Source of the DNA: Opitutales bacterium
GTDB taxonomy: Bacteria > Verrucomicrobiota > Verrucomicrobiia > Opitutales > UBA953
NCBI GenBank assembly: GCA_024697185.1
Contig: JAILGB010000011.1
Coordinates: 1 to 64,000, forward strand
Length of the DNA stretch: 64,000 bases
Direction: 5' to 3'
The position numbers and the translations under genes were made by a program. This document shows positions 1 to 64,000 of this stretch, piece after piece; the first letter of the stretch is position 1; the number at the start of each line of letters is the position of its first letter. The notes below the pieces were generated by a model, which saw nothing but the letters and a program-made list of their open reading frames with translations, was not told the DNA's origin and made no database searches.

Positions 1-1448
1 AATCCACGGGAACGCGCCCAATCGGCGGCTTTGACTTTGTGTGGGGCGAGAATAAATTTAGCCGCCTCGCTCTCGACCGGCAGTCCGGGGACTTTATGAA
101 AAATTCCTCCGCCGCCGTTGTTGAGCAGCAAGATGCGCAAACGGGAATTGAGCGACGGTATGCAGAGGGCGTTCATATCGTAAAAAAAGCTCAGATCGCC
201 GATCAAAACACAGTCGAGGGCTTTGTCATCGACGGCGTTCCCGCCGAGCGCCGCGGAGAGTGTTCCCTCGATGCCGCTGGTGCCGCGATTGCAAAAAACG
301 CTTTTGGCGCGGCAGGGAAATTTTTGCACCAGGCGCACACTCGAGCTGTTCGCCAAATGCACATTGTTGCCCTCGCCCGCCTGCATAAAAGCTTGGACGG
401 CGCGTTCTTGCAGGTTTTGCGGGATTGTTGCGGGAACGGCTTGCGCTCGGGAACGCCAGAGGGCTTCAAAATCTCCGGCGGGCAATTTTTCTGCGGGAGC
501 GAGCACTTGCTCGGGCGTTCCCGCCAATGTCGCGGTCAGGCATCCGAAAGTGTCGGCGATACTGCCGTCGGGGCTGATCTGCCAATGTTCGCGCGGCGGG
601 AAATCCCGCAAAAATTGCCGCAAGGTCTTGGAAACAATATGCCCGCCGACCGTAATAAGCAGATCGGGCGCGAGGCGGCGTTTTGTCTCGGGATCGGCGG
701 CTGCCAAAAGCGCGTCAAAATTGCCGACGGCGTTTTTGAATCTGCCGTTCGCCAAATGTTCCGCCAAGCAGACGAAACCCGGCAAATCGAGCGCGGGAAC
801 GCCGTTTTGCGGGAGACTTTGACCGCAAACGATCATCCGTCGCGGGAACGCGCCGAAATCCATCTCACGGGAACGCCGGATCACGCGCGGCTGCGGGAAC
901 GCGGTTTTTGAAAACTGGAAAAGCGGCTCGGACAGCGGGACATTGATATGCACCGGGCCGTTCCCGCGAAAAGTGCAGGCGAGCAAAGCTTCGTTGACCA
1001 AACGGTTTGCATAACAAAGAGTCTCGGGATCGTCGCCTTCGGGAAGGTCGGCGGAAAATTTTGAAAGTCTGCCGAAAATCCCGGCTTGCGGGATCGTCTG
1101 TCCTTCGAGCTGGTCGAGTTTGGAATGCGGCCGGTCGGCGGAAATCACGACAAGGGGAATCTCTTGGTAAAACGCCTCGGCGACAGCGGGATAAAGATTG
1201 GCGAGCGCGGTGCCCGACGTGACGCAGACGGCGACGGGAGCGGCTGTCTTTTGGGCGATGCCAATGGCAAAAAAACCGGCGCTGCGTTCGTCCGTAACCG
1301 AGTGGCAACAAAATTTGCCGAATGCGGCAAAACTGTGAACAATCGGAGCGTTGCGGCTGCCCGGGCAAAGAACGACATGGCGGACGCCGTGTTCGTAGGC
1401 GAGCGCGACCAATTGGAGAATTGTTGATTTGTCGGAGAGCGGCGTCAT
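1..1448 (-). CDS. menD: 2-succinyl-5-enolpyruvyl-6-hydroxy-3-cyclohexene-1-carboxylate synthase (MenD), 3' end cut by window edge
   Basis: Thiamine-diphosphate enzyme joining isochorismate and 2-oxoglutarate in menaquinone synthesis; cytosolic. The open frame from the ATG at 1448 runs off the left edge, leaving about 482 residues. Visible family motifs are LCPGSRNAP near residue 30, TDERSAGFF with the ThDP-activating Glu at about 53, VAVCVTSGTALANL and SADRPHSKL. Near the edge are RGTSGIEGTLSAALGG, IGDLSFFYDMNAL and NNGGGGIFH, the cofactor-binding end of the fold. The start overlaps the queE stop by one base (TGATG), so the two are translationally coupled. It is rich in the iterated GGGAACG motif. 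The frame stays open throughout, so there is no sign of decay. Confidence 0.93.
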   Translation of the reverse strand, partial: MTPLSDKSTILQLVALAYEHGVRHVVLCPGSRNAPIVHSFAAFGKFCCHSVTDERSAGFFAIGIAQKTAAPVAVCVTSGTALANLYPAVAEAFYQEIPLVVISADRPHSKLDQLEGQTIPQAGIFGRLSKFSADLPEGDDPETLCYANRLVNEALLACTFRGNGPVHINVPLSEPLFQFSKTAFPQPRVIRRSREMDFGAFPRRMIVCGQSLPQNGVPALDLPGFVCLAEHLANGRFKNAVGNFDALLAAADPETKRRLAPDLLITVGGHIVSKTLRQFLRDFPPREHWQISPDGSIADTFGCLTATLAGTPEQVLAPAEKLPAGDFEALWRSRAQAVPATIPQNLQERAVQAFMQAGEGNNVHLANSSSVRLVQKFPCRAKSVFCNRGTSGIEGTLSAALGGNAVDDKALDCVLIGDLSFFYDMNALCIPSLNSRLRILLLNNGGGGIFHKVPGLPVESEAAKFILAPHKVKAADWARSRG

Positions 1449-2071
1449 CAGCGTGCGTTGTAAAGTTTGTGAATCTGCCAGCCGGCGCGCCAAGGGAATC
1501 CGCGGGAACGGACAAAATCGGCAATCAGCGCGAGCAAGGCGGGATCGCCGGCACGACTCCATTCGGGATGAAGCCAACATTGCGGGAACGGCTGCGCGAG
1601 AGCGGCGGCGTTAAAACAATGTTCCCAAAACGCGAGTTCGTCGGCATCGGTGATGATAAATTTGAGTTCGTCCGCCTTCGCCCAATTTTCCGCCAACGGC
1701 AGTTTCTTGCGTTTGGGGCTGAGGGTGACCCAATCGAACGCGGGAACGATCGGGAACGCGCCGCAGGTTTCGAGATGAATCCGCAAAGCGCGGGCGCGCA
1801 ATGCCGTCGTCAGGGGAACAAGATCGTGGATCGTCGGTTCTCCGCCGGTGATGACGACAAAATCCGCGTGTGAAGAAACGGCGAGCGCCGCCAGTTCCTC
1901 CTCCGTCATTTTTTTTGCCGCGGGAACGGCATCCCTGCTCCACGTTCCCGCGGAATCGCACCACGGGCAATGAAGGGGACATCCGGCAAGACGAATAAAA
2001 AACGCCGACCTTCCCATGTGGACGCCTTCGCCTTGAAAGGAATGGAAATGTTCGAAAACCGGATATTGCAT
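1448..2071 (-). CDS. queE: 7-carboxy-7-deazaguanine synthase, radical SAM
   Basis: Converts 6-carboxy-tetrahydropterin to 7-carboxy-7-deazaguanine on the way to queuosine. At 207 residues it is normal for the family. The N-terminus has FHSFQGEGVHMGRSAFFIRL, followed by the radical SAM cysteines C31, C35 and C38 (CPLHCPWC) and the GGEP motif at 76-79. ETCG and LSPK follow in the second half. No other queuosine gene lies in the window. It overlaps menD by one base, so they form an operon although the pathways differ. A hairpin and T-run separate it from yidC upstream. Confidence 0.93.
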   Translation of the reverse strand: MQYPVFEHFHSFQGEGVHMGRSAFFIRLAGCPLHCPWCDSAGTWSRDAVPAAKKMTEEELAALAVSSHADFVVITGGEPTIHDLVPLTTALRARALRIHLETCGAFPIVPAFDWVTLSPKRKKLPLAENWAKADELKFIITDADELAFWEHCFNAAALAQPFPQCWLHPEWSRAGDPALLALIADFVRSRGFPWRAGWQIHKLYNAR

Positions 2072-2077
2072 TTCTTA

Positions 2078-2116
2078 AAAAAATCAACGCGCCTAACAGC
2101 GTTAAGCGCGCCTGTC
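2078..2116 (-). terminator. Probable intrinsic terminator after yidC
   Basis: On the minus strand a stem of CGCTTAAC and GTTAGGCG (one mismatch, three-base loop) is followed by TTGATTTTTTT. It starts a few bases after the yidC stop and ends just before the queE ATG, so it may attenuate rather than fully separate the two. It does not use the GGGAACG motif. Confidence 0.6.
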
Positions 2117-2121
2117 ACTTT

Positions 2122-3990
2122 TTATCGCGGGATGTTTTTGCCGCGGCCCTTGCGTTTGGGCGGGATAATGTCCACTTTTGGATTTTTGACATCGCCGGAA
2201 GCCGTCGTTCCCGCGGGAGCGGCGGCGAGACGCTGTTTGCGCACGATCAGCGTTTGGATGCCCGTCAAAATATTTTGAAGCGTCCAATAAAGCGTCAGAG
2301 CGGACGGCATCGTATAGACAATGAGCGGGAAAAACACCGCCATGGCGTAAAACATATTTTTTTGCGACGGCTGGGCGCTCGTCATCGGCATCAGCAGCAT
2401 ATTGACAAGCATTGTCACGCCCATAAGAATCGGCAAAAGGTGGAGGCTGATGCCGAAGATTTCAAAATTTTCCAATCCCGGGATCGTATCCGGCATGGAA
2501 AGGTCGCTGATCCAAAGGAAGCCTTGCAGGCGAAGTTCGGCGCAAGTTTGGAACGCACAATACATCGCGAAAAAAATCGGGATCTGAATAAAGATCGGCA
2601 GGCAGCCCGCAAGCGGATTGATACCTTTTTCGCGGTAGAGCTTCATCGTCTCCTGCTGCATTTTTTGAGGATTGTCCTTGTATTTTTCGCGAATGGCCTT
2701 CATGGGTTCGGCAACGAGCTGCATTTTTTTTGCCGAGCGCTGTTGCGCCATCGTGAGCGGCCATGTGATGCCTTTGACGATAAAAGTCATAATGACGATC
2801 GCCCATCCCCAGGACCAGACGGACCATGCGGGCAAAAGGTCGTGGAGAGCGTTCATCGCCCAAACGAGGATTTTGCAAAGCCAGTCGATTGAGATAAAGC
2901 CGAACAAATTTGTAAACTGCACGACTTCGCTGATGCCTTCGATCTCCGATTCAAGATCGGCGAGACGCGTGTATTCCTTGGGCCCGACAAAATAGGGCAT
3001 CGAAAGATTCATGGACGCGTTGAGCGGGAGCGCGCCGACATCGACTTGAGCGTAAGCCTGCGCGATGAGATCGACATCGTGGATCCGCTGGTCCTCGGGA
3101 ACGCGTTGCGGGAACGCCCAAACCTGCGAAACTGCCTTGCGCGCGGGACCGTTAAAAGCCAAAACGCTCGCAAAATACTGATTGGTTGTCGCGACATAGC
3201 TCAGCGGATCATCCTTGGGATTGAGCGGCTGTCTGAAGCTGTTCGCGGCGCGATGGGCGCCAAAGCCCAAAAAGCCGTTGGAATCTTTAAAAATATCAAT
3301 TTTGCACTTTTCATAATCGCCGTCGGCATACCACGACGCGTTCAAGAAAAGATTGGCGCGGTCGCCTTCCGTCGCCGGCAACGCTCCCGTGGAGATCAAA
3401 AGCGGGAACGCCGTCGGAGAACCCGAAACGCGACGGATCTTCAAATCGTGTCCGATAAGATACGGATCCGCGGCGCCGCGTCCGTCGGGATTTTGGGAAA
3501 GTTTGTAAATTCGCGTGTATTCGAGACCGTTTTTCGTTCCCGTCAAAACAATTTCCGATGCCGTCTGGCTCACCGGCTCAAAATCAACACCGAGCGCCAC
3601 GGGAACGCCGTTGGAGACTGCCGCTGTCGCCAACTGCAGAGCGGGAACCGGCATGTCGCGATTAAAAATGACGGGAGACTCGTCTTCAAGAGACGTCGGC
3701 TGGCGGAGCATTTTAACCGTTTTGACAGCACCGTCCTTGGAGGAAATCTCCAAAGCGATCACGCCGTTGGAGAGCGTCCAAGTTTTTTCCTCCCGCGTCA
3801 CGGGAACGGCGGGGGTTTCCTCGGGCTTGGCGGCTTCCGGTGCAACTTGCACCGCGGGAACGGCGGGAGCCGAGATCGTGACAGGGTCCGACGCTACCGC
3901 TTGGACGGGCGCATTTTTGGCGTTCCAAAACATCAACGCCACCGCAGAAAGCAGCAGCAACACGCCGATTGTCGTATTTTTCTTATCCAT
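2122..3990 (-). CDS. yidC: Membrane protein insertase YidC
   Basis: Inserts and folds inner-membrane proteins, alone or with SecYEG. The 622-residue protein has the Gram-negative layout. There is one N-terminal membrane segment (about residues 7-25). A Pro/Ala/Val-rich linker and a large periplasmic beta domain run to about 340. Then comes the conserved insertase core, starting near DWLCKILVWAMNALHDLLP, with WPLTMAQQRSAKKMQ and the PIFIQIPIFFAMY region. The tail is basic (KRKGRGKN), as expected for ribosome contact. The usual rpmH-rnpA neighbours are absent. The low-complexity linker carries several GGGAACG copies, read as VPA, whereas the membrane core has almost none. Confidence 0.96.
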   Translation of the reverse strand: MDKKNTTIGVLLLLSAVALMFWNAKNAPVQAVASDPVTISAPAVPAVQVAPEAAKPEETPAVPVTREEKTWTLSNGVIALEISSKDGAVKTVKMLRQPTSLEDESPVIFNRDMPVPALQLATAAVSNGVPVALGVDFEPVSQTASEIVLTGTKNGLEYTRIYKLSQNPDGRGAADPYLIGHDLKIRRVSGSPTAFPLLISTGALPATEGDRANLFLNASWYADGDYEKCKIDIFKDSNGFLGFGAHRAANSFRQPLNPKDDPLSYVATTNQYFASVLAFNGPARKAVSQVWAFPQRVPEDQRIHDVDLIAQAYAQVDVGALPLNASMNLSMPYFVGPKEYTRLADLESEIEGISEVVQFTNLFGFISIDWLCKILVWAMNALHDLLPAWSVWSWGWAIVIMTFIVKGITWPLTMAQQRSAKKMQLVAEPMKAIREKYKDNPQKMQQETMKLYREKGINPLAGCLPIFIQIPIFFAMYCAFQTCAELRLQGFLWISDLSMPDTIPGLENFEIFGISLHLLPILMGVTMLVNMLLMPMTSAQPSQKNMFYAMAVFFPLIVYTMPSALTLYWTLQNILTGIQTLIVRKQRLAAAPAGTTASGDVKNPKVDIIPPKRKGRGKNIPR

Positions 3991-4047
3991 CTTAAAATGC
4001 TTAAATCTAAAAGATTTATAATAACAGATTGCCTGTCGCGCGGGAAT

Positions 4048-4091
4048 AAAAATCGTTCCCGCGAAAAGGTTTCCACGGGAACGGTCTTTTT
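4048..4091 (-). terminator. Intrinsic terminator of gdhA made from paired motif copies
   Basis: On the plus strand CGTTCCCG (4054-4061) and CGGGAACG (4076-4083) form an inverted pair with a 14-base loop. A run of A precedes it on the plus strand, giving a U-run after the hairpin in the gdhA direction. A T-rich stretch on the other side could make it work both ways. It lies about 20 bases after the gdhA stop. Confidence 0.75.
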
Positions 4092-4107
4092 GTTTTTGCT
4101 CAAACGC

Positions 4108-5454
<1,347 letters not shown>

Positions 5455-5512
5455 TTAATGTTGGTTATTGTTTGTAAGTTCCGCCCGCACCAAAATGCGC
5501 GGACAATCTAAA

Positions 5513-5541
5513 ATTATCCTGTCTTTTAAAAAAACTGGCAA
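5513..5541 (-). promoter_or_regulatory. Sigma-70-like promoter of gdhA
   Basis: On the minus strand TTGCCA (5536-5541), a 17-base spacer and GATAAT (5513-5518), each one mismatch from consensus. Transcription would start near 5506, giving a leader of about 55 bases with a small CCGC/GCGG hairpin. The promoter lies between murG and gdhA. Confidence 0.65.
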
Positions 5542-5549
5542 GATTTTTT

Positions 5550-6677
5550 TTAAGCCTGCTCCGATTTGAGCGTCCGGCTCCTGCCTTCGGCGAAATTCAC
5601 CAAATCGTTGACGACGTTGCTCCAATCGAACTCACGCTGCATGCGACGGATATTGTCTCTAAAACGCCCCAAAAGCTCGTCGTCGAGGATGATAGCCTTG
5701 ACTTCGGGTGTCAGTGTATCAAGATTTTTTTCCTCAATCAAAACGCCGGCGCCTTTTTCGCGAAAAAACTCCGCGTTCGCCAACTGATGATTGTCCGCAG
5801 CCAACGGATACGGCACCAAAACCGCGGGAGCGCAACAGGCTACAAACTCCGCCAGGGAACCGGCACCGGCGCGCGAAACGATGAGGTCCGCCGCCGACAA
5901 CGCCGACGCCATATCATCGCAAAAGGGGATGAATTTGGCGCACGCGCCCGTCTCCTCATTTTTTGTCGGGACCTGTGAAAAGTCCGTCTTCTGCTCCGGT
6001 CCGGTGATCACCATCATGGACACGCCGAGTCCGAGCATTTCGGGAACGATCGATTTTGCCCATTCGTTAAGGCGGTGGGCACCTTGACTGCCGCCAAAAA
6101 CCATCAGCAGTTTTCCTGTTTGCGGGAGCTCGAATTTTTGACGTGAGGCGGCCTTGTCGAGCGCCCTCATTTCTTCTCTGACGGGGAATCCGGCGCTGCG
6201 CGTTGCGAAACGGCGCGCCCCGGACAAACGCACGCCCGGCGGCAGATAGACGCGGGCCGCCATACCGCTCATAAAGCGCACAGATTTGCCGGGAACACGG
6301 TTGGCTTCGTGCAAAACGACGGGAATAAAAAGCAGTTTGCTCGCAATCGCGGAGCCGATTGTCAAAAAGCCGCCGAAACTGACAAATGCCGCCGGACGAC
6401 GACGCAAAAACAAAAACAGGCTGGCGAATACCGACAATACGAGATTATAAAAAAACTTTATCAGTTTTATAGGTTTCAAGCCGAATGCGCAGCCTGAGAT
6501 GCGAACAAAGTCGAGATCCGTGTATTTTTCCGAAAGGCGACTGTCTATTTTCTTGCGGCTAAGCAAAAGCGTGCAATGGTAACCGCGGGCGGTAAGGCGT
6601 TGCGCAAGCGCGATGCCCGGAGAAAGATGCCCGCCGGTGCCGCCGCAGGCGATAATAAAAGATTTTTTTTTCTTCAT
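5550..6677 (-). CDS. murG: UDP-GlcNAc:undecaprenyl-PP-MurNAc-pentapeptide transferase MurG
   Basis: Adds GlcNAc to lipid I to make lipid II at the inner face of the membrane. At 375 residues it is typical. The N-terminal loop CGGTGGHLSPG (11-21) is the signature of the family. FGGSQGAHRLNEW and SRAGAGSLAEF, with the PYPLAADNHQLANAEFF segment that binds UDP-GlcNAc, lie in the C-terminal half. It stands outside a mur/fts cluster, 42 bases after pssA, and is probably the last gene of the pgm-lipoprotein-RelE-like-pssA-murG transcript, which is otherwise envelope-related. Confidence 0.96.
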   Translation of the reverse strand: MKKKKSFIIACGGTGGHLSPGIALAQRLTARGYHCTLLLSRKKIDSRLSEKYTDLDFVRISGCAFGLKPIKLIKFFYNLVLSVFASLFLFLRRRPAAFVSFGGFLTIGSAIASKLLFIPVVLHEANRVPGKSVRFMSGMAARVYLPPGVRLSGARRFATRSAGFPVREEMRALDKAASRQKFELPQTGKLLMVFGGSQGAHRLNEWAKSIVPEMLGLGVSMMVITGPEQKTDFSQVPTKNEETGACAKFIPFCDDMASALSAADLIVSRAGAGSLAEFVACCAPAVLVPYPLAADNHQLANAEFFREKGAGVLIEEKNLDTLTPEVKAIILDDELLGRFRDNIRRMQREFDWSNVVNDLVNFAEGRSRTLKSEQA

Positions 6678-6719
6678 AAGATCCCCAACACAATTTCGCG
6701 GGAACGGGAATTTTTGATC

Positions 6720-7607
6720 TTAAAATGTCTCCTCGATGGCGTCGCTGTCTTCGCTGAGAGGCGTTTTCTTAAATTTTCGCACTAACGCCCGCACCAGGCC
6801 GTAGGCCACATAGGTGCAGAGAAGCACGGGAACGGCGATTTTCCAACTGATGATCAGCAATATGGCGGCGACAATAAAAACGATAAACGCTCCCGCCTTT
6901 GTCTTGGTGGTCCAGTCGATATGTTTAAAGGTCGGATAAGGAATGTTGGTAACCATCATAATCGAGACGACCAGCATGACCGGCAAAAGGACAAAGGGCA
7001 GATAATCGCGAGAGCCTTCGGGATCGAGAGAGGTGAGCAAAACGACAAACGAAGCGACAATGGCGGCGGCAATCGGCGAAGAAATCCCCATAAAATCGGA
7101 TGCCGGCGATTTTTTTTCATTGCCGGGAACGAGAGGATTGGTGAGAACATTGAATTTCGCCAAACGAATCCCGGCGCAGAGAAGATAGACGAACCCGACG
7201 GCGGGACCGACTTTTTCGAGAATGCCGCTCAAAAATTCATTGCCGACGCGCGCGGGATCGAAGATCAAAAAATAAACCAGGAATGCCGGAGCGACGCCAA
7301 ACGAAACCGTGTCGGCGATCGAATCGAATTCCGCACCGAACATCGAGGTTTTTTTGAATGTGCGCGCGACACGTCCGTCAAAAAGATCGAAAATGCAGGC
7401 TCCGAAAATAAAGAGCACCGCGATCATATAAAGTTCGTTGGCTGCCGCGAGCGAATCCGTGGCAAATTTTGCCTTGATGCAGGTGCAAAGCGACATAAAG
7501 CCGCAAAACATATTGCCGGCCGTAAAAAAGTTTGGCAAAAGATAGATGCGGGCGGCATCTTGCACGTTCGCGTAAAGCGGTTCCTGAGGGCGATCGTTAT
7601 TTTCCAT
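6720..7607 (-). CDS. pssA: CDP-diacylglycerol--serine O-phosphatidyltransferase
   Basis: Makes phosphatidylserine, the precursor of phosphatidylethanolamine, in the inner membrane. The complete CDP-alcohol phosphotransferase motif is visible: D74, D77-G78, A81-R82, G91, D95 and D99, in the canonical spacing. Around it are about eight hydrophobic segments, and the C-terminus is acidic. I chose the ATG at 7607; a TTG two codons upstream is also open. Neither has a clear Shine-Dalgarno sequence. The gene follows the RelE-like gene by 15 bases. No psd (decarboxylase) gene is in the window. Confidence 0.93.
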   Translation of the reverse strand: MENNDRPQEPLYANVQDAARIYLLPNFFTAGNMFCGFMSLCTCIKAKFATDSLAAANELYMIAVLFIFGACIFDLFDGRVARTFKKTSMFGAEFDSIADTVSFGVAPAFLVYFLIFDPARVGNEFLSGILEKVGPAVGFVYLLCAGIRLAKFNVLTNPLVPGNEKKSPASDFMGISSPIAAAIVASFVVLLTSLDPEGSRDYLPFVLLPVMLVVSIMMVTNIPYPTFKHIDWTTKTKAGAFIVFIVAAILLIISWKIAVPVLLCTYVAYGLVRALVRKFKKTPLSEDSDAIEETF

Positions 7608-7622
7608 TTTCAATAAATAAAA

Positions 7623-7979
7623 TTAGCGGTTGAGAGAGTCCAGATAATCCCAAAAATTTTTATCCTGCTCGACAAGATGTTCGTCTTTGACCGGCAGTTT
7701 GTTTCGAAAAGCGAAATCGGTAATGCTGTTAGCTTTTAAAATATGTGTGCAAAAAAGAATTTGATCATGCAAGGTGAAATAAAGACGCAGATCGTCGAGT
7801 CTCATCCGATAAAAAAATTTCCCGTCGCGACGGATAACGCCATAGACACCCCGATGCGCCTTGCCGTCAAGAGCGCTTTGCTTAATTTCGGTCAAAGCCT
7901 CGACGACCTGCATCTGTTTGCTGTCGGGAAGTTTTTTGAGTTCGCCGTTTGCGTAAGGAGTAAAACTGATTTGATTCAT
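7623..7979 (-). CDS. Small protein with RelE/ParE-toxin-like features
   Basis: A 118-residue protein. The stretch GVIRRDGKFFYRMRLDDLRL followed by YFTLHDQILFCTHIL (about 49-83) resembles the beta-sheet core of RelE/ParE ribonuclease-like toxins, where an Arg-rich 'yRlRvgdyRl' strand is typical. The C-terminal 35 residues (KLPVKDEH to DYLDSLNR) are charged and helical. No antitoxin-like gene is next to it: upstream is a lipoprotein, downstream pssA, with gaps of 16 and 15 bases. It is therefore either an orphan RelE-fold protein with a housekeeping role or something unrelated. The fold assignment comes from sequence pattern only. Confidence 0.5.
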   Translation of the reverse strand: MNQISFTPYANGELKKLPDSKQMQVVEALTEIKQSALDGKAHRGVYGVIRRDGKFFYRMRLDDLRLYFTLHDQILFCTHILKANSITDFAFRNKLPVKDEHLVEQDKNFWDYLDSLNR

Positions 7980-7995
7980 AATGCCGTTTTATTTT

Positions 7996-8220
7996 TTAAA
8001 AATCTTCAGGATTGGACCAGCGGTCGCCTTCACGATTGAGGCGATTGGCATTTTCCTCTTCAACCCCGTCGAGGTAAGCACCAACGGTTCGGATCTCACC
8101 GCCGACAACACCCGCAACGACCGGCTTGTGAAAGCCGGGATCGTCGGGTTCGTCTTTGGCGCAAGCCGCAATCAGGCAAAGAGACGCCAACAAAAAACAA
8201 TGCCTGAATCCAAGTTTCAT
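7996..8220 (-). CDS. Small lipoprotein, function unknown
   Basis: A 74-residue protein with a basic start, a hydrophobic stretch and the lipobox LIAAC with Cys20, so it should be lipid-anchored. After acidic DEPDDP the remaining residues are polar (EENANRLNREGDRWSNPEDF at the end) without a recognisable domain. The ATG at 8220 lies three bases after the pgm stop codon, so it is probably coupled to pgm. It may be a small outer-membrane component; I do not recognise a family. Confidence 0.7.
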   Translation of the reverse strand: MKLGFRHCFLLASLCLIAACAKDEPDDPGFHKPVVAGVVGGEIRTVGAYLDGVEEENANRLNREGDRWSNPEDF

Positions 8221-8223
8221 CTT

Positions 8224-10140
8224 TTACTCGCCCGCGCGTTGGAGTGCATCCGCTTTTAAGAAAACTTTCATCGCCTCAATCTTGGCAGCGACTTCCGCCT
8301 TTGCCTTATCGAGATCCGTTTCCGAAGAAGTGCCGAAAATATAAAATTTAATCTTAGGCTCGGTGCCGCTCCCGCGGACGGCGATTTTCATACCGTTGTC
8401 GAGAGTGAAGAAATAAAAATCTTCTTTGGGAATAATTTCTCCGTCACAATCCTTAATCGTGTCGCGACCGAAATCGAGAAATTCCGTTACGGCACTACCC
8501 AAAATTTCCTTGGGCGGATCATTGCGCAAACTGGCAAGGATCTGCTTGATCTGCCCTGCCCCTTTGGCGCCTTCGAGAACGATGTTGAGGAGACTTTCGA
8601 GATAGTAGCCGTAATCCTTGTAGATGCTGTCGAGGTATTCTGCGATTGTCAAGCCCTTGGATTTTGCCCATGCCGCCATTTCGACAACCATCAGCACGGC
8701 TGCGTTTGCGTCCTTGTCGCGAACGCTATCCGAATGAAGATAGCCGTAACTTTCTTCTCCGCCGACAACAAAAAAGGTTCCCGAAGCCAACTGGGCTTTA
8801 GCGCGTTCCCGCCACGGGAGCGAACTGTAGTCGGGAACGGTTTTTTCGAGTGCCTCCTGGTATTTTTGAAGCCGGGCGCCGATCCATTTGAAGCCGGTCA
8901 GGCAATTGACACAACGGATGCCGTTTTTGGCGGCGATAGCGTCTTGCAGGGGAGATGTGACAAAGGTTTTGACGATTGTCGCTTTCCCCGTTCCCGTCAA
9001 AATGCCGAGTTCCTTCATGCGGGCAATACGAAACGCCGTAAGCATCGAGCCCGTCTGATTGCCTGTGTAAAGCGTATAGGAGCCGTCGCGATTGCGGGCT
9101 GCCATTCCAACGCGGTCGTCGTCCGGGTCGGTCCCCAAAATCACTTCCGCACCGGTCTCTTTTGCTTTGGCGAGCGCCAAAGTGAAAGCTTCCGCATTTT
9201 CTGGATTGGGAGATTTGACGGTCGGGAATCGTCCGTCATGGGGCAATTGTTCGTCAACGGTCACAAAGTCCACTCCGAATTTGCGCAATGCCGGCAAAAT
9301 CATAACATCGCCGGTGCCGTGAATATTGGTGTAGCAGACTTTTAAGGGCGTTTTGGCAATCACTTCACTGTCGAGCACCGCGCAAGAGAGGTCTTCGAGA
9401 TAAGCCTGCTCAACAGTCTCGGGAACGGATTTTACCGCCGAGAGATCGATGTTCAAAAATTGGGGAATGTCCGCCAAAGAAACAGCGTTGACGGCATCGA
9501 TAATGGCTTCGGCGTGAGGGGAAATGACCTGGGCACCATCGCGGAAATAGCATTTGAAACCGTTGTCATGCGACGGATTATGCGAAGCCGTAATAACAAT
9601 TCCCGTGTCCGTGCCGAGAGCGCGGATGGAAAAAGAAAGTTGCGGGGTCGAGCGCGGTCCTTCGAACAAATAGGCTTCGCCGCCGAGTTTGGTCCAAATC
9701 GATGCCGCCAGTTCCGAAAAATGACGTGAAAAATGTCGCACGTCGCAACCGATAACGATGCGCGGGGCACGATCCGAAACAATCCTCGAAATATAGCGAT
9801 AAAGACCGACGGTCGCGCGAACAATATTGAAGTCGTTGAGATTGGCAGTGCCGACAGCCGGATGCTCAGGAGCGCCAAGACGGTCGCGCGTTCCCGCCTC
9901 CGCCGGCGGTGTCACCTTGCCGATAGTCCGGCCGCGCATGCCGCCGGTTCCGAAGGCGATTTTTTTAAAAAATCGATCGTTCAATTCGCTATATTGCCCG
10001 TCATCGACAAGCGACTCGATTGATTCCAAAGCCCACGAGGGCAAAAAGCCCGCTGTTATCCATTCGACAAGGTTGTCGCGCGAAGACGAAGTGATGTTGC
10101 CCGCTTGCGTTGCGGATTCAATTTTTTCAACGAGATTCAT
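8224..10140 (-). CDS. pgm: Phosphoglucomutase / phosphomannomutase (alpha-D-phosphohexomutase)
   Basis: Interconverts hexose 1- and 6-phosphates, feeding glycogen, nucleotide-sugar and LPS synthesis. The 638 residues are at the long end of the family. The active-site loop TASHNP with the phosphoserine S186, the metal loop GTDPDDDRVG, the sugar-binding loop GGEESYGYLHSD and the phosphate-binding RGSGTEPKIKFY are all present. Insertions relative to short mutases lie near residues 75-100. It leads a transcript with a lipoprotein, a RelE-like gene, pssA and murG. Its promoter at 10150-10178 puts the start of transcription one to three bases before the ATG, so the mRNA is probably leaderless. Confidence 0.94.
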   Translation of the reverse strand: MNLVEKIESATQAGNITSSSRDNLVEWITAGFLPSWALESIESLVDDGQYSELNDRFFKKIAFGTGGMRGRTIGKVTPPAEAGTRDRLGAPEHPAVGTANLNDFNIVRATVGLYRYISRIVSDRAPRIVIGCDVRHFSRHFSELAASIWTKLGGEAYLFEGPRSTPQLSFSIRALGTDTGIVITASHNPSHDNGFKCYFRDGAQVISPHAEAIIDAVNAVSLADIPQFLNIDLSAVKSVPETVEQAYLEDLSCAVLDSEVIAKTPLKVCYTNIHGTGDVMILPALRKFGVDFVTVDEQLPHDGRFPTVKSPNPENAEAFTLALAKAKETGAEVILGTDPDDDRVGMAARNRDGSYTLYTGNQTGSMLTAFRIARMKELGILTGTGKATIVKTFVTSPLQDAIAAKNGIRCVNCLTGFKWIGARLQKYQEALEKTVPDYSSLPWRERAKAQLASGTFFVVGGEESYGYLHSDSVRDKDANAAVLMVVEMAAWAKSKGLTIAEYLDSIYKDYGYYLESLLNIVLEGAKGAGQIKQILASLRNDPPKEILGSAVTEFLDFGRDTIKDCDGEIIPKEDFYFFTLDNGMKIAVRGSGTEPKIKFYIFGTSSETDLDKAKAEVAAKIEAMKVFLKADALQRAGE

Positions 10141-10149
10141 AACGCTTTT

Positions 10150-10178
10150 ATTATAAAACCGCCTTTAAAAATTGACAA
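10150..10178 (-). promoter_or_regulatory. Sigma-70-like promoter of pgm, near-leaderless
   Basis: On the minus strand TTGTCA (10173-10178), a 17-base spacer and a perfect TATAAT (10150-10155). Only nine bases separate TATAAT from the ATG at 10140, so a normal start site leaves a 5' leader of about one to three bases. Confidence 0.75.
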
Positions 10179-10189
10179 TTAGATAAATT

Positions 10190-10222
10190 AAATTCCCGCA
10201 GAAACAAATTTTCTGCGGGAAC
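10190..10222 (-). terminator. Hairpin after the GH84 gene, built from motif halves
   Basis: TTCCCGCAGAA (from 10193) and TTCTGCGGGAA (10211-10221) form an 11-bp stem with a short AT loop. It lies about 70 bases after the GH84 stop and just upstream of the pgm promoter. The following T-run on the minus strand is weak (TTTAATTTATC). Confidence 0.55.
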
Positions 10223-10292
10223 ATGATTTTTGCCGGTTTCCAAACGCTGCGGGAACGGGATTCCCCGACAAATGTTTATTCTTAAAAAATAC

Positions 10293-12755
10293 TTATTTCC
10301 AAAGAATCTCGAAAACGCAAATGTTTTTGGTATTGGCGTTCGGCGTGATTGTCACTTTCCCCGGCTCTTTTTTTACAGTCTCCGGCGCGCTGCAGAGCAC
10401 GAGGCAATTTTTTTCTCCGTTCGGAGCGTTAAACGTGACAGGCTTTCCGGAAACGACATAATATGTCAACGGATTGCCGTCACAGCCCATCGCATTGCTG
10501 TTGGCGACCGAACCTTCGGGAATATCAAGCTTTATTTGCTCGAACTTTGCCGTAATTTGACGGTTTGTCTTGTTGATGAGCCGGACGCCCGCTATTTTTT
10601 GTGACGGTTTAAGCGAGAAGTCAAAAGCGTTCCCGCGCGCCTTAATGCCGATCGCCTTCCAAGTTTTGCCGTCGCTTGTCGCTTCAAGTGTCAGCTGCCC
10701 TGCCGATGCCGCATCAAGGATAAAATGGACATAATTTGCCACAATGCCTTCCGGGAGCATCAAACCGACATATTCGCCTTTGTTAATCTTGACCTGCTCG
10801 TAGATTTGGGCAACTTTGACATATTTGCCGTCGCGGTTTGCCTGAACATTTTTCAACTGCTCAATATTCGTCTCCACCACGTAGGGATTCGAGTTCCCTG
10901 CCGAACAGGCCTTCTCCTTGCCGAGGTAAGCTTTGCAAAGGCGTTGCCAATCGCAATTCAGGGATTTTTCCAAAAACGGCATCACGACAAGACCGCCGAC
11001 AACCGCCGGTTTTTGGTGTGGTGCGCCGATATCCTTGGCATGTTGGATTTGCCCGTTGGAAATCTTTTGCTGGCGGGCATATGCCGTCAAGGCGCGGCTA
11101 TAGGCTTCCGCAAGTTTTTCCGCGCCACCGTTTGCCGCATTGGAATCGACAACAGCCTCTCCCAATTTGCCGATCGCGCCCAAATTCTTTACCCAATATT
11201 CAATCTCAAGCCAGAGTTCGGGATTATCCTTCGGAATACTTTTGCAAAGGACTGAAGAAGCCTTCTCCATTTGTTTAAATTCCGCTTTCAGAGCTTTTGC
11301 CGTGGGGGCGGAAAACTTCCCTTTTTCCATTTCTCCCATAGCCTTATTGATCTCCGCTTTGAACGCGACAGATTCTTCTCTCCGGTAGCCGTGTCCGTTT
11401 TTCCCTTGGTCAGAGCTATGGTTGGCGAGCACCTGCATTGACTCGTGGTAGTCCGGGAAAAGCTGTCTGATGCCCGTTCGCCAAGATTTGTCCGATTCAA
11501 ATCCGTCAATATTCCAACACCAGTCCCCGACACCAAAAAGCGCGATCTTTGAAGCTTCCGGCTTGTCCATCGGGTTGGAGGCGAATCCGTTAAGTTTCCC
11601 CTTGTTGCCGGCCTCAAGTCCGTAGGTGCGTCCCAACAGCAAGGAAGTCGAGCAATAATCGACGACTGGCCAGTTCCACCACACATAACTGTTGCGTTTG
11701 ATCCGATTGTTGACCCATTCCGTTCCGCTTGTCGTAATATCGTGGCAAACGCTGTCGCCCGTCCAAAACACATTGATGCGCTTGTCCATTTTTTCACCCA
11801 AAATATCGAGATATTTTGAGTTCGCGGGCGACCAGCCGCGATTATATTCTGTCGGGCACATCAGGACGGGAGCGCAATCGCCCTTTTCGTCCGAAAACTT
11901 TTGGACAAAGTTACAAAGTTGCGCGTGCAAATCGCCGTCCGCACCGCCAAAGTCGTCAAACAGAACGCCGAAGGCCCGAAATCCGATCTTATACATCGAC
12001 TCCAGTTTTTTGCGCAACGTCTCCAACTCCGCATTGAGATTGTTTTTATTGACGCTCCCGCCCAAATGGATCGTCCATGTGAAATAAACATGGTTTTTGT
12101 GGGCGACATCAAGAAGTTCTTTAAATTCTTTTTGTTTTTCGTCCGGATACAATTCCCGCCATTTTGCGCGATGGTAAGGGTCGTCCTTTGGCGAATAGAC
12201 ATAGACATTCATCTTGTAACGCCCGTAAAAACGCAACTGGCTCGCGCGAGCATCATTGGACCAGACCCGCCCGTAAAAACCTTCAACGCTCCCGCGAAAA
12301 GGAATATCGGGGAAATCGACGACCTCACCGCAACCAATCTTGCCGTCAAGACGAATCATCTGGGCGATTGTTTGCGCCGCATAAAAAATCCCCGCACGAT
12401 CCGCTGCCGAAATTTTAATTTTATTGGGATTAATCTCCAACAAATAAGCGCCGGGAACGACATTTTTCAACTTTTTCTTTAAGGCCGTCCCTTTGTCGTC
12501 AATCTCGATTTTGAGAGCGCCCGCGGTTGATATTTTCTTCTCCTTGCAAACTTCACCTATCGGCCACAAATCCGGGTTCTTTAAAGAGGCACCGGCAAGC
12601 TGACGCGCGTCAACGGAAGACGCTCCGGCTTTGACTTGATGGATCTTCGGATAAACCTCGTTCAAGGAGGCGGCGTTGAGTATCGGGGCGACAGCCGCCA
12701 ACAGCATTGCGCCTAATATCGATTTCTTAATCTCCATCTGAGCCGTTTTATTCAT
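10293..12755 (-). CDS. Secreted GH84 beta-N-acetylglucosaminidase (hyaluronidase/O-GlcNAcase family)
   Basis: Hydrolyses beta-linked GlcNAc from glycoproteins or hyaluronan-type glycans by substrate-assisted catalysis. The 820 residues begin with a signal peptide (about 1-29). Then comes an N-terminal GH20b-like domain and the GH84 barrel. The barrel shows EGFYGRVWS (159-167), RFYGRYKMNVYVYSPKDDPYHR (175-196) and the catalytic pair D267-D268 in GVLFDDFGG. A helical region follows and a C-terminal beta domain that could be F5/8-type. Its ATG overlaps the upstream GH20 gene by eight bases, so the two enzymes are made together. A single protein contacting both mucin and GlcNAc-modified substrates is plausible, as in gut clostridial NagJ-type enzymes. 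Confidence 0.9.
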   Translation of the reverse strand: MNKTAQMEIKKSILGAMLLAAVAPILNAASLNEVYPKIHQVKAGASSVDARQLAGASLKNPDLWPIGEVCKEKKISTAGALKIEIDDKGTALKKKLKNVVPGAYLLEINPNKIKISAADRAGIFYAAQTIAQMIRLDGKIGCGEVVDFPDIPFRGSVEGFYGRVWSNDARASQLRFYGRYKMNVYVYSPKDDPYHRAKWRELYPDEKQKEFKELLDVAHKNHVYFTWTIHLGGSVNKNNLNAELETLRKKLESMYKIGFRAFGVLFDDFGGADGDLHAQLCNFVQKFSDEKGDCAPVLMCPTEYNRGWSPANSKYLDILGEKMDKRINVFWTGDSVCHDITTSGTEWVNNRIKRNSYVWWNWPVVDYCSTSLLLGRTYGLEAGNKGKLNGFASNPMDKPEASKIALFGVGDWCWNIDGFESDKSWRTGIRQLFPDYHESMQVLANHSSDQGKNGHGYRREESVAFKAEINKAMGEMEKGKFSAPTAKALKAEFKQMEKASSVLCKSIPKDNPELWLEIEYWVKNLGAIGKLGEAVVDSNAANGGAEKLAEAYSRALTAYARQQKISNGQIQHAKDIGAPHQKPAVVGGLVVMPFLEKSLNCDWQRLCKAYLGKEKACSAGNSNPYVVETNIEQLKNVQANRDGKYVKVAQIYEQVKINKGEYVGLMLPEGIVANYVHFILDAASAGQLTLEATSDGKTWKAIGIKARGNAFDFSLKPSQKIAGVRLINKTNRQITAKFEQIKLDIPEGSVANSNAMGCDGNPLTYYVVSGKPVTFNAPNGEKNCLVLCSAPETVKKEPGKVTITPNANTKNICVFEILWK

Positions 12756-15210
12756 GAGTTCTAATGATCAAATTTTCAATCGTTCCTTTGAACGCATTTT
12801 TGTGAGCGCCAATATTTTGAAGCGGGAACACAAAAGCGTTACTGCGAACCTGATCATTGTAAAGGTGGCGTTTGGGCGCTCCGATTTCTTTGTCGTCGAC
12901 AAAGAGCGTCAATTTCTTTTCCTTGGCGACAAGTTTAATCTTCACTGCCTTGTTTTCCGGCAATGTATAATCAAACGAATAGAGCCACGCGTCGCGAACG
13001 ATGCCGAATTTTCCCGTATCTTTTTGAACAGCCATCACTTGACCGGTGGGGCCCGAAAAAAGCACCTGCTCCCCGTTCCCGCCCTTGTCGCGACGGACAG
13101 TGAACTCGACAATATAATCGGGCGCAAGACCGACAATTCCCGTTTCCTCGGCACTATCTCCGCCTTTTAAAACCACCTTGCCGGCTTTTTTGTAAAACAC
13201 ACCCTTTTTATCCGCCGGGAACGTGTAAGTCGGATTGTTGCCGGGCGAAAAACCGACCGCCTTCGTCACGTCAAGGAATGATTTGAGATCTCTATCCTCC
13301 GCGTTATTCCATGTCTTTTCGGCATAAACAGCGCAAGCGGGAGCAATGCGCTCAACAAAAAGTTCATAGTCGCACAAACCGACATCCTTGCGGAAAGACA
13401 TATCATTCCAAATCGCCCATTGTGCGCCCAACAGCTTGGGATGTCCCGGCAAAACCGACCGCTTCCCCATCACGTGAGGCTGCCAAGCATTGGAATAGAG
13501 GCGCTGAAGGTTGAGTTTGTCGTAATAATAACCCGCCAGCGGGACAATATAACAGTCGCCGTCATTGATATTGATCAGGTCGAAATTGTATTCGTCGATT
13601 GCGGCGCGCGGATCCTGATAGCCGATATTCCACATGTCAATCTCGCAACCGGTGCCGTCAACGGGCGTATTGCCGCGCTTGGCACTAAAACTTCCCCACA
13701 GGCGCGGTGTGCGGCCGCGGGATTTGATATAGTTGAGCAATTCCGCCGCAAAAGCGCGATAATCTTCCGAATTGCCGTAATATTCATCGGTCCCGATGTG
13801 AACTTTACAATCGCGGAAAACCGGTTCCTTGCCTTTTTGGGGCAGAATATATTCATCGAAAATACTTTTTACAAAATCAAGCGTTTCCTGGCGATAAGTT
13901 TTTTTGCCTTTGTAAATATCGTTCGAAGCATCGAGCATCGCTGTGCGCTCGACATCGTGCGCCTTGCTGACAGCCCCGCGATACATCAGATCCGGACGAA
14001 CCTTTACCAGACTCATCGCGTGTGCGGGAACGTCAATTTCGGGAACAATATTGACTCCGTACAAATTGGCAAGATCGATAAATTTCCCGAATTCCTCCTT
14101 GGTATAAAAACAATCTTGAGCCGTCAGCGGTGTGCCGTCCTTGCCCTTGACCTTGGACTCCAAACGGAACGCTGTCGGAGCGGCGGCGAGGACTTCCTTG
14201 ATCGCAGCCTGCTTTTGCTCCGGACTTGCATTTTTATCGTTGGGGATGTCTGTATATTCGTGCATCCAAATATAATTGTCGTTCAAGTGAATCTGCAAAT
14301 CGTTCATCTTGTAATACGACATCGTCTTCATCGAATTGATGAGTGCATCCATCGAAGCCGGCTTTCTGCCGACATCATAAGAAAATCCGCGCAAACCATA
14401 TTGGGGATAATCGACGACTTCACCGCATGGGAAAGTATTTTTTTGCTGACGGAAAACTTGCAAAATCGTGCGTGTCGCCCAAAAAGCGCCTGTCGGATCC
14501 GAAGACTCGATTTGAACCCCGTTGGGACGAACTTGCATGCAATAACCTTCCTTGCCCAAGAAAGAAACATCGCCCTTAGGATTCAAGAGAATAACAATCC
14601 CACCGGTCGGGCGCTCATCTTTAACAACTTTAAGCTCGACCGAGGCGTCCAGTTCCGCCTTCAACTCTTCCGCGAAAAGTTCTGCACGTTCCCGCAAAGT
14701 CGGTTTCCCCGTCTTGGCATCGCGTTCCCGCAAAACAATCGTCAATTTTTTACCGGGCTTAAAAACACCCTCCGCCCCGAGCCATTCCTGGATCGCGGGA
14801 ACGACGGCGGGTTTTTCATTCGCCTTGCCATTAGTCTTCTTCGAACTGACGGGAACGGCGATCGTAAATGTTTTTGTCAACGAACTCTCCGATCCTTTGC
14901 TAAGTTTAAAAGTGACCTGCGTCGATTTGGGAGAAATCGGATGACGAATCGTGCCATCCGCTGCAATCAACTGCTCATAAGTCGTCGCCACGATCGAAGC
15001 TTTAACTCCCGCCGGCAAATTTTTATAAACGACCTTGGAGCCGCTAAGATCAAGATTTTTTTCCACCGAAAAATCTTCAATAGCCTGAGCCAATGCCGCG
15101 ACCGGTTCCGCTGCATAGGAGGGAACTTTTTCCGCCGGCTTCGCCAATGCCGGCGTCAAAACTGCCGACAAAGCCAACACAGTTGAAATAACAATATTTT
15201 TTGTATTCAT
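12748..15210 (-). CDS. Secreted GH20 beta-N-acetylhexosaminidase with Ig-like and LamG-like domains
   Basis: Exo-acting removal of terminal GlcNAc/GalNAc. A signal peptide (1-23, ending ALA) is followed by an atrophied bacterial Ig-like module (about 40-125). A GH20b-type domain with ERAELFAEEL (about 150-270) comes next, then the GH20 barrel from GLRGFSYDVGRK (272-283). The catalytic Asp-Glu pair is D475-E476 in HIGTDEYYG, and EIDVPAHAMS (391-400) is the other conserved loop. The last 150 residues look like a concanavalin/LamG carbohydrate-binding fold. It is the first gene of an operon with GH84 and has its own promoter at 15256-15285. GH20 is certain; substrate is inferred. Confidence 0.92.
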   Translation of the reverse strand: MNTKNIVISTVLALSAVLTPALAKPAEKVPSYAAEPVAALAQAIEDFSVEKNLDLSGSKVVYKNLPAGVKASIVATTYEQLIAADGTIRHPISPKSTQVTFKLSKGSESSLTKTFTIAVPVSSKKTNGKANEKPAVVPAIQEWLGAEGVFKPGKKLTIVLRERDAKTGKPTLRERAELFAEELKAELDASVELKVVKDERPTGGIVILLNPKGDVSFLGKEGYCMQVRPNGVQIESSDPTGAFWATRTILQVFRQQKNTFPCGEVVDYPQYGLRGFSYDVGRKPASMDALINSMKTMSYYKMNDLQIHLNDNYIWMHEYTDIPNDKNASPEQKQAAIKEVLAAAPTAFRLESKVKGKDGTPLTAQDCFYTKEEFGKFIDLANLYGVNIVPEIDVPAHAMSLVKVRPDLMYRGAVSKAHDVERTAMLDASNDIYKGKKTYRQETLDFVKSIFDEYILPQKGKEPVFRDCKVHIGTDEYYGNSEDYRAFAAELLNYIKSRGRTPRLWGSFSAKRGNTPVDGTGCEIDMWNIGYQDPRAAIDEYNFDLININDGDCYIVPLAGYYYDKLNLQRLYSNAWQPHVMGKRSVLPGHPKLLGAQWAIWNDMSFRKDVGLCDYELFVERIAPACAVYAEKTWNNAEDRDLKSFLDVTKAVGFSPGNNPTYTFPADKKGVFYKKAGKVVLKGGDSAEETGIVGLAPDYIVEFTVRRDKGGNGEQVLFSGPTGQVMAVQKDTGKFGIVRDAWLYSFDYTLPENKAVKIKLVAKEKKLTLFVDDKEIGAPKRHLYNDQVRSNAFVFPLQNIGAHKNAFKGTIENLIIRTHE

Positions 15211-15255
15211 AAAGTCTTAATTTCTTAGGGTTTTGTGCACGATTAAAACTACTTT

Positions 15256-15285
15256 ATTATAGCAAACAGACGGTGGCGCATGCAA
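15256..15285 (-). promoter_or_regulatory. Promoter of the GH20-GH84 operon
   Basis: On the minus strand a perfect TATAAT (15256-15261) preceded by TGC (extended -10) and, after an 18-base spacer, TTGCAT (15280-15285). The leader to the ATG at 15210 would be about 40 bases. No operator-like repeat is evident. Confidence 0.65.
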
Positions 15286-15343
15286 TGATTTTTGACACAA
15301 AATCCAATGCGAACCAACCTTGAAAAACAAGATAGGACAACAA

Positions 15344-15380
15344 GCAAAAAGCCGTTCCCGCAATCTTTCGGGAACGGCTT
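15344..15380 (-). terminator. Terminator of rplU-rpmA, motif-paired
   Basis: GCCGTTCCCG (15351-15360) and CGGGAACGGC (15369-15378) form a perfect 10-bp stem with an 8-base loop; AAAAA flanks it on the plus strand, giving the U-run in the ribosomal-protein direction, and TTTT follows on the other side. Confidence 0.85.
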
Positions 15381-15399
15381 TTCAAAACCGGGCGCTCAG

Positions 15400-15654
15400 T
15401 TATTTTGCGCTGATCGGAGCAATCGAAACTTTGCGATGTTCACGATCCCAAACAACGGTGCCGTCAACGAGTGCGAAAAGCGTATAATCGCGCCCGCAAC
15501 CGACATTTTCACCGGGATGCATCTTGGTGCCGCACTGACGCATAAGGATGCTGCCAGCCTTGGCGAATTGTCCGCCGTAGAGTTTGACGCCACGACGCTG
15601 CGCGTTTGAATCGCGACCGTTAGAAGAGGTTCCTCCACCTTTATGATGTGCCAT
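15400..15654 (-). CDS. rpmA: 50S ribosomal protein L27
   Basis: Large-subunit protein whose N-terminus reaches the peptidyl-transferase centre. The 84 residues begin [16 protein letters not shown], so there is no cleavable N-terminal extension of the Firmicutes kind. [19 protein letters not shown] and [16 protein letters not shown] are typical. It follows rplU by 42 bases, the universal order, and ends at a motif-paired terminator. The obg gene often found next is not here. Confidence 0.97.
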
Positions 15655-15696
15655 GAGAAATAATAAATTGAGGGTTACTGATTTTTAAAATAAACC

Positions 15697-16011
15697 TTAC
15701 GCGGCGATCGACTTGACCTTAACGACCGAGAGTTCCTGGCGGTGTCCGCGACGACGATAGGAATTTTTGCGGCGACGCATTTTGAACATAACGATTTTTT
15801 TGCCGCGTTTGTTTTCGAGAATTTCGAGTTCCACCTTGGCGCCTTCAACGAGCGGAGTGCCGACTTTAACGTCTGCACCTTCACCTGCGAGAATAACCTG
15901 ATCTACGGTTACGATGTCACCGGCCTTGGTCTCCGGATAACGGTTGACCGAAATAATGTCACCTTCTTTAACGGTGAACTGGCGGCCTTGTGTAATAATT
16001 GTCGCTTTCAT
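15697..16011 (-). CDS. rplU: 50S ribosomal protein L21
   Basis: Large-subunit protein that binds 23S rRNA. The 104 residues carry the family landmarks [23 protein letters not shown] and the basic [16 protein letters not shown] segment. It is the first gene of the rplU-rpmA pair, driven by the promoter at 16039-16067. No GGGAACG copy falls in the gene, as for the other ribosomal proteins here. Confidence 0.97.
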
Positions 16012-16038
16012 TGTAAAAAAAATTAAGTTGTGTAATCT

Positions 16039-16067
16039 ATTAAACAGTTTTTCGCTTTAAAAAGCAA
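16039..16067 (-). promoter_or_regulatory. Promoter of rplU-rpmA
   Basis: On the minus strand TTGCTT (16062-16067), a 17-base spacer and TTTAAT (16039-16044, 5 of 6 consensus). The leader is about 20-25 bases, AT-rich, with no Shine-Dalgarno sequence. A T-rich stretch precedes the -35 element. Confidence 0.55.
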
Positions 16068-16127
16068 GAATAATTTTTCCGCAGCAAGAAATTTCAATGT
16101 TACAGGAACAGCTGGACGAATTTCGGA

Positions 16128-19100
16128 TTATAAGAAATATTGGACGCCCGCTTCAAAAATCGGCTGGCGACGATTGCCCGGAATATTTTTGCCGATACAA
16201 TCTCCGCGCCGTTCCGAATGCCCCATTTTCCCAAGCACCCGACCGTCGGGGGAGATAATGCCTTCAATCGACTGCGCGGAGCCGTTGGGATTGAAATTGA
16301 TATCATAGCTCGGAACGCCTTTGGCGTCGCAATATTGGAAGGCGATCTGCCCGTTTTCCGCCAATTGTTCCAACAATTTGGGACTTGCGGTAAAGTTGCC
16401 CTCACCATGCGAAACCGGGATCGTGAAAACATCGCCCACCTTCACATTGTTCATCCACGGCGACTTAACGGACGAGACAACCGTGTTGACATAGCGGGAA
16501 ACGTGACGCGCGATCCGGTTGTGGAAAAGCGTCGGGCATGTTTCATCCGTATCACGGATTTCCCCGAACGGCACCAAGCCCAATTTAATCAATGCCTGGA
16601 ATCCGTTGCAAATGCCGAGCGCCAAGCCGTCGCGTTCCTTGAGCAAGCGGTGCGTTGCGTCTTTGACTCGCGCATTTTTGAAAACGGCGGTAATGAATTT
16701 TCCTGAACCGTCCGGCTCGTCACCGGCGGAAAAACCGCCCGGAATCATCAAAATCTGCGCCTCATCGATTTTTTGCGCCAATGCTGTCAAAGACTCTTCA
16801 ATGTCGCGAACGGAAAGATTGCGCAAAACAAAGATTTCAGGTTCCGCGCCCGCCTCACGAAATGCTTTTGCGGTGTCGTATTCGCAGTTGGTTCCCGGGA
16901 AGACGGGGATAATCACGCGCGGTTTGGCAATATGGACAGTCGCATGTTTTTGTACCGGTCGCTCTTCACAGCGGTAAATATTGGGGGCCACGACAGCATC
17001 CTGTTGCTTGACACGCGTCGGGAACACGGTTTCCAGCGCCGATTCCCACGCCGTTCTCAGATTGCGCAAAGGCACTTCCCCTTTTTCGCCCCAAGTCATC
17101 GATTTTTTACGCTGGACATTACCGACAACGTGGTGTTCAAGCCCGTTGAGCTCGTCCGACGAAGCGACTTCGAGCACCCAGGCGGCATGCTGCGTTGAGA
17201 AAAATTTAGCGTCGGGGACTTCGTTAAGGGCGACTCCCAGACCTGAGCCGAAGCTCATCTCCGCCAAAGCGGCCGCCAATCCGCCTTCGCGAACAACGCG
17301 CGCCGCATAAACACGACCACTGCTGACCAGTTCATAGACTTTTTTCAATTTTTCCCGCGCGTCTTGCCAGTCGGGCATATAATCATCTCCATGACGAATC
17401 GTCACGGACACGACTTTCGAGCCGATGCGCTTGAATTCCGGCGAGATGGCCTTTGAAGCCTTTCCGGGAACGATCGCAAAAGAAACAAGTGTCGGCGGGA
17501 CATCCAGATCCTTGAAAGAACCCGACATCGAATCCTTGCCGCCGATGGAAGCGTTCCCGAGTTCGAGTTGCGCCGTAAACGCGCCCAAAAGTGCACCCAA
17601 CGGCTTACCCCAACGTTTGGGATCCGTTCCCAATTTTTCAAAATATTCCTGGAAAGTCAGGCGCGCCGCTTCAGGATTACCGCCGGCAGCCACCAATCTT
17701 GCAATCGAATCGACAACAGCATAAGCCGCACCATGGGCGGGAGACCATGTCGAAAGCACGGGATCGAACGCAAAACTCATATAAGTGCAATCGTCCGTCG
17801 TTCCCGTGATGGTCGGGATCTTGGCGACCATCGCCTCCGGAGGTGTCGCCTGATTTTTGCCGCCAAACGGGAACAAAACCGTTCCCGCGCCGATCGAAGC
17901 GTCAAAACGTTCGATCAAACCGCGCTGCGCGCAACAATTCAACTCGCCCATCGTCGAAACCCATTGGGATTTGACGTCAAAGCGGAAAAGCGCTTTTTCA
18001 TGCAGGGGATTTTTAAGGGAATCTGCAGCGACGACATAGGCGGTCGCCTCTTGTGTCGCGCCGTTGGTATCCAAAAACGACCGTTGGAGATCGACAACAT
18101 ATTTGTCGCGCGAAATCATGCGCAAACGCCCGGTATCCGTAACATCCGCCACATAGGTCGATTCAAGATTTTCGCGATTGGCGGCAGCGTGAAACGCCTC
18201 CAAAACCGACGGGGCGATGACGACAGCCATGCGCTCCTGCGACTCGGAGATTGCGAGCTCCGTCGCGTTCAGCCCCTCATATTTTTTGGGAACGCGATCA
18301 AGATAAATGTCAAGAGACGGCGCCAATTCGCCGATAGCCACGGAAACGCCGCCGGCACCAAAGTCATTGCAGCGTTTGATCATGTGCGAGACTTCGGGAT
18401 TGCGGAAAAGCCGCTGCAGTTTGCGCTCGGTCGGAGCATCGCCTTTCTGGACTTCAGCACAATTTTCAAGGACTTTTTCCGTGTGTTCTTTTGAAGAGCC
18501 TGTCGCGCCGCCGATACCGTCGCGTCCCGTGCGGCCGCCGACCAAAACGATAATGTCTCCGGGAGCGGGTGTGCCGCGCACGACATCGCACTGTTTGCCT
18601 GCGGCGACAACCGCGCCGATCTCCAGACGCTTGGCGACATAGCCCGGATGATAAATCTCATGAACCATTCCTGTCGCCAGACCGATCTGATTACCGTAAG
18701 AGGAATAGCCTTGCGCCGCGCCCTGGACGATTTTGCGCTGGGGCAATTTGCCCGGGATCGTCCGCGAGAAGGGTGTGCGAGGATCGCCCGCACCCGTCAC
18801 GCGCATCGCCTGATAAACATAACTACGACCCGACAAGGGATCGCGAATCGCACCGCCGAGACAGGTCGCGGCTCCGCCAAAAGGTTCAATTTCCGTCGGA
18901 TGGTTGTGCGTTTCGTTTTTAAACATCACCAGCCAGTTTTCTGTCACACCGTCCACGGTCACGGGAACGACAATCGAGGCGGCATTGATCTCTTCGCTCT
19001 CCTCCAGATCGTTCAGTTTGCCCTGACGCTTGAGTTCGCGCATCGCCAGGAGCGCCACATCCATCAGACAGACCGTCTTCCCTTCGCGACCGAGCTCTTT

Positions 19101-19874
19101 GCGCAAAGAAAGATATTTTTCCCACGCTGCCTTGACCGGCGCCGTCAGCGGAGAATCCTCAAACGAAACATCCGTCAAACGCGTCAAGAACGTCGTATGG
19201 CGGCAATGGTCGCTCCAATAAGTGTCCAAAACACGGATTTCCGTCAAAACCGGATCGCGGTGTTCGTTGTCGCGAAAATAATCCTGCACGAAGACAAGAT
19301 CCGCCAAACTCATCGCAAGACCCAATTTTTGGCGCAGCGCCTCCAATTGTTCCCGCGAAAAAGTCGTGAATCCCTCAACATTGGGGATGTCCGCCGGCAA
19401 AGGAATCTGTTGCCGAAGGGTTTCCGGGATCGCCAACGACGCTTCCCTGCTGTCCACGGGATTGATCAAAAACGCCTTGATGCGCGACAAGTCCTCTTCC
19501 GTGACCTCGCCCGAAAGCACATAAACGCGCGCCGACGCGATTAGAGGGCGCTCTTTCAACGTCATCATCTGCACACATTGCGCCGCAGAATCCGCCCGCT
19601 GGTCAAATTGCCCCGGCAAATATTCCACCGCAAAAACGATATCGCCCTCGTTCACCGGCAATTCCGCTTCATAAACATCGTCAATCTGAGGCTCCGCAAA
19701 AACTGTCAACAAGGTTTTTTGAAAATCCTCGTCCGCCAAACCATCAATATCATAACGCTGAATAACGCGAACATCCGACAAAGAATTCAAAGATAAAGAT
19801 TCGCGCAAGTCGTGTAAAATATGATTCGCCTGCTCACGAAAATTAACTTTTTTTTCAACAAATATACGTTTCAT
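16128..19874 (-). CDS. purL: Phosphoribosylformylglycinamidine synthase, large single-chain form
   Basis: Fourth step of purine synthesis: converts FGAR to FGAM using glutamine and ATP. The 1248 residues include both the synthetase and the glutaminase, so separate PurQ and PurS are not needed. Visible are NHPTEIEPFGGAATCLGG, DFGAGGVSVAIGEL, and GGKDSMSGSF in the ATP-grasp-like halves. The C-terminal class I amidotransferase has IPGGFSAGDEPDGSG, the nucleophile Cys in LGICNGFQ and the His-Glu pair in SHGEGNF. It stands alone, without other pur genes. It has about 1.9 GGGAACG copies per kb, intermediate between gdhA and weakly conserved genes. Confidence 0.96.
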   Translation of the reverse strand: MKRIFVEKKVNFREQANHILHDLRESLSLNSLSDVRVIQRYDIDGLADEDFQKTLLTVFAEPQIDDVYEAELPVNEGDIVFAVEYLPGQFDQRADSAAQCVQMMTLKERPLIASARVYVLSGEVTEEDLSRIKAFLINPVDSREASLAIPETLRQQIPLPADIPNVEGFTTFSREQLEALRQKLGLAMSLADLVFVQDYFRDNEHRDPVLTEIRVLDTYWSDHCRHTTFLTRLTDVSFEDSPLTAPVKAAWEKYLSLRKELGREGKTVCLMDVALLAMRELKRQGKLNDLEESEEINAASIVVPVTVDGVTENWLVMFKNETHNHPTEIEPFGGAATCLGGAIRDPLSGRSYVYQAMRVTGAGDPRTPFSRTIPGKLPQRKIVQGAAQGYSSYGNQIGLATGMVHEIYHPGYVAKRLEIGAVVAAGKQCDVVRGTPAPGDIIVLVGGRTGRDGIGGATGSSKEHTEKVLENCAEVQKGDAPTERKLQRLFRNPEVSHMIKRCNDFGAGGVSVAIGELAPSLDIYLDRVPKKYEGLNATELAISESQERMAVVIAPSVLEAFHAAANRENLESTYVADVTDTGRLRMISRDKYVVDLQRSFLDTNGATQEATAYVVAADSLKNPLHEKALFRFDVKSQWVSTMGELNCCAQRGLIERFDASIGAGTVLFPFGGKNQATPPEAMVAKIPTITGTTDDCTYMSFAFDPVLSTWSPAHGAAYAVVDSIARLVAAGGNPEAARLTFQEYFEKLGTDPKRWGKPLGALLGAFTAQLELGNASIGGKDSMSGSFKDLDVPPTLVSFAIVPGKASKAISPEFKRIGSKVVSVTIRHGDDYMPDWQDAREKLKKVYELVSSGRVYAARVVREGGLAAALAEMSFGSGLGVALNEVPDAKFFSTQHAAWVLEVASSDELNGLEHHVVGNVQRKKSMTWGEKGEVPLRNLRTAWESALETVFPTRVKQQDAVVAPNIYRCEERPVQKHATVHIAKPRVIIPVFPGTNCEYDTAKAFREAGAEPEIFVLRNLSVRDIEESLTALAQKIDEAQILMIPGGFSAGDEPDGSGKFITAVFKNARVKDATHRLLKERDGLALGICNGFQALIKLGLVPFGEIRDTDETCPTLFHNRIARHVSRYVNTVVSSVKSPWMNNVKVGDVFTIPVSHGEGNFTASPKLLEQLAENGQIAFQYCDAKGVPSYDINFNPNGSAQSIEGIISPDGRVLGKMGHSERRGDCIGKNIPGNRRQPIFEAGVQYFL

Positions 19875-19974
19875 AAAAAAGAGAGCCTATCGCTTGATAT
19901 TTTCGCGCAAATTCGCGCTTGCCGCAATAATAAAAGCGCAGTCCCGCGCGAAAAAAGAAAAACGGATTTCTGCA

Positions 19975-20018
19975 AAAAAGAAAAAGCCGCTCCCGCAAAC
20001 TTACGGGAACGGCTTTTC
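19975..20018 (-). terminator. Terminator of rpsP-trmD-rplS, motif-paired
   Basis: AGCCGCTCCCG (19985-19995) pairs with CGGGAACGGCT (20004-20014) with one G-T pair, because one arm carries the GGGAGCG variant. A-runs on the plus strand side give the U-run. It lies about 20 bases after the rplS stop. Confidence 0.8.
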
Positions 20019-20033
20019 TGTTCGAATACAAAA

Positions 20034-20387
20034 TTATTCTTCGACTTCCTTGACCTTGGTCGCGCTCTTGCCGACACGCTTGCGGAGATAATACAAACGA
20101 GCCTTCATCGGTTTGGATTTGCGATCGACAACCACTTTGATCACATTGGGGCTGTTAACCGGGAACACGCGCTCGACACCTTCGCCAAAAGCGATACGAC
20201 GCACGGTAAAAGTCTCCGCGATGCCCGAACCTTTGCGGGCGATGACAATGCCCGAAAAAATCTGAACACGCTCTTTGTCGCCTTCACGAACTTTTGTGTG
20301 CACCTTAACGCCGTCGCCTACTTTAAAATCTGCGATTTCCGTTTTGATTTGGCTCTGTGTAAGAGATTTGAGAATTTGTTGATTCAT
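20034..20387 (-). CDS. rplS: 50S ribosomal protein L19
   Basis: Located at the 30S-50S interface. The 117 residues show the typical FKVGDGVKVHTKVREGDKER, SGIVIARKGSGIAETFTVRR and RRIAFGEGVERVFP segments and end in KAKLYY-type residues (KARLYYLRKRVGKSA). It follows trmD by four bases and ends at a motif-paired hairpin, closing the rpsP-trmD-rplS operon. Confidence 0.97.
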   Translation of the reverse strand: MNQQILKSLTQSQIKTEIADFKVGDGVKVHTKVREGDKERVQIFSGIVIARKGSGIAETFTVRRIAFGEGVERVFPVNSPNVIKVVVDRKSKPMKARLYYLRKRVGKSATKVKEVEE

Positions 20388-20391
20388 ATTA

Positions 20392-21078
20392 TTACTTTCT
20401 TTCTAATAAATCTGGTCTGCGTTCCTGCGTTTTTTTCAACTGTTGCTCGCGCCGCCATCGTTGAATTTCTGCGTGGTTTCCCGATAAAAGAACAGGTGGA
20501 ACCGGCATTCCTCTAAATATTTCAGGACGTGTATATTGAGGATAAGATAAGAGTCTATCATTAAAACTGTCTCCCGTCAATGAATTTTCTTCACCCAAGA
20601 CTCCGGGGATCTGTCGGGCGAGGCAATCGACGACGACTGCAGCGGCGATCGTGCCGTTTGTCAGAACATAATCTCCGATTGAAATTTCCCGCGTGATGAC
20701 GGTGTCGCGAATCCTTTGGTCAATCCCTTCGTAATGTCCGCTCAGCATCACCAGGTGCTTTTTTTGAGAGAGTTCCCGCGCGAGATCGTTAGTGAGCGGT
20801 TCGCCGTCGGGACAGAGATAAATGATCTCGTCCGCGGGAACGCCGCCCGCCGTCTTGACAGCCTCGATCGCATCGACGACGGGCTGCGCCGCCATCAGCA
20901 TTCCCGCGCCGCCGCCAAAGGGACGGTCATCCACACGACGATGCTTGTCTTTTGTCCAGTCGCGAATATCGTGCAGCCGGATATCCAAAATCCCGTTTTT
21001 TACCGCACGTCCCAAGATGGATTCGCCAAAAAAACCACGAACCATTTCCGGGAAAAGCGTCAAAATGTCAATCTGCAT
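20392..21078 (-). CDS. trmD: tRNA (guanine-N1-)-methyltransferase TrmD
   Basis: Methylates G37 of tRNAs reading CNN codons, preventing frameshifts. About 228 residues. SPOUT-class features are visible: DILTLFPEMVRGFF at the start, DRPFGGGAGMLM, LSGHYEGIDQRI, EISIGDYVLTNG and PQYTRPEIFRGMPVP. I chose the ATG at 21078; a TTG four codons upstream is also open. The gene lies 60 bases after rpsP with no rimM between them, although rimM is common at this position in other bacteria. Confidence 0.96.
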   Translation of the reverse strand: MQIDILTLFPEMVRGFFGESILGRAVKNGILDIRLHDIRDWTKDKHRRVDDRPFGGGAGMLMAAQPVVDAIEAVKTAGGVPADEIIYLCPDGEPLTNDLARELSQKKHLVMLSGHYEGIDQRIRDTVITREISIGDYVLTNGTIAAAVVVDCLARQIPGVLGEENSLTGDSFNDRLLSYPQYTRPEIFRGMPVPPVLLSGNHAEIQRWRREQQLKKTQERRPDLLERK

Positions 21079-21138
21079 CGTCCTAAACAAAAACGCCCCG
21101 CGTTCCCGCGAGGCTGTTGTTGTATTTCAAAAAGCAAA

Positions 21139-21408
21139 CTACGCAGCAGGAGTTTCCGCCGTTGCGGCTTTGCGAGCTTTTTTGATGAGCGAACGCGCCG
21201 TGTCGGACGGTTGTGCACCGCATTTGGTCCAATAATCGACACGCTCGAGATTGACCGTCAAAGGAAGCGATTTTCCGCGAGCGGAAGGCTCATAGGAACC
21301 GATAATCTCGACAAAACGACCGTCGCGACGCGAGGTGCTCTCGCAAACGACAATGCGATAAACAGGATGGTGTGTTGAACCGTGGCGTTGTAATCTAATA
21401 CGAAGCAT
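21139..21408 (-). CDS. rpsP: 30S ribosomal protein S16
   Basis: Early assembly protein of the small subunit. The 89 residues begin MLRIRLQRHGSTHHPVYRIVV and contain GRFVEIIGSYEPSAR and the DYWTKCGAQPSDTARSLIKK segment. It opens the operon with trmD and rplS. The promoter at 21444-21472 leaves a leader of about 28 bases. Confidence 0.97.
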   Translation of the reverse strand: MLRIRLQRHGSTHHPVYRIVVCESTSRRDGRFVEIIGSYEPSARGKSLPLTVNLERVDYWTKCGAQPSDTARSLIKKARKAATAETPAA

Positions 21409-21443
21409 AACTAATTTTCTATAATTTTTAAATTGTTCTTTCT

Positions 21444-21472
21444 ATTTAAGCGCCAAAAACTCTTTGTGTCAA
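21444..21472 (-). promoter_or_regulatory. Promoter of rpsP-trmD-rplS
   Basis: On the minus strand a perfect TTGACA (21467-21472), a 17-base spacer and TTAAAT (21444-21449, 4 of 6). The leader to the ATG at 21408 is AT-rich without a Shine-Dalgarno sequence. Confidence 0.6.
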
Positions 21473-21512
21473 GATTTTAATTTGTCCCGGGAACGACAAA
21501 ACCCTGTTCCCG

Positions 21513-21677
21513 CTAATCGAAGATGTTCCACGCCCAAATGCTTTTATAGAGAACATAGAGCAAAATAAAATATCCGCCCAGCATCAAAATCCACGCCAGC
21601 CGCTTGAACGCCAACGGCAAAGGCTCGTCCGGCGGTCCCCAGGCTTTTTTGACACAGTCGAAAAGTTTCGAAAACAT
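21513..21677 (-). CDS. 54-residue single-pass membrane protein, coupled to the preceding gene
   Basis: A short frame of 54 residues. It starts MFSKLFDCVKKAWGPPDEP, has one hydrophobic helix around residues 28-47 (AWILMLGGYFILLYVLYKS) and ends AWNIFD. The ATG overlaps the stop of the upstream secreted protein by one base (TAATG), a strong sign of translational coupling. A GGGAACG/GTTCCCG inverted pair (21488-21512) follows the stop directly. I know no family for it; small membrane partners that dock a periplasmic protein are one possibility. Confidence 0.72.
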   Translation of the reverse strand: MFSKLFDCVKKAWGPPDEPLPLAFKRLAWILMLGGYFILLYVLYKSIWAWNIFD

Positions 21678-22648
21678 TAGTGCTTTGTCTTCTTTTCCGA
21701 AGCGCCGTCATCCGCTTTTTTCTTGGGTTTGGGCAACGGCGCTCCCGTATAGATTTCTGCGGCGTTCATCGCGTATTTGGCGGAAACGCTCGTGGGATCG
21801 AGTTCGACGAGCTCCGACCAAAGTCTTCTCAGTTCTTTTTCGTTGTAGCCGTTACGCCGCAAAAGTCCTGTCGCCGCCAGATAGACTTCCTGTTTTTGGC
21901 GCGGTGTATAGCGGTCGCCCGTCGTCAATTCCTTCAGACGCGCCAAGACTTCCTCGTTAGTGTAGATTTTCACCTCCGGGCCTTTTTTGTCCGACGACGG
22001 ATGGGTACGATCCGTGATCAAGGAAAAAACGTCAAAAAGGGCGCGGGCGCAAACATCCTCTTTTAATCCCGGGTCGTTGGCGCGAATAATTTTCTCGGCA
22101 TCGGGCAGGCGGTAAATGCCTTCGATGTTGCAGGCCTCCGCATAAACTTTGGCGAGGGCGACCCCTTTGGCGTTGGCCGCCTTTTTCATAATCTCGCAAC
22201 GCTGCTTGTAAAGTTCAAACTTTTCCTTCATCAGCGCGGCGATCTCATCGGGGGATTTTAAAATCTCGTCGCCGCAGATTGTATAATAGTCTTTTTCGTC
22301 TGCGCCTCTCAAAACAAGTGCCGGATAACTGCGAATCGCACGCGTCGCCTTAAATCCTTTGCCGATGGACTCTGCCTTTTTGCGCTCTTTTTCATCAGGA
22401 CGCTGATAAACGGGAATCGCAACAAGCCCCGCCTTTCCGCAGGCGTTGCGGACATTTTTGTTTTTAAAAACCGTCGTCATCAGTTTTTCGCCGCGCTTTT
22501 CCCAGTCGGGGCCGTAAAGATAAATAACGGCTCCGTCCTTGCCTCCGGACTTCAAGGCTTGCTCATATGTCGCTTTTTCCGCTCCCGCGAACATGACGGG
22601 AACAACAAAAAACAACGCGAAAAAACCTGCAACGATTCGGGATCTCAT
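21677..22648 (-). CDS. Secreted protein with a thioredoxin-like N-terminal region, function unknown
   Basis: 323 residues. A signal peptide (about 1-22, ending FAGA) precedes a region that reads like a thioredoxin fold lacking the CxxC: AVIYLYGPDWEKRGEKL, then IPVYQRPDE, and a cis-proline-type position in IRSYPALVLRG. The rest (from about 135) is helical with repeated charged segments and a Lys-rich tail (PLPKPKKKADDGASEKK). It is the first of two coupled genes, followed by the 54-residue membrane protein. A role in envelope protein assembly is possible but not shown. Confidence 0.7.
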   Translation of the reverse strand: MRSRIVAGFFALFFVVPVMFAGAEKATYEQALKSGGKDGAVIYLYGPDWEKRGEKLMTTVFKNKNVRNACGKAGLVAIPVYQRPDEKERKKAESIGKGFKATRAIRSYPALVLRGADEKDYYTICGDEILKSPDEIAALMKEKFELYKQRCEIMKKAANAKGVALAKVYAEACNIEGIYRLPDAEKIIRANDPGLKEDVCARALFDVFSLITDRTHPSSDKKGPEVKIYTNEEVLARLKELTTGDRYTPRQKQEVYLAATGLLRRNGYNEKELRRLWSELVELDPTSVSAKYAMNAAEIYTGAPLPKPKKKADDGASEKKTKH

Positions 22649-22663
22649 GACCTACATTTTAAA

Positions 22664-22710
22664 CACAAAAAACCGTTCCCGCAATCTTTCACGGGAACGG
22701 CCTTTTGTTT
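22664..22710 (-). terminator. Terminator of efp, motif-paired
   Basis: CCGTTCCCG (22673-22681) and CGGGAACGG (22692-22700) form a perfect 9-bp stem with a 10-base loop. A-rich sequence on the plus strand gives the U-run for efp, and CCTTTTGTTTTTT on the other side could terminate in the opposite direction as well. Confidence 0.82.
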
Positions 22711-22723
22711 TTTACTTTAAAAA

Positions 22724-23287
22724 CTATGCGCGACCGAGATAAGTCTTGTCTTCAGTGCTGACGCGGATCTTTTCGCCTTCCGCGATAAAGAGCGGAACAT
22801 TAATGGTGATGCCGGTCTCAACCTTGACAGCCTTTTGGGCGTTCGTCGCCGAATTGCCCTTGACTGCCGGCGGAGCCTCGACAACGGTCATCTCGATCGA
22901 AGCGGGCAGCGAAACCGTCACCGGCTTTTCCTCGACAAAGAGAACATCATATTGCTGACCTTCGATCAAAAAGCCCGCGATGTCCGACAATTTGTCCTGA
23001 CCGATCGGATATTCTTCAAAAGTCTCCGGATCCGAAAAAACATACGCACCGTCCGCCGTGTAAAGCAAATCGAGCTTGCGAATGCTGTTTTCGAGCACAT
23101 CAAAAGAAGCACCGATGTTGGTGCGGACCGGGATAACGTTACCGTAAGTCAGCGAACGGAGTTCCATCTGACAATAGGAAGCATTGTTCGGAGGAGTCCG
23201 GACCTGACATTCGAGCACGATGCAAAGATCTCCGTTGTAACGGATAATATTTTTACGCTTAATGTTATTGACTGTTGTATTTGCCAT
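22724..23287 (-). CDS. efp: Elongation factor P with an asparagine at the loop tip
   Basis: Relieves ribosome stalling at polyproline by acting next to the P-site tRNA. Starting at the ATG at 23287 there are 187 residues in the three-domain EF-P layout, with an N-terminal KOW-like domain and two OB domains (VEEKPVTVSLPASIEM; VKVETGITINVPLFIAEGEKIRVST). The critical loop reads R30-T-P-P-N34-N35-A. Aligned by position, N34 falls where E. coli has the modified Lys34 and many Verrucomicrobia have Arg. No lysylation or rhamnosylation gene is nearby. A second, canonical EF-P may exist elsewhere. Confidence 0.9.
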   Translation of the reverse strand: MANTTVNNIKRKNIIRYNGDLCIVLECQVRTPPNNASYCQMELRSLTYGNVIPVRTNIGASFDVLENSIRKLDLLYTADGAYVFSDPETFEEYPIGQDKLSDIAGFLIEGQQYDVLFVEEKPVTVSLPASIEMTVVEAPPAVKGNSATNAQKAVKVETGITINVPLFIAEGEKIRVSTEDKTYLGRA

Positions 23288-23295
23288 AATGATTG

Positions 23296-23324
23296 ATTCT
23301 CTCAAAAAAGCCTGTTTGCCGCAA
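23296..23324 (-). promoter_or_regulatory. Possible near-leaderless promoter of efp
   Basis: On the minus strand TTGCGG (23319-23324), a 17-base spacer and GAGAAT (23296-23301, 4 of 6). It ends only eight bases before the ATG at 23287. The boxes are weaker than in other cases here. Confidence 0.4.
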
Positions 23325-23362
23325 GATTTTAATTAGTCGCCCCCGGCGGGAACGCCCGATTT

Positions 23363-24028
23363 TCATTTGCCCGCGGGAGCGAGCACAACGCGAAATCCGA
23401 GATAGCGTTCCCTGCTGTCCGTATAATCAAAGCCGATAACGCCCGACACACAAAATTCCGCAGCCGCATTCCAACTGCCACCGCGACTGACATGGTCGGC
23501 GCCCATTCCCGCATCCAAACACCATTCCCAGACATTCCCGTGCATATCGCAAATTCCCCAGGCGTTCGCCTCTTTTGTCCCGACAGGATGCGTTTCACCT
23601 CCGGAGTTTTCCTCCCACCACGCGACGCGGCTCAAATCCTCCGCCGTATCGCCGGAGCAATAGCGCGTCATCGTTCCCGCACGACAGGCAATCCCCCACT
23701 CCTCCAAAGACGGCAGGCGATACTCCAAGCCTTCCGGCAGACGCCCCGCTTCACGTTCCCGCTGCGTCAACCTTTTACAAAATTCCATAGCGTCATCCCA
23801 CGAAACGCACTCGACAGGCAAAGCGTCACCCTTAAAATGAGACGGATTTTCACCCGTGACCGCCAAATATTGCGCTTGAGTCACCTCAAACTTGCCAATC
23901 GACCAACCCTGACCGGGAATCCTGACCAACGCCAAGCTAAAATCATCCGTCCGCTCACAAGACGCGACCAAAAACATAAGTCCCGCCAAAAACAAAAACG
24001 CCGCTTTTCTCAATTTCAATAAGCCCAT
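23363..24028 (-). CDS. FGE-sulfatase-domain lipoprotein, probably not catalytic
   Basis: 221 residues from the ATG at 24028. A lipobox LVASC with Cys24 makes it a lipoprotein. The rest is the formylglycine-generating-enzyme (SUMF1) fold: GKFEVTQAQYLAVTGENPSHF, PVECVSWDDAMEFCKRLT, YRLPSLEEWGIACRAGT, GNVWEWCLD, HVSRGGSW and YLGFRVV. Where true enzymes have RGGSxxCxxxYC, this one reads RGGSWNAAAEFC, so the first active cysteine is an alanine. Many such domains serve as binding modules instead. It probably faces the periplasm. An upstream TTG start would lengthen it by four residues. Confidence 0.85.
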   Translation of the reverse strand: MGLLKLRKAAFLFLAGLMFLVASCERTDDFSLALVRIPGQGWSIGKFEVTQAQYLAVTGENPSHFKGDALPVECVSWDDAMEFCKRLTQREREAGRLPEGLEYRLPSLEEWGIACRAGTMTRYCSGDTAEDLSRVAWWEENSGGETHPVGTKEANAWGICDMHGNVWEWCLDAGMGADHVSRGGSWNAAAEFCVSGVIGFDYTDSRERYLGFRVVLAPAGK

Positions 24029-24115
24029 AATAAAAATCAAAATAAATATTTTATAAATTTATTTTATTGACTCCCCAAAAATTTGCAATTGTTTTTTTAA
24101 AAGGCAAGACATCCG

Positions 24116-25372
24116 TCAAAAATCACGCCGGCGACGCAATTCCAAAATCACACCCTCGCGCAATTCCCCGACCGCAAGCGTCCGATAAGAATCCCCCCGC
24201 CACTTTTCCCAAAACTCCACCGGGGCGACAACAAGCTCAAAATCCTCCCGCAAAACCTCATCCTCAAAATACCCGACCGACGCGCGTTCCCGCAGCTGCC
24301 ACGGCAACGGCCAAATCTCCCGCCCATAGACGGCAAGCGTTCCCGACTCCCTGCAAATCGCCGCCACAAAATCCGCGTTCCCGCGAGAAGTCTCAACATA
24401 GCCGCAGATTTTTTCAAGCGGAAAAACAAAAAGCGTCAGCGCATTCAAAAAAACCGTTCCCGCCAACAAAAAATATTTTTTTTGCCCCGACAAAACACGC
24501 AAACTCTCCGCAAACGCCAAAACCGTTCCCGGCACCGCCGACAATAACAGCCAAGGCTCACGATGCGGCAACACAAAATAAACCAGCCACAAAACAGCAC
24601 TCGAAACCGTCAAAAAAAACTGCCCGCGGGAACGCTCCCGATACACAAGCAAAAACCCCGCCGCAAACAAAAACAACAAAAGCAAAATCCCCGAAACCCC
24701 AAAATAAGAAACATCGTTCCCGACACTCGCGGGAACGCTAAAATCAAACAACGGCAAATGACGGAAAAACGAAGTGTAAAAAAACAAAGCCGTTCCCGCC
24801 GCAAGCCCCAAAACCCGCCACGAAAAACGCAAACCCCCAAGCCAAAAAGCCAAAACAAAAAACACCCACGTCTCCTTGGACGCCACCGCAAGACCCAAAA
24901 AAATCCCCCCGACAATCTCCGACCGCCTAAAAAACAAAAGCGTTCCCGCCAAACACGCAAACGACACAAACAACGGCTCTTGGATAAAATCACCCGAATA
25001 AAAAAGCCAAAGGGGAATCGTCGCCAAAAGCACCGAAACCCCAAAATTGAAAAACAGCCGTTCCCGCCCCCAAACAATCAACGGCAATGCCGTCGCCGTT
25101 CCCGCACAAATCAAAATCGGCAACAAACGCAAAACAAGTTCCACCCCACCACCCAAAAAATAAAACGGAACAGCAAAAAAATACAAGGTCAAACCATGAA
25201 AACGAGGCTCATAAAGCAAATCACCATGAGCAAAAACCCAGTCCCAAACACGCCAAGCCTGAACAGCCTCATCACTGTGAAACGGACGATCCCAAGCAAA
25301 ACACAAGGACAAAAAAACGCAAACAAAAAATGTCAGCGCCGGCAAAATCGTTGTCCTGTCAAAAAGCCTCAC
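24116..25372 (-). CDS. GT-C-type integral membrane protein (TIGR03663 / Agl23-like family)
   Basis: 418 residues with about ten membrane segments. The N-terminal loop after the first helix, FHSDEAVQAWRVWDW (about 31-45) with YEPRFHGLTLYF, matches the DEA...HGP pattern of the TIGR03663 family, distantly related to ArnT/PMT glycosyltransferases that use polyprenyl-linked sugars. Catalytic use of the Asp-Glu pair is inferred from these relatives. The C-terminal 90 residues are soluble. The coding strand is unusually T-rich (Phe/Leu-rich), giving a plus strand dominated by A and C. It is 89 bases downstream of hemA and may be transcribed with it. Confidence 0.75.
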   Translation of the reverse strand: MRLFDRTTILPALTFFVCVFLSLCFAWDRPFHSDEAVQAWRVWDWVFAHGDLLYEPRFHGLTLYFFAVPFYFLGGGVELVLRLLPILICAGTATALPLIVWGRERLFFNFGVSVLLATIPLWLFYSGDFIQEPLFVSFACLAGTLLFFRRSEIVGGIFLGLAVASKETWVFFVLAFWLGGLRFSWRVLGLAAGTALFFYTSFFRHLPLFDFSVPASVGNDVSYFGVSGILLLLFLFAAGFLLVYRERSRGQFFLTVSSAVLWLVYFVLPHREPWLLLSAVPGTVLAFAESLRVLSGQKKYFLLAGTVFLNALTLFVFPLEKICGYVETSRGNADFVAAICRESGTLAVYGREIWPLPWQLRERASVGYFEDEVLREDFELVVAPVEFWEKWRGDSYRTLAVGELREGVILELRRRRDF

Positions 25373-25461
25373 CTGCGATGATTCTAAAATCTAAAACAAT
25401 TTTTATCAAACCTAAAGCACCATCCCGCGGGAACGGGAAAGGGGGTCGCGTGTTTGCAAAA

Positions 25462-26505
25462 TCAGCGCTCCGGGCTGTTGCCGAAGCTGCGATTGACGCG
25501 TGCGGTGATTTCTTGCCGGCAGGCGTCCATATCCGCCAAGCGCGCCTGGAGATTTTTGTTGGCGATCCCGGCGAGATCGTCGAGGGTATAAAGCCAGACT
25601 TCCGACAAGGTTGCCAGGTCTGCGGCAAAATTTGGCGGCTGTCCCAGATCGATAAAAAACAGCGGGCGTCCGTCGCGGGAACGCAAAAGCGTGCCCAGTT
25701 CCCCGGCGTCTATCAAGGGTTCGGGAACGCTCAACGCGCCGATGACAATATCCGCGCTGCGCAGGTGTTCCTTAAAATTTTTCAAGGGCGTAACCGACGT
25801 TCCCGCGCCGATTTCCTCGGCGAGCGCGCAGGCGTTTTCAAAATGTCTCGATGCGATCACGATCGTTCCCGCCGAGCGGTTTGCGAACGCTCTCGCGACT
25901 TTTTTTCCGGCATCTCCCGTTCCCGCGACAAAAACTGTCGAGCGCGACAAATCCCCAAAAATGCGTTGCGCCAAACTGACCGCCACGTTTCCGATGCTCA
26001 CCTGCCCTTGCGCGATTGCGGTGTTGCTGCGCAAGTATTTGGCAAAATGAAAGACTTTTTGAAAAACCTTGTTGAGCACGCGCCGTGTTTTGTTTTTGGA
26101 GACCGCCATGTCGTAAGCGTCTTTGACTTGCCCGAAAATTTCAATTTCCCCGACCATCTTGGACTCAAGTCCTGTCGCCACCGCCGTCAAATGGGCAATG
26201 GCGTCCAAGCCTTCAAAAAACTGCAGGTTTTCTTCAATTTTTTCGACGGGAACGCCCGCCCGTGCAGCCAAGGCTGCGGCTTCAAAATTTTCTGTTCCCG
26301 CGCTGACGACGCTATAAATCTCGATGCGGTTGCAGGTCGCCAGCAGGACGATTTCATCGCACGGGAACGCGGTTTCATAAAAAGCCCCGACATCTTCCCG
26401 CGGGAACGCCAGTTTCAGGCGCACATCGTCCGCCGCGCAATGGACATTGCACGAGACCGCCCTCAAGACTTTTCCTGCGGGAACGAAATTTTCACTCACT
26501 TTCAT
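25462..26505 (-). CDS. hemA: Glutamyl-tRNA reductase, shortened at the C-terminus
   Basis: Reduces glutamyl-tRNA to glutamate-1-semialdehyde, the entry to tetrapyrroles. 347 residues from the ATG at 26505. The nucleophile is Cys58 in LLATCNRIEIY; GLESKMVGEIEIFGQVKDAY and the NADPH-binding VAGTGDAGKKVARAF are present. Usual enzymes have about 410-430 residues; here the protein stops just after the spinal helix (DMDACRQEITARVNRSFG), so the C-terminal dimerisation domain is missing, with no frame continuing it downstream. The start overlaps the hemX-like gene by 14 bases. It contains nine GGGAACG copies, about 8.6 per kb. Confidence 0.92.
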   Translation of the reverse strand: MKVSENFVPAGKVLRAVSCNVHCAADDVRLKLAFPREDVGAFYETAFPCDEIVLLATCNRIEIYSVVSAGTENFEAAALAARAGVPVEKIEENLQFFEGLDAIAHLTAVATGLESKMVGEIEIFGQVKDAYDMAVSKNKTRRVLNKVFQKVFHFAKYLRSNTAIAQGQVSIGNVAVSLAQRIFGDLSRSTVFVAGTGDAGKKVARAFANRSAGTIVIASRHFENACALAEEIGAGTSVTPLKNFKEHLRSADIVIGALSVPEPLIDAGELGTLLRSRDGRPLFFIDLGQPPNFAADLATLSEVWLYTLDDLAGIANKNLQARLADMDACRQEITARVNRSFGNSPER

Positions 26506-27331
26506 GAACAAGCTCCGTTTGCTCCGCCCGCGCCGAATATTTGCGAACGCCGTCGATCCCGCCGATTAGAATAATCGTAAGCAAAAAAATCGCGATCCCG
26601 AAAACCGTTCCCGCGCGCGCTGAGATTTTTTGGCGGCGTCTCAAAAAATAGAGCGCGACAAGTCCGCCGAGAATCAAAGCCGAGATCAAAATTTTATAAA
26701 CGATAAAGAGCGTCATTCCGCCCGGCGCGGCAAAAATATTCAAAATTCCCACCGCGACACCCGCGACAAAAAAAACAAGGCTGCTCGTCAGCAGATGTCT
26801 GCCGACGCGTTCCAAAGAAATCAGGTCCGGCAAATGTGTCGAAAAAGAATCCGCCTGCCTCCGGCGCAAAGCCCTGTCCTGCAAAAAATACAAAGCCCAC
26901 GCCAGTGCCGCCGAGCCTAAGCACGCGACTCCCACAAGCAAAAGCCCGACATGGACGGGAAGCCACGAGACGACGCCTTCGACATCCCAAAACTGTTTGT
27001 TGAGCGACGCCAAAAGCGCAAGCGCAAACGACAGCCACGCGCAAGCGACCGCGGGAACGCGGATTTCCCAAACAATCCTCAAAAACAAAAATGCCAGTGT
27101 CCCGCAAAGGCTCAAGGCAAAGAAGACTTCAAAAAGATTGTAAATCGGCAAAATCCCGTTCCCAAGACCGCGCATACCGAAGAAAAAAATCTGTAGCGTT
27201 CCCGCGGACAAAAGCGTTCCCGCGGCGATTTGCCGGGCGAGACGCCATGTTTTTTTTAACGCGCCCGCCGTTCCCGCGACACAGGCTGCCGCGAGAAGGG
27301 CGTTGACGATGACGATGATTGCGATTTCCAC
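26492..27331 (-). CDS. HemX/CcsA-type cytochrome c assembly membrane protein
   Basis: 279 residues with about eight hydrophobic segments, belonging to the CytC_asm family. In Bacillus and others HemX lies next to hemA and affects glutamyl-tRNA reductase level; relatives (CcsA, ResC) handle heme for c-type cytochromes. The usual Trp-rich WWD loop is not apparent; GVVSWLPVHVGLLLVG occupies that region. It lies between DUF1846 (gap 12 bases) and hemA (overlap 14 bases) in one operon, supporting a heme-related role. Confidence 0.78.
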   Translation of the reverse strand: MEIAIIVIVNALLAAACVAGTAGALKKTWRLARQIAAGTLLSAGTLQIFFFGMRGLGNGILPIYNLFEVFFALSLCGTLAFLFLRIVWEIRVPAVACAWLSFALALLASLNKQFWDVEGVVSWLPVHVGLLLVGVACLGSAALAWALYFLQDRALRRRQADSFSTHLPDLISLERVGRHLLTSSLVFFVAGVAVGILNIFAAPGGMTLFIVYKILISALILGGLVALYFLRRRQKISARAGTVFGIAIFLLTIILIGGIDGVRKYSARAEQTELVHESE

Positions 27332-27343
27332 AGACAGGGGAAA

Positions 27344-28831
27344 TTATCCGTGATAAAGTTTTTTGTTTTGGTAGGCGGGATCGCAGGTGAGATTGATGCC
27401 CAATCGGCGATAGACGCTCTCGTCGGTTTGTGCGAGAATGACGGTCACATGCGCCTCGCAGCCGCGCAGTTCGCCGAGTTTTTCCAAGGCTTTGCGGGCG
27501 TTCAAATCCGTCAGCGCGCAGATACTCAGCGCCACCAGGGTTTCGTCCATGTGCAAGCGCGGGTTTTGATGGCCGAGCGCTCCCGTTTTCATTTTGCAAA
27601 TCGGTTCGAGCACGATCGGAGAGATCAGATCGACTTCCTTTGGAATCTTTGCCAAATATTTGAGTGCGTTGATCAGCATCGCGGACGAGCAACCCAGCAA
27701 ATCGGAGGTTTTGCCCTGCATCAGCGTGCCGTCGGGCAACTCGATCGCCGCTCCGGGAGCGCCGGTTTCCGTCGCGCGGGAACGCGCCGAGAGCGCAACT
27801 TTCCGATCTTGCGGTTTGATGCCGCTGCGGTTCATCAACAGTTCCAGTTTTGCCACGACATCATCCGTGCCGTTGCCCTTGCGCAAGGCGACAAGCGCCT
27901 GATAATAGCGTCTCAAAATCTCCTCGTTGGCGGCGGCGCGCACCGCCGCGTCATCGACAATGCAGTTGCCCGCCATATTGACGCCCATGTCCGTCGGCGA
28001 TTTATAGGGGGATTCGCCCAAAATATGCGTCAACATCGCGTTGAGCAAAGGGAAAATCTCGACATCGCGATTGTAGTTGACTGTTGTTTTGCCGTAGGCG
28101 TTGAGATGGAACGGGTCGATCATGTTGACGTCGTTGAGATCCGCCGTCGCCGCCTCATAGGCGATGTTGACCGGATGATCAAGCGGGAGATTCCAGATCG
28201 GGAACGTCTCAAATTTTGCATAGCCGACATTGACGCCGCGCTGATTTTCGTGATAGAGCTGCGAAAGGCAGGTCGCCATTTTGCCGCTGCCCGGTCCCGG
28301 CGCCGTCACTACGACCAGTTTGCGTTCCGTCCGGACATATTCGTTTTTGCCAAACCCGTCATGGCTTGCGATGCGCGCCAGATTGCGCGGATAACCGTCA
28401 ATCGGATAGTGGCGATAGACATTGAGCCCGAGTTTTTCCAGTTTTTGCTGGTAGGCGATCGCGTTTTGCTGTCCCATAAAACGCGTCAGGACGACACTGC
28501 TGACATAGAGCCCATAACTGCGAAAAGCGTCGATAAGCCGCAAAACGTCCATATCATAAGTGATGCCCAAGTCGCCGCGCACCTTGTTTTTTTCGATATC
28601 GCAGGCGTTGATGACGATGATGACCTCCGCATCGTCTTTGAGTTGCGACAACATTCGAAGCTTACTGTCCGGCGCGAAACCCGGCAAAACGCGCGAAGCG
28701 TGATAATCGTCAAAAAGTTTGCCGCCAAACTCCAAATACAATTTGCCGCCAAACGCCGCGATACGCTCCTTGATGTGCGCCGACTGGGTTCTCAGATATG
28801 CCTCGTTATCAAAACCGATTTTTTGTTTCAT
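27344..28831 (-). CDS. DUF1846 family protein
   Basis: 495 residues from the ATG at 28831, the normal length for the family. Characteristic stretches are KIGFDNEAYLRTQS at the start, LYLEFGGKLFDDYHASRVLPGF, VVTAPGPGSGKMATCLSQLYHE and NMIDPFHLNAYG. The fold described for this family combines two nucleotide-like domains, but its reaction is unknown. It leads an operon with the HemX-like protein and hemA; the promoter at 28891-28919 fits. A longer start at 28888 would run into a TTG-type codon without support. Confidence 0.88.
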   Translation of the reverse strand: MKQKIGFDNEAYLRTQSAHIKERIAAFGGKLYLEFGGKLFDDYHASRVLPGFAPDSKLRMLSQLKDDAEVIIVINACDIEKNKVRGDLGITYDMDVLRLIDAFRSYGLYVSSVVLTRFMGQQNAIAYQQKLEKLGLNVYRHYPIDGYPRNLARIASHDGFGKNEYVRTERKLVVVTAPGPGSGKMATCLSQLYHENQRGVNVGYAKFETFPIWNLPLDHPVNIAYEAATADLNDVNMIDPFHLNAYGKTTVNYNRDVEIFPLLNAMLTHILGESPYKSPTDMGVNMAGNCIVDDAAVRAAANEEILRRYYQALVALRKGNGTDDVVAKLELLMNRSGIKPQDRKVALSARSRATETGAPGAAIELPDGTLMQGKTSDLLGCSSAMLINALKYLAKIPKEVDLISPIVLEPICKMKTGALGHQNPRLHMDETLVALSICALTDLNARKALEKLGELRGCEAHVTVILAQTDESVYRRLGINLTCDPAYQNKKLYHG

Positions 28832-28890
28832 TTTCCAAATAATAATTTTTTTTGTTTGTAGTTGTTCCGGCGAAATTTCCACCGTCACTA

Positions 28891-28919
28891 ATAATAATAT
28901 ACTCGCGAACTTTTTACAA
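28891..28919 (-). promoter_or_regulatory. Promoter of the DUF1846-hemX-hemA operon
   Basis: On the minus strand TTGTAA (28914-28919), a 17-base spacer and TATTAT (28891-28896, 5 of 6). The leader to 28831 is about 50 bases and T-rich. Confidence 0.5.
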
Positions 28920-28925
28920 AATTTC

Positions 28926-28957
28926 CGTTCCCGAAAGCCGCAATTGCGGCGTTCCCA
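28926..28957. terminator. Palindrome flanked by motif copies after the MidA-like gene
   Basis: GCCGCAATTGCGGC (28937-28950) is a perfect 14-bp palindrome, and CGTTCCC copies lie on each side of it in the same orientation, so here they are not paired to each other. It follows the stop at 28964 of the methyltransferase; the downstream T-content in that direction is moderate (AAATTTTGT). Confidence 0.5.
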
Positions 28958-28963
28958 CGAGAT

Positions 28964-29914
28964 TTATCGGACAAAACTCAAAACTTGGAAAGCGTGTCCC
29001 ATTTTGGCGGGGTGAATCAGCTCCATCAGTTTCGCGCGCCATTCGTTCCCGCGAGCGGAGATCTCCATGATTTTTTCGGGAACGAGATTCATAAAAAACG
29101 CTTCCTGGCGCCGCGTGACGACTTCGCGCGCCCCGCGGGAACGCGCAACAGCCTCGAGCCGCTCCCACATGACATGGCAGGTCAGATCCTGTTCGCCCGG
29201 ACGCGCCAGCAGATCGTTGCTCTGCGTGTGCCGGTAATACGCGCGCGCCGTTCCCGCGGGGAAGCCTGTCAGGCAGTCGGCGACCGTCTTGCCGTAATCG
29301 GGAAAAATCGCAACGCCGTGCCAGTCGCCGCCACAAATCGTCGCCATCAGGTTTTCCGCCTCAAGGGAAATATCAAGATGCCAGCCGTCATCGGGAACGT
29401 CGAGCGTTCCCGCAAAATCCGCCAGGCGCGCGTTAGAAAATTTTTCAAGCAGCACTTCACAAAGTCCGCCGTCGTTCCCGCGCGTCACCCCGATCTCCCG
29501 CCAAGCGCCGTCACAAACGAGCAGACGCGCAAACGGCTGCGCATCAAAAAGTTCGTTGGCGAAGACAATCGCTTCAGGCGGAATAACGATCGGCTCCCCG
29601 ACGCGAATCGTTTTTACGGCGCCAAAATGCCGTTTCGCCTCGCGGACAATCGGGCTCTCGCTGCTCTCGGAGCCGATTTCGACAAAAGTGAAGCGCGACC
29701 AGTCGGGCGTCGCGGAGCCGGCGGCGTTCCCGCGAAGCAGTTTTTTTGCCGCCTCACAAAGCAACGGGGCAAAAACGGACGCGACCGATGTTGCCGTATA
29801 AAAGTCCGTTCCCGCGGCGATCCCGACACGAGTCGCGTTCCCGCGCGTGTAATAGCCGTGTTGCGGATCAAAAAGCGCCTGACGCGAAAAATCCTCGAAG
29901 CCGATTGCGTTCAT
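28964..29914 (-). CDS. MidA/NDUFAF7-like SAM-dependent methyltransferase
   Basis: 316 residues of the DUF185 (Methyltransf_28) family; mitochondrial NDUFAF7 methylates an arginine of complex I. Visible are FSRQALFDPQHGYYT, FTFVEIGSESSES (SAM loop region), IVFANELFDAQPFARL and FPDYGKTVADCLTG. NEL and YG are the family's key positions. RGN and AGT tripeptides from the iterated GGGAACG motif occur at least six times in the protein. It follows speA by 12 bases. With nuoM-nuoN a few kb away a complex I role is tempting but unproven. Confidence 0.85.
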   Translation of the reverse strand: MNAIGFEDFSRQALFDPQHGYYTRGNATRVGIAAGTDFYTATSVASVFAPLLCEAAKKLLRGNAAGSATPDWSRFTFVEIGSESSESPIVREAKRHFGAVKTIRVGEPIVIPPEAIVFANELFDAQPFARLLVCDGAWREIGVTRGNDGGLCEVLLEKFSNARLADFAGTLDVPDDGWHLDISLEAENLMATICGGDWHGVAIFPDYGKTVADCLTGFPAGTARAYYRHTQSNDLLARPGEQDLTCHVMWERLEAVARSRGAREVVTRRQEAFFMNLVPEKIMEISARGNEWRAKLMELIHPAKMGHAFQVLSFVR

Positions 29915-29926
29915 AGCAAACGGCGT

Positions 29927-31879
29927 TTATTTTTTGCGACGTTTTGACTTTGCCCTGCCCGCCGGCGAAAGCAGGTAGGATTTTCCCGCGATCAGTTTTT
30001 CATAAAGATCGAGCAGGGAGACGCCTTCGCGCGCCTTGACGCGTTTTTCCTTGATTGCCGCGTCCACCTGACGTTTTGCCAGACGGCAAAGGTCGGACGC
30101 ATTGTATTGGATCATCTCGAGAATTTTTTTGATCGAATAGCCTTCGATGGTTTCTTCGATATAAAAACCGCTTTCCTCTTCATCGTCGAGGAAAACGTGG
30201 ACTTCGTTCACCCGCCCGAAAAGATTGTGCAGGTCGCCGATAATATCCTGGTATGCACCGACCAAAAACGCGCCGAGATAATAAGGCTCTCCACATTTCA
30301 AGGGATGCAAGTCCAAGGTCGGACGCACATCTTCAAAATCGACGAACTCGTCGATCTTGCCGTCGCTGTCGCAGGTGATATCGACAAGTGTCGCGGGAAC
30401 GGTGGGTTTTTCGTTGAGCCGGTGAATCGGCGCGAACGGGAACAGCTGCTTGATCGCCCAGCTGTCGAGCAGCGATTGAAAAACTGAGAAATTGCAGACG
30501 TATTGCTCGGAGAGCATCGCGTCCAGGCAGGTCAGCTCTTCGGGGATGTTCCCGCCGAGCGCCGGCAACGCGCGATGGATCTGCCGGCAGATCTGCCAAT
30601 AGAGCCGGTCCGCCTCCGCCCGGTTTTCGAGCGAGAGCCTGCCGTGCTGGAAAAGCTGGTGGGCGTCCGACCGCTTGGCTCCCGCATCGTGAAAACGTTC
30701 GAGCAGCGAATAGTTTGACGGGTGCTTTAAGATCTCTTCCAAATCTTTGACGATCCGGTCTTTTTTGTGGGAGATCAACGGGACTTCCGAATTGTCGGCT
30801 GTCACAATCTTGCCGACGACATCCAAGATCAAAACAGAATGCGGCGCCACAATCGCGCGCCCGCTCTCGGAAGTGATCGTCGGATGCGGCACGTCGGCGT
30901 CGTCGCAAACGGATTTGATGTTTGAAACCACGTCGCGGGCATAAATCTCCATCGTGTAATTCATCGAACTCTCGTAATTGGAACGCGAGCCGTCATAATC
31001 GATGCCGAGTCCGCCGCCGACGTCAATACGCCCCATCGGGAAACCCATGCGGTAAAGTTCGCAATAAAAATGGGCGGCTTCGGCGCAGGCGCTTTTAATA
31101 GTCAAAATATTGGGCACCTGCGAGCCGATATGGAAATGCAGCAGCTTCAAACAATGGGACATCTTGGCGCGCTTGATTTTTTTTGCCGCGGCAATAATTT
31201 CTCCCGGAGTCAAACCGAACTTTGCGTGTTCGCCCGTCGATTTTGCCCATTTGCCCTCGCCCGAAGTCGTCAGCTTGACACGAAAACCGATCGCGGGAAC
31301 GCAGTTCATCTCCTTCGCCAGGCGGACAATGCGGTCCACTTCGTCCAGCTGTTCGATGACAATGATTGTCTGCTTGCCCAAAAGCTGCCCCAACATCGCC
31401 AGGCGGATATAATCATCGTCCTTGTAACCATTACAAATCAGGAGCGCTTTTTTGTTCTCAAGTTGCGCCAAGGCAATCAGCAGTTCCGGCTTCGAACCCG
31501 CCTCCAGCCCGTAGTCAAACTCCTCGCCGGCATCGGTGATCTCTTCGATAACTTCGCGCAACTGGTTGACCTTGATCGGGAAGACACCTTGATATTTCCC
31601 GTCGTAGTTTTCCTCTTTGATCGCAGCCCTAAACGCCTTGTTGAGCTGAATCACGCGGGAACGCAAAATGTCTTGAACCCGGATCGTCATCGGCGGACGC
31701 AGCCCCATGCTTTCCGCTTCCTTGATCACATCGTAAAGACGGATTTTGCGTTCGTCACCCATCGGATGAGCGTTCAAAAACCCTTCTTCGTCAACACTGA
31801 ACAAATTGCCGCCCCAACGTTTGAAACCGTAATATTCTTCCGCTTCAGAAGGCGACCAGGGAATCAATTTGCTTTCCAT
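29927..31879 (-). CDS. speA: Biosynthetic arginine decarboxylase SpeA
   Basis: PLP enzyme making agmatine from arginine for polyamine synthesis. 650 residues from the ATG at 31879, the usual long type. Visible are GVFPIKVNQLREV (PLP-binding lysine), DYGLEAGSKPELL, LLHFHIGSQVPN, RIDVGGGLGIDYDG and TSESGRAIVAPHSVLI. The C-terminus is strongly basic (KSKRRKK). I chose 31879 over the ATG three codons upstream because a TATAAT (31887-31892) overlaps that first ATG and would start transcription at about 31880. It heads an operon with the MidA-like gene. Confidence 0.94.
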   Translation of the reverse strand: MESKLIPWSPSEAEEYYGFKRWGGNLFSVDEEGFLNAHPMGDERKIRLYDVIKEAESMGLRPPMTIRVQDILRSRVIQLNKAFRAAIKEENYDGKYQGVFPIKVNQLREVIEEITDAGEEFDYGLEAGSKPELLIALAQLENKKALLICNGYKDDDYIRLAMLGQLLGKQTIIVIEQLDEVDRIVRLAKEMNCVPAIGFRVKLTTSGEGKWAKSTGEHAKFGLTPGEIIAAAKKIKRAKMSHCLKLLHFHIGSQVPNILTIKSACAEAAHFYCELYRMGFPMGRIDVGGGLGIDYDGSRSNYESSMNYTMEIYARDVVSNIKSVCDDADVPHPTITSESGRAIVAPHSVLILDVVGKIVTADNSEVPLISHKKDRIVKDLEEILKHPSNYSLLERFHDAGAKRSDAHQLFQHGRLSLENRAEADRLYWQICRQIHRALPALGGNIPEELTCLDAMLSEQYVCNFSVFQSLLDSWAIKQLFPFAPIHRLNEKPTVPATLVDITCDSDGKIDEFVDFEDVRPTLDLHPLKCGEPYYLGAFLVGAYQDIIGDLHNLFGRVNEVHVFLDDEEESGFYIEETIEGYSIKKILEMIQYNASDLCRLAKRQVDAAIKEKRVKAREGVSLLDLYEKLIAGKSYLLSPAGRAKSKRRKK

Positions 31880-31886
31880 TTTTGTC

Positions 31887-31892
31887 ATTATA
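31887..31892 (-). promoter_or_regulatory. Perfect -10 element at the start of speA
   Basis: TATAAT lies seven bases upstream of the ATG at 31879 and its last two bases overlap another ATG. The -35 is poor (TTTTAA at a 17-base spacing). If used, the transcript would be leaderless. Confidence 0.45.
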
Positions 31893-31941
31893 AAATCAGA
31901 GAAATCAAGTTAAAAGTCAAAAATGCCGTTCCCGCAAGTTT

Positions 31942-32727
31942 TTAAAGTCTCGGGACTGCCGCCAACAAGCGCCGCGTATAATCGTTTTGCGGGAACGCGA
32001 TAACGGATTTTGCCGTTCCCGTCTCCACCAGATCGCCGCGATACATCACGCAAACGCGATCGGCGACCTTGGCGACGAGACCAAAGTTGTGCGTAATCAG
32101 CAAAATGCTCATGCCGAGACGTTCCCGCAAATCAAGAAGCAAATCCATTATCTGCGCCTGAACCGTCACATCGAGCGCCGTCGTCGGTTCGTCTGCGACC
32201 AAAATGCGCGGCTCGGCGGCAAGCGCCATTGCAATCATCGCGCGCTGCTGCATCCCGCCCGAAAGTTCAAACGGATAAGCCGACGCATGCTCCGGCTTGA
32301 GACCGACCGACAAAAGCAGATCCGAAACGCGTTCCCGCCGCAAACGCGCCGACGGAAATTTTTGAGCCAGATGAATTTTCAAAACCTCCTCCAACTGCCA
32401 TCCGACCGTATAAACCGGATTGAGCGAACTTTGGGGATTTTGAAAAATATAGGCGATCTCCTTCCCGCGAATCTTTTGCAGATCCCGTTCCCGCAAACCT
32501 ATCAGTTCCCGTCCGAGCAACGTCACACTGCCGGAAACCTTGCAGGCAGGAGCTTCCGGCAAAAGAGATGTCAACGCCTGGGAACTGACACTCTTGCCAC
32601 TGCCGCTCTCTCCCACAATCGCCAAAATTTCACCCGCCTGCAAATCAAAAGAAATCGAGCGAACCGCCGCCGTCGCGTTCCCGCGAGAATAAAATACAAC
32701 GGAAAGATTTTTTACGGAAAGAAGCAT
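31942..32727 (-). CDS. ABC transporter ATPase, DppD/OppD type
   Basis: 261 residues. Walker A GESGSGKS (39-46), the Q-loop in YIFQNPQSSLNP, the signature LSGGMQQR, Walker B ILVADEP and the switch His in LITHNF are intact. Length and QNPQSSLNP point to the peptide/nickel (DppD) subfamily. A C-terminal dipeptide-type extension with Cys motif is missing, so it may be a truncated relative. No permease, binding protein or DppF partner is adjacent. It follows the ketoacyl synthase by 67 bases. Confidence 0.88.
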   Translation of the reverse strand: MLLSVKNLSVVFYSRGNATAAVRSISFDLQAGEILAIVGESGSGKSVSSQALTSLLPEAPACKVSGSVTLLGRELIGLRERDLQKIRGKEIAYIFQNPQSSLNPVYTVGWQLEEVLKIHLAQKFPSARLRRERVSDLLLSVGLKPEHASAYPFELSGGMQQRAMIAMALAAEPRILVADEPTTALDVTVQAQIMDLLLDLRERLGMSILLITHNFGLVAKVADRVCVMYRGDLVETGTAKSVIAFPQNDYTRRLLAAVPRL

Positions 32728-32794
32728 TTACTATTTTTTAACTGACAAAAACGGCGGAATCCGTCAAAAACGCGTTCCCGCCAAAAAAAATCTC

Positions 32795-33829
32795 TTAAAA
32801 CTCAACGCCGAGCATCATCGTGGACAAACCGCTTCCGATCCCGAGCAACGCCACCTTGTCGCCGGGGACGATCGCTCCAGCCTGATGCGCGAGCGCCAAT
32901 GTCGCCGGCAGGGAAACCGAGCCGACATTGCCGAGAAACGGGAAACTCGACCAGTCTTTTTCTCGCGCAAGCCCCAAAGCCTCGAACAACGCCGTGCTGT
33001 GGCGCGTGCCCACCTGGTGGGTGATGACGCGCGCAGGTGTTTTCTCGTTCCAGCCCATGGTGCTTTTAAAAATTTTCCAAGCGCGCGATGCGAGCGAAAT
33101 GCCGGAAATCAACAGTTTTTCGGAATCCGTCTGCATCACCAGCCCGTCGCCTTCACTGTCGCCTTCACAAAATTTATTGGATTTGGAGTCCGTCTCAATG
33201 ACACCTCCCAAAACTTTCATCAATTTTTTTCTCGCGACATCGACATGGGAAATGACCGCCGCGACCGCACCGGCGCCAATGGTGAGATTCGCAAAATACG
33301 GTTTGATCGCGTTGCGCGTCAGCGTCAAATTTTCGTTTAACTTGGCAATCGTGTTTTCAAGCAGCGGCTTGCCGTTTTCGCCGCTGCAAATGAGCGCGCG
33401 TCTGATTTGTCCGGCATCAATCATTGACGCCGCAACCGCAATCGCATTCATAAAGCCCAGGCAGGCGTTTGATATATCAAAAAACTGTGCCTTGGGCGAC
33501 AAACCCAGCAAACCGTGAACATATGCCGCCGTTGCCGGCTCCAAACGATCGCGGCAAACGCTCGAATGGATTAAAAGATCAACTTCATCCGCTGACGTTC
33601 CCGCCGACGCAAGCGCCTTCGTTCCCGCCAGTGCTGAGGCTTCCGACGCCTTGATCGGACGATCCCAAAAACGGCGTTCCCGTATGCCGGTCATCAGCTC
33701 GAGCCTTCCCGAAGGCAAACGCAAACGCTCATAGAGCGCCGAGAGTTTTTGTTCAATAAAATCAGACGACCAAATCTCCGGCGGCAATTCCACCGCCAGA
33801 GATTCGACAACCACATTTTTCCAGCGCAT
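32795..33829 (-). CDS. 3-oxoacyl-ACP synthase III family protein (FabH/OleA-like)
   Basis: 344 residues with a thiolase fold. The catalytic triad is visible: Cys in SNACLGFMNA, His in THQVGTRH and Asn in LGNVGSVSLP. The start TGIRERRFWDRPIKASEASALAG and the extended N-terminus are more like OleA, which condenses two acyl-CoAs head to head, than canonical FabH with its ACP-binding R-loop. No oleB/C/D genes are near, so this is undecided. It begins five bases after nuoN, in the nuoM-nuoN-fabH transcript. Confidence 0.8.
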   Translation of the reverse strand: MRWKNVVVESLAVELPPEIWSSDFIEQKLSALYERLRLPSGRLELMTGIRERRFWDRPIKASEASALAGTKALASAGTSADEVDLLIHSSVCRDRLEPATAAYVHGLLGLSPKAQFFDISNACLGFMNAIAVAASMIDAGQIRRALICSGENGKPLLENTIAKLNENLTLTRNAIKPYFANLTIGAGAVAAVISHVDVARKKLMKVLGGVIETDSKSNKFCEGDSEGDGLVMQTDSEKLLISGISLASRAWKIFKSTMGWNEKTPARVITHQVGTRHSTALFEALGLAREKDWSSFPFLGNVGSVSLPATLALAHQAGAIVPGDKVALLGIGSGLSTMMLGVEF

Positions 33830-33834
33830 CGGGA

Positions 33835-35355
33835 CTATCCGATTTGGCTAAAAACAAGAACGTAGATCACACAGCCCAAAACTGTGAGCGCCGAGAAAAC
33901 GGAGAGCCCGACCCTGCCCGCGAACAACGGTTTTGCCGTTTCGAGCTTGGGGAGATCGCTTTTTTCGTAAAATTTGCGCACCCAGGCAAAATAGTAATAG
34001 ACGCTCCCGCCGACACAAAGCAGCATAATGATGGCAGGAATATACATTTCCACATAAAACAAAATCCACAAGAGGACAAGTTTGGTGACAAAACCGATCG
34101 TCGGCGGAATGCCCGCCAGGGAAGCGATCCCACTCGTCAAAGCCGTCGTCAGCAACGGCGAACGCGAAGAGAGTTCCGCAAAATCGTCAATGTGCAAATC
34201 CTGCTCGCCACCCTTGTGCGCGGGAACGAGAGCCATCGCCGCAAAAACCGGATAAAGCGAAAGCACATAAAAAACCATATAAAGAATAATCGCCGCCAAC
34301 ATCATAAACAGGACGATGTCTTCTTGAGCCTCCCCTTCGAAGACCGGGGAAATATATTTCATAAACGCCAATGCCGCCAACATCAAATAACTTGCGTGAG
34401 ACGCTCCCGAAAGACCGATCAAACGCTTGACTCTCTGTTGTCCGAGCGCCGTAACATTGGCGTGAATCATCGAAATCAGCGCGACGACGAGTAAGACGGG
34501 GAAAAGGCTTTTGTAAAGCGGCAAAAAGACCGAGAGGAAAATGAGCATCGCAAAAAGCCCCGTCGCCTTGGACAAGGTCGCGAGCAGGAATGTAACATGC
34601 ATCGGTGCGCCCTGATAAGTGTCCGGGATCCACAAATTCATCGGGAAGATGCCGAGTTTGAACATCAGACCACCGATCAGGAACAGCGCGCCCGCAATCG
34701 CCATCGGGTCGGAAGGATTGGCGGCAAGCGCCGTAATAACGGAATTATACGCCAAGGGATCCGAGATTCCCGCGAGCGCCGTAAAACCATAGAGCAACAT
34801 AATGCCGAAAAGAAGCATCCCGCCGCTGACGGCTCCCGCAATAAGATATTTGACGCCCGCCTCGAGCGAAGCGACACTATGACGATAAGAAGCCACCAGG
34901 GCATAAAGCAAAATCGTCAAGGTCTCAAGCAAAACAAAAAAGCCGAGCAGATTGTCCTGCTTGAACAAAAGGGACGCCGACGCCGTGGCGAGAATGATCA
35001 AACAGTTGGTGATCGCCCCCGAAAACTCCGCACGGCGCTCAACAGATGCCGTAAGCCGGAGCGCCAAAAAGCCGCAGGCGATCAAAATGGCGGAAAATAC
35101 CGAAAAAATAGGCTTCCCACCGCCGACCCATTCACTCTCCCAACCGAAAACCTGCATGAGGCTCAGCAAAATTGCAAAAAGCATGCCGCAGCTCCCCAAG
35201 GTCCTGCCGATTTTTAAATTGTCACGCGAAAAAAACGCATCGATGGCGAGCGTCAGCAAAGCCAAAACGCCCAAGACAATTTCCGGAGAATAGCCAAGAA
35301 GATCCCCCGCTGTCAACGCGCTACGGTTAATAGATTCCAAAATCTCTGCATTCAT
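33835..35355 (-). CDS. nuoN: NADH-quinone oxidoreductase subunit N
   Basis: 506 residues with about 14 membrane helices, an antiporter-like proton channel of complex I. The family segments FKLGIFPMNLWIPDTYQGAP, KRLIGLSGASHASYLML, and SRSPLLTTALTSGIASLAGIPPTIGF are present. It lies 24 bases after nuoM. Other nuo genes are not in the window, so the subunits are encoded in at least two loci. Confidence 0.94.
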   Translation of the reverse strand: MNAEILESINRSALTAGDLLGYSPEIVLGVLALLTLAIDAFFSRDNLKIGRTLGSCGMLFAILLSLMQVFGWESEWVGGGKPIFSVFSAILIACGFLALRLTASVERRAEFSGAITNCLIILATASASLLFKQDNLLGFFVLLETLTILLYALVASYRHSVASLEAGVKYLIAGAVSGGMLLFGIMLLYGFTALAGISDPLAYNSVITALAANPSDPMAIAGALFLIGGLMFKLGIFPMNLWIPDTYQGAPMHVTFLLATLSKATGLFAMLIFLSVFLPLYKSLFPVLLVVALISMIHANVTALGQQRVKRLIGLSGASHASYLMLAALAFMKYISPVFEGEAQEDIVLFMMLAAIILYMVFYVLSLYPVFAAMALVPAHKGGEQDLHIDDFAELSSRSPLLTTALTSGIASLAGIPPTIGFVTKLVLLWILFYVEMYIPAIIMLLCVGGSVYYYFAWVRKFYEKSDLPKLETAKPLFAGRVGLSVFSALTVLGCVIYVLVFSQIG

Positions 35356-35379
35356 AAGATTGAGAAAAAATTTTAAATT

Positions 35380-37011
35380 TTATTGAACTTTGATTACTCT
35401 TGTCTCCGGATCCGGAGCGAGAACGGGCTCCGCGTCCGCGGGAACGGGATTTTCCTCGGGAACGATTTCAATCTCCGCCACAAATTTGGGGGCGCAGAGG
35501 GCGGCATTGACGGGATCCGTAATCAGCGACGGCACGAAGCCGACCGCAAGCAATGCCGCAAAAAGAATAAACGCGGGAACGCGTTCGCGCAAGGTGATGT
35601 CCGTAATCTGATTGCGGACAGCCGCGGGAACGCCGCCTTCGACAGCCGGACCGAAAAAGACACGGGCGACCGCGCGCAAACTGTAAATGGCGGAAATCAC
35701 AATCGTAATCAGAACAAGGCTGATGAGCCAAAACGGCTTAAGCGAAACCAAGGAGACAAAAATTGAAAGTTCGCCCCAGAAATTTGCAAATCCCGGCAAG
35801 CCGACGCTCGCCATCGCCGCCGCGACAAAAAACGCCGCCAAAACCGGAGCCTGTTTCGCCAAACCGCCGATCTTCGCCATCTCCAAGGTTCCCGTGCGCT
35901 GCGCGACGGACTCCGTCAAATGGAAAAGCAAAGCCACCGAAAGACCGTGGGCGAACATCATAATGACAGCCGCCGCAACGCCCGTCATGTCGCCGGAGCT
36001 TAGCGAATAGGCTGCAATCCCCAAGAAAATCGGGCCCATATGGTTGACGGAAGAATACGAAACCATATGTTTCAAATTCTTTTGCGCCAACGTAATCAGT
36101 CCGATGACAACGATGTTGCAAATCGCGAGAGCGACGAGCCAGTTTGCCCAATGCGCCATTCCCAAAGGCAAACAGACAATGCCGATTTGCACCAGACCGT
36201 AAAGCCCGAATTTTTTGAGAACGCCCGCATGGAACATCGAAACGGGTGTCGGAGCGGAAGTATAAGTGTCGGGCGCCCAAGAATGGAACGGGAACAAGGA
36301 AACCAAAATGCCGAAACCCAAAATCAAAATACCGGCAATGATATTTTGGCTCTGCTCCGCCAAAACTCCCGGATTGTCAATCAAAGCCTGTTTAATGTCG
36401 ATAAAATTGAACCCGACCGCCGGGAGCGACGTATAAAGCCACAAAAGTCCGCCGAGGGCGATCATGCCGCCGACCGTCAGATAAACCGCCATCATCATCG
36501 CCGCTCCGCGCTTGCCGTAACCGCCCCACATCAAAATCGCGATAAACGTCGGGATCAGCGCAAACTCATGGAAGATATAGAACGAGAAAACATCAACGCT
36601 CGCAAACAGTCCCAGAACGCCCAACTCGATCAACAGCAACATCGCATAATAAAGCGTGGGATGACGGACATCCTTTGTCCACAAAGCCCTAAGTCCCGCC
36701 GCGAAACCGACAATCGCCGCCATCACAAAAAGAGGCAGCGAGACGCCGTTAAGCCCGAACTTGAGCCAGAAACCCAAGGAGGGAATCCCTAACCACGAAA
36801 CATCGGAGACAAAAGCGTAACCCGTCTCGGGATCGCAGGCGTCCGCAAATGTCCAGCAAAGGGCCAACGCCAGAACAAAGGGAACGGCAAAACCGAAAAA
36901 CGCAAGTGTCTTGCGAGCCGCCAGAGGCGCAGATTTCGCCAAAACGACAAGAATACCCGCCAAAAGCGGAGCCGCAACGGCGGATTGAAGTAAAACTGTT
37001 GACGTTTCCAT
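35380..37011 (-). CDS. nuoM: NADH-quinone oxidoreductase subunit M
   Basis: 543 residues, about 14 membrane helices. The conserved Glu lies in FYIFHEFALIPTFIAI, and FPFHSWAPDTYTSAPTPVSM, KKFGLYGLVQIG and MVSYSSVNHMGPIFLG are diagnostic of NuoM rather than NuoL. The C-terminus is an unusual Pro/Glu-rich tail (EIEIVPEENPVPADAEPV) that carries several iterated motif copies. It starts a transcript from 37025-37053, divergent from rpsT. Five GGGAACG copies lie in it, mainly in the tail. Confidence 0.93.
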   Translation of the reverse strand: METSTVLLQSAVAAPLLAGILVVLAKSAPLAARKTLAFFGFAVPFVLALALCWTFADACDPETGYAFVSDVSWLGIPSLGFWLKFGLNGVSLPLFVMAAIVGFAAGLRALWTKDVRHPTLYYAMLLLIELGVLGLFASVDVFSFYIFHEFALIPTFIAILMWGGYGKRGAAMMMAVYLTVGGMIALGGLLWLYTSLPAVGFNFIDIKQALIDNPGVLAEQSQNIIAGILILGFGILVSLFPFHSWAPDTYTSAPTPVSMFHAGVLKKFGLYGLVQIGIVCLPLGMAHWANWLVALAICNIVVIGLITLAQKNLKHMVSYSSVNHMGPIFLGIAAYSLSSGDMTGVAAAVIMMFAHGLSVALLFHLTESVAQRTGTLEMAKIGGLAKQAPVLAAFFVAAAMASVGLPGFANFWGELSIFVSLVSLKPFWLISLVLITIVISAIYSLRAVARVFFGPAVEGGVPAAVRNQITDITLRERVPAFILFAALLAVGFVPSLITDPVNAALCAPKFVAEIEIVPEENPVPADAEPVLAPDPETRVIKVQ

Positions 37012-37024
37012 ACCTATGATTCCT

Positions 37025-37053
37025 ATTTTATTTTAAAAGGCAAAAACCTTCAA
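37025..37053 (-). promoter_or_regulatory. Promoter of nuoM, short leader
   Basis: On the minus strand TTGAAG (37048-37053), a 17-base spacer and TAAAAT (37025-37030, 5 of 6). The -10 ends 13 bases before the ATG, so the leader is about seven bases. It is divergent with the rpsT promoter, with about 15 bases between the two. Confidence 0.55.
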
Positions 37054-37067
37054 ACACTATTTTTTAC

Positions 37068-37096
37068 TTGAATTTAATTTAAAAATGATATTTAAT
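37068..37096 (+). promoter_or_regulatory. Promoter of rpsT
   Basis: TTGAAT (37068-37073), a 17-base spacer and TTTAAT (37091-37096, 5 of 6). The leader to the ATG at 37125 is about 20 bases with no Shine-Dalgarno sequence. Confidence 0.6.
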
Positions 37097-37124
37097 TTTT
37101 TAACAATCTAATTACATTTTTCAA

Positions 37125-37391
37125 ATGGCAAATATTAAAGCAAATAAAAAAAGTATCCGTCAAACAGCGACTCACACGGCGTATAATCGTTCTGCCAAGA
37201 GCGCTCTCAAAACTATCGCAAAAGGCGCAAAAGCTGCTGTTGCAAGCGGCAATGCCGAAGCAATCAAGGCTGCAACGCCCGTCACCGCTTCCGCTTTTGA
37301 CAAAGCGGCAAAAAAAGGCATCATCCACCCAAACAAAGCAGCCCGCATCAAGAGCCGTTTGGCAAAAGCCGCCAACAACGCGGCAAAATAA
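37125..37391 (+). CDS. rpsT: 30S ribosomal protein S20
   Basis: Small-subunit protein that binds 16S rRNA. The 88 residues are Ala/Lys-rich and begin MANIKANKKSIRQTATHTAYNR, the S20 signature, with the conserved FDKAAKKGIIHPNKAARIKSRL near the end. It is transcribed alone, with its own promoter and a conventional terminator that does not use the paired GGGAACG motif. Confidence 0.97.
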   Translation: MANIKANKKSIRQTATHTAYNRSAKSALKTIAKGAKAAVASGNAEAIKAATPVTASAFDKAAKKGIIHPNKAARIKSRLAKAANNAAK

Positions 37392-37412
37392 ATCCGGACT
37401 CTTTTCCAATAC

Positions 37413-37446
37413 AGCACAGCGTTCCCTAAAACGCTGTGCTTTTTTG
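37413..37446 (+). terminator. Intrinsic terminator of rpsT
   Basis: AGCACAGCGTT (37413-37423 region) and AACGCTGTGCT (37430-37440) form a stem with a short loop, followed by TTTTTT. It is one of the few hairpins in this window not made from the GGGAACG pair, although CGTTCCC overlaps the loop. Confidence 0.88.
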
Positions 37447-37462
37447 TTAAAAACCGACAACA

Positions 37463-38221
37463 ATGAATTCTCTGCTCCTCTCATTCCCTCCGGGAAGCCT
37501 CGCGCAAGATTCGCAAAAACTCGATGCACAAATCGTCGGAGAGGGACTTGTAGCAATCTCCAAACCGGCGGGAATGCCGGCAGAAAAAATCATTAGGGAA
37601 ATTAACCGCAGGCTCGACGAAAATATTCCCAGCTTTAAAAATCTCGGGCTCGACAAAGCCCTGTCCGTTTATTCCGGCGAAGAAGAATTTTCGGGGCTGA
37701 TCCTCATCGCGGGAACGAAAAATTACGCCCGCTGGCGCGACGCGCTCGGCTCGGCGTTAATGACTTTTCATTTTGATTTTTTGACAGCGCGCGCGGCGGC
37801 GATAGAAAATGATTTTTTTTGCGATCTCCCCGTCGCCAAACATTTTACGGAACCCCGCGCGGTCATTTCCTCGACGACCGGCAAAAAATCACGCAGCGAC
37901 TTTCATCGTCTCGCCTCTACGGCGACGATTGAAAAATGGCGCGCGACAAGCACGTTCCCGCGATTTCACCAAATCAGAATTCATGCGGCGGAATGCGGGA
38001 TTTCCATTCTCGCCGACAGCCTCTACGGCGATAATCCTGCTGTCACCATTGCAGACTTACGTCCCAAAAAGCGCCTCAACAAAGGCGACGACAAGGCTTT
38101 TTATCCTCATCTTTGCCTTCATCTCGCCCGCATCGACATTACAATCGGCGGGAACTGCGTTTCAATCAACGCCGCCGCGCCCAAAGGCTTGGCGACGCTT
38201 GAAAAGAAACTCGGTTTATAA
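37463..38221 (+). CDS. RluA-family pseudouridine synthase-like protein with altered active site
   Basis: 252 residues. AISKPAGMPA (31-40) and FHQIRIHAAECG with LADSLYGDNP match the RluA family. The catalytic segment, normally HRLDxxTSGL, reads Y70-S-G-E-E-E-F-S-G-L79: the nucleophilic Asp position appears to be Glu73 and the preceding His-Arg is lost. Spacing to the SGL residues is kept. It may be inactive as a synthase or bind RNA for other purposes. It begins about 20 bases after the rpsT terminator and overlaps the stop of atpH by six bases, tail to tail. Confidence 0.8.
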   Translation: MNSLLLSFPPGSLAQDSQKLDAQIVGEGLVAISKPAGMPAEKIIREINRRLDENIPSFKNLGLDKALSVYSGEEEFSGLILIAGTKNYARWRDALGSALMTFHFDFLTARAAAIENDFFCDLPVAKHFTEPRAVISSTTGKKSRSDFHRLASTATIEKWRATSTFPRFHQIRIHAAECGISILADSLYGDNPAVTIADLRPKKRLNKGDDKAFYPHLCLHLARIDITIGGNCVSINAAAPKGLATLEKKLGL

Positions 38222-38605
38222 TCTTTTTAAGACGGTCGCCAACGAGGCGTCGATGACATCGTCGCCGACGCTTGCGCGCATTCCGCCGAGCAGAGACGGA
38301 TTTTGCTCCGTCACGGGAATGATTTTACGCTTGTAAACCTGACTGAAATGCTCCGCCAGCGATTCCGCCGTTCCCGCGGGCAAATCACCGACATATTCAA
38401 GCCGCAGTTCCGAGAAACGCAAATCCTTGGCGACTGCCGCATAATAAAGTTTCAAAAGCTCCCGCAAAGGCTGTTGCCGGTAAAATTTCGGCAGCTCCGC
38501 CAAAATCACCCTCACGCGCTCCGCATCGACCGTTCCCGAAGAGTCTCGAGAAAAGCCCAACAATTTTTCGGCGACAGACTTTAAATATTTTTTTGAAATT
38601 TTCAT
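38216..38605 (-). CDS. atpH: ATP synthase F1 delta subunit, short form
   Basis: Part of the peripheral stalk. Only 129 residues against about 178 usually. The C-terminal sequence NPSLLGGMRASVGDDVIDASLATVLKRL is the recognisable delta signature; the first half (YLKSVAEKLLGFSRD to KDLRFSELR) is a reduced helical bundle. The ATG overlaps atpF by four bases. No F1 genes follow: the next gene downstream is convergent. Confidence 0.87.
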   Translation of the reverse strand: MKISKKYLKSVAEKLLGFSRDSSGTVDAERVRVILAELPKFYRQQPLRELLKLYYAAVAKDLRFSELRLEYVGDLPAGTAESLAEHFSQVYKRKIIPVTEQNPSLLGGMRASVGDDVIDASLATVLKRL

Positions 38606-39162
38606 TTGTCTTCCGACTGGATCGCTTGAGCGGCGGCGGCAAGCATTCGGGATTTTTCGGCATCTGTCGCATCTCGCGAAAGCAATTTTGTCGTGGCTTC
38701 AACAACCAGTCCGGCAACTTCGCTTTTGAGTTCCGCCAACATCTTTTCGCGTTCCCGCGCATTGTTTTCGGCGGCGCGCTTAGCGATTTCTTCCGCCTTG
38801 ACGATTGCATCCTGGGTCGCCTGCTCTATCGTTTGCTTTGCAGTGCGGCGCGCCTGTTCCAAAAGTTCCGATGCCGCGACAGAGGCTTCCGCGATTTTCT
38901 TCTGATAATCGGACTCTGCCGCAGCCAGCTTCACTTTCATCTCTTCCGAAAACTGCAAGCCGTCCGCAATCTTTTTTTGACGTTCGTCAACAACCTTCAA
39001 AACCGGACGCAAACCGAAATACCAGACAACCGACGCCAAAATCGCGAAACTGACACATTGCATCAAAAACGGGCCGAGTTCAATCCCGAACTGTCCGCAG
39101 ATTTCCGTAAACATACTTTCCTCCGACTCCGGCGGAAGCGCTTCTTGTGCGAAAAAAATCAT
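38602..39162 (-). CDS. atpF: ATP synthase F0 b subunit
   Basis: Peripheral stalk protein. 186 residues with one membrane segment (about 28-50, IELGPFLMQCVSFAILASVVWYF) followed by a long, Ala/Glu/Lys-rich helix (about 60-180). An internal Met17 could also serve as start; the longer start is kept because the first residues are open. It overlaps atpH by four bases and follows atpE after 63 bases. Confidence 0.92.
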   Translation of the reverse strand: MIFFAQEALPPESEESMFTEICGQFGIELGPFLMQCVSFAILASVVWYFGLRPVLKVVDERQKKIADGLQFSEEMKVKLAAAESDYQKKIAEASVAASELLEQARRTAKQTIEQATQDAIVKAEEIAKRAAENNAREREKMLAELKSEVAGLVVEATTKLLSRDATDAEKSRMLAAAAQAIQSEDK

Positions 39163-39206
39163 AGAAACAACAATTTTGCTCCCGCGGGAACGAATCTCAA
39201 AAAGCC

Positions 39207-39220
39207 GTTCCCGCGGGAAC
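39207..39220. repeat. Palindromic motif dimer GTTCCCGCGGGAAC, intergenic
   Basis: A perfect 14-bp palindrome formed by two head-to-head copies of the GGGAACG core, between atpE and atpF, with another GCGGGAACG copy 16 bases before it. Identical palindromes lie in panC (50469-50482) and the 52 kb GH20 gene (53318-53331). Confidence 0.9.
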
Positions 39221-39225
39221 TGGAA

Positions 39226-39438
39226 TTATTTTGCAAGGAAGATCACATAGAACGCGATCGCTTCGGCGAGCGCCATGCCCAAAATGGCAAGCGTCATCAC
39301 CTTACCGAACGCACCCGGATTGCGACCGACAGCCTCCACAGCCTTCGCTCCGACAAATCCGACGCCCAAAGCCGCAGCGCAGCAACCGAGAGCGATATGA
39401 ATATTTCCTGACATTTCCGCAAGAATGGGTGTAATCAT
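39226..39438 (-). CDS. atpE: ATP synthase F0 c subunit
   Basis: Rotor ring subunit, 70 residues, two helices. The ion-binding carboxylate is Glu in MALAEAIAFYVIF of helix 2. The polar ligands of sodium-binding c subunits (Gln in helix 1; Ser/Thr after the Glu) are Val and Ala here by alignment, so coupling to protons is expected. The polar loop AVGRNPGAFGK is normal. It lies between atpB and atpF. Confidence 0.93.
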   Translation of the reverse strand: MITPILAEMSGNIHIALGCCAAALGVGFVGAKAVEAVGRNPGAFGKVMTLAILGMALAEAIAFYVIFLAK

Positions 39439-39510
39439 GATATTGTGTTTTTTGTTGTTAACTTGTTCCCGCCGCCCACACTCTCTGCATGGTCGCGGGA
39501 GGGGAAATTC

Positions 39511-40347
39511 CTAAGCCGTTTCGTGCGCCGCCTCGTGTTCCTCGTGATTGGTCAGCAAACCGATATAAACAGCCGAAAGCAAAGTGAAAACAAGCGCCTG
39601 GACAAGACCTACCAGCAGTTCGAGAAAATAAAAAACGAAGACATAGCCTGTCGAATGCAGCAAAACCTCACCGCCAAAAACATTGCCAAAAAGACGGAAC
39701 GACAATGAAACCGGCCGGAACGCAATCGAAATAAGATCGATACAGCCGACCCCGATAAAGATTATCGACAAAAAATAATACATCAGCGCCGGAATCTCCT
39801 TGCGGTCCGCCTTGTTGCCGAACAGATCTTTCAAAAGCCCGCCGAAACCGGCAAAACGAATCACAATGGCAAACCATGCACCAAAGGAAATCAGCGCCAA
39901 CGCCAATGTGCCGTTCATATCCGCACCCAAAGGCCGCAAAAGCGGCACAAATTCACCGCTCTCTTCAAAACCGACCGTTCCGACACCCGGGATCAGCCCA
40001 GCCCAATTTTGCGCCAAAATAAAAATAAAAAAACAAACCAACAACGGGAACACCGCCGGCAGAGCGCGCCTGCCGACAATCGGTTCGAGCATCTCCTTTA
40101 CGAGATCGAGAATCGTCTCAACGACAAACTGCCCGCGCGACGGGACCGCCGACGGACGGCCGCAAGCCAGACGGATCAAAAAAACAAGCAGGAGGCAGAC
40201 AATCCATGTCGTCACCATGCTGTTCGTCACCCACGGGAACGATTCAAAAAGCGGTGCGGCCTTTGTATCTGCCGCGCAAAGCAACGGTGAACAAACGCCC
40301 AAAAACGCAAGAAAAAGCGTAAGAAATTTCACTTTTTTTAAAAACAT
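39511..40347 (-). CDS. atpB: ATP synthase F0 a subunit
   Basis: Stator part of the ion channel. 278 residues from the ATG at 40347; the frame is open further upstream, but those residues look like random translation of intergenic sequence. A signal-peptide-like start (FLTLFLAFLGVCSPLLCAAD) precedes five to six membrane helices. The essential Arg lies in FRPVSLSFRLFGNVFGGE. It is the first gene of the atpB-E-F-H cluster; no atpI precedes it. Confidence 0.93.
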   Translation of the reverse strand: MFLKKVKFLTLFLAFLGVCSPLLCAADTKAAPLFESFPWVTNSMVTTWIVCLLLVFLIRLACGRPSAVPSRGQFVVETILDLVKEMLEPIVGRRALPAVFPLLVCFFIFILAQNWAGLIPGVGTVGFEESGEFVPLLRPLGADMNGTLALALISFGAWFAIVIRFAGFGGLLKDLFGNKADRKEIPALMYYFLSIIFIGVGCIDLISIAFRPVSLSFRLFGNVFGGEVLLHSTGYVFVFYFLELLVGLVQALVFTLLSAVYIGLLTNHEEHEAAHETA

Positions 40348-40510
40348 AATCGTCAGCGGGGAGACATCTCTATTCTGTGCCCGCGGGAACAGATTCGCAA
40401 GCATTAAAAAACATAAACAACGGCACGGGAGACAAACAAAATTTCGCGGGAACAACGAAGGCGGGAAGGCGTTCCCGCCAAGCCTTGAACATCTTCGCAG
40501 GAACGGCGAA

Positions 40511-41911
40511 TCAACTCTTTTTACCCGCCAAAAACGCCTTGACGCGCGCAATCACTTTTTCTTTGCCGAGCAAACGCAAAATTCCCTGCAAGTGCGGTCC
40601 GCCGCCAAGTCCGGAGACCGCCAGACGCAACGGGGCATAATAGTCGCTGAGTTTGATGCCGCGCTCCGCCGAAAGTTTGCCGAAAAGCGCATCGACCGTC
40701 GCGTCCTCAAAGTCCGGCAGATTCGCCAACTCCGGCAGGAGCTCTTCACAACGCGCGTAGGGATCGTTTTTCTTGGAAATTTTCGCGAGGGCTTTTTCGT
40801 CAATCGCCACGGAGTCCTCAAAAAAGTAGCGCACAAACGACGGGAACGTGTCGAGCGCCGCCACCTTTTCCTTTGTCAGCGCGATCACTTTTTGAATATA
40901 GTCTTCGTCCGTTTTGTCGTTAACCAGTCCGGCTTCGCCCAAAATCGGAGCGGCGAGCCATGTGAAACTCTCATCCGGCAGCGCGCGAAGGTATTCCTGG
41001 TTGACGAATGCCATTTTGCGCTCGTCAAAACGCGCGTTCGCCTGATGAACATCCGCCAGATCAAACTGGGCGATGATTTCCTCAATCGGCAAAATCTCCT
41101 TGTCATCCTTCGGAGTCCAGCCCAGCAGGCACAAATAGTTGCGGACGGCTGCCGGCAAAAAGTGCCGTTGCTGATATTCCTCGATCAACGCGCCGCGGTC
41201 ACGCTTGGACATTTTGCCGCTGCCTTCCGTTTTCAAAATCAGCGGAATATGCGCAAATTTCGGAGGCTCGACTCCAAAAGCCTTGTAAAGTTCAATATGT
41301 TTGGAAGTGTTGGAAAGATGGTCTTCGCCGCGGATCACGTGGGTGATTTTCATCGCGATGTCGTCCACAACGTTAACAAGATGGAAAACCGGCTCGCCGT
41401 TGGAGCGAACAATCACAAAATCGCGATCCTCCGCACGTTCGACGCGACCGCGGATAATATCATCGATAACAACGGGGGCCGCGTGCACGCGCTCAAATTC
41501 CTTGCAAATCGTTTCGCCCGTCGAGCCGTCCTTGTAAGTCTCCGTCACCGTCTCGCGCTCGCCCTCAAGCCTGAACCAGATCGCGCCGTCTTTTTCATAG
41601 GCGCGCCCGCAATCCATCAGCTCCCGGACTTTTTGTTTATAAAAATCTTTTCGCTGCGACTGAAAATAAGGGCCGTAATCGCCGCCGACTTCGGGACCCT
41701 CGTCCCAGTCCATACCCAGCCAGCGCATCGATTCGAGGATCACATCCAAAAACTCCTTGGTGTTGCGCGCCGTATCCGTGTCTTCAATGCGCAAAACAAA
41801 GGTGCCGCCGGTATGACGGGCGTAGAGCCAGTTGAACAAGGCCGTGCGAGCTGATCCGATATGAAAAAAACCCGTCGGCGACGGCGCAAATCGTGTGCGA
41901 ACTTCTGTCAT
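40511..41911 (-). CDS. gltX: Glutamyl-tRNA synthetase
   Basis: Charges tRNA-Glu, which also supplies HemA. 466 residues. The HIGH-type motif [17 protein letters not shown] is at 17-33 and KMSKR at 233-237. [23 protein letters not shown] and [10 protein letters not shown] follow the discriminating order of bacterial enzymes. It precedes atpB with a 163-base gap, holding several motif copies, including GGCGGGAA-GGCG-TTCCCGCC, a near-perfect hairpin at about 40460-40480 that lacks a clear U-run. Confidence 0.95.
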
Positions 41912-42000
41912 AATGAATCCATCTTACTCTTTTATCCCCCCAAAAGCAAACATCCCGCGCAAAAATATCAGCGGACAGGGCTTGCGCAAGTTAAAAAATA

Positions 42001-42050
42001 AAAAAAGACGTTCCCGACGGGACGGCGCAAAGCTCTCCGGGAACGCTTTA
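42001..42050 (-). terminator. Terminator of tRNA-Pro, motif-paired
   Basis: GACGTTCCC (42007-42015) and GGGAACG (42039-42045) pair around a 23-base loop, and the minus strand continues with TCTTTTTTTATTTTTT. A second weaker hairpin (CGCCGATC to GCG) lies nearer the tRNA. Confidence 0.6.
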
Positions 42051-42087
42051 AACAAAAAAACGCCGATCACTCAGCGTCCGGTTTTAT

Positions 42088-42165
42088 TGGTCGGGCAGGA
42101 GGGATTCGAACCCACGACCCTCTGCTCCCAAAGCAGATGCGCTAGCCAGACTGCGCTACTGCCCG
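42088..42165 (-). tRNA. tRNA-Pro (anticodon TGG), CCA encoded
   Basis: The minus strand folds into a full cloverleaf. The acceptor CGGGCAG pairs with CTGCCCG; the anticodon stem CTGC/GCAG holds the loop TTTGGGA with anticodon TGG; the T arm contains GGTTCGAATCC. Discriminator A and CCA follow at 42088-42091. A C1-G72 first pair is typical of bacterial tRNA-Pro. Confidence 0.96.
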
Positions 42166-42280
42166 CAGTTTCCCTCATTATCTCATTTTCGCCTCAAAAA
42201 GTCAAGGCGGACGCCGGGAACGCAAAAGCCCGGGAGCGCCTTAAAATCGCTGTTCCCGCGGATTTTGCCCTCAAAACCTA

Positions 42281-42309
42281 TTGACCCAAAATCTCAAAAC
42301 TTTTATAAT
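42281..42309 (+). promoter_or_regulatory. Near-consensus sigma-70 promoter of the LysM-Nudix-dprA group
   Basis: TTGACC (42281-42286), exactly 17 bases and a perfect TATAAT (42304-42309). Transcription would begin near 42316, giving a 27-base A-rich leader to the ATG at 42344. This makes the earlier in-frame starts at 42281 and 42308 impossible. Confidence 0.85.
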
Positions 42310-42343
42310 GAAACCATTATTTCAACCAACAAATTTCAAAAAA

Positions 42344-42949
42344 ATGGAAAACTCTTCTTTTGACGCGGACGAAATCCCCAACAACAATTCTCATCTCGGA
42401 CTTTATATCGCACTTGCGGCATTTGCAATCGGCGCCATCGGCGTCGGACTCGGACTTGTCGCCCGCAACCAATCCCAGACAAACTCCCTTCGCATCGAAA
42501 ATCTCGTCAGCGAAGTCAACAAAACCGTTGACGCACGGCTCGCCGGCGCGAATACCGGCGCAAACGACGAAGAACTTATCCGCGCCCTTGAAAGCAAAAT
42601 CGAAACGCTCGAAAAAGAAAGCCGCACGACAATCGCCACGTTAAAAACAAAATGCGAAGCGCTCGAAAAAGCGATTCAGGCAATGAACGCCAACCGCAAT
42701 ACCGGCACACGCCCCAACAATAATACGCAAACGGCAAACAACAATACGGGAACGCGCGACAACAACACTACGGACGTCAGCCCGACCACTCCCGGCGACA
42801 CCACGGAATACATCGTCCAAGCCGGCGATAATTTTACAAAAATCGCAAGAACGAACAATTGCAAAGTCACGGAAATCGAAAATCTCAATCCGGGTGTCGA
42901 TCCCCGAAAAATTCGCCCCGGACAGAAATTGATCGTTCCCGCGAAATAA
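42344..42949 (+). CDS. Membrane-anchored LysM protein
   Basis: 201 residues. One membrane helix (about 19-41, LGLYIALAAFAIGAIGVGLGL) is followed by a predicted coiled coil (about 45-115). Then comes an Asn/Thr-rich linker with repeated NNN/GTR units and a C-terminal LysM domain (YIVQAGDNFTKIARTNN to GQKLIVPAK). LysM binds peptidoglycan, so the protein probably ties the inner membrane to the wall. It starts downstream of the promoter at 42281-42309. The Nudix gene begins 20 bases after its stop. Confidence 0.85.
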   Translation: MENSSFDADEIPNNNSHLGLYIALAAFAIGAIGVGLGLVARNQSQTNSLRIENLVSEVNKTVDARLAGANTGANDEELIRALESKIETLEKESRTTIATLKTKCEALEKAIQAMNANRNTGTRPNNNTQTANNNTGTRDNNTTDVSPTTPGDTTEYIVQAGDNFTKIARTNNCKVTEIENLNPGVDPRKIRPGQKLIVPAK

Positions 42950-42969
42950 GCGTAACCGACTGCCTCGAA

Positions 42970-43548
42970 ATGTGTGACGAGCCGCAAGCGCCCGCCCTTT
43001 GGGAGACGATCGCGGAAACGCTTATCGCCGATTGCAAGGTTTTTAAAGTTTATCGCGAACACAACCGCCATCCCGTCGATGGCCGTGAAGGCGACTTTTT
43101 TATCGCCCAGGCTCCCGACTGGGCAACCGTCATCGCCATTACGGAAGATGGCCGCTTCATAATGGAAGAGCAATATCGGATGGCGAGCAAAAACCTTTCG
43201 TGGGAATTTCCCGGCGGAGTCATCGAAGCCGGCGAAGATCCTTGCGAATGCGCGGCGCGGGAACTCCTGGAAGAAACCGGCTACCGCGGCGACAAAGCGC
43301 TTTTGATGGCGTCGCTCTCAAGCAATCCCGCCCTCTTCACCAACAGGTCCCATTGCATTTTGATCAAAAATTGCAAAAAAGTGGCGGGGACGCAACTCGA
43401 CAGCAACGAAGAAATCCGCGTAAAACTTTTTAGCCGCGACGAACTTTTCGAACTCGCCCGCAGCCCGCAAATGCACCACGCGCTGATGTTCTCCTGCCTC
43501 TGCGAACTTATGCTCCGCGAGCCGCAGCTCTTAGGCGTCAAGCTTTGA
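42970..43548 (+). CDS. Nudix hydrolase, ADP-ribose pyrophosphatase type
   Basis: 192 residues from the ATG at 42970. The Nudix box is complete: GVIEAGEDPCECAARELLEE followed by TGY, in the GX5EX7REUXEEXGU pattern. SWEFPGG precedes it and EEQYRMASKNLSWE is typical of NudF-like enzymes. The substrate is not fixed by the box. It overlaps no gene, but ends two codons before the dprA start, so the LysM protein, Nudix and dprA form one transcript. Confidence 0.9.
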   Translation: MCDEPQAPALWETIAETLIADCKVFKVYREHNRHPVDGREGDFFIAQAPDWATVIAITEDGRFIMEEQYRMASKNLSWEFPGGVIEAGEDPCECAARELLEETGYRGDKALLMASLSSNPALFTNRSHCILIKNCKKVAGTQLDSNEEIRVKLFSRDELFELARSPQMHHALMFSCLCELMLREPQLLGVKL

Positions 43549-43553
43549 CCGAA

Positions 43554-44705
43554 ATGACAGTTCTCGACAGAACACAGGCGGCGCTTGTCTTAAATGCGCT
43601 CCCGAACATCGGACCGGCAAGCGTTCAAAAATTGCGACAAAATTTTGACGGCGATCTCGCCGCCGCCCTCGCCGCACCCCTTGAACAGATTATCGACTGC
43701 GGCATCAAAAACAAAAACGCCGAAATCATCGCAAACTGGCGCGCATTTTTTTCCCTCGAAAAAGAAGAGGAGGCTCTCAACGCGCTTGGCGCACGCTTTA
43801 TCGACTTTGACGACGAACATTACCCGAAAACCCTGCGGGAACGGCCGGAAATCGCACCGGCAGGACTTTATGTTCGCGGGAACGTCGATGCGCTCCGATT
43901 GACGGCGCGCAAATCCGTCTCTTTTATCGGCACGCGCAAAAGCACGCTTTACGGCAATCGTCAGGCGACGGCTTTTGCCGAATCGATCGCCGCCCGCGGC
44001 TGGTCTGTCGTCAGCGGACTTGCCGAAGGCATCGATGCTGCCGCCCATGTCGGCGCGCTCAACGCCGAAGGCTGCACCGTCGCCGTCATCGGGACCGGCA
44101 TCGATATTTGCTATCCCGCCAAAAACCGCGAACTTTTTGAACGCATCGCCGCAAGCGACGGTGCGGTCATCAGTGAATTCCCCATCGGCAAACATGCCGA
44201 CAAACAATCCTTCCCGATTCGCAACCGCATCGTCGCCGCCATTTCAACGGGAACCTTTATCGTCGAAAGCGACATCCGGGGCGGCTCAATGATCACTGCC
44301 GACTATGCGCTCAATTACGGGAAAACCCTTTTTGCCCTGCCCGGCAGAATCGACGTTCCCGCGAGCGCCGGCTGCCACCGGCTGATTCGAGACGGTGCGA
44401 TCCTCGTCACGAGCCCCGACGACATCTGCAACGAACTCGACGGCTTCGGAGCCTCCGGCGCCCTTCATTTTGATTTTGGCGAGGATTTGAAAAACAAAAT
44501 CGACAAAAACGCGGCGCGGGCGGCAGCCATTTCTTCCGAAGCCGGACAAATCTTCCGACTTCTCTCCGAAGGCGACAAGTTGACGATGGACGATTTGATT
44601 GAAAAAAGCGGTCTCTCCGCTCCCGATGTCATGGCGGCGACAATGTTGCTCGAACTCGAACAACTTGTCGTCAAATACGCCGACGGCAACTACGAAATCA
44701 ATTAG
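43554..44705 (+). CDS. dprA: DNA processing protein DprA
   Basis: Loads RecA on incoming single-stranded DNA in natural transformation; also found in species not known to be competent. 383 residues: an N-terminal helix-hairpin-helix ([19 protein letters not shown]), a Rossmann domain ([42 protein letters not shown]) and a C-terminal winged-helix DML1-like domain ([20 protein letters not shown]). The iterated GGGAACG motif occurs sparsely here. It is the only competence-linked gene in the window. It converges with argH, overlapping it by four bases. Confidence 0.95.
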
Positions 44706-46108
44706 CGTTTGCGGTTTTTCCAAAACGCTATCTGGCTTGCCACCTGCTCCGGCCCCGGCATTCCCGGTTTTTCGCGGGAACGCATCGCCGTCTCCAGGTC
44801 AAAAGTTTTGACCCAGTCAGCGGCAAGTTTGGGATGGATCGCCTGCGCTTCTTCCAAAGGCAATTTGTCAAGTGGCACACCGAGAGCCTCCGCCTTGGCG
44901 ACCAAATGCCCGACAGCATGGTGCGCCTCGCGAAACGGCACACCGGCGCGCACCAGATAATCCGCCACGTCCGTCGCCAGCAGCAAGGGATCCGCAACCG
45001 CCGCCGCACAACGATCCTCGCGCATTTGCGAGCCCGCCAAAACCTGCGCGACGACTTCCAGACAAAGCGACAACTGCTCAAACGAATCAAAAACCGGCGG
45101 CTTGTCCTCTTGCAAATCGCGATTGTAAGTCAGAGGCAAACCTTTGACCATCGTCAGCAACGCAAGCAGATTCCCCTGCAAACGGGCGGATTTGCCACGG
45201 ATCAGTTCCATCGAATCCGGATTTTTCTTTTGCGGCATCAGCGACGAACCCGTCGTGAACGCGTCCGGCAGAACAATAAAGCCGAACTCCGATGTGTTCC
45301 ACAAAATAAAATCTTCCGCCAGCCGCGACAAATGCAAACCGCAAATCGCCGACGCGGCGGCAAATTCAAGATAAGTGTCCCGGTCGGAAACGGCGTCCAT
45401 GCTGTTGCGCGTCAAGCGCGCGTTCCCGCCAGCATCGACAAAGCCCATTGCGCGCGCGGCAAAATCGCGATCGATCGGCAACGTCGTTCCCGCGATCGCC
45501 CCCGAACCGAGCGGCGACCAGTTCGCATGATCGGCAACCGTCTCAAAGCGCCCGCGATCCCGCATAAACATTTCCACATACGCCAGCAAATGATGCGCGA
45601 CAGAAACCGGTTGCGCGCGCTGCAAATGCGTGTAGCCGGGAATATAGACCTTCTGATTTTTTTCCGCAAAATCCAAGAGCGCGTCCGCGACGGCATCGAG
45701 CGATTTGGCAACCGACACGGCCGCGTGTTTGAAAAACAGCCGCATATCCGTCGCTACCTGATCGTTGCGGGAACGCCCCGTATGAATTTTTGCCGCCGCG
45801 GGAACGCGCTTTGTCAGCGCCTGTTCGATATTCATATGGATGTCTTCGAGCGAGAGGCTGAATTTTAGCGTTCCCGCACGAAGCTCCTCTTCGATCCCGT
45901 CAAGCCCGGCGAGAATGGCGGTGCATTCCTCCGCCGTAAGAATTCCCGTGTGAGCCAACATCTTTGCCTGCGCGCGATTGCAGGCGATATCAAAAACCGC
46001 CAATTTGGAGTCAAACGAAATGCTTTCGCCGAATTGCAACATCAGTTCCGACGGACCCGAAGAAAAACGTCCGCCCCATGTCGCCTGTTCCTGTTTAAAA
46101 GCTTCCAT
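44702..46108 (-). CDS. argH: Argininosuccinate lyase
   Basis: Last step of arginine synthesis. 468 residues from the ATG at 46108. The substrate loop [12 protein letters not shown] is present, as are [15 protein letters not shown] and [14 protein letters not shown]. The start chosen follows AGAGGA by 12 bases, one of the few Shine-Dalgarno-like signals here; the longer frame lacks one. It is 20 bases after a Na/Pi transporter gene with which it is probably cotranscribed, and it converges with dprA. Confidence 0.95.
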
Positions 46109-46128
46109 AATTTTTTTGTTCCTCTTTA

Positions 46129-47802
46129 TCACAAAATGCGTTGCACACGATTATAGATATTGGAAATATGACGGGAAATCGCGATTGTTTGCGCACTGAA
46201 TTCCAAGAAAATGATTCCGGCATCGACGCTGCATTTCCCTTGCGCCATTCGTTGCGTGTGCGTGCGCTCCATCTCCGCGGCGATCGCGCGGATCTGCGAT
46301 TCATAATAGGCGTTTTCGTCAGGGTTGAACAATGCCGGTTTTTCAAAAACGGCGATCAATCCCAAAATCTGCGCCTCAATCAGAGCGCTGACTTTCTTGA
46401 GTTCTTCCGTCGCCTCCGGACTGAACGTCTTGCCCAAAGAGCGCATCCGTTGGGCAAGGTCTGAAATGTTTTCCGCGCTGTCACCCACGCGTTCCGCGTC
46501 GTTGGTGCAATGAATCAGCGGCGGCACGCGCATCGAATCCAGCGCGACCATATCGCGGTTCATCACCTCGGTCAAATAACTCATGATCTCGGACTGGTAA
46601 CCGTCAACTTTTTCCTCGCGACGTTGCATTTTCGTAATCAACTCGTCCGAAACGTCGATCGGAATAAAAATATCGTTGATGCAAAGTTTTACCAGTTTGT
46701 TGGCCTTGGTGATCATTTTGCGCAGGGTGAAGACCACCTGGTCAAGCGCCAGAGAGGGCGTATCCAGCAAACGCGGTTCGAGATACTGATATTTGATTTT
46801 TTCGGAAACCGGCAAAACTTTTTCGCAAATCCACGCGAGCGCAGCGACAAACGGCAAGAGAATCAAAGCTGTCGCGATATTAAAAAATGTATGGCCGTTA
46901 GCGATCTGGCGCGGCAAATCCCCCGCCGGAGAAATCCATTCGACGCAAACGATAAACAGCGATTTTCCCGATCCCGCCGGGATATAGAACGCGATGATAA
47001 AAATGGCGACGCCGATGAGGTTGAACAAGGTGTGGGCGAGCGCCGCCTGCTTGGCGACACGGTTGGCGGTAATCGATGCCAGCTGCGCCGTAATCGTCGT
47101 TCCGACATTGGAGCCCATCGTCAGCGCCAGGCAGGTTTCAAGCCCGATCACGCCGTTCATGCCGAGCACGATGACAATCGCCGTCGTCGCCGCCGAGCTT
47201 TGAACGACCATCGTCGCCACCGTTCCCACCACAATTGCACCCAACAAGGGCACAAAAGGAATCGTTCCCGCGACGGGAGCGCAATCAAAAAGGCTGAACA
47301 AGGCGCGAAACTCCTCCGTTGTGCTGAGTTCCTTCATCTGCGCGCTCATCACAGCCATGCCGAAAAAAATCAAGCCGAAACCCAAAATCCCATCGCCCCA
47401 TCCACGCAGTTTCCGCCACGAAATGAACGTCAGGGCAAAACCCAGCGCAATCGCCGGCAGCGCAATCCACGAGACATTGAACGCCACGATCTGCACCGTC
47501 ACCGTTTTGCCGATATTGGCGCCAAAAATCAAACCTATCGCCTGCGTCAGCGAAATCAGCCCCGCATTGATAAAACCCACGACGATAACCGTCGTCACCG
47601 ATGAAGACTGCGTCAGGCAGGTGACGCCCGTTCCCGCGAGAAGACCCGAAAAACGATTGCCCGTGCAAAAAGCCAGCACCCGCTTCATCTTTTCGCCGGC
47701 AGCCTTGTTGAGGCCGTCGCCCATAGATTTCATCCCCAACAAAAATAAAGCCAAACCGCCCAAAACCTGAGCGAGCAAATTCACAATGGATAAGATGGAC
47801 AT
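46129..47802 (-). CDS. Na/Pi cotransporter family protein with PhoU-like C-terminus
   Basis: 557 residues. Two inverted repeats each contain a QSSS-type motif ([27 protein letters not shown]), with about nine membrane helices in total. From about residue 340 the protein is soluble and helical like PhoU ([33 protein letters not shown]). Likely sodium-dependent phosphate uptake or export. The start ATG at 47802 follows GGAG by 10 bases. It precedes argH by 20 bases. Confidence 0.9.
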
Positions 47803-47831
47803 AATTTGTGTTCTCCAAAAATACGCTTATA

Positions 47832-50405
47832 TCATTTTAACAGCTCATTTTTTATCCTGCAATTTTCAAATCCGCCGTTTTTCAAAGTGCCGCGCGTCAC
47901 GCCCAAACGCGAAATCGCCTTGACTTCGCGCCAAAGTTCCGTTCCCGCGAGCGTTCCCGCCAAAAGCCGCGAATAGATCTCGAGCAGCCGCCGCGTTCCC
48001 GCCGCATCCTCTTCGAGCATCTCAATCCTGAAATGACGCACGCCGCGGGAACGCAATTCGTCAAAAAACTCCGCACCCGTCTGCGCCCGCGCGTTAAAAA
48101 CCGTATTGCGGCAAGCCGCGTCCGCCTTGAGCAAATGCTCCATTCCCGTCCGGTCCCGCAGATAAACGTGATGTTTTTCGCACGGCCTGCCGCAATCCCT
48201 GAAATCTTTGCCACGGGACAAAAAGCTGCAAAAAACACAGTGCTCCATATGAAACATCGGCATATGCTGATGCAAGGTCACCTCGACGCGCGACGGATCT
48301 TCCATCGCCTCCAGCATCGAGGACAACTGGGCGACATTCATGTCATAAGAAGCCGTCACGCGCTCCAGACCGCGTTCCCGCAAAAAATATTCCGCCGTCA
48401 GATGATTGGCGACGTTCAAGGAAAAATCTCCGCGACAAGGCGTTCCCGCAAACGCATAGAGATGCTCGTGATGCCGCAACAAAAATCCGTCCGCACCGCA
48501 TTTTTTGACCTGCGCCAAAATCCCGTCTTCACCCTGCTTGAAAATCCGCGGCGGCTGCGCCCAAAAACGCGTCCCCGCCGCATGCGCGAGCTCGACAGCC
48601 GTCCGATAGTCCCGCAAATCCTCAAACTCGCCGTAAATCTCTTCAACACCAAAATCCAGCGCGCCCTCCAATTGATCCAAACGGTGAACTGTCGGGATCA
48701 AACGACAGTTTCCCGTTCCCGCCGATATTTTTTTTGCCGGCGGCGGGAACGCCAAATCCGCATCCCAATGCCAGCGAACGCTGTTTTCGCGGGAACGGCA
48801 AAGCTCCTCGACAAGTGCGCGGCGCAACTTGTTGGCGACACTCGCGGGAACGAGCGGCGAGCCCACGATCTCCGAACGCCAGTCGTCCGACAGGTGAAAC
48901 TCCGTATTGCCCAAGCGCCCGAACTGTTCCCGCAAATACGCGTCCGTGACGGCCTTTGTCTCGGCGGCAGGCAAAATCTGCCCGCTCTCGAGCGTCACTT
49001 CGTTCCCGCAAAAGTCCCGCATGGTCGCCCGCAACGCCTCGCCCGCGCGCGCCACGACGGCGATACCCACCGGCCGCGTCCACTGCGACACCGCTTTGTC
49101 CCAAGTGGCGCGAATGTCCCGTTCGAGCGCAGGATCCGCCGTTTTCCACAGGCGGTCGCCGACGCGGATCCTCGACCAGTTCATCGAATTGCTCCTGGCG
49201 AAACTCACGCGGGCGACACCCTCGCGCACACGCTCGATCCCGTAAACATAAGCGCCTTCCTCGCGCTCCGCCTCTCCGGTGCGCGGCTCAAAGACAACCC
49301 CGTCGCCCGCTTTCAACGGCGCTTGGATTTGCAAAAAAATGCAGGCGCGCGCGGGAACGACCTCAAGGACGCGCCCGAGCTCGACTCCGCGTTTTTTGCT
49401 AAAACGCCCGTGAACCAAAACCCGATTGTCGATCCCGCGAAGCCAGCCCGTGTAGAGCCCGCGCGAAAAAGCCATTTCCATCACATAACGGTGACGGGAA
49501 CGCAAATCCGCCGCAAAGTTTTGGAGGCTTTCGGGATCGGCGCCCTCTTCCGCCATTTTGCCGAGCCGATCGACGCAGTCGCGATAAATCCGCGTGATTG
49601 CCGCCACATATTCCGGGCTTTTCAAGCGTCCCTCGATTTTTATCGAGCGCACGCCGGCGCGAATCAAATCCGGCAAGACTTCGATCCCGGACAAATCTTG
49701 CGGCGACAGCAAATATTTTTTATCGCCCAAATCCGCGGGAACGCCGTCAACGATCAGTTCATACGGCAAACGGCAGGCCTGCGCGCATTCGCCGCGATTG
49801 GCGGAACGCCCGCCGAGCGCCTCGCTCGTGAGACATTGGCCCGAATACGAAACGCAAAGGGCACCGTGAATAAAAAATTCCAACGGGAACGGCGTTCCCG
49901 AAGCCTCCGCCGCGCGCAGATCCGCCAGTTCGCGAACATTGACTTCGCGCGAAAGCACGGCGAGCGATGCGCCGAGCTCCTTGGCAAAGCGCGTTCCCGC
50001 CACAGACGCAATCGTCATCTGAGTCGAGGCGTGAATGGGAAAGTCCGGCGACAAACGCCTGATCAGCCGCGCCACGCCGACATCCTGCACAATCGCGGCA
50101 TCCACTCCGGCGGCGACAATCTTCTTGAGCTCCTCCAACGCCGCCGGCAGCTCGTCGCTAAAAACAAGCGTGTTGAACGTCACATAGCCGCGAACACCGC
50201 GCCGATGCAAAAAACGCATCAGTTTGGACAAATCGTCCGCAAGAAAATTATTTGCCCGCGCACGGGCGTTAAAACGGCCGACGCCAAAATAAATCGCATC
50301 CGCTCCGTTTTCGACCGCCGCCTTCGCGCAATCCCAGTCGCCCGCGGGCGCAAGCACTTCCGGGAAAAATGAAGAGCGGGAGCAAAAATTTTTCAAGGGG
50401 CTCAA
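47832..50405 (-). CDS. U32 peptidase family protein (RlhA/YegQ-like), long form
   Basis: 857 residues. The N-terminal 330 carry the U32 signature: EVLAPAGDWDCAKAAVENGADAIYFG, HASTQMTIAS, the EFFIHGALCVSYSGQC segment and GGRSANRGECAQACRLPY with its Cys pattern, ending in SIKIEGRLKSPEYVAA. E. coli RlhA of this family hydroxylates 23S rRNA C2501 and has a similar long C-terminal region; the family also includes collagenases. Nineteen GGGAACG copies, 7.4 per kb, are seen here, balanced between strands, and AGT occurs about six times in the protein. Its ATG overlaps panC by four bases. Confidence 0.88.
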   Translation of the reverse strand: MSPLKNFCSRSSFFPEVLAPAGDWDCAKAAVENGADAIYFGVGRFNARARANNFLADDLSKLMRFLHRRGVRGYVTFNTLVFSDELPAALEELKKIVAAGVDAAIVQDVGVARLIRRLSPDFPIHASTQMTIASVAGTRFAKELGASLAVLSREVNVRELADLRAAEASGTPFPLEFFIHGALCVSYSGQCLTSEALGGRSANRGECAQACRLPYELIVDGVPADLGDKKYLLSPQDLSGIEVLPDLIRAGVRSIKIEGRLKSPEYVAAITRIYRDCVDRLGKMAEEGADPESLQNFAADLRSRHRYVMEMAFSRGLYTGWLRGIDNRVLVHGRFSKKRGVELGRVLEVVPARACIFLQIQAPLKAGDGVVFEPRTGEAEREEGAYVYGIERVREGVARVSFARSNSMNWSRIRVGDRLWKTADPALERDIRATWDKAVSQWTRPVGIAVVARAGEALRATMRDFCGNEVTLESGQILPAAETKAVTDAYLREQFGRLGNTEFHLSDDWRSEIVGSPLVPASVANKLRRALVEELCRSRENSVRWHWDADLAFPPPAKKISAGTGNCRLIPTVHRLDQLEGALDFGVEEIYGEFEDLRDYRTAVELAHAAGTRFWAQPPRIFKQGEDGILAQVKKCGADGFLLRHHEHLYAFAGTPCRGDFSLNVANHLTAEYFLRERGLERVTASYDMNVAQLSSMLEAMEDPSRVEVTLHQHMPMFHMEHCVFCSFLSRGKDFRDCGRPCEKHHVYLRDRTGMEHLLKADAACRNTVFNARAQTGAEFFDELRSRGVRHFRIEMLEEDAAGTRRLLEIYSRLLAGTLAGTELWREVKAISRLGVTRGTLKNGGFENCRIKNELLK

Positions 50406-51253
50406 AGCAAAATATTGTCAATCAGACGCGTTCGCGTTTTTTTCATATAAACGGCTGTCGCGACGAGTGTTCCCGCGGGAACGACTTTTTCGAGCGGCGC
50501 CATTGTTTCCCTATCGACAAATTCGAGATATTGCGGCTCGAACAAATCGCTTGCCGCCGACAATGTTTCCTTAAAAAGTTTTTCGAGCTTCGCGGGAACG
50601 CGCTCGCCGGCACTGACCGCCGCTGACAAGGCCTGCAACGCCACATGAATCTGAGGAGCCGCCGCGCGTTCCTCCGCCGTCAGATATTGATTGCGGGAAC
50701 TCAGCGCCAAGCCGTCGCTCTCGCGCACGATCGGCGCCACAAGCAGTTTCACGGGAATATGCAAATCGCGCACCATGCGCTTGAGCACCGCCACCTGCTG
50801 CGCGTCTTTTTGACCGAATACCGCCAAATGCGGGACCGCCAGATTGAAAAGCAGATTGACCACTGTGCAGACACCCTGGAAATGAACGGGGCGGGAACGA
50901 CCGCAAAGTCCCTGCGAACAACTGTTTTCCTTCACAAACGTCGAAGCGTCCGCCTTGTAAATCGACGATGCCGCCGGCGCAAAAAGAATATCGACACCAT
51001 GAGCCTCCGCCAACGCCATGTCCGCTTCGAGCGTGCGCGGATAAGCGTCAAAATCCTCATTGGGGCCGAACTGCGTCGGATTTACAAAATCCGAAACAAT
51101 CAGAATATCCGCCTGCGGACGGGCGATATCCATCAGCGAGGCGTGACCGGCGTGCAAATTTCCCATCGTCGGCACCAGCGCGATTGTTTTCCCGCTCGCC
51201 CGAAAAGACAAGGCGAGCGCCTGCAATTCATCCGGTTCTCGAATCAGTTTCAT
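50402..51253 (-). CDS. panC: Pantothenate synthetase
   Basis: Joins pantoate and beta-alanine for coenzyme A. 283 residues. The HIGH-type motif PTMGNLHAGHASL (29-41), NPTQFGPNEDFDAYPR, FGQKDAQQVAVLKRM and the KMSKS-like SSRNQYLT are all present. No panB or panD is near. It overlaps the U32 gene by four bases. A perfect motif palindrome (50469-50482) lies inside its coding region. Confidence 0.95.
   Translation of the reverse strand: MKLIREPDELQALALSFRASGKTIALVPTMGNLHAGHASLMDIARPQADILIVSDFVNPTQFGPNEDFDAYPRTLEADMALAEAHGVDILFAPAASSIYKADASTFVKENSCSQGLCGRSRPVHFQGVCTVVNLLFNLAVPHLAVFGQKDAQQVAVLKRMVRDLHIPVKLLVAPIVRESDGLALSSRNQYLTAEERAAAPQIHVALQALSAAVSAGERVPAKLEKLFKETLSAASDLFEPQYLEFVDRETMAPLEKVVPAGTLVATAVYMKKTRTRLIDNILL
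50469..50482. repeat. Palindromic motif dimer inside panC
   Basis: GTTCCCGCGGGAAC, a perfect 14-bp palindrome; in the panC frame it gives Val-Pro-Ala-Gly-Thr in the C-terminal VVPAGTLVATAV segment. Confidence 0.9.
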
Positions 51254-51302
51254 AGTATCTACAAGTATAAATCAATCCCGACCGATAAACAAACCCGCAG
51301 TT

Positions 51303-51347
51303 AAAAAAAACCGTTCCCGCGACTTCACGGGAACGGCAATTTTTTTG
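51303..51347 (-). terminator. Terminator of the tcdA-hldA-GH20-DUF2148 transcript, motif-paired
   Basis: CCGTTCCCG (51311-51319) and CGGGAACGG (51328-51336) form a perfect 9-bp stem; A8 on one side and T7 on the other allow termination from either direction. It is between panC's start and the DUF2148 stop. Confidence 0.85.
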
Positions 51348-51354
51348 CTCTTTC

Positions 51355-51885
51355 CTATTGGGGTTTCGGCCGGTCAAAAAACGGATTTTTGCTGCCGATG
51401 CTCATAAGGATGGCGATCACCTGTTTCGCGTCGCCGAGGACGCCGAGCTCTTGCGCCGCCGTTCCCGCGGAATAAACGACCCGGGTGTCGATGCGCAGAT
51501 CCGCCGCCTTGCTGCAGGCGGAGCCCAAGGCGATCCCGACATCGATAGAATTGATCGCGCAGGGCGTTCCCGCGCTTCTCAGGTCGCAGCGTTGCGCACC
51601 GCAATATTCGCAGTTGAGTCCCTGAGCCTGTTCTCGCGTGCCGACAAAGATCACCGCGTCCGCTTTTTCGACGCAAATCGCGTCCCTCAGAAAAAACTTG
51701 AATCCTTTTTCCTCGGCGATCTGGCGCATTTTTGCCGCCACGGGAACGAGATCCGTTCCCGTAAGGGTTGCGATTTCGACGACATCCGCGCCCTTGCCTT
51801 TTGGCGCGGTCCGCGCGGCGGTCATCATTTCTGTCGCCGCCTGCAAAATCGCGCGTTCCCGATTTTCACGTTCGTTGCAAATCAT
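51355..51885 (-). CDS. DUF2148 ferredoxin-like domain protein
   Basis: 176 residues. The diagnostic cysteines lie in NCEYCGAQRCDLRSAGTPC, followed by SIDVGIALGSACSKAADL and the YSAGTAAQELGVLG segment. Homologues are found in many anaerobes and probably hold an iron-sulfur cluster; the reaction is unknown. It is the last gene of the transcript, 24 bases after the GH20 gene. Confidence 0.85.
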   Translation of the reverse strand: MICNERENRERAILQAATEMMTAARTAPKGKGADVVEIATLTGTDLVPVAAKMRQIAEEKGFKFFLRDAICVEKADAVIFVGTREQAQGLNCEYCGAQRCDLRSAGTPCAINSIDVGIALGSACSKAADLRIDTRVVYSAGTAAQELGVLGDAKQVIAILMSIGSKNPFFDRPKPQ

Positions 51886-51909
51886 CGTCTTTAAATTCTG
51901 TTCCCGTGT

Positions 51910-53589
51910 TTAATAAGGTTTGTAATCCGCCGGCAAAACGAGCGGGCGCGCGTTGATGTCAGCCGCCTTGTAACGTTTTTCCTGCATCTGGAGGCGTTTT
52001 TCAAAATTTTGCCAGTTTTTGCGGGCGGTGGGACTCCAGGTGCATTCGCTGATACAGGACATTCTCGGGAAATAATGGTATTCCAGGATTTTTTCATTGG
52101 GGGTTTTTTCGCCCCAAAAACACGCCTGCGCGCCGATGATGTGCTTGTGGTATTTTTCATCGAGCCCTCGCGGGATCGGTTCAAAATCGTAGGCTTGTTT
52201 GATCGGCATGATTCCGCCCTGCGAAAGCAGGAAACTCTGGTCTTCCTTGGCGTATCCCCAGTTGTAATAGCAGGTCGGGCGCGTTGCGACGATCAGGTCT
52301 TCGCCGGCGAGCGGAGCGATTTTTTTGTCGGTGTATTCGCGCCAGTGCATCACGGTGCAGCCTTTAGGGATGCCGCCCTCGGTGATTTCGTCCCAGCCGA
52401 TGATTTTTTTGCCGCGGCTTTCCAGATATTTTTGCATTTGCGAGATCATCCAGGATTGCAGTTCCTCTTCATCCTTGAGGCCTTCTTTTTTAATGCGCCG
52501 CTGGCAGTCGGGGCAGTTTTTCCAAGCGCCCTTGGGGGCTTCGTCGCCGCCGATGTGGACATAGCCGCCGGGGAAGAGATCGCAGAGTTCGCTAAAAATA
52601 TCTTTGAGGAAATTGAGAGTGGAGTCTTTGCCCGCGCAATAGATTTTGCCGAAAACGCCGCCGCCCAAAATCGGCCAGCCCGGCGCTTTGCCGTCGCAAC
52701 TGTATTCCGGATAGGCGTAGAGCGCCGCCGAAGAATGGCCCGGGATTTCGATCTCGGGAACGATCTCGACAAACCGTTCCTGCGCGTATTTGACGACTTC
52801 CTTTATGTCTTTTTGGGAATAGTAGCCGCCATAGAGACCCTTTTGCCAGTGGTTCGTGATTTTTTTGGAGTCAAAGCGTTTTCCTGTCTCCCGCGTCAAA
52901 ATATCCGAGCGCCACGCACCTTTTTTTGTCAGGAGCGGATATTTTTTGATCTCGACGCGCCAAGCCTGGTCTTCGGTAAAATGCCAGTGGAACTTGTTGA
53001 GCTTGTGCCACGCCATCGCGTCGATAAATTTCAGAATCTCCTCCTTGGAATAGAAATGCCGCGCCGTATCGACATGCGCGCCGCGCCAGCCGAAACGCGG
53101 TTCGTCCTTGATTTTGACAGCGGGAACGCTCCAGACTTTGTCTTTGACGATTTTTGTCGAATAGATTTCCGCCGGCATCAGCTGCCGCAATGTTTGGAGG
53201 CCGTAAAAAAGTCCGGCGGGTTTTTCGGCAGTGATACGGACGCCGGAACTTGAGACGTCGAGTTCGTAGCCTTCCGCTCCTGTTTTGGCGCGTTTGTCGA
53301 GCCGCAGGACAATGCCCGTTCCCGCGGGAACAACCTGGAGCCGCCAGCCCGTCACCCGATAAATATCATCGGCAAAAACTTTGGCGACCGCCTTCGCCTC
53401 CACCTCCTTGGCGACGATTTTCGTATCGGCGCGCAACGTGTATTTGCCGCTTTTTTGCTCCACCTTTACGGGAACGGGAATGATCGGCAGTTCGTTCCCG
53501 CCGGATTTTTTTTCCTTCGCCGCCGCGGCAAAGAGCGTTCCCGCAAAAAATATTCCTGCGATCCAAAACAAAATCCACTTGTTCTTCAC
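51910..53589 (-). CDS. Secreted GH20 beta-N-acetylhexosaminidase
   Basis: 559 residues. A signal peptide (1-24, AAAA) precedes the GH20b domain (IIPVPVKVEQ to LFYGLQTLRQLMP) and the barrel. The catalytic pair is D349-E350 in HIGGDEAPKGAW, and the conserved FHWHFTEDQAWRVEIK (200-215), VPEIEIPGHSSAAL and the Trp of NWGYAKEDQSF are present. It is of the classical exo type and unlike the multidomain GH20 at 12.7 kb. It lies between a small membrane protein (gap three bases) and DUF2148. Together with the GH84 enzyme it gives three hexosaminidases in the window. Confidence 0.94.
   Translation of the reverse strand: MKNKWILFWIAGIFFAGTLFAAAAKEKKSGGNELPIIPVPVKVEQKSGKYTLRADTKIVAKEVEAKAVAKVFADDIYRVTGWRLQVVPAGTGIVLRLDKRAKTGAEGYELDVSSSGVRITAEKPAGLFYGLQTLRQLMPAEIYSTKIVKDKVWSVPAVKIKDEPRFGWRGAHVDTARHFYSKEEILKFIDAMAWHKLNKFHWHFTEDQAWRVEIKKYPLLTKKGAWRSDILTRETGKRFDSKKITNHWQKGLYGGYYSQKDIKEVVKYAQERFVEIVPEIEIPGHSSAALYAYPEYSCDGKAPGWPILGGGVFGKIYCAGKDSTLNFLKDIFSELCDLFPGGYVHIGGDEAPKGAWKNCPDCQRRIKKEGLKDEEELQSWMISQMQKYLESRGKKIIGWDEITEGGIPKGCTVMHWREYTDKKIAPLAGEDLIVATRPTCYYNWGYAKEDQSFLLSQGGIMPIKQAYDFEPIPRGLDEKYHKHIIGAQACFWGEKTPNEKILEYHYFPRMSCISECTWSPTARKNWQNFEKRLQMQEKRYKAADINARPLVLPADYKPY
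53318..53331. repeat. Palindromic motif dimer inside the 52 kb GH20 gene
   Basis: GTTCCCGCGGGAAC, a perfect 14-bp palindrome; it encodes the Val-Pro-Ala-Gly-Thr stretch near residue 87 in the N-terminal domain. Confidence 0.9.
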
Positions 53590-53592
53590 TGT

Positions 53593-54126
53593 CTATTTCT
53601 CCGTTTTTTCCGTTAAATAAAATGCCGCGGCGATCGCCAAAAGATCAAAAACCGGCGCCGGCGCGTCCGGCGAGACCAAGGCGAGGCCGAACGTCATTGC
53701 CGCCAAGAGCAGCGCCAAGATCAAAAGCGACCATTTCAGCTTCGCGCCCAAGAGCACGCAAGCGCCCATGCCGACGAGCATCGGGCCCAGCAGCAGGGAA
53801 AAATATTCGAGCAGCCACTGCGGGAACAAGGGGTCCGTCGCCAGTTTTTCCAAAAAATCCGCGGGAACGCCCTGGTAGTTTTCAAACGCGTAGCGTCGCA
53901 CGGTCGCGGGAACGCCATTTTCGTCATAGACCGTTTCCTGCGCGACAAATTTTGACAGCCCGATCCCAATCATCCGCGCCGCGATAAAGAGCCGCAATGC
54001 AAAAAGCGCCCATTTGCCGCGGGAACGGCGTTGGGACTTTGCCGCGGGAACGGCGGCGGGCGACGACGGCAGATTTTTTTCCGCCGTCTGTTTTTCCTGA
54101 TTTTCCAAATGCTGTTCCGCTTCCAT
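53593..54126 (-). CDS. Small integral membrane protein, function unknown
   Basis: 177 residues. The N-terminal 38 are charged and Ala/Pro-rich. Four hydrophobic segments follow (about 40-60, 105-125, 130-150, 155-172), with an extramembrane loop (KFVAQETVYDENGVPATVRR) between the first two. The layout resembles DoxX-like proteins, but I cannot confirm a family. It is squeezed between hldA (gap two bases) and the GH20 gene (gap three bases), so cotranscription is very likely. Confidence 0.75.
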   Translation of the reverse strand: MEAEQHLENQEKQTAEKNLPSSPAAVPAAKSQRRSRGKWALFALRLFIAARMIGIGLSKFVAQETVYDENGVPATVRRYAFENYQGVPADFLEKLATDPLFPQWLLEYFSLLLGPMLVGMGACVLLGAKLKWSLLILALLLAAMTFGLALVSPDAPAPVFDLLAIAAAFYLTEKTEK

Positions 54127-54128
54127 TT

Positions 54129-55094
54129 TTATTGCGCGTCAAAAGCCAAAATTTCCTCCGGTGTCACGGTCGCCGTGCCGAATTTCCCGACGACGATGCC
54201 CGCCGCGGTGTTGGCGAAATGTGCGGCGGCTTCGAGCTCGACGCCTGCCGCCAACGCCAAGGTCAACGACGCGATGACGGTGTCGCCCGCGCCGGAGACG
54301 TCAAAGACTTCGCGCGCGAAGGTCGGGATGCGCTTTTGGATTTTTCCCTCCCGCGACAAAAGCATACCGTCCGCACCCAAAGTAACGACGAGTTCCCGCG
54401 GACGGTGTTTTTCCCAAATCCGCCGGCAGACTTCCTCCGCCGGAAAATCGTTCCCGCGGATTTCGTTTTGCAAATCCGCCAGTTCGATCGCCTCGCTGCG
54501 ATTGGGCGTGATCAGTCCGACATTTTGGAACGGCAGGCGGCGGCGCGGTTTGGGATCAAGCGCGGTCAGTTTGTCGCCAGCGCGTTCCAAAATCGTCGTC
54601 AGCGTCCGCAAATCGATCGTGCCCTTGGCATAATCGGAGAGAATGACGGCGTCCGCCTTGTCGATCTCCTCAAAAACTTTTTCCAAAACCTCCGGAGCCT
54701 CCAAGGCGTAATCGGCGGGTGCCTGCTCGCGGTCGATACGGCAAAGCTGCTGGTTGCGCACCACGACGCGCGATTTGATGATCGTGCTCAGCCCGTCACG
54801 GCAAAATGCCGCCGGGTATTCGATGCCACGCTCGCCCAAAATCGTCTGCAAACGCGTTCCCGCCGCGTCGTTCCCGCAAAGCCCGCACAAGACGGCGTTC
54901 CCGCCGAGCGAACGGATATTCAGCGCGACATTGGCGGCGCCGCCCGTCACATAGCGGTCCTTGGAAACCGCCACAACGGGAACGGGCGCTTCGGGGGAAA
55001 TCCGCGTCGCGTCACCATGAATATAATGATCGAGCATCACATCGCCGACCACCAAAATTCTAAGCCGGGAAATCTTTTCTAATATCGCTTTCAT
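54129..55094 (-). CDS. hldA: D-glycero-beta-D-manno-heptose 7-phosphate kinase (HldA type)
   Basis: Phosphorylates heptose 7-phosphate for LPS core. 321 residues from the ATG at 55094. The PfkB signatures TGGAANVALNIRSLGG and DVSGAGDTVIAS are present, with RISPEAPVPVV and RIDREQ typical of the RfaE1 domain. There is no C-terminal adenylyltransferase domain, so HldC must be separate. An upstream extension in frame is AT-poor and has no start of its own that looks real. It begins 54 bases after tcdA. Confidence 0.9.
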   Translation of the reverse strand: MKAILEKISRLRILVVGDVMLDHYIHGDATRISPEAPVPVVAVSKDRYVTGGAANVALNIRSLGGNAVLCGLCGNDAAGTRLQTILGERGIEYPAAFCRDGLSTIIKSRVVVRNQQLCRIDREQAPADYALEAPEVLEKVFEEIDKADAVILSDYAKGTIDLRTLTTILERAGDKLTALDPKPRRRLPFQNVGLITPNRSEAIELADLQNEIRGNDFPAEEVCRRIWEKHRPRELVVTLGADGMLLSREGKIQKRIPTFAREVFDVSGAGDTVIASLTLALAAGVELEAAAHFANTAAGIVVGKFGTATVTPEEILAFDAQ

Positions 55095-55148
55095 CGCAGA
55101 GGGGTGCCTTTGCGAACTATTATAAAGGCGACAAAAGAAATTCACAAT

Positions 55149-55913
55149 TTATAAATCCAAAAGACGCTCGACCGCCAGCTGCGCCAACGCCAGACCGAAC
55201 GCTCCCGTGACCCATGCGGCCGTTCCCGGACGCGCTTTGCCGCCGGCGGGAGAAAAAATCGCGGGAACGTCCGCATTCTCGATCGCCGCGCGGGAGAGTT
55301 CCCGCGAAAAAACGCACGGCACATTCATCGGCGCGCCGGATTTCGGGAACGCATAACGGCTACGCAAAGTCCGTCGCACAAATTTCAGCAAATTGTCGTT
55401 TTGCGTCTCGCTCAAATCGCCCCGCTCCACGCGTGCGGCATCGCGTTTGCCCGCACAACCGCCGCTCGACACCACGGGAACGCTGGCATCGCGACACGCC
55501 GCAATCAGTGCCGCCTTGTTGACGACGCCGTCGATCGCATCGACAAGCAAATCGGGTTTTTCGGACTCAAACAGCGTTCCCGCCGTCTCTTCCGTGACAA
55601 AAAATTGCCGTGTCTCAATCGTCGCCCACGGATTGATTTCCCTCGCGCGCGCCGACAGGACCTCGACCTTTGGCTGACCGAGCGTCGAGCCGAGCGCGCA
55701 AAGCTGGCGGTTGATATTGCTCTCGCAAACGCAATCGCAGTCGATCAGCCGCAAAAAGCCCACGCCGCCGCGCGCCAGAGCCTCGCAAGTCCAAGAGCCG
55801 ACACCGCCGACCCCGACAAGCCAGACGCGGGAACGCGACAAGCGCTCCAGACAATCAAGTCCGTAAAGCCGGGCAATCCCCGCAAAACGCGCCAAATACT
55901 CTTTTGTCATCAT
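55149..55913 (-). CDS. tcdA: tRNA threonylcarbamoyladenosine dehydratase
   Basis: ATP-dependent cyclisation of t6A to ct6A in tRNAs reading ANN codons. 254 residues. GVGGVGSWTCEALARGGVG (34-52) is the ATP-binding loop of the ThiF/E1 fold; DCDCVCESNINRQL, DAIDGVVNKAALIAACR and SSGGCAGKRDA match the TcdA subfamily. It heads an operon through hldA, a membrane protein, GH20 and DUF2148. tRNA-Gly lies just upstream, oriented the same way. Confidence 0.9.
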   Translation of the reverse strand: MMTKEYLARFAGIARLYGLDCLERLSRSRVWLVGVGGVGSWTCEALARGGVGFLRLIDCDCVCESNINRQLCALGSTLGQPKVEVLSARAREINPWATIETRQFFVTEETAGTLFESEKPDLLVDAIDGVVNKAALIAACRDASVPVVSSGGCAGKRDAARVERGDLSETQNDNLLKFVRRTLRSRYAFPKSGAPMNVPCVFSRELSRAAIENADVPAIFSPAGGKARPGTAAWVTGAFGLALAQLAVERLLDL

Positions 55914-55926
55914 AAAAAATCAGCGT

Positions 55927-55961
55927 CAAAAAAAAGCCCTTCCTCAAACGAGAAAGGGCTG
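55927..55961 (-). terminator. Terminator of tRNA-Gly
   Basis: AGCCCTT and AAGGGCT (55935-55941 and 55954-55960) pair around a loop of about 12 bases, and the minus strand continues with TTTTTTT. The stem is unrelated to the GGGAACG pair. Confidence 0.8.
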
Positions 55962-55965
55962 GAAA

Positions 55966-56041
55966 TGGAGCGGGCGAACAGGTTCGAACTGTCAACATCC
56001 ACCTTGGCAAGGTGGTACTCTACCAATTGAGCTACGCCCGC
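55966..56041 (-). tRNA. tRNA-Gly (anticodon GCC), CCA encoded
   Basis: On the minus strand acceptor GCGGGCG pairs with CGCCCGC; the anticodon stem CCACC/GGTGG holds TTGCCAA with anticodon GCC; the T arm contains AGTTCGAACCT. Discriminator T and CCA are encoded at 55966-55969. Confidence 0.97.
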
Positions 56042-56097
56042 AATTTGATCGAGTGTATATTCATTTTCCCATTTTAAAGGGAAGAAGTCAAGCAAAA

Positions 56098-57051
56098 TTA
56101 TTTTTCGGATTTTTCGTCAAAATATTTTTGAATCTGATTTTGGATCGCCAAACGCTGATTTTTGGGCGGGACCGCATAACCGTGGGATTCGACGACCTTG
56201 CTGAATTTGTCCGAGACGGCGACCGACAAAATCGGCAAAATCGTTTCGCGCTTGTCGGCGGGATAGACAAAATAGAACGGCACCGCGAGCGGATAGTCGC
56301 CGTGGGCGATATTGCCGAGCGAAGGCGCATAGGCTGTCGCCGGTTCGTCCTTGGACATCGCGGCGGAGACCGCCAAAGTCTTGAGCCCGGGATATTTGAG
56401 CTGGTTAAATGACGGCACGATCGCGATCGAATGATAGTTGACCTCGCGAAGCGTCGCGTCGTTCCCGTAGTATTTTTCGACCTCACTCACCAGCGGCAGA
56501 TTGTTGACCGAAATCTTACTCTGGAAAAACGCAGCCGTCGAAGAGCCCTGCTCCAAATTGATCAGACGGCGAATCTGCGTCAGCCCGTCAAAATCCGACG
56601 CCAGCTGATTCCAGCGGTCAATGCGTTCCTTGGGATAACGCGAAAAAATCCCGTTGAGCTGATAAAAACTGATTTGATCAAGCGTGTTGGACTTGGCGAC
56701 GACGACAACAGCCGTCTGGTAAGCCACGGGAATCGCCTTCCAAGCGCCGCTCACAATCTCGGGAACCGTTTTTTTGTCCGGCAGCAACGCGATCACAAAA
56801 TCACATTTGCCGCTGCGCAACTGATTCATCGCCCAACGAGAACCACGCAACTCCGACTTGAGATTGTAGCGCGGACACGCATCCCAGACCTGCTCCGCAA
56901 ACGCCGTCTCAATCGCCCCAGCCCAAAAATCGGAACCGCGGCAGACAATATCCTGACGACCTTCAAACGTCCGCTCCACCGCGGCGTTCCCGCTGAGAAC
57001 CGCCAGCGACAAAAACGACAATGTCGTAAAAAATTTCAAATTCATCTTCAT
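56098..57051 (-). CDS. Phosphate-binding-type periplasmic protein (PBP-like/PstS-like)
   Basis: 317 residues with a signal peptide (about 1-23, SGNAA). The domain is of the PstS/PBP-like type: VCRGSDFWAGAIETAFAEQ at the start, RSGKCDFVIALLPDKK, SFYQLNGIFSRYP and INLEQGSSTAAFF. Phosphate-binding residues cannot be verified by eye, so a different ligand or a non-transport role is possible. No pstCAB genes lie nearby. It follows the NtrC-type regulator by 26 bases, so they probably share a transcript. Confidence 0.75.
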   Translation of the reverse strand: MKMNLKFFTTLSFLSLAVLSGNAAVERTFEGRQDIVCRGSDFWAGAIETAFAEQVWDACPRYNLKSELRGSRWAMNQLRSGKCDFVIALLPDKKTVPEIVSGAWKAIPVAYQTAVVVVAKSNTLDQISFYQLNGIFSRYPKERIDRWNQLASDFDGLTQIRRLINLEQGSSTAAFFQSKISVNNLPLVSEVEKYYGNDATLREVNYHSIAIVPSFNQLKYPGLKTLAVSAAMSKDEPATAYAPSLGNIAHGDYPLAVPFYFVYPADKRETILPILSVAVSDKFSKVVESHGYAVPPKNQRLAIQNQIQKYFDEKSEK

Positions 57052-57077
57052 AAACTTTTCTGTTGCTCCAAAAAAAA

Positions 57078-58445
57078 TTACTGTTTCTTAGCCTTGCGCT
57101 TCGCCGTCTTGGCGAGCTCCGCGTTTTCACGGATCTTCCTGCCGACCGTCTTACGCGTCACGCCCAGCAGCTTGGCAGCCTTCGACTGATTGCCGTGCGC
57201 CTCTATCAAAGCCTTGCGGATAAGTTTAGTTTCCTGATGACGTTTTGACAACTTTGTTTTGCCCGCCTCAAAACGCTCGTCCAAATCCAAAACCGTAATC
57301 TCACCGCTCCCGCTGTGCATCACGACGATATTCTCGCAAAAGTTGCGCAACTCGCGAATATTGCCCGGCCAATCATACGCACAGATCAAATCCATCGCCT
57401 CCTGCGAAATCTGCGGACGCGTCAAAGCGTTTTCCTTCGCAAACAACGAAACATAATGCTCCACCAAAAGCGCGACATCCTCACGGCGTTCCCGCAACGA
57501 CGGCAAATGCAAAGTCACCACCGAAAGCCGATAATACAAATCCTCCCGGAACGTTCCCGCGCGCACCATCGCCTGCAAATCACGATTGGTCGCACAAACC
57601 AAACGGACATCCAAATGAATCGGAGATGTCGAACCCAAACGCTCAATCGTATGCGTCTCCAAAAAACGCAAAAGCTTCACCTGCGTTGACAAATCAATCT
57701 CGCCGATCTCATCCAAAAAAAGCGTTCCCGAATTGGCAGCCTCAAACTTGCCGACACGACGCTCCGTCGCTCCCGTAAACGCACCTTTCTCATGGCCAAA
57801 AACCTCACTCTCCAACAACGACGGAGCAATCGCCGCACAATGAACCGCAACAAACGGCTTCTTCGCACGAGGCGACGACTGATGGATCAACTGCGCAAAC
57901 AATTCCTTGCCCGTTCCCGTCTCGCCCAAAAGCAAAACACTCGTCTTCGCCTGCGCAACACGCTGAGCCTTCTCAACCGCAGATTTGAGCGCCGCACTCT
58001 CCCCGATCAGCTTCGAAAAATTAAAGGTCTGATTCAGCCGCTCCGACATCGCCTTGTTCTCACGCTCCGTCTCACGCTGGGACAACGCACGCGCAATCAC
58101 CAACGACAACTTCTCAACATTGATCGGCTTTTGCAAAAAATCATAAGCGCCGCGACGCATCGCCTCAACAGCCGTCTCAACATCACCATAAGCCGTCATC
58201 ATGATGCAAACAGGACGGGACGGCAACGACAAGGCAAAATCAATAACCGACAAACCAGACCGGCCCGCCATCTTCAAATCCGTCACAACAACATCAACAT
58301 GACGGTTGCGATCACCCAAAATCCGCTCAGCCTCATCCGCATTCGATGCCGTAAAAACCTCATAGTCATCCTCAAAAGTGTCCGCAAGACCCTCGCGAGT
58401 GTTCCGCTCATCATCAACAATCAATAAACACGCTTTCATAGCCAT
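57078..58445 (-). CDS. Sigma-54-dependent response regulator, NtrC family
   Basis: 455 residues. Receiver domain with the phosphoacceptor D56 in VVVTDLKM. The AAA+ domain has Walker A GETGTGKE, the sigma-54 contact GAFTGA in HEKGAFTGATE, LFLDEIGE as Walker B and WPGNIRELRN. A Fis-type helix-turn-helix (IRKALIEAHGNQSKAAKLLGVTRKTV) ends it. No histidine kinase is adjacent, and the gene downstream is a PstS-like protein. No -24/-12 sigma-54 promoter was recognised in the window, so its targets are unknown. Confidence 0.94.
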   Translation of the reverse strand: MAMKACLLIVDDERNTREGLADTFEDDYEVFTASNADEAERILGDRNRHVDVVVTDLKMAGRSGLSVIDFALSLPSRPVCIMMTAYGDVETAVEAMRRGAYDFLQKPINVEKLSLVIARALSQRETERENKAMSERLNQTFNFSKLIGESAALKSAVEKAQRVAQAKTSVLLLGETGTGKELFAQLIHQSSPRAKKPFVAVHCAAIAPSLLESEVFGHEKGAFTGATERRVGKFEAANSGTLFLDEIGEIDLSTQVKLLRFLETHTIERLGSTSPIHLDVRLVCATNRDLQAMVRAGTFREDLYYRLSVVTLHLPSLRERREDVALLVEHYVSLFAKENALTRPQISQEAMDLICAYDWPGNIRELRNFCENIVVMHSGSGEITVLDLDERFEAGKTKLSKRHQETKLIRKALIEAHGNQSKAAKLLGVTRKTVGRKIRENAELAKTAKRKAKKQ

Positions 58446-58512
58446 CTAAAATAATTTTGAGACTTTTTTTCCCATCCCGCAAGGAAAAATTGGATTCGCG
58501 GGAACGGCGGGG

Positions 58513-58735
58513 AAGATTAAGACACAAAGCTTTGTTCAGACTTGGCGGGAACAGAAATTTTAAATCCACAGATTTTAGGATTTAAAGTTTTTTTTGGCTT
58601 GGGGATTGCCCACCGCGGGAACGGGAACGGCGGGAACAAAAAATTCTTAAATCCTAAAATCTGTGGATCCTAAAAACATCCCGAGCCACGCCTCTGTGTC
58701 TCTGTGTTTAAATTTTTGTTCCCGTCGTTCCCGAA
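58513..58735. repeat. Repeat cassette A: W and H repeats in inverted order
   Basis: This stretch is between the NtrC gene and the first PEP-CTERM gene, with no gene. It holds a W repeat (AATCCTAAAATCTGTGGAT) at 58562-58584 on the minus strand and at 58648-58670 on the plus strand, forming a 22-bp inverted pair around a spacer of about 60 bases that contains several GGGAACG copies. An H repeat (CCTCTGTGTCTCTGTG) is at 58691-58713, and a degenerate reverse H at about 58515-58535. The block ends in CGTTCCCG copies. Confidence 0.85.
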
Positions 58736-58749
58736 AAGCAATCGGCGAA

Positions 58750-58795
58750 CAAAAAAAACGCGTTCCCGCAAAAATCCACGGGAACGCGATTTTTA
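58750..58795 (-). terminator. Terminator of PEP-CTERM gene 1, motif-paired
   Basis: CGCGTTCCCG (58759-58768) and CGGGAACGCG (58779-58788) form a perfect 10-bp stem, with A8 on the plus strand side giving the U-run, 12 bases after the stop codon. Confidence 0.85.
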
Positions 58796-58806
58796 TCTCG
58801 CCAAAA

Positions 58807-59640
58807 TTAGCGGGAACGACGACGGCGAGCACCGACAAGCGCCAACGCGCCCAAGCCTGCCAACAAACCAAACATCGAAGGTTCCGGAACGGTCGAAATT
58901 GCAATGCCGGCAAACCAAGGCTTTTGCGTTGCATTAAACACCACCTTGCCTTCTGCATCAGCCGTGATGAGAGCGTTTGCGAGGAAATATTTGTGACTCG
59001 AACCTGTTGTAGCAAGATTTGATGCCGCTATGATAGAATTCACTTCTCCCGCATCTGTCACATTTGCGTAAAAATTGTAATTGGCAAAATCAACCTCTGT
59101 CATCACACCGGATCCGTCCGTCGCCTTAACATCTGCGGCCGAGGTAACCAATGTTCCTGTTGTCGCGGAAAGAACCGAGGAAGCGCTATCGCCCTCGAAC
59201 AAGAAGGAGAATGCATAAGTTTTGTTTGCGGCGAGATTGGAAAATGTAAGCGTCGCAGGTTGACCGCCTGCGCCATTGCCATAAGCATACGGTTTTCCAC
59301 TTTTAAGTTCAAGACCTGTGGCTGTCATCAACTGTTCAGACACGGCTTCTGCCGCAGCAACTGTATAGGTTTGGCCTTGGGCTTCTTTGTCCTGTATCCA
59401 AAATTTCCCAGTCGGAATTGTAATTGTCAAATTAACGGGAGTCGTTTCATTAAGAATTGTCTGAGCGTCAAAAGATTTGGGCGAACCACCTGTCAAATTG
59501 AGATCTACAACCTCATCCGCGCCACTGACAAATCCTCCATTCGAAGCGACTTGCCACACGATTGTTGTCTGTGCGTCGGCGAAAATTGCCGCTGTCGCGA
59601 GAACACCGGCTGCCAAGGAGATTGTTTTTAAGGTATTCAT
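58807..59640 (-). CDS. PEP-CTERM sorted secreted protein, copy 1
   Basis: 277 residues. A signal peptide (about 1-23, ending DAQ) precedes a Ser/Thr/Ala-rich beta domain with no known fold. The C-terminus carries VPEPSMFGLLAGLGALALV followed by ARRRRSR, the PEP-CTERM signal for exosortase cleavage and surface attachment. The exosortase is not in the window. N-terminal MNTLKTISLAAGVLATAA and the tail are nearly identical to the next gene upstream, so the two are tandem duplicates with diverged middles. Function is unknown; such proteins coat or secrete polysaccharide-linked surfaces. Confidence 0.88.
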   Translation of the reverse strand: MNTLKTISLAAGVLATAAIFADAQTTIVWQVASNGGFVSGADEVVDLNLTGGSPKSFDAQTILNETTPVNLTITIPTGKFWIQDKEAQGQTYTVAAAEAVSEQLMTATGLELKSGKPYAYGNGAGGQPATLTFSNLAANKTYAFSFLFEGDSASSVLSATTGTLVTSAADVKATDGSGVMTEVDFANYNFYANVTDAGEVNSIIAASNLATTGSSHKYFLANALITADAEGKVVFNATQKPWFAGIAISTVPEPSMFGLLAGLGALALVGARRRRSR

Positions 59641-59672
59641 AGGATTAAGGATTTTGAGTTTAGACTACTTTA

Positions 59673-59700
59673 ATTCTAACATCGAAAAAAAAAAACGCAA
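59673..59700 (-). promoter_or_regulatory. Putative promoter of PEP-CTERM gene 1 with an A11 tract in the spacer
   Basis: On the minus strand TTGCGT (59695-59700) and TAGAAT (59673-59678), with a 16-base spacer that contains most of an 11-base homopolymer (59685-59695). It matches the second PEP-CTERM promoter except for the tract length. Confidence 0.45.
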
Positions 59701-59777
59701 GTATTTTTTTATAAAAATTTACATATTTTTAAGTTTTCGTTTTTCGGGAACGGTGATAATAATAAAAGCGCGCTTTT

Positions 59778-59930
59778 TATTTTTTAACACAGGGCACAAA
59801 ATTACAGAAACAGACTGCGGGAACGGGAATTTTAAATCCTAAAATCTGTGGATCATAAAAAACAACCGGCAGCACGACTTTGTGTCTTTGTGCCTCTGTG
59901 TTTAAATTTTTGTTCCCGCCGTTCCCGCAA
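59778..59930. repeat. Repeat cassette B, between the PEP-CTERM genes
   Basis: A reverse H (TTAACACAGGGCACAAA) at 59783-59799, a W copy at 59832-59854 on the plus strand and an H copy at 59879-59911, then CGTTCCCG copies. The order is H reverse, W, H. The DNA from here to the next gene also matches the corresponding area after gene 1. There is no gene in 59641-60001. Confidence 0.8.
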
Positions 59931-59943
59931 AGCCAATCTGTAA

Positions 59944-59990
59944 ACAAAAAAACGCGTTCCCGCGAGGATCCACGGGAACGCGATTTTTTA
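59944..59990 (-). terminator. Terminator of PEP-CTERM gene 2, motif-paired
   Basis: CGCGTTCCCG (59953-59962) and CGGGAACGCG (59973-59982) form a perfect 10-bp stem, with A7 on one side and T6 on the other; it is nearly identical to the terminator of gene 1. Confidence 0.85.
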
Positions 59991-60001
59991 TCTCGCCAAA
60001 A

Positions 60002-60841
60002 TTAGCGGGAACGACGACGGCGAGCGCCGACGAGCGCCAAAGCGCCCAAGCCAGCCAACAAACCGAACATCGAAGGTTCCGGAACAGTCGAGAGACCGAC
60101 CGCCCAGAGCAAACCTTTGTTCGTCGTCTGAAGAGCAACCTGACCATTTGCATCCGCCGTGACAAGCATATTCACGAGCATTGCGTGATTTGTATTCGTT
60201 GACATGATAGGGCTTGATGTTGAGATTGCCTGAAGAGCCCCACCGCTCGTCAAATCTGCCATATAGTTGTAATTGGCAAAATCTTTTTCCGTCATCACGC
60301 CTGTCCCGTCTGTCGCGTTGACATCCGCAGCCGTCGCAGCCACCGAGCCTTTTGTTAAATTAAGTCGCGATGTCGTGCCATTACTAAATTCACTAAAAAT
60401 AACTGTAAAAGCATAGGTCTTTGAAGCCTCGAGATTTGAGAACGTCAATGTCATAGTTGTCTGCGCTTGACCACCGCCATAAATATTGTTCACATTGGTT
60501 CCCGAAGAAATATCAAGCCCCGTTCCCGCCAAAAGTTTTTCCGCCACTTCATCATTAACCAAAAGAGTTTTCGACGGATTATTCGCAAACCAAGTAGCGC
60601 CCGTATCAATAGCATAAGCCATTGAAACCGGACTTGCGCTGCTGAGAATCGTCGAAGCGTCAAACGTATAGTTTCTTCCTCCTGTCGAACCGATTGTAAC
60701 AATTTCATCCGCCCCGCAGTCACTGCTAAAAACATTATTACCTGCCGTCAACTGCCAGAGGATCGTTGTTTGTGCGTTAGCGAAACTTGCCGCTGTCGCA
60801 AGAACACCGGCTGCCAAGGAGATTGTTTTTAAGGTATTCAT
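60002..60841 (-). CDS. PEP-CTERM sorted secreted protein, copy 2
   Basis: 279 residues from the ATG at 60841. A signal peptide (ending NAQ) precedes a Thr/Ser/Asn-rich domain, VTIGSTGGRNYTFDAS and TMTLTFSNLEASKTYAFTV among it. The C-terminus has STVPEPSMFGLLAGLGALA and RRRRSR, identical to copy 1 in the last part. The central 200 residues resemble copy 1 in layout (strand-rich, ASKTYAF, KDFANYN) but share few residues outside short blocks. They are probably surface proteins with the same anchor and different exposed parts. Confidence 0.88.
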   Translation of the reverse strand: MNTLKTISLAAGVLATAASFANAQTTILWQLTAGNNVFSSDCGADEIVTIGSTGGRNYTFDASTILSSASPVSMAYAIDTGATWFANNPSKTLLVNDEVAEKLLAGTGLDISSGTNVNNIYGGGQAQTTMTLTFSNLEASKTYAFTVIFSEFSNGTTSRLNLTKGSVAATAADVNATDGTGVMTEKDFANYNYMADLTSGGALQAISTSSPIMSTNTNHAMLVNMLVTADANGQVALQTTNKGLLWAVGLSTVPEPSMFGLLAGLGALALVGARRRRSR

Positions 60842-60873
60842 AGGATTGGATAATTTAATTGTTATTTTTTTTA

Positions 60874-60903
60874 ATTTTAACATCTAAAAAAAAAAAAACG
60901 CAA
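60874..60903 (-). promoter_or_regulatory. Putative promoter of PEP-CTERM gene 2 with an A13 tract in the spacer
   Basis: On the minus strand TTGCGT (60898-60903) and TAAAAT (60874-60879, 5 of 6), with an 18-base spacer that contains most of a 13-base homopolymer (60886-60898). The same elements with an 11-base tract and a spacing of 16 lie before gene 1. Confidence 0.45.
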
Positions 60904-60956
60904 GTATTTTTTATAAAAATTTTACACATTTTTAAGGTTTCATTTTTCGGGAACGA

Positions 60957-61260
60957 GAATTTTAAATCCACAGAATTTAGGATTTAAGAATTTTTATTTG
61001 AGACTCGCACGCCGCGGGAACGGGAACGCGGGAACGCGGGCTTTATTTTTTTAACACAGAGACGCAAAGGCACAAAGATTTTTTAGGGTTTGCCACGCTC
61101 CCCAAAAAGCAAAACCGCGTTCCCGCAAACGCCGTTCCCGCCAAACCAAAACAAAAAATTTTTAAATCCTAAAATCTGTGGATCCTATAAAAAATCCCGA
61201 GCCACGCCTTTATGTCTCTGTGTTAAAATTCCGTTCCCGTTCCCGCATTTCCGCCGTTCC
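60957..61260. repeat. Repeat cassette C, between nifJ and PEP-CTERM gene 2
   Basis: No gene lies in 60842-61328. The stretch holds W reverse (60963-60987, one mismatch), H reverse (61051-61077), W forward (61162-61184) and H forward (61207-61225), then several CGTTCCCG copies; ATCCCGAGCCACGCC at about 61195-61208 is also seen in cassette A. GGGAACGGGAACG arrays lie around 61015-61035. Order and orientation are W reverse, H reverse, W, H, a mirrored composite. Confidence 0.8.
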
Positions 61261-61264
61261 CGCC

Positions 61265-61316
61265 GGCGGACAAAAAAATCGCCCGCGGTGTTCCCGCGAG
61301 CGACTTTGATTTTTTT
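61265..61316 (-). terminator. Terminator of nifJ
   Basis: TCGCCCGCGG and CCGCGAGCGA pair with one mismatch around a loop containing GTTC, and the minus strand continues with TTTTTTT. A motif half is inside the loop/stem. It lies just after the nifJ stop. Confidence 0.65.
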
Positions 61317-61328
61317 GCCTAATCCCGT

Positions 61329-64000
61329 TTATTTGTTTTCGGGGCTTTCCGGCTTGTAGGCTTCCTTACAGGCCTGGTAGTAATGGAAGCGGTTGTTGAC
61401 CATATCTTGTGCCTTGGCGTAGAGTTCGGCGGCGTGTTCGGGGTTTGCTCTTTGGAGTCCCTTGAAACGCGTTTCGAGGCTCATGAGGTCCATCAACGGT
61501 GTTTTTGGAGCCGGGCAGTCGAGCGTGAACGGATTTTTGCCTGCGGCGATATTTGCCGGGTTGTATCGGAAGATCGGCCAATATCCGGACTCGACAGCCA
61601 TCTTTTGGTGCATCGGTCCGTCGGCGAGGTTTTTGTATCCGTGCGCGATGCAGTGTGCGTAGCAGATGATGATTGCGGGTCCGTCGTAGGCTTCCGCTTC
61701 TTTCATTGCCTGCACGACTTGGGTGTCCTTGTAGCCGAGGGAGACTCTTGCGACATAGGCGTTGCCGTATTGGACGGCGATTTGCGCGAGGTCTTTCTTC
61801 GGCATTTTTTTGCCGGAGGCTGCAAACTTTGCGACGGCGCCGATAGAGGTCGATTTTGACATCTGTCCGCCGGTGTTCGAATAGACTTCGGTGTCGAGGA
61901 CGAGGACTTTGATGTTTTTGCCGGAAGCGATCGCGTGATCGAGTCCTCCGTATCCGATATCATAAGCCCAGCCATCGCCGCCGACGATCCAGACATTCTT
62001 TTTGACCAGGTAGTCCGCCAGGATGAGGAGTCGGCTGCAAACCGGACAGTCGGGCGAAAGCTTGGTCTTGAGTTCGGCGACGCGGGCGCGTTGTGCGGCG
62101 ATTTCGGCGTCGTTGGTCTGGGGGGATTCGAGAATTGCTTTTGCGAGTTCTTCCGGCACCTTGCCCTCTTCGACCATTTCCTTGAGGAACTGTGTCGCCA
62201 TTTCCGCCTTTTTGTCGATAGCGTAGCGCATACCGAGTCCGAACTCTGCGTTGTCTTCGAAGAGCGAGTTTGCCCAAGCGGGTCCGCGGCCGTTTTCATC
62301 GACGGCGTAGGGTGTCGTCGGGAGATTGCCGCCGTAGATGGACGAGCAGCCTGTCGCGTTGGCGATGTAGGCGCGGTCGCCGAAGAGTTGCGTCATCAGC
62401 TTGATGTAGGGTGTTTCACCGCAAGCGGCGCAGGCTCCCGAAAACTCGATGAGCGGTTGGCGGAACTGCGAGTCCTTGACCGTATCGCCGAGCACGGTGC
62501 GGTCGGGATTGGGGAGTTTGAGGAAGAATTCCCAGTTGTCGCGTTCGGCGTCGTGCAAGGGCTTTTGCGGCGCCATTGTGAGGGCGCGCTTTTCTTCCTT
62601 GGTCGGACATGCGATCACGCAAACGCCGCAACCAGTGCAGTCTTCGGGCGCGACTTGGATCGTGAAGAGGTTGCCGGGGAGCTTGGGAGCTTTGAACGGC
62701 ACGCTCTTGAAGGTCGCGGGAGCGTCGGCGACGAGGTTTTGCGGATAGAACTTTGCCCGGATGGCGGCGTGCGGACAGATGGTCACGCACTTGTTGCACT
62801 GAATACAGTTTTCAGAATTCCAAACCGGGATGCGGTCCGCGAGATTGCGTTTTTCATATTGCGTTGTCGCACTCGGGAAGCAGCCGTCCACGGGCATTGC
62901 CGAGGTCGGGATGAGGTCGCCCTTGTTGGCGATCATCATTGCCTGGACTTTTTTGAAAAATTCCGGAGCGCCGTCGTATGTCGGGACCTGAATCGGCTTT
63001 GCGTCCGCATCGGCTGTCGCGGGAACGCTGATTTCGTGGAGGTTGACCAGTGAGTTGTCAACAGCCTTGAAATTCATCTGCACGACATCGTCGCCTTTTT
63101 TGGCGTAGGTCTTCTGGATCGACTTTTTGATCTGCGCGATGGCTTCGTCGCGCGGCAGGACGCCGGCGAGAGCGAAGAAGCAAGCCTGCAAGACGGTGTT
63201 GGTGCGTCCGCGCATACCGGAATCGGCGGCGACTTTGGAAGCGTCAATCACATAGACATGCAGTTGTTTTGCGATGATTTCCTCCTGCCATTCCCGCGGG
63301 AACCGTTTCCAGGTCTCTTCCGGAGAGAAGGGCGAGTTGAGCAAAACGGTGGCTCCGTCCATCGCATAATCGAGCACCGGCTGGCGTCCGATATAGGCAT
63401 ATTGCGAGCAGGCGACAAAATTCGCTTTTTGGATGATATAGGCGGAGCGGATCGGCTTGGGGCCGAAGCGCAGGTGCGAGACGGTCGAGCCGCCGGACTT
63501 TTTGGAGTCATAGACGAAATAGCCCTGTGCGTAGTTGGGGGTGTTTTCGCCGATGATCTTGATCGAGTTTTTGTTGGCGCCGACGGTGCCGTCAGCTCCC
63601 AAACCGACGAAGACGGCGCGCGTCACCTCGTCGGACTCGACACTGAAGCGGTTGTCCCATTCGAGCGACATGTTTGTCAAGTCGTCGATGATGCCGATCG
63701 TAAAGCGTTTTTTGGGGGCTTCTTTGGCGAGTTCGTCGTAAATCGCCTTGACCATGCCGGGATTAAACTCTTTGGAGCCGATACCGTAGCGTCCGCCGAT
63801 GAGGGTCGGGAGTGCCTTGCCGGACTCGACAAATGCAGCCATAACCGACAGGAGCAAAGGCTCGCCGATCGAGCCGGGCTCTTTGGTGCGGTCGAGCACT
63901 GCGATCTTCTTGGCGGTCGCGGGAACGGCATTCAGGAACGCCGCCGCATCAAACGGCAGGAAAAGACGCACCTTGACCAAGCCAAGCTTTTCGCCCTTGG
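61329..64000 (-). CDS. nifJ: Pyruvate:ferredoxin (flavodoxin) oxidoreductase, 5' end cut by window edge
   Basis: Oxidises pyruvate to acetyl-CoA and CO2 with ferredoxin; oxygen-sensitive, so an anaerobic lifestyle is implied. The visible 890 residues lack about the first 300 of the roughly 1190-residue single-chain enzyme; the frame continues past 64000 (preceding residues GEKLGL). Domain order matches PFOR: the transketolase-like domain II, LIGGRYGIGSKEFNP, then the gamma domain (FVACSQYAYIGRQP), two 4Fe-4S motifs (CIQCNKCVTICPH; CTGCGVCVIACP) and the TPP-binding part (GDGWAYDIGYGGLDH). Few iterated motif copies are found here. Confidence 0.95.
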   Translation of the reverse strand, partial: KGEKLGLVKVRLFLPFDAAAFLNAVPATAKKIAVLDRTKEPGSIGEPLLLSVMAAFVESGKALPTLIGGRYGIGSKEFNPGMVKAIYDELAKEAPKKRFTIGIIDDLTNMSLEWDNRFSVESDEVTRAVFVGLGADGTVGANKNSIKIIGENTPNYAQGYFVYDSKKSGGSTVSHLRFGPKPIRSAYIIQKANFVACSQYAYIGRQPVLDYAMDGATVLLNSPFSPEETWKRFPREWQEEIIAKQLHVYVIDASKVAADSGMRGRTNTVLQACFFALAGVLPRDEAIAQIKKSIQKTYAKKGDDVVQMNFKAVDNSLVNLHEISVPATADADAKPIQVPTYDGAPEFFKKVQAMMIANKGDLIPTSAMPVDGCFPSATTQYEKRNLADRIPVWNSENCIQCNKCVTICPHAAIRAKFYPQNLVADAPATFKSVPFKAPKLPGNLFTIQVAPEDCTGCGVCVIACPTKEEKRALTMAPQKPLHDAERDNWEFFLKLPNPDRTVLGDTVKDSQFRQPLIEFSGACAACGETPYIKLMTQLFGDRAYIANATGCSSIYGGNLPTTPYAVDENGRGPAWANSLFEDNAEFGLGMRYAIDKKAEMATQFLKEMVEEGKVPEELAKAILESPQTNDAEIAAQRARVAELKTKLSPDCPVCSRLLILADYLVKKNVWIVGGDGWAYDIGYGGLDHAIASGKNIKVLVLDTEVYSNTGGQMSKSTSIGAVAKFAASGKKMPKKDLAQIAVQYGNAYVARVSLGYKDTQVVQAMKEAEAYDGPAIIICYAHCIAHGYKNLADGPMHQKMAVESGYWPIFRYNPANIAAGKNPFTLDCPAPKTPLMDLMSLETRFKGLQRANPEHAAELYAKAQDMVNNRFHYYQACKEAYKPESPENK

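Follow-up and report, generated by a model that had tools for sequence, protein, structure and literature searches.

An asparagine-tipped elongation factor P with a Pro32-Pro33 loop as the sole EF-P found in an Opitutales bacterium

The only elongation factor P (EF-P) found in the genome of an Opitutales gut bacterium carries asparagine at the tip of the loop where E. coli EF-P has its modified Lys34, and proline in place of the glycine usually found at position 33. The gene lies in a stretch of 64,000 nucleotides (contig JAILGB010000011.1, positions 1 to 64,000; hereafter, the window), and it is neither a second copy nor a one-off, as its loop is fixed throughout the bacterium's family. We consider it probable, though far from certain, that this EF-P acts unmodified, its loop being stiffened by the Pro32-Pro33 pair while Asn34, together with the backbone, positions the tRNA.

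The efp gene, its product and the loop tip

The window efp is a full-length EF-P gene that shows no sign of degradation (Table 1). Its product passes the Pfam cut-offs for all three EF-P domains (EFP_N, 39 bits; OB, 50.2 bits; C-terminal, 79.3 bits). Against the NCBIfam efp profile TIGR00038 it scores 172.3 bits (E 8e-51), below the stricter cut-off of 185.8, and against the subfamily profile PRK00529 it scores 170.6 bits, above the cut-off of 161. The AlphaFold2 model is confident (mean pLDDT 87.0) and predicts an EF-P fold: the top PDB matches are EF-Ps, with TM scores of 0.87 to 1ueb and 0.89 to 6enj, the latter being EF-P on a polyproline-stalled ribosome. In the model, strands at residues 20-30 and 38-45 enclose a seven-residue loop, 31-37.

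Table 1. Positions in the window of the efp gene, its diagnostic residues and a tRNA-Pro gene
Feature	Position	Strand	Basis
efp, elongation factor P (187 aa + stop)	22724..23287	minus	Pfam/NCBIfam profiles, HMM alignment, structure model
beta3-beta4 loop codons, residues 31-37, TPPNNAS	23177..23197	minus	alignment, model, DNA
Asn34 codon AAC, at the E. coli Lys34 position	23186..23188	minus	alignment, codon reading
Domain-3 motif GNS, residues 144-146 (GDT in most EF-Ps)	22850..22858	minus	alignment
tRNA-Pro(tgg) with 10-nt D-loop, the tRNA class read by EF-P	42088..42165	minus	

The loop has the canonical length of seven residues and reads T31-P32-P33-N34-N35-A36-S37, encoded by ACT CCT CCG AAC AAT GCT TCC (23197-23177). 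The first-pass annotation had described the protein as an EF-P with asparagine replacing the modified lysine or arginine and had read the loop as T31-P-P-N34-N35-A, and both statements are borne out. Asn34 falls on Lys34 when the protein is aligned with E. coli EF-P, and a gapless HMM alignment with the solved EF-Ps 6rk3 and 5j3b again places N34 at the Lys position; neither alignment puts a Lys or an Arg there, the outcome that the annotation had named as refuting its reading. The protein therefore has neither the Lys34 of the lysine type (EpmA pathway) nor the tip Arg without Pro at -2 of the arginine type (EarP pathway); with Asn34 and Pro32, it belongs to the class counted by Volkwein et al. 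2019. Two further departures, Pro33 and GNS in place of the GDT motif in domain 3, had gone unmentioned in the earlier annotation, as had the strand of the gene.

Copy number and conservation

The genome of the bacterium (1.59 Mb, 97.4% complete, 32 contigs) yields a single EFP_N match. When its relatives are included, an EF-P match is found in 51 of 57 genomes, one per genome, and all 51 loops were read. The window's family (f1) contributes 37 genomes to this set; 35 have a match, and 35/35 read TPPNNASY, the two without a match (G013 and G023) being drafts of 330 and 300 contigs. Among the remaining 20 genomes of the order, the 16 with a match comprise 12 TQGR, 1 TRGR, 2 TPPN and 1 TPGN. Comparison of the window efp with seven congeners gives dN/dS values of 0.07-0.12, and the gene is thus under purifying selection (dN/dS about 0.1). 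Moreover, a non-redundant set of 22 TPPN and 24 TPGN EF-Ps has N34 throughout, with both AAC and AAT codons in use, and residues 35-36 vary within the TPPN set while N34 stays fixed; given that both types are defined by their Asn, this invariance means that no third residue was encountered at the tip in these lineages beyond the two Arg clades.

Distribution across the phylum

The nearest kin of the window EF-P are found in Opitutales/Opitutia MAGs, including that of Ca. Spyradosoma merdigallinarum (80% identity). Two MAG records titled Akkermansia muciniphila (L102) and Polynucleobacter meluiroseus (L080) also hold a window-family TPPN efp, and their titles look wrong. Scanning a genome collection, which overlaps the set of relatives' genomes, with an Asn-tip EF-P alignment returned 80 loci, all with Asn34 (57 TPPN and 23 TPGN), a set biased to Asn by design because one of the two search patterns contained RTPPN.

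In a sample of the whole phylum, 111 of 115 genomes have an EF-P match. The loops read at 70 loci comprise 44 Lys34, 11 TPGN, 4 PPR and 1 TQGR, the other 10 loci being divergent, either as second copies or as single hits. Every primary EF-P copy read in the class Verrucomicrobiae is of a non-Lys type, and every one read in the rest of the phylum has Lys34, including the intermediate L182 (HRTPGKGQ). Within the class, Asn34 (TPGN or TPPN) is widespread, with TPGN in several families that include Opitutaceae, and TQGR and PPR are present as two Arg34 types. The earlier statement that many Verrucomicrobia have Arg thus holds for some lineages (TQGR, PPR) and fails for the window's family (TPPN) and for the families with TPGN, Opitutaceae included. 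The PPR loop, which combines Pro33 with Arg34, occurs at L171-L173 and L180, which belong to the class families f22 and f26; these, too, have no DHS-like gene.

In a maximum-likelihood EF-P tree of 110 rows, from which the loop columns were excluded, the EF-Ps of the class and the intermediate L182 form one clade (support 100/99), and TPPN is a single group (100/100). Two MAGs from outside the phylum, assigned to Ca. Raymondbacteria and Chitinivibrionales, nest inside TPPN (98/85 together), a placement that suggests inter-phylum transfer of the gene, although mis-binning is possible for the Chitinivibrionales MAG because its contig is short (5.4 kb). The Ca. Raymondbacteria MAG (G168; L269, L273) encodes, besides its TPPN EF-P, a second EF-P whose loop reads TARGGAV. 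When the tree is rooted with the Lys types, its drawing looks as if Asn34 were the early state of the clade and both Arg types were derived.

Modification enzymes

No EpmA was found above the genX cut-off in any of the 57 genomes, whereas controls including E. coli matched, and the matches below the cut-off have the size of ordinary aminoacyl-tRNA synthetases; the epmA search proposed by the first-pass annotation has thus come back empty. The earP search proposed alongside it was equally empty (0/57 and 0/115 genomes), but it constitutes weak evidence because no control genome matched either. The DHS family (PF01916), for which controls did match, is missing from the window's genome; of the 57 genomes only G049 has it, the sole TPGN genome of that set.

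In the phylum sample, DHS-family proteins are found in 25 of 115 genomes (23 above the cut-off). They occur in all 18 genomes of families f14, f23, f24, f25 and f27, for which 12 of 18 loops were read, all TPGN, and in no class genome of f1 (TPPN), f11 (TQGR), f22 or f26 (both PPR), where loops were read for part of the genomes. Among the genomes of the scan loci (50 of 80 checked), 18/23 TPGN genomes have a DHS-family gene versus 1/27 TPPN genomes. Of the 64 clade rows of the tree, DHS is present in 20 and absent from 4 TPGN rows, as against 1 and 39 in the other rows; the association gives a Fisher p of 1e-11, a value that ignores kinship, and amounts to two independent contrasts on supported branches. 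The family is also found in some Lys34 genomes. Of six DHS-like proteins that were profiled, five fall under all NCBIfam cut-offs, and that of G067 (TPGN) is a 1,9-bis(guanidino)-5-aza-nonane synthase. An uncharacterised DHS-like subfamily accompanies TPGN EF-Ps even in the single-contig genomes G090 and G111, of 0.9 Mb. Bacterial DHS homologues have been shown to make homospermidine or caldomycin (PMC10981699), and DHS-like proteins were noted by Volkwein et al. in some species with Asn-tip EF-Ps (PMC6544042). Since there are two supported contrasts only, some Lys34 genomes also carry DHS and the known products are polyamines, the link with TPGN hints at a connection but may simply reflect ancestry.

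Genomic neighbourhood

Of the 13 genes neighbouring the window efp, only purL recurs near efp elsewhere, and rarely (3/57 TPPN, 0/23 TPGN and 0/13 Arg-type loci, the last having shorter flanks); hence, no gene travels with efp. An FGE-sulfatase-domain protein with a lipoprotein-like N-terminus, encoded next to the window efp, was considered as a modifier and rejected, as it is not conserved beside efp. N-glycosylation was likewise discarded: N35-A-S37 is a sequon in the window type, whereas the TPGN loops, which read N-L-R, lack one. A gene for a Methyltransf_28-domain protein, a putative SAM-dependent methyltransferase (28964-29914, minus strand), lies about 5.7 kb upstream of efp and was not found near efp in the other loci. 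The window also holds an arginine decarboxylase-like gene (29927-31888), and at L105 the TPPN efp has in its vicinity an ORF (5835-6458) whose product resembles a pyruvoyl-dependent arginine decarboxylase. Within the family's genus g2, efp is found beside a CoA ligase gene as well as AA_kinase- and RRF-domain genes (pyrH- and frr-like), which by sequence resemblance is an ordinary translation context.

Polyproline demand and tRNA-Pro

Polyproline content was estimated with a simple self-trained gene caller on 80-302 kb per genome (coding fraction 0.65-0.89), so the ratios are coarse, and their intervals are wide. In the bacterium's own genome, PP occurs at 0.70 and PPP at 0.46 of expectation, the latter being low but imprecise (4 observed versus 8.6 expected; interval 0.08-1.04). 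Another TPPN genome, G008, shows 0.82 for PP and 1.78 for PPP. The corresponding values are 0.75 and 0.59 in the Arg-type genome G040 and 0.86 and 1.38 in another Arg-type genome, and PP stands at 0.75 in the PPR-type G075. The TPGN genome G072, which has one EF-P match, reaches 1.32 for PP and 3.32 for PPP, and its Asn34 EF-P therefore appears to cope with a heavy polyproline load. Moreover, ValS, the classic essential PPP protein, keeps its PPP (SIVIPPPNVTG). This retained motif and the PPP-rich genome with a single TPGN EF-P make it very probable that Asn34 EF-P has kept its role in relieving proline stalls.

The two tRNA-Pro genes sampled from the bacterium (one in the window, Table 1, the other at L210 18512-18589, minus strand) have a 10-nt D-loop. 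The D-loop of tRNA-Pro is also 10 nt in L290, outside the class, and in L113 (TPGN), and is 9 nt in L012 (TQGR). It has been shown that E. coli EF-P needs a 9-nt D-loop and that enlargement by 1 nt abolished its action (PMC4890201); thus, recognition of tRNA-Pro may differ here.

Interpretation and alternative explanations

We propose that the window efp supplies a Ca. Spyradosoma-like Opitutales bacterium with its housekeeping EF-P, whose Asn34 tip would function without any known modification. The loop would be stiffened by Pro32-Pro33, and positioning would be carried out by Asn34 and the backbone, in contact with the tRNA. Of the options offered by the first-pass annotation, action in the unmodified state is the one favoured by the absence of EpmA above the cut-off, of a DHS-like gene and of a conserved neighbour, with EarP adding a negative that lacks a control. 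In E. coli, the K34N variant is inactive and G33A and G33S lose function (PMC6544042), so one would expect a protein with Asn34 and Pro33 to fail in the E. coli context. This counts against the proposal and implies a co-adaptation of loop, ribosome and tRNA-Pro in this lineage. The low, if imprecise, PPP ratio of the own genome and the enlarged D-loop of tRNA-Pro also weigh against it. The 10-nt D-loop may be part of that co-adaptation, but the same size is found in the one L290 tRNA from outside the class.

Modification of Asn34 by an enzyme not yet described, also among the options of the first-pass annotation and amounting to a new activation chemistry with the invariant N34 as acceptor, would accord with the fixation of N34 across TPPN and TPGN while its neighbours vary, with the inactivity of K34N in E. 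coli, with the presence of a DHS-like gene in 20/24 TPGN versus 1/40 other clade rows, and with the DHS-like proteins seen by Volkwein et al. in some Asn-tip species (PMC6544042). We regard it as unlikely, since the DHS-like gene is missing from the window's genome and from 26 of the 27 TPPN genomes searched, the link comes down to two contrasts on supported branches, similar genes occur with Lys34, one TPGN copy is assigned to 1,9-bis(guanidino)-5-aza-nonane synthesis, and efp has no conserved neighbour. The amide nitrogen of asparagine is also a poor nucleophile. A more far-reaching scenario, which we hold to be improbable, joins the observations into one history: Asn34 would be ancestral in Verrucomicrobiae; TPGN EF-Ps would be activated through the DHS-like polyamine enzyme, either with the side chain of Asn as acceptor of an aminobutyl-type transfer or via the polyamine made; and f1 would have lost the enzyme and gained Pro33, the second proline being a structural fix that yields a modification-free EF-P, with PPR and TQGR as two other escapes.

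The factor might instead be weakened, in a proteome that avoids polyproline and leaves most rescue to ABC-F ATPases, so that EF-P plays a partial role. The low PP and PPP ratios of the own genome, its three ABC_tran_Xtn (ABC-F domain) matches, the long branch of the window protein (0.31 versus 0.065 and 0.095 in two congeners) and GNS in place of GDT could all be read in this way. Yet a dN/dS of about 0.1 and the retained PPP of ValS speak for a maintained function, the PP depletion is within intervals no stronger than in G040 or G075, G008 has PPP in excess with the same loop, and the ABC-F complement is ordinary (ABC_tran_Xtn matches in 8 of 14 controls); a weakened factor is therefore rather improbable. 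That the protein is a specialised paralogue of a true Lys- or Arg-type EF-P encoded elsewhere, another option of the first-pass annotation, hardly seems credible. A gap in the assembly could conceal such a gene, and the Ca. Raymondbacteria MAG does pair a TPPN EF-P with a second EF-P; however, one EFP_N match is found in the own genome (G000) and in each of the 34 other family genomes with a match, and, as the proposed search for a second efp yielded none, this reading was dropped. Unmodified action with a proline-stiffened loop is thus the explanation that we retain.

Relation to known EF-Ps and significance

Asn34 EF-Ps as such are already known and counted in print: Asn34 was found in 2.23% of 1166 EF-Ps, all with Pro32 (PMC6544042, Volkwein et al. 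2019), and PMC11611912 likewise refers to Asn tips. The window protein shares the Asn tip and Pro32 with that class, whereas Pro33, the family-wide fixation and the two non-verrucomicrobial MAGs are features that go unmentioned in the sections of Volkwein et al. that were consulted. In the literature searched, these features, with the TPPN loop as a type, and the link of TPGN loops with a DHS-like gene that is missing from nearly all TPPN genomes are apparently undescribed. In comparison with EpmA-modified E. coli EF-P, the fold, the seven-residue loop and Pro32 are the same, but Asn34 and Pro33 replace Lys34 and Gly33, in a genome without an EpmA match above the cut-off. EarP-modified Pseudomonas EF-P shares the fold; the window tip differs in having Pro32 and no Arg, and no EarP was found in a search that no control matched.

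Modification-free function has precedents. EfpL (YeiP), the EF-P paralogue of E. coli, has the EF-P fold, works with an Arg tip reported to be unmodified and acts on proline-containing stalls; unlike the window EF-P, it has that Arg tip and a longer loop and is a second copy beside EF-P (PMC11611912). The window protein stays far below the cut-offs of the EfpL equivalogs (115.3 versus 216 bits and 107.9 versus 264.05 bits). An actinobacterial EF-P subfamily reportedly keeps an unmodified Lys tip, unlike the Asn of the window. For that subfamily (Pinheiro et al. 2020, via PMC11611912), a stiff loop is said to make modification unnecessary, as is proposed here; PMC11611912 also names a stiffened loop as a route to modification-free function.

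In over half of bacteria, the genome encodes none of the known enzymes that modify EF-P (PMC6544042), and how EF-Ps act in such bacteria is the question on which this family bears. If the scenario of DHS-like activation, improbable as it is, were true, it would add a fourth EF-P activation chemistry together with a record of its loss. The lineage series TPGK, TPGN and TPPN, with the two Arg types, provides matched natural variants. A family whose sole EF-P has an Asn tip, with Gly33 replaced and no EpmA- or DHS-type enzyme found, allows one to test cleanly, in a natural setting, whether the shape of the loop suffices by itself.

Follow-up and report, generated by a model that had tools for sequence, protein, structure and literature searches.

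Known phase-variable promoters and the present locus

Promoters controlled by slippage are best described in Proteobacteria, for example in Neisseria and Helicobacter, and the runs at the Neisseria promoters of porA, fetA and opc consist of poly-G or poly-C. In Neisseria meningitidis the unstable homopolymer of these surface protein promoters lies between the -35 and -10 elements (PMC2791445). In Helicobacter pylori, which is without mismatch repair, T/A runs of 9-16 bases were found at 25 promoters, in 9 of 25 cases between -35 and -10, and outer-membrane proteins were over-represented among the genes concerned (PMC4081817). Homopolymer phase variation in Verrucomicrobiota has been described for the G9 tract of Amuc_1413 in Akkermansia muciniphila (PMC13055324), and invertons place PEP-CTERM and autotransporter genes of Akkermansia under phase-variable promoter control (PMC11892184). 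A search of openly licensed papers turned up no account of slippage-controlled promoters for Verrucomicrobiota.

We analysed a stretch of 64 kb (hereafter the window), corresponding to bases 1-64000 of contig C18 in a 1.59 Mb assembly of 32 contigs. Judged from its sequence, the homopolymer tracts ahead of two PEP-CTERM genes in this window are probably contingency loci, belonging to a porA-type slippage phasome of about 15-24 promoters. The Neisseria promoters are single and unrelated and their switching has been proved, whereas here a single cassette with a poly-T or poly-A run recurs at many loci of a genome from a different phylum, and switching is predicted. At sabA of H. pylori the run is located upstream of -35 and acts via DNA axis alignment. 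The runs described here lie between -35 and -10, and the window promoters have no run upstream of and adjoining the -35, as a rheostat of the sabA type would have. In contrast to H. pylori, mutS is present. Amuc_1413 carries a coding poly-G tract that shifts the frame and was reported for that gene alone, unlike the promoter runs found here, and the Akkermansia invertons share gene class and phylum with the present case but work by inversion of DNA between repeats rather than by the slippage proposed here. Known phasevarions depend mostly on repeat variation within the coding sequence, while a type III methyltransferase gene of this genome (G000:C15) has the run in its promoter. The mechanism is already known; what looks new is the lineage, the scale and the fact that about two dozen loci share one cassette.

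Promoters of two tandem PEP-CTERM genes

The closest named relatives of the genome were Opitutales MAGs from ruminant rectum and, more distantly, Candidatus Spyradosoma. A search with the pyruvate:ferredoxin oxidoreductase gene for another genome of this species returned only relatives, with at most 76% identity over the whole gene. Two paralogous PEP-CTERM genes are arranged in tandem on the minus strand of the window, with the following features:

58807..59640, minus strand: PEP-CTERM gene 1, an ORF of 277 aa with signal peptide and C-terminal sorting domain (domain above cut-off)
59673..59678, minus strand: gene 1 -10 element TAGAAT, by sequence pattern
59685..59695, minus strand: gene 1 T11 run (A11 on the plus strand) within the promoter spacer; spacer 16
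59695..59700, minus strand: gene 1 -35 element TTGCGT, its final T doubling as first T of the run
59701..59740, minus strand: gene 1 A/T-rich UP-like stretch upstream of -35
59953..59982, minus strand: strong terminator-like hairpin downstream of gene 2, between both genes
60002..60841, minus strand: PEP-CTERM gene 2, an ORF of 279 aa whose ATG at 60841 corresponds to the ATG of gene 1
60874..60879, minus strand: gene 2 -10 element TAAAAT, by sequence pattern
60886..60898, minus strand: gene 2 T13 run (A13 on the plus strand) within the promoter spacer; spacer 18
60898..60903, minus strand: gene 2 -35 element TTGCGT, by sequence pattern
60904..60943, minus strand: gene 2 A/T-rich UP-like stretch upstream of -35

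A longer ORF call of 293 aa for gene 2 has its start within the promoter. The two proteins each showed a C-terminal PEP motif, a hydrophobic helix and an Arg-rich tail, and the PEP-CTERM domain at their ends scored 23.6 bits in both against a Pfam cut-off of 20.7, in agreement with the initial annotation, which had taken them for a pair of surface proteins. Because of the hairpin between gene 2 and gene 1, gene 1 probably forms a unit of its own, and each gene is likely to be served by its own promoter. No RNA families were detected in region 58000-62000 of the window.

The promoter elements, the tracts of 11 and 13 bases and the spacings of 16 and 18 were found in the sequence as the initial annotation had described them. 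The cores of the two promoters are identical save for run length, one adjoining base and one base of the -10. Homopolymers of at least 10 bases, long enough to slip, occur in the window only as these T11 and T13 runs between -35 and -10; the next longest is one run of 9 (T runs on both strands: 67 of length 7, 22 of length 8 and 1 of length 9). A search for other sigma-70 promoters ahead of both genes gave one weak match on the same strand that was not above shuffles.

Recurrence of the promoter layout in the genome

Searching the genome for TTGCGT-T9+-N2-14-TANNAT returned 13 matches against 0 for the reversed-pattern control, and TTGC-N0-8-T10-N2-10-TANNAT returned 15 matches against 0 for reversed controls, so that the layout is not explained by chance. 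The layout first noticed is real, but it is not confined to a pair: the set comprises about 15 loci by the strict pattern and about 24 by a looser one, where looser sites have a weaker -10 or a few bases separating the -35 from the run. Run length varied from 10 to 14 and spacer length from 15 to 19 among tract promoters within this one genome, and the 40 bp upstream of them had a mean AT content of 76% compared with 47% in the window. When runs of six or more T were allowed behind TTGCG, at least nine T were present in 10 of 11 matches, which indicates that the run is either long or absent. The exception lies inside a response regulator coding region of the window.

Genome-wide, 38 T runs of at least 10 bases were observed (our own grouping of the genome matches), whereas Markov models (orders 1-4) derived from the window predicted 79-278. 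The genome thus seems generally to avoid long runs, and their concentration in promoter spacers is unlikely to be drift. Some T9-T12 runs stand outside promoters, for example those on C16 and at C24:33413, which come after G+C-rich stems. We also considered an excess of T runs as an explanation and rejected it, as the opposite is true. Background statistics were drawn from 193 kb of the genome together with the genome-wide pattern searches.

Genes located behind the tracts

Four PEP-CTERM proteins, two of them with LamG domains, are encoded behind the 15 strict sites, along with an autotransporter-like PATR protein, two further secreted proteins and two small outer-membrane barrels. Restriction-modification functions at these sites comprise a GmrSD enzyme, type III and D12 methyltransferases and an AAA/McrB-like restriction protein. 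The remainder are a small zinc-ribbon membrane protein (C2) and a 181-aa protein without assignment (C5); the labels barrel and zinc-ribbon derive from weak matches under the Pfam cut-off plus sequence appearance. Looser sites added MBOAT and Acyl_transf_3 acyltransferases, EcoRI-type and C5 methyltransferases, a fused glycosyltransferase (GT2) and epimerase, a Mac-1-like protease that ends in PEP-CTERM, and a tandem of two genes with FGE-sulfatase domains. PEP-CTERM proteins, barrels, PATR, acyltransferases, the glycosyltransferase and restriction-modification systems have surface or contingency functions, and these gene classes are the usual phase-variable list. It speaks against this reading that a few of the genes behind tracts, those for the C2 zinc-ribbon and C5 181-aa proteins, show no evident contingency function. 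About 5 of the 11 PEP-CTERM matches in the genome are located behind tracts, so that a PEP-CTERM gene does not automatically come with one.

The promoters of the FGE-sulfatase tandem (G000:C14:19220 and 20583; L025 near 1521 and L249 near 1518) are copies of one tract promoter, with T10 in one and T9 plus an extra G in the other, and a total spacing of 15 in both. The type III methyltransferase gene on G000:C15 (L027 333-1562, minus strand) contains a frameshift at an A7 run, after which the conserved DFFAGSGTTG part resumes in a different frame. The frameshift may be an additional switch within the coding sequence, may mark a pseudogene or may stem from faulty assembly.

Spacer distribution

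In 193 kb of the genome, ordinary TTGACA-like promoters peaked at a spacer of 17 (11 observed, about 1.9 expected in shuffles) and at 18, so the initial annotation was roughly right in naming 17 the commonest spacing, and its arithmetic that gain or loss of one base would bring either window promoter to 17 is correct. Homopolymer promoters with spacers of 15-19 from this genome and its congeners (n=27) were distributed over 15 (four), 16 (eight), 18 (seven) and 19 (eight), with 0 of 27 at 17. The gap at 17 gave a Fisher P value of 7e-5 in comparison with ordinary promoters and a chance of 0.0024 under a flat distribution, values which are rough because the tests were post hoc and promoters of paralogous families are not independent. 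Tract lengths that drift would produce such a broad scatter. As to the gap, the majority states captured in the assembly may lie off the optimum, or homopolymer DNA may have a different optimum. The complete absence of 17 counts against the slippage reading, being odd if 17 is the ON state and is at times selected.

Tract length differences

The window paralogues carry T11 and T13 on a near-identical core. Between congeners, the promoters on G003:C15 and G007:C3 are 96% identical over 205 bases and have T11 and T13, respectively, while the orthologous promoters on G003:C14 and G007:C9 both have T11. Overlapping contig ends of the assembly share exactly 141 bases, as in a de Bruijn graph with k=141, and the break between contigs C5 and C8 lies inside a tract, with the overlap starting exactly at T10 where C5 has T12. 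This is suggestive of mixed tract lengths in the population; homopolymer read errors could also cause it. The break of contig C22 also adjoins a T10 run, which is probably not part of a promoter. Same-species tract variants were sought in viral contigs, where the six matches obtained all came from phage contigs without apparent relation.

Distribution in the genus and family

Congeners yielded nine matches (in G003, G005 and G007) to TTGC-N0-8-T10-N2-10-TANNAT. The exact TTGCGT-T9 pattern was absent from them and the looser pattern was needed; the bases separating TTGC from the run differ in them. At the same position, A10-A12 runs were found in congeners G003, G004 and G005 (control 0); the poly-A pattern had one match in the own genome, probably unrelated. 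That T is replaced by A with the position kept suggests that the homopolymer in the spacer matters, and not a sequence-specific binding site. The poly-T design had 0 matches in 71 genomes of the family's other genera, and the poly-A design none in 30 searched genomes of other genera and families. Among the genomes searched, the spacer-homopolymer design is confined to the genus. Homologues of the two window promoters themselves were not found in congeners.

Most T runs in G003, G005 and G007 precede PEP-CTERM proteins or a family of proteins sharing a signal peptide (MKTSKFFFSTLIAASAMTATAYA). The mature parts of this family are dissimilar, and the A runs of the congeners precede it too; a Pfam search with one congener protein of the family gave no match. 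The 5' part, promoter plus signal peptide, looks in congener sequences as if it were a shared or recombining cassette. At congener loci L178, L181, L185, L186, L177, L253-L255 and L257-L259 we observed a conserved promoter and signal peptide with varied mature secreted proteins.

The genome has an intact mutS gene, and slippage rates thus need not be high. Loss of mismatch repair as a cause was rejected, judged by mutS, which is present in each of the eight genus genomes.

Dispersed repeats in the window

The GCGGGAACG/CGTTCCCGC motif occurs in 156 copies in 64 kb, where 0.6 would be expected given the base composition; CGGGAACG has 226 copies in the window. Both are found within and between genes, and some inverted pairs form terminators (e.g. 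59953-59982). They are reminiscent of the DNA uptake sequences known from Neisseria and Haemophilus. Further dispersed repeats, ATCCACAGATTTTAGGATTTAA and another like ACACAGAGACGCAAAGGCAC, are intergenic and occur in either orientation:

60966-60995, 61154-61183, 59830-59860 and 58560-58595, both orientations: repeats of the ATCCACAGATTTTAGGATTTAA/ACACAGAGACGCAAAGGCAC type (also in L026 and L028)

Alternative explanations

The T run might be an invariant structural element of a strong promoter, with rigid B-prime or bent DNA and the A/T-rich upstream region giving constant high expression rather than switching. The UP-like 40 bp upstream with 76% AT and the one orthologous pair that keeps T11 are in line with this. 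We nevertheless regard it as unlikely, given that run lengths of 10-14 and spacers of 15-19 coexist in one genome, that 6-8 T behind TTGCG would be structurally just as good and are essentially absent, that A stands in place of T in congeners, and that the genes correspond to a contingency-locus list and not to highly expressed housekeeping genes. A regulon of surface and defence genes is also conceivable, in which TTGCG-T(n) would be bound by a shared regulator or an alternative sigma factor. TTGCG is indeed common to most sites of this genome and differs from TTGACA; yet the -10 is of the ordinary sigma-70 type, the spacing varies, the genes lack a common pathway, and what congeners conserve is the homopolymer and its position, with different bases between TTGC and run and poly-A allowed, all of which makes co-regulation of this kind very improbable.

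Invertible promoters are suggested by the shared phylum and gene class with the Akkermansia invertons (PMC11892184), and gene 2 has inverted repeats upstream (60966-60995 and 61154-61183). Both of these lie upstream of the -35, however, and do not enclose the promoter; their arms are copies of a sequence recurring elsewhere in the genome, the only pairs within 60856-60906 are the A/T runs themselves, and the gene 1 promoter has no flanking repeat pair. Lacking enclosing inverted repeats other than A/T runs, the window genes were rejected as candidates for inversion, which is extremely unlikely here. As homopolymers are prone to errors and the assembly derives from a metagenome, tract lengths could be sequencing or assembly noise on functionless runs. 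Noise is refuted for the position of the runs, as it would not put long runs into the -35/-10 spacer in 15 against 0 cases, nor across several genomes of the genus; exact lengths are uncertain by about one base, and the chance that the runs are noise altogether is close to nil. Control by slippage, which the initial annotation had proposed, is by comparison supported at the sequence level by the repeated cassette, the gene classes, tract length varying on conserved flanks, the occurrence of both poly-A and poly-T, and the spacer scatter.

Proposed mechanism and implications

Slipped-strand mispairing at replication would add or remove one base in the run between -35 and -10. The spacer of the sigma-70-type promoter would thereby change around its optimum in single-base steps, and as a polymerase of this type recognises a promoter well only near one spacing, 17 being the presumed ON length, transcription of the surface protein would go up or down in individual cells. 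Such a mechanism has been described for porA, fetA and opc of Neisseria (PMC2791445) and for part of the 25 H. pylori promoters that carry T or A runs (PMC4081817). Genes for PEP-CTERM proteins, barrels, autotransporter-like proteins, acyl- and glycosyltransferases and restriction-modification systems would vary independently of each other. A fuller reading, quite possible and offered here tentatively, is a genome-scale phasome in this genus of gut Opitutales, built from one cassette (A/T-rich upstream region, TTGC-type -35, homopolymer spacer and TANNAT) that may have spread to about two dozen surface and DNA-modification genes, with the population normally at off-optimum spacings and with congeners joining the same promoter and signal peptide to different mature surface proteins.

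The genome belongs to a bacterium of the gut whose phylum has been little studied. If the slippage reading is true, commensal Verrucomicrobiota would share the bet-hedging of mucosal pathogens, with about two dozen predicted switches in surface, envelope-modifying and restriction-modification functions, and this bet-hedging would perhaps be aimed at phages, host immunity or competitors.
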